From: Anaerolineales bacterium
GTDB taxonomy: Bacteria > Chloroflexota > Anaerolineae > 4572-78 > J111
Assembly: GCA_012032575.1 (NCBI GenBank)
Contig: JAAUSP010000493.1
Coordinates: forward strand, 1-5,815
DNA length: 5,815 nt
Reading direction: 5' to 3'
Positions 1 to 5,815 of this stretch are shown piece by piece. Positions within the stretch are counted from its first letter, which is position 1. Every line of letters begins with the position of its first letter. The position numbers were made by a program, and so were the translations under genes. A model generated the notes under the pieces. It searched no databases. It was given only the letters and a program-made list of their open reading frames with translations, and was not told the origin of the DNA.

Positions 1-976
1 AGGCTTTGAGGTAGTCGTTGGGATAATCGGCGTGGGTAATCTTGAAGACAAACAGCCCGTCAAACACCGCCAGATAGGAGGCGTCCAGCCCTTCGGCAAT
101 CCACCAGGCCTGCCGCTGCGGGTCCACCTCGTCGCGCACGGCGGCCCAGAACTGCTGCGGCGATTGGCCGGTCGCCGGGGTCCGGTACACGTCAACAAAG
201 AAAAGCACGGGCTTCCCGTCGAGGGAAAGAAAGTTGGGGTGGCCGCTGTAACGATCCGTGACATAGCGAATGGCTTGACCGATATTTTGTTGGCTAAGGG
301 CCGGGGCGGCAGGCCAGATATGGTAAGAAAAGACAATTGTCGAGGTAAAATCGCTCCACTGCGACTGGTTCAGCAGGGTGTCAAAGTTGCGGTCAGTGCG
401 GTCGCCGGGGCCAAACCAGTGCAACAAAAATCCGTCCAGGCCCACCTCACCGGCCATTTGAATGTGACGGGTGATGGTCGCCGGGTCGTCGGAGTTGTAG
501 GGCTGGAGCGGCCTGTCGCCGGCGCTGATGTTACAGTCGTTCCAGCCGTCGCCGTCGAACCAGGCGAAATACTGAGCCAGCACCAGCCGCGACTCGCGGG
601 TGTGAAAGACGGTGCGGGGGGCTTTGGGGGTGGACCGGGCGGCCAGCAGCGTTTGGAATTGAGCCAGCGCCGTAGCCGATCCCTCAGCGCGGACGGTGGC
701 GCGTTGAGCGGCTTGAGCCGTCGCCGCCGGGTCAAATTCCTGCTTGACCACGCGCGTGCTGGTCGGGGTGGGAATAAAAGGCGTCGGCGGGGCCAGGTTG
801 GCTGTGGGCAGAGGAATGGGGGTAGAGGTAGGGGAGGGAAGCAGGGTAGCCGTGACTGTGGACGTGGGCGTTTGGAGGAATTGGGCGATACCGGACGCTC
901 CCCGGCTCCAGGTAGCCAATGCGGCAGCGGCACTGAGACTCGCCAGAACCGTAAAACCAACAATGATACCCGCCAT
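1..976 (-). CDS. GH99/GH71-like glycosidase, membrane-anchored, C-terminus outside the window
   Basis: Open from an ATG at 976 to the window edge: 325 codons with no stop, so the C-terminus is missing. An in-frame TAA lies upstream and no earlier ATG exists in frame; the purine-rich GAGAAAAGG abuts the start. Residues 2-23 form a hydrophobic signal or anchor segment. A Thr/Pro-rich linker (36-76) and an Ala-rich stretch (82-112) follow. From about residue 130 the protein resembles the GH99-like/GH71 (endo-alpha-mannosidase-like) TIM-barrel families: a YFAWFDGDGW opening strand, PYNSDDP then a helix, GLDGFLLHWFGPG (179-191), and DGKPVLFFVDVY (253-264). The catalytic acidic motif of these families lies further on and is not in view, so activity cannot be judged. 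By family it would cleave glycans or polysaccharides outside the cell; the substrate is unknown. It is the last visible gene of the leftward series, 154 bp after the small ORF, with an inverted-repeat element between them. Confidence 0.8.
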   Translation of the reverse strand, partial: MAGIIVGFTVLASLSAAAALATWSRGASGIAQFLQTPTSTVTATLLPSPTSTPIPLPTANLAPPTPFIPTPTSTRVVKQEFDPAATAQAAQRATVRAEGSATALAQFQTLLAARSTPKAPRTVFHTRESRLVLAQYFAWFDGDGWNDCNISAGDRPLQPYNSDDPATITRHIQMAGEVGLDGFLLHWFGPGDRTDRNFDTLLNQSQWSDFTSTIVFSYHIWPAAPALSQQNIGQAIRYVTDRYSGHPNFLSLDGKPVLFFVDVYRTPATGQSPQQFWAAVRDEVDPQRQAWWIAEGLDASYLAVFDGLFVFKITHADYPNDYLKA

Positions 977-1023
977 CCTTTTCTCGCTCCCATCCCCTAC
1001 CTTTTATTTTTTAATTACTCAGC

Positions 1024-1112
1024 CATGTCATCGACCCGCCAAGCGGGGAGAAATCTCCGAGGCCGATGCGCCGCGCTGGAGATTTCTCGGCCTACGGCCT
1101 CGAAATGACATG
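1024..1112. repeat. Compound inverted-repeat element (REP/MITE-like)
   Basis: Several nested inverted pairs fill the spacer between two leftward genes. The outer 8-bp pair is CATGTCAT (1024-1031) with ATGACATG (1105-1112). An 11-bp pair is GAGAAATCTCC (1048-1058) with GGAGATTTCTC (1078-1088). A third pair is CGAGGCCG (1058-1065) with CGGCCTCG (1095-1102), and GGCC-TAC-GGCC lies at 1089-1099. The wording 'TCATTTCGAGGCC...GAGAAATCTCC' on the minus strand resembles the widespread 'GTCATTTCGA...GAGAAATCTC' class of dispersed intergenic repeats in bacteria. No coding frame here looks real. It may fold as a processed hairpin between the small ORF and the glycosidase gene. Confidence 0.7.
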
Positions 1113-1130
1113 ACATGAGGATGAGAGGCA

Positions 1131-1406
1131 CTATTTCTTCCCAAACAGCCGGGCCAACGGCGAAGGTTTTTTGTCCGTTGATCCGGTCGCTTTGGCTTTG
1201 GCGGCCGGGGTGTGCAGGTCAACAATAATTTCCTCAAAAGAGAGACCGGCTTCTTGTAAATGCTGCTCGATCCAATCGCTAACTGTTTCCTGCATCTGCG
1301 CCTCGAAAGGCACCGAATTGAGAAACTCCTGCACCGGCAGCGACTCGCCGGGCCGGGTTCTGATAAAAACAGTCACCTGCAAAGCCGTGAATTCGGGTTG
1401 TTCCAT
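1131..1406 (-). CDS. Small protein of unknown function (91 aa)
   Basis: I do not recognise a family. The ATG at 1406 is followed by 91 codons to a TAG at 1131-1133. The first 65 residues have alternating hydrophobic and charged patterns that suggest a beta strand (FTALQVTVFIRTRPG), an amphipathic helix (about 30-53, with acidic WIEQHLQEAG) and a second strand (FEEIIVDLH). A basic, disordered-looking tail rich in Lys, Ala and Pro ends in ARLFGKK. No signal peptide or membrane segment is visible, so it is probably cytoplasmic. The ribosome site is weak: GGGGAA lies 10 nt before the start. It lies 64 bp downstream of the Nudix gene on the same strand and could share its transcript. The intact frame, codon use like its neighbours and a plausible compact fold support a real gene, but there is no homology argument. 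Confidence 0.6.
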   Translation of the reverse strand: MEQPEFTALQVTVFIRTRPGESLPVQEFLNSVPFEAQMQETVSDWIEQHLQEAGLSFEEIIVDLHTPAAKAKATGSTDKKPSPLARLFGKK

Positions 1407-1470
1407 TGTTCAATTATTCCCCATCAGTGGGTGGTCAATGATTGAATTTATCCAAATTTGCGAGTCCACT

Positions 1471-2016
1471 TTAGCTTGCTTTCGATTGACTCGTTTCCAT
1501 CTCAAACACCTGCCGGGCCAGTAGAACCCCGTTCTGTTCAAGCGAAGACAGCTTATACGGCATCGTCACCGGGTCCACCCACTCGATGGAGAGGATTTCA
1601 TGATTTTGGGTAGCCTGAGCGAGCGCACGGGCTACGGTCTGGCTATCGTCGAGCGGGCGGCAGTAGTAAACCAGGCCCAGCCCCGGCGGAGTCGTATTTT
1701 TCGGCAGAAAGCCGCCTTGCCGCATGCACAACACCAGCTTTTTAACCTCAATCCTGAGCGCCAGTTCCTCTTCAACTTCCCGCCGGACAGTTTCAGCCGG
1801 GTCTTCACCGCGTTCCACCCAGCCGCCCGGCAGCCCCCAGGGGAAATGCGGTCGAAAAACGTGCTCCATCACCAAAACCTGGCCGGCTTCATTGAAGATG
1901 ACGCCCACCGCGCCCACATAATGGCGGGGGACAAACAAGCGCACCGCCAGTGCCAGCAGCCAGCGCAATAACCGGAACCGGCGCAGCCAGCCCGCCAGTT
2001 GTCGCTTAAAACTCAT
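1471..2016 (-). CDS. Nudix hydrolase
   Basis: A 181-residue protein with a near-complete Nudix box at residues 65-87: G65, E71, R79, E80, E83 and E84 fit G-x5-E-x7-R-E-U-x-E-E-x-G-U. The one deviation is Ala86 where Gly is usual. E80, E83 and E84 are the expected metal-binding and catalytic glutamates. The preceding PWGLPGG motif is typical of the family. Nudix enzymes hydrolyse nucleoside diphosphates linked to another group; the substrate cannot be read from sequence. Residues 8-29 are an unusual Arg/Leu/Trp-rich amphipathic extension before the fold, perhaps a membrane-contact helix. The ATG start overlaps the stop of the upstream selenoprotein gene (ATGA, 2016-2013) and has no strong ribosome site of its own, so translational coupling is likely. 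It ends at a TAA (1471-1473). Confidence 0.92.
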   Translation of the reverse strand: MSFKRQLAGWLRRFRLLRWLLALAVRLFVPRHYVGAVGVIFNEAGQVLVMEHVFRPHFPWGLPGGWVERGEDPAETVRREVEEELALRIEVKKLVLCMRQGGFLPKNTTPPGLGLVYYCRPLDDSQTVARALAQATQNHEILSIEWVDPVTMPYKLSSLEQNGVLLARQVFEMETSQSKAS

Positions 2017-2747
2017 TTTGGCTCAAGCAGCGACTCGATGGCAGTCTGAAAAACCTCAAAGGGCTGGCCGCCGACAATCAATTGTCCGTTCACATCAAAT
2101 GTGGGCCGGGCACGAATCCCAAGCTGGCGGCGGCGGTCGTCCTGGCTTTGCACCAAATCAGCCGTGTGCTCCTCGTCAATACAGGTATTAAACTGGGCCG
2201 CATCGAGCGGGAGTTGAGCGGCCAGATCCTTGCTAACCTGGGCTACGTCGCTGCCGTACAACGCATTCTGGTGTTTAAACAAAAGGTCATGCATCGGCCA
2301 GAACATGCCCTGCTCTCCGGCACAGGTCGCCGCCATGTGCGCTTGCCGCGAGCCTTGGCCCAGGTCTATCATCGGGTTAAAGACCAGCTTAACCTGGCCG
2401 CTTTTGACATAGCTTTGCTCAAGTTGCGGTTCGGTTCCTAACACGTAGGAACGACACGTGCCTCACAAAAAGTCAGAATAATCAATAAGGGTCACGGGCG
2501 CATCGGGGTTGCCCTGGTAGAACAGGTTGTCGGCAGTTTTGCCCTCGACGGCCAGCCAATCAACCACCTCCGCCGGCGATGTGGCTTTGTCAGGGGGCGC
2601 TGTCGCCGCCTCAGCCGTAACCGGCACAGCCTCAGTGGGGGTTGCCACCTGCGTGGGTGTAGATACCGCCAGCGGCGTCTCTTTGCCAGCGCCTCCGCAA
2701 GCGGCCACGATAAATACTATAAAAGTTAGCCAGAACCAGGATCGCAT
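2013..2747 (-). CDS. DsbA/thioredoxin-like selenoprotein lipoprotein (U-G-T-C active site, in-frame TGA at 2465-2463)
   Basis: Read through the TGA, this is one 244-residue frame. Residues 1-17 are a lipoprotein signal (WFWLTFIVFIVAAC, lipid-bearing Cys17). A Thr/Pro/Ala-rich linker runs to about 78. The DsbA-type fold (Thioredoxin_4 class) then begins with GNPDAPVTLIDYSDFL. In this family that strand is followed by C-x-x-C; here it is followed by TGA-Gly-Thr-Cys98, so codon 95 is at the first active-site cysteine. The rest is intact: FNPMIDLGQ, ATCAGEQGMFWPMHDLLF, an NTCIDEE segment, and the cis-Pro loop RPTF (Pro215) followed by VNG and VGGQPF. The frame is identical on both sides of the TGA and a SECIS-like hairpin follows it. 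I infer selenocysteine insertion and an extracytoplasmic thiol-disulfide oxidoreductase. Standard annotation would give two fragments, 2747-2463 and 2444-2013. The gene overlaps the Nudix start by four bases. Confidence 0.88.
2434..2465 (-). promoter_or_regulatory. Bacterial SECIS element following the Sec UGA codon
   Basis: In the mRNA the UGA (2465-2463) is followed by ten unpaired nucleotides, then a perfect 7-bp stem: GUUCCUA (2452-2446) and UAGGAAC (2440-2434), closing a 5-nt loop CGUGU (2445-2441). The loop has G at its second position (2444), with 18 nt between the UGA and that G. These values fit the known bacterial pattern: a stem-loop just downstream of the UGA, a short apical loop with G among its first two bases, and UGA-to-loop spacing of roughly 16-37 nt. 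It would bind SelB carrying Sec-tRNA. The element lies inside the coding region, so its bases also encode residues 95-105. Confidence 0.82.
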
Positions 2748-2776
2748 AGGTTGAATTCTCTTTCCGGTGAAATTTA

Positions 2777-2805
2777 TCTCTACACTATAGCCTTAATAAT
2801 GTCAA
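2777..2805 (-). promoter_or_regulatory. Candidate promoter for the selenoprotein-Nudix operon
   Basis: A perfect -35 hexamer TTGACA (2805-2800) is followed after 17 bp by a poor -10, TAGAGA (2782-2777). The leader to the ATG at 2747 would be short, about 25 nt. The ribosome site is also weak: GGAAAGAG lies about 10 nt upstream of the start. The spacer 2748-2839 holds nothing else apart from the upstream gene's terminator at its edge. Confidence 0.4.
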
Positions 2806-2839
2806 TCGCCAAATGGATTAAGCAGGTGGCTTTTGGCTC

Positions 2840-2882
2840 AAAAAAAGAAATCCTGCCCAACAAGCTGGTCTGGGCAGGATTT
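2840..2882 (-). terminator. Intrinsic terminator of the LysM lipoprotein gene
   Basis: In the leftward direction a perfect 12-bp stem, AAATCCTGCCCA (2882-2871) with TGGGCAGGATTT (2859-2848), closes an 11-nt loop. It is followed by one C and then seven Ts (2846-2840). It starts 28 bp after the LysM stop codon and separates that unit from the selenoprotein operon, which therefore needs its own promoter. Confidence 0.93.
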
Positions 2883-2909
2883 CGTTAGATTAGCGGCAGG
2901 AAGGATGAG

Positions 2910-4330
2910 TTAGGGCAGGTAAAGCACCTGGCCTACAAAAAGCTGATTAGGATTGCTCAACCCGTTGGCGGCAGCAATGGCCTCGGCGGGAGCGCCATAG
3001 AAGCGGGCAATCGAGTAAAGCGTTTCGCCAGCAGCAACGGTATGGGTTCCGGCTCCACCGGGCTGCATCGGCACGCCGTAACCGGGTGCAGGATAAGCGT
3101 TACCATCTTGCCCAGGCTGGGCATACCCCTGACCCGGTTGTTGATAGTAACCATCCTGGGGCTGCTGCGGATAGCCCTGGCCCGGCTGCTGGTAATAGCC
3201 ATCTACCGGAGGCTGCTGGTAGTAACCATCTGTCGGTGGTTGAGCATAGCCTTGACCAGGCTGCTGGTAATAGCCATCCGCTGGCGGCTGTTGGGGATAG
3301 CCCTGGCCTGGCTGCTGGTAATAACCATCTACCGGCGGCTGTTGGTAGTAACCATCGGTTGGCGGTTGGGCATAACCTTGACCGGGCTGCTGGTAGTAGC
3401 CATCCATGGGCGGCGGCTGCGGATAGCCCTGGTTGGGGTCGTAACCAGGGGCAGGCATAGCGCCATCGTAACCCGGAATAATCAACGGCTGGCCTTCGTA
3501 AATAATATACGGATAGGCGATATTGTTGGCGCTGGCAATGGCTTCAACCGAGGTGCCATAGCGCATGGCAATGCTGAACAGAGTGTCGCTGGGGGTAACA
3601 ATATAAGCGCGGCCGGTCCACCTGGAGCATAGGGCATTGGTCCGGGGGCATAACCACTCTCGCCGCCGGGAGCCGCATAAGGATCGCCACCGGGAATGTT
3701 CAACGATTGACCGATTTGGACCATGTCGGAGGTCAGGGCGTTAGCGGCAACAATGGCCTCCACTGAGGTTCCATACCGCTGGCTGATGCTGAACAGTGTA
3801 TCACCGGCCTGGACAATATAATTACCGCCAGAGCTGGCCGCCGGAATGACCGGATTGGTATCACTGTAGGGCGGATTCGTTGCAATCGGGCCGCCTTCGG
3901 GCAAATCTTGCGGCGCGGCGGCATCCACTACGATGGATTGTGAGGGGGCCTCGGCTTCGCCCGCAGGAGCGCTGTCTTCGGCGGCGAGCGCTGCGGCTAC
4001 AGCGCTATCCTCAGCCACCGGTTCTGCTTCCTGTGAGGCTTCAACCGGCTGAGTTGTGGGAGCGACCAATTCAATAGGGGTCGTCTCAACTCCGCTGGCC
4101 GCTGCTGCCGGAGTAGCGGTTGCCTGCACGCTCAGAACGGTCGGCACGGCGGTCGCCTCGCTCGCCAGAGTCGTGTTTTCTGACCCCAGCGGAGCCAGGG
4201 TAGGGGGCAGTGCTTCGACTGGACTCATGTCCGAGACTTCGCTGCTGTCTCGCGCCAATTCACAGCCGGTTAAAACAGATATCAAGGCCAGCGCAAGCAG
4301 AAAATAGTGAAATTTGGGCCAGCTTCTCAT
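2910..4330 (-). CDS. Triple-LysM surface lipoprotein with Tyr/Gln-rich repeat tract, frameshifted near 3608
   Basis: Start is the ATG at 4330, preceded by AAGGAG at good spacing; an in-frame ATG at 4360 lacks this. Residues 1-23 are a lipoprotein signal ([14 protein letters not shown], Cys23). An Ala/Pro/Thr/Glu-rich linker runs to about 168. LysM1 spans 170-214 ([13 protein letters not shown]...SLNIPG). The frame then changes: the first frame continues into nonsense and stops at 3482, while the -1 frame from about 3608 to the TAA at 2910 encodes LysM2 ([18 protein letters not shown]...LIIPG), seven DGYYQQP repeats and C-terminal LysM3 ([17 protein letters not shown]...VLYLP). Joined length is about 473 residues. 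LysM domains bind peptidoglycan or related N-acetylglucosamine polymers, so the protein probably links the membrane to the cell wall. The frameshift looks like one lost base, either an assembly error or a recent mutation. The gene has its own promoter and terminator. Confidence 0.85.
3110..3425 (-). repeat. In-frame tandem repeat encoding DGYYQQP / GQGYxQ units
   Basis: The translated tract has seven DGYYQQ units, interleaved with five GQGY(A/P)Q units and PP-x spacers. They form a 42-residue (126-bp) higher-order repeat present about twice: 'catctaccgg' recurs at 3200 and 3326, exactly 126 bp apart. Copies differ mostly at third codon positions, so the peptide is better conserved than the DNA. 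The tract connects LysM2 to LysM3 and has low-complexity, Tyr/Gln/Pro/Gly-rich, probably disordered character. Confidence 0.9.
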
Positions 4331-4336
4331 AAAAAT

Positions 4337-4342
4337 CTCCTT
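4337..4342 (-). promoter_or_regulatory. Ribosome binding site deciding the LysM lipoprotein start
   Basis: AAGGAG (4342-4337) lies six bases before the ATG at 4330. This favours that start over the in-frame ATG at 4360. It also gives a conventional lipoprotein signal beginning MRSWPKF, with the lipobox LTGC at residues 20-23. Confidence 0.8.
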
Positions 4343-4393
4343 CTGCCGATTGAATAACATCAGTAATTCGACATAACTCTATATAACGTTACA

Positions 4394-4418
4394 TAATATT
4401 ATCATAGGTATAATATTA
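4394..4418. promoter_or_regulatory. 9-bp inverted repeat overlapping the LysM promoter (operator candidate)
   Basis: TAATATTAT (4394-4402) and ATAATATTA (4410-4418) are perfect inverted copies with a 7-bp centre. They cover the -10 and the promoter spacer. A dimeric repressor bound here would block RNA polymerase. AT-rich promoters give such dyads by chance fairly easily, so the regulator is conjecture. Confidence 0.4.
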
Positions 4419-4424
4419 CGTCAA
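4396..4424 (-). promoter_or_regulatory. Sigma-70-like promoter of the LysM lipoprotein gene
   Basis: TTGACG (4424-4419) and TAATAT (4401-4396) are separated by 17 bp in an AT-rich region. The expected transcript start lies near 4390, giving a leader of about 60 nt. The spacer contains a dyad that overlaps the -10 (see the 4394-4418 entry). Confidence 0.65.
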
Positions 4425-4447
4425 GTTGTACTTCGGTCTTATTTATT

Positions 4448-4485
4448 TACCGGAGTCGAACAGCTTAAGCTGTTTGACTCCGGTA
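4448..4485. repeat. 38-bp near-perfect palindrome between divergent promoters
   Basis: Two 19-bp arms, TACCGGAGTCGAACAGCTT (4448-4466) and its inverse (4467-4485), meet with no spacer and differ at one position pair (G4458/T4475, a G-U pair in plus-strand RNA). The DNA is more GC-rich than the surrounding spacer. It is upstream of both the LysM promoter and the substrate-binding-protein promoter, so neither predicted transcript includes it. No T-run follows on the plus strand. It could be a shared operator, a cruciform or a remnant of a small element. Confidence 0.75.
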
Positions 4486-4504
4486 TCCTTATCAGCAACA
4501 GCTC

Positions 4505-4519
4505 AGTTTTGTGAAAACT
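4505..4519. promoter_or_regulatory. Short dyad AGTTTT-GTG-AAAACT upstream of the rightward promoter
   Basis: A 6-bp inverted repeat (4505-4510 and 4514-4519) with a 3-bp centre ends 16 bp before the -35 of the substrate-binding-protein promoter. The position suits an activator site, but the sequence is short and AT-rich, so chance is a real alternative. Confidence 0.25.
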
Positions 4520-4535
4520 TCTATATCCTCATTAT

Positions 4536-4563
4536 TTGACAAAGCAAATATTACACATATACT
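4536..4563 (+). promoter_or_regulatory. Sigma-70-like promoter of the substrate-binding lipoprotein gene
   Basis: A perfect TTGACA (4536-4541) is followed after 16 bp by TATACT (4558-4563), five of six consensus bases. The start site would be near 4570, giving a leader of about 60 nt to the ATG at 4633. I see no riboswitch fold in that leader. Confidence 0.75.
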
Positions 4564-4618
4564 TTCTCTTGTACTTTCAATATATTCTGAAAATTCAGTA
4601 CGAAAAAACTTGAAATCT

Positions 4619-4626
4619 GAGGAGGT
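4619..4626 (+). promoter_or_regulatory. Ribosome binding site of the substrate-binding lipoprotein gene
   Basis: GAGGAGGT lies six bases before the ATG at 4633. This selects that ATG over the internal Met codons 4 and 6. Confidence 0.88.
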
Positions 4627-4632
4627 TTATTT

Positions 4633-5592
4633 ATGAAACAAATGACGATGCTGCGCTGGCTGGGGATGGTGGTTTTCGCAGTGATGCTGAACGGCTGCAC
4701 CCTGGGGCCGCAGGCCGGGCAGGACAAAACCCTGAAAGTGGGCTTGCTGCCCATTTTGGATGTGCTGCCCTTTTATATTGCCCAGGAAAAGGGTTACTTT
4801 GAGGCCGAGGGTATTAAGGTAGAGTTAGTGCCGGTCAAAAGCGCCCAGGAGCGGGATGCTCTGATTCAAGCGGGTGAGATTGAAGGTCAATTGACCGATC
4901 TCATCTCGACGGCCCTGCTGGATAAGGAAACTACCCAGGTGAAGGTGGTAGCCAAAGCCCGCAAAGCCTATCCCGATTTTCCTCAATTTCGGATTGTTGC
5001 TGCGCCGGGAGTGACTATCAGCAGCCCGGCCGATTTGGCCAATGTGCCGATTGGGATTAGCCAGAATACAACCATCGAGTACCTCAATGACCGCCTGCTG
5101 GGCGAGTGGGGCTTGCCGGCAGACCAAATTGCTATCGAAGAGGTCAGCGCTATCCCCACCCGTTTTGAACTGCTGATGAACGGCCAGATCAAAGCCGCGC
5201 TGTTGCCCGATCCGATGGCCCAGGCCGCTATCGCCGCCGGAGCCACGCTGATTGTGGACGACACCGAAATTCCGCAGTTTTCGCAGAGCGTGCTGGCCTT
5301 CAGCGCCACGGCCCTGGAGAACAAATCCGATACCATCCGGGCTTTTCTGCGGGCCTGGAACAAAGCGGTGGCCGACATCAACAAAGACCCCAATGCCTAC
5401 CGGGACGTGTTGATTGAACAGACCCGTGTGCCGGAGAGCATCCAGGGGACTTACAACGTGCCTCAGTTTCCCCTAAACGAAATTACCAGCGAAGCCGAAT
5501 GGGCCGATGTGGTCAAATGGGCGCAGGAAAAGGGGCTGATCGAGCAGCCGGTGGCTTACGAAACGGCAATTGATAGGAGTTTTGTGCAGTAA
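4633..5592 (+). CDS. ABC-transporter substrate-binding lipoprotein, NMT1/SsuA/TauA-like
   Basis: The 319-residue protein has a lipoprotein signal (MLRWLGMVVFAVMLNGC, lipobox LNGC, Cys22). A periplasmic-binding type II fold of the NMT1/SsuA class follows: LKVGLLPILDVLPFYIAQEK then GYFEAEGIKVELV (34-66), the AQERDALIQAGEIEG ligand-cleft segment, SSPADLANVPIGI at the domain crossover, a long helix with EYLNDRLLGEWGL, and ALLPDPMAQAAIAAGA before the return to lobe 1. The length is normal. Relatives capture sulfonates, nitrate, thiamine precursors or other small organics for an ABC importer; the ligand here cannot be assigned. No ATPase or permease is adjacent: the upstream gene is divergent and the downstream gene convergent. 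The gene is therefore monocistronic in view and the partner components must lie elsewhere. It has a good promoter, strong ribosome site and a downstream hairpin. Confidence 0.9.
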   Translation: MKQMTMLRWLGMVVFAVMLNGCTLGPQAGQDKTLKVGLLPILDVLPFYIAQEKGYFEAEGIKVELVPVKSAQERDALIQAGEIEGQLTDLISTALLDKETTQVKVVAKARKAYPDFPQFRIVAAPGVTISSPADLANVPIGISQNTTIEYLNDRLLGEWGLPADQIAIEEVSAIPTRFELLMNGQIKAALLPDPMAQAAIAAGATLIVDDTEIPQFSQSVLAFSATALENKSDTIRAFLRAWNKAVADINKDPNAYRDVLIEQTRVPESIQGTYNVPQFPLNEITSEAEWADVVKWAQEKGLIEQPVAYETAIDRSFVQ

Positions 5593-5594
5593 AA

Positions 5595-5675
5595 AGGAAG
5601 TATGGAGGGTTGGAAGTACGGAAGGCTGGTTAAGGAAATATCCGATCTTCCAACCTTCCAACCTTCCTCGGTTTT
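5595..5675. terminator. Long inverted repeat between convergent genes, probable bidirectional terminator
   Basis: A 22-bp imperfect inverted repeat (5595-5616 with 5647-5668, three mismatched positions) encloses a 30-nt loop that contains a further CGGA/TCCG pair. The right arm is built from a repeated CCAACCTT unit. On the plus strand the stem is followed by CGGTTTTATT; on the minus strand the hairpin is followed by five Ts (5595-5591). It lies three bases after the stop of the substrate-binding protein and just past the stop of the convergent peptidase, so it can end both transcripts. Confidence 0.65.
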
Positions 5676-5815
5676 ATTGAACAACCGCCGGCTTCTCCCA
5701 GACCCACTCCTCAAACAGCGGGGTCAAATCGCAGGCGCAGTGCTGCTCGGCCAGTTGTTTGAAGCTGTCGCCGGTGGCGATGCCCCAGAGAGTGGTTTAT
5801 AGTAATCGCGCAGAA
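5674..5815 (-). CDS. C-terminal end of a probable M1-family metallopeptidase, partial and frameshifted
   Basis: The gene enters from the right edge and ends at a TAA (5674-5676). The last 36 residues, from GIATGDSFKQLAEQ through CDLTPLFEEWVWE to PAVVQ, match the closing helices of M1-type (gluzincin aminopeptidase-like) proteins, where a 'dF...ae...g.DLs.lF..Wv' pattern ends the domain. Just upstream, a different frame encodes LRDYYK (5813-5796), which is the helix expected before it. The good frame has a TAA at 5799-5797, so one base seems missing between about 5791 and 5798. Restoring one A to the AAA run would give RDYYKTTLWGIATG. This looks like a homopolymer error or a recent mutation. 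The HExxH zinc motif lies outside the window. The family call rests on a short segment. Confidence 0.5.

Follow-up and report, generated by a model that had tools for sequence, protein, structure and literature searches.

An apparently stop-interrupted DsbA-like lipoprotein gene of an Anaerolineales bacterium very probably encodes an active-site selenocysteine

Gene organization at the locus

The window, the whole stretch of DNA that was analyzed, comprises 5,815 nucleotides of an Anaerolineales contig (JAAUSP010000493.1). Its minus strand carries two leftward open reading frames, 2747-2463 (94 amino acids, beginning with ATG) and 2444-2013 (143 amino acids, beginning with GTG), just where an earlier note made from the letters alone had placed them. 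Read through together, they form a single gene (2013-2747, minus strand) of 244 codons and a terminator that is itself TGA. The interrupting TGA is codon 95 (2463-2465, minus strand), and the frame contains no other stop. The residues around this codon are DYSDFL-U-GTC-RSYVLGTEP, where U is the predicted selenocysteine (Sec), which aligns with a Cys of relatives. The conserved Cys98 (2454-2456, minus strand) completes a UxxC motif as the putative resolving residue. By inspection, the N terminus resembles a lipoprotein signal peptide with a lipobox, ..FIVAA-C17 (2697-2747, minus strand). The read-through translation, together with the Pfam and NCBIfam matches described below, identifies the product as a DsbA/Thioredoxin_4-like lipoprotein with a predicted Sec.

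Next to it is a gene for a NUDIX hydrolase (1471-2016, minus strand); the start codon of this gene and the Sec gene's stop codon overlap in ATGA. The same order is found in L001, a locus from the closest genome relative of the window, the Anaerolineales metagenome-assembled genome G001. When frames of 100 amino acids or more were compared (BLAST below 1e-8) with those of L001 and of 16 fetched stretches, 17 loci in all, L001 was alone in sharing both the NUDIX gene and a LysM gene with the window. The latter, a LysM-repeat lipoprotein gene (2910-4360, minus strand), consists of two overlapping frames in the window, 3482-4360 and 2910-3566. Its homologue in L001 is one intact frame of 490 amino acids, which points to a frameshift near 3600 in the window's LysM gene, perhaps an assembly error. 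Elsewhere in the window, an NMT1/THI5-like substrate-binding lipoprotein is encoded on the other strand at 4633-5592 (Pfam PF09084, 77 bits), and an inverted-repeat-like stretch is visible by eye at 1030-1115, between a GH99-like gene and a 91-amino-acid frame. A palindrome-like stretch at 5595-5668, perhaps an intergenic repeat or terminator, drew four Rfam matches, which were sub-threshold microRNA models on both strands.

Predicted fold and family assignment

Pfam Thioredoxin_4 matches residues 76-238 (2034-2522, minus strand) across the TGA with 95 bits (cut-off 23.2), and a thioredoxin-fold domain is also indicated here by the AlphaFold model and its structural matches. The model has a mean pLDDT of 86.5, with values of at least 95 in every ten-residue block from 71 to 240, and it places residue 95 between a strand (85-91) and a helix (96-114). 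We find in it the features of a DsbA-type protein, namely a thioredoxin fold with a helical insert, an active site at the N terminus of helix 1, and a cis-Pro. In alignments with DsbA/Thioredoxin_4 proteins, codon 95 falls on the first Cys of CxxC, a placement that the earlier note had proposed checking. The NCBIfam profile NF041057, "Rcas_1661 family thioredoxin-like (seleno)lipoprotein," matches the product with 259.5 bits (cut-off 190) over residues 7-239 and profile positions 2-246 of 247. The prefix Rcas presumably denotes Roseiflexus castenholzii, a member of the Chloroflexota.

Several residues are typical of the window protein and its close relatives. In the family alignment, the cis-Pro position is residue 215 (2103-2105, minus strand), preceded in the window by Arg. 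Among the 73 domains of the window's clade (family A; see the tree below), the preceding residue is Arg (45) or Gln (28), as opposed to Thr in 78 of 90 other domains with U or C. Also invariant across the 73 are Cys142 (2322-2324, minus strand) and Cys189 (2181-2183, minus strand), which may form a pair. In the window's family the cis-Pro follows Arg or Gln, and the residues separating U from C are small, where relatives have Thr-cisPro and PF or PY; on this basis the family is probably not a plain DsbA-type oxidase. VKOR genes were present in 15 of the 16 related genomes searched, a co-occurrence that does not by itself establish a link to the Sec protein.

The in-frame TGA is conserved among relatives

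A search of 5.8 billion proteins returned 41 matches. The Cys-containing relative that the earlier note had called for is P0002, which shares 57% identity over 97% of the query. At the place of the window's DYSDFLUGTCRSYVL it reads DYSDFLCSTCRSFVL, with DYSDFLCSTC at the active site. More than half of the matches (22 of 41) are pieces of 140 to 154 amino acids from behind the TGA, including the window's own (P0003). P0003 and 20 of the other pieces share the same start residue, and P0005 instead has 11 unrelated residues in front. Three further matches (P0034, P0038, and P0041) are front halves ending exactly before the TGA. With 21 split pieces besides the window's own among database proteins, the expectation that gene callers would divide this gene was borne out.

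At the genome level, G001 carries the TGA, and the stem and loop of the hairpin described below are identical to those of the window. We sampled 396 genomes of the class of G001. All of the 20 best matches have one in-frame TGA, at the place of codon 95, and one of these 20 also has a TAA in the matched stretch; as to the stops elsewhere that the earlier note had named as a sign of a decaying gene, the best-scoring homologues have their single TGA at this position. A direct pattern search for D-[Y/F]-(Ser, Thr or a few others)-D-F-x-TGA-x-x-C found 46 sites in 42 of the 396 genomes, compared with none for the reversed pattern. Alignment puts 44 of the 46, from 41 genomes, on the active-site position of a DsbA-like domain, and 37 of these have the window's own type of motif. 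The remaining two look like chance.

Across 143 domain rows of fetched loci, duplicates included, the codon-95 column reads U in 100, C in 27, Ser in 11, and Asn in 2, with 3 unaligned; these loci were fetched largely for having a TGA, and the proportions are therefore not natural frequencies. Within family A, the codon is TGA (62 domains) or Cys (11), never another.

A covarying hairpin follows the TGA

Ten bases behind the TGA begins a hairpin that we assign as a bacterial SECIS (2434-2452, minus strand), based on its sequence, covariation over 41 relatives, and Cys controls. Its 7-bp stem pairs 2446-2452 with 2434-2440 around the loop CGTGT (2441-2445), which lies 17 nucleotides (nt) from the TGA. 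A 2026 review (PMC13188914) quotes a bSECIS model with a stem of 4-16 bp, a loop of 3-9 nt with a G in its first two bases, a distance of 16-37 nt from the UGA, and a minimum free energy of at most -7.5. With 7 bp, the loop CGUGU, and 17 nt, the window hairpin agrees with the model as described there. The 50 nt downstream of the TGA fold with -10.9 kcal/mol, a value not lower than that of shuffled sequences (z 0.23), and an Rfam search of the window with permissive thresholds gave no SECIS match, only six chance-looking ones.

To these single-sequence results the relatives add covariation. After removal of duplicates and of sites too near a contig end, 77 distinct TGA sites were kept from the 143 domain rows and divided into group A, the 41 sites whose motif is of the window's type, and group B, the other 36. 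In group A, 94.4% of 287 stem cells are paired (41 distinct relatives), with all seven pairs formed in 28 sequences, six in 11, five in one, and four in one. Changes occur on both sides in six of the seven pairs, a number that shuffled data also reach (58 of 500). Double-change cells, however, number 84 against a shuffle mean of 27.5, and none of 500 shuffles reached as many. Because shuffle tests are inflated by relatedness, we also slid the stem by one to three columns, a control that keeps relatedness; covariation fell from 0.763 to 0.089-0.128. As a further control, 22 distinct Cys domains pair at only one to four of the seven positions at this place.

The stem also leaves its mark on the codons. 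In 36 of 41 sequences, codons +5 and +9, counted from the TGA, complement each other completely (shuffle mean 7.1, maximum 15 in 5000), and the residue pairs that they encode are diverse (Ser/Gly, Ala/Arg, Phe/Glu, Arg/Thr, Gly/Ser). We lean toward the view that the hairpin of the window's family forces complementary codons at +5 and +9, such that the RNA signal shapes the protein around its own active site; we hold this view jointly with that of repeated Sec gain presented below.

In a later set drawn from the phylum, five Sec rows (L127, L128, L129, L131, and L133) pair at only five of seven positions in the 17-nt geometry, and six Cys rows also reach five of seven; a hairpin below six of seven thus does not discriminate between them. 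The one evident relic among these six Cys rows is L132 (G600, around 1771), which has TGC at the active site yet retains the hairpin seen in L127 and L133, its sisters with Sec. Judged by this likeness, the L132 hairpin is a relic of a recent change from Sec to Cys. Remnant SECIS elements behind Cys codons are described for other families in PMC1794560.

Selenocysteine machinery in related genomes

The genome of the nearest relative, G001, contains selA (585 bits), a tRNA-Sec (69.7 bits), and selD (368 bits) with an in-frame TGA. Its selB is in fragments (C4:34134-36000), plausibly because of assembly indels. Among the 42 pattern-positive genomes, one of which (G126) is counted through a chance site, we found a SelA match in 36, SelB over its cut-off in 33, a tRNA-Sec of 59 bits or more (59-76) in 36, and a SelD match in 39. 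SelD exceeds its cut-off in 37, and the selD gene of all 37 has an in-frame TGA. Every one of the 42 has at least two of these four components. Genomes of the class without the pattern have the machinery just as often: among 38 of them, SelA, SelB, and tRNA-Sec were searched and found in 36, 34, and 32, respectively, so the co-occurrence is permissive rather than discriminating. By these gene counts, the sampled class mostly decodes Sec. In one genome (G306, locus L162), a selD with an in-frame TGA adjoins a Sec-DsbA gene (C65:5648-6586, minus strand, and 6956-7630, plus strand).

Paralogues with other hairpins and tandem proteins

A quick tree of 178 domains combined P0002 with the fetched rows and with those from 20 loci that had been chosen as matches without TGA. 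The window groups with L001 and the Cys protein P0002 (SH-aLRT 98), within a clade of 73 rows, 62 with U and 11 with C (SH-aLRT 96). On this tree, in which 65 of 174 inner branches fall under 80, the U label requires 23 changes, and branches with support of at least 95 make no fewer than 12 of them unavoidable. For an earlier tree, of 150 rows, the corresponding numbers were 18 and eight.

The group-B sites differ in their RNA signals. Fifteen of the 36 (the UPYC/UPFC-GRF type) share a different hairpin, at a distance of 28-29 nt; 96.2% of its cells are paired, and its covariation is 0.438 against at most 0.093 when slid. The 12 sites of the UPFC-RH type, which belong to tandem proteins, have a conserved stem in which nothing covaries and four of the seven pairs never change; with 10 nt, the loop lies outside the bSECIS rule. 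Of the remaining nine sites, which are mixed, the tree assigns five (L066, L085, L096, L110, and L118) to family A. Two loci, L054 (28-2004) and L093 (996-2684), encode tandem DsbA-like proteins of three domains, with two in-frame active-site TGA codons and one dead domain each; the order of active-site residues is U, Asn, U in L054 and U, U, Ser in L093. Both exceed the NF041057 cut-off (461.5 and 379.7 bits, in three stretches each), and two single-domain group-B proteins that were tested fall below it (164.6 and 172.3).

Paralogues with a covarying hairpin at another distance and two-Sec tandem proteins together suggest repeated gain of Sec, or a moved SECIS. We consider it somewhat more probable than its opposite that Chloroflexota DsbA-like paralogues, tandem two-Sec lipoproteins included, repeatedly gained Sec at one and the same active-site position (or moved their SECIS), and that at least two lines each possess a separate covarying hairpin at a separate distance from the UGA, 17 nt in the window's family and 28-29 nt in the UPYC/UPFC-GRF type. 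In the literature searched, we met neither tandem two-Sec proteins nor paralogues with Sec and a covarying hairpin at another distance.

Alternative readings of the TGA

A TGA within a frame could simply be damage: a Cys gene hit by a nonsense mutation or misread in sequencing, or a gene in decay. The contig is not error-free, as the frameshifted LysM gene next door attests. However, L001 has the same TGA, 41 genomes have one at the aligned position, the 244 codons hold no second interruption, 21 other database proteins preserve the reading frame downstream of the TGA, and a covarying hairpin follows. Damage is refuted because the TGA is conserved, and we give it next to no credence. The two halves might instead be separate products, with UGA ending a short lipoprotein, GTG at 2444 starting a second protein, and the hairpin regulating re-initiation. 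Database pieces do begin at ATG or GTG just behind the TGA, but such a split cuts through the active site, the Cys forms P0002 and L002 are single proteins, and the restriction of the codon to TGA or Cys in all 73 family-A domains speaks for one product; we regard two products as extremely improbable.

The remaining readings accept that the TGA is translated and differ in the amino acid. Reassignment of UGA to an ordinary amino acid in this lineage would explain the read-through, but the window gene and its L001 counterpart both terminate with TGA, and the best matches have a single TGA per matched stretch, at the Cys position, which leaves a variant code scarcely any room. A selC-like tRNA-Cys with a UCA anticodon is a possible decoder of UGA as Cys, and it would suit a position that is a Cys position and a tree in which Cys and Sec forms interchange. 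Against it stand a hairpin kept under selection and, among the 42 pattern-positive genomes, the tRNA-Sec (59-76 bits) in 36, SelA in 36, and TGA-containing SelD in 37; its likelihood is very small, a shade above that of the other three. We are highly confident that 2013-2747 is a single gene and that its product is a secreted thiol-disulfide oxidoreductase with a lipid anchor and the DsbA/BdbD fold, in which Sec is the first active-site residue (U95-G-T-C98), on the basis of the frame, the aligned position, the conserved TGA, the covarying hairpin, the predicted fold, and the family.

Discussion

What appeared to be a gene broken by a stop is, as far as its sequence and those of its relatives tell, very probably an intact bacterial redox protein in which the stop is read as an active-site selenocysteine. 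The earlier note's central proposal, that a lipid-anchored DsbA-like protein of the Chloroflexota has Sec as its first active-site residue, is supported by Cys relatives, the conserved TGA, the covarying SECIS hairpin, and Sec machinery in relatives' genomes. For the window protein itself we infer Sec incorporation, SelB binding, lipidation, and chemistry as follows. SelB with Sec-tRNA would bind the hairpin at 2434-2452 just behind the codon, so that UGA is read as Sec. The protein would be exported and lipidated at Cys17. A selenolate at the start of helix 1 could then exchange with disulfides of extracytoplasmic substrates, with Cys98 as the resolving residue.

A gene that gene callers split is in this reading whole, with its SECIS backed by strong covariation, and for annotation it makes a case for applying NF041057 to uncultured genomes. 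Related domains mix Sec, Cys, and dead (Ser, Asn, Tyr) sites and have hairpins at varied distances, including one relic behind a Cys codon. This mixture, with the differing hairpins and the relic, makes gain and loss of Sec at one enzyme position directly testable.

Among known structures, BdbD of Bacillus subtilis (3eu3) is the best structural match to the window model (TMt 0.83, 27% identity). Corynebacterium DsbA/TsdA, which likewise has a DsbA-type fold, is also among the best structural matches; by profile the best are 4pwo and 7unn, and the first Cys of CPFC in 4pwo aligns with U95. In contrast to BdbD and the Corynebacterium proteins, the window protein has Sec for Cys, GT between the active residues, and Arg before the cis-Pro. 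DsbA-like selenoproteins appear in surveys from 2006 (PMC1794560) and 2008 (PMC2398784). By their description in these surveys, the DsbA-like and DsbA 1-3 selenoproteins (PF01323) resemble the window protein in being DsbA-like and in having Sec, in UxxC or UxxV, and they are listed for marine metagenomes and other organisms. A literature search, with a scope mostly outside subscription journals, found surveys, one listing of NF041057 in the 2026 review, and no study of the protein; the names of the family led to that review only.

The closest known system is NF041057 itself. The earlier note had regarded a lipid-anchored Sec oxidoreductase of this kind as unfamiliar, a claim that does not hold: NCBIfam already names the family a "(seleno)lipoprotein," and PMC13188914 tabulates it as "DsbG-like protein" with UxxC. 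The window protein shares with this family a near-full-length match, the UxxC motif, and lipoprotein character, by name in the one and by lipobox in the other. We found no defining difference from the family; the window contributes a sequence new to it, and the source is an uncultured relative of Anaerolineales. The window protein is therefore a member of an already catalogued family, and its RNA signal is very clear here.
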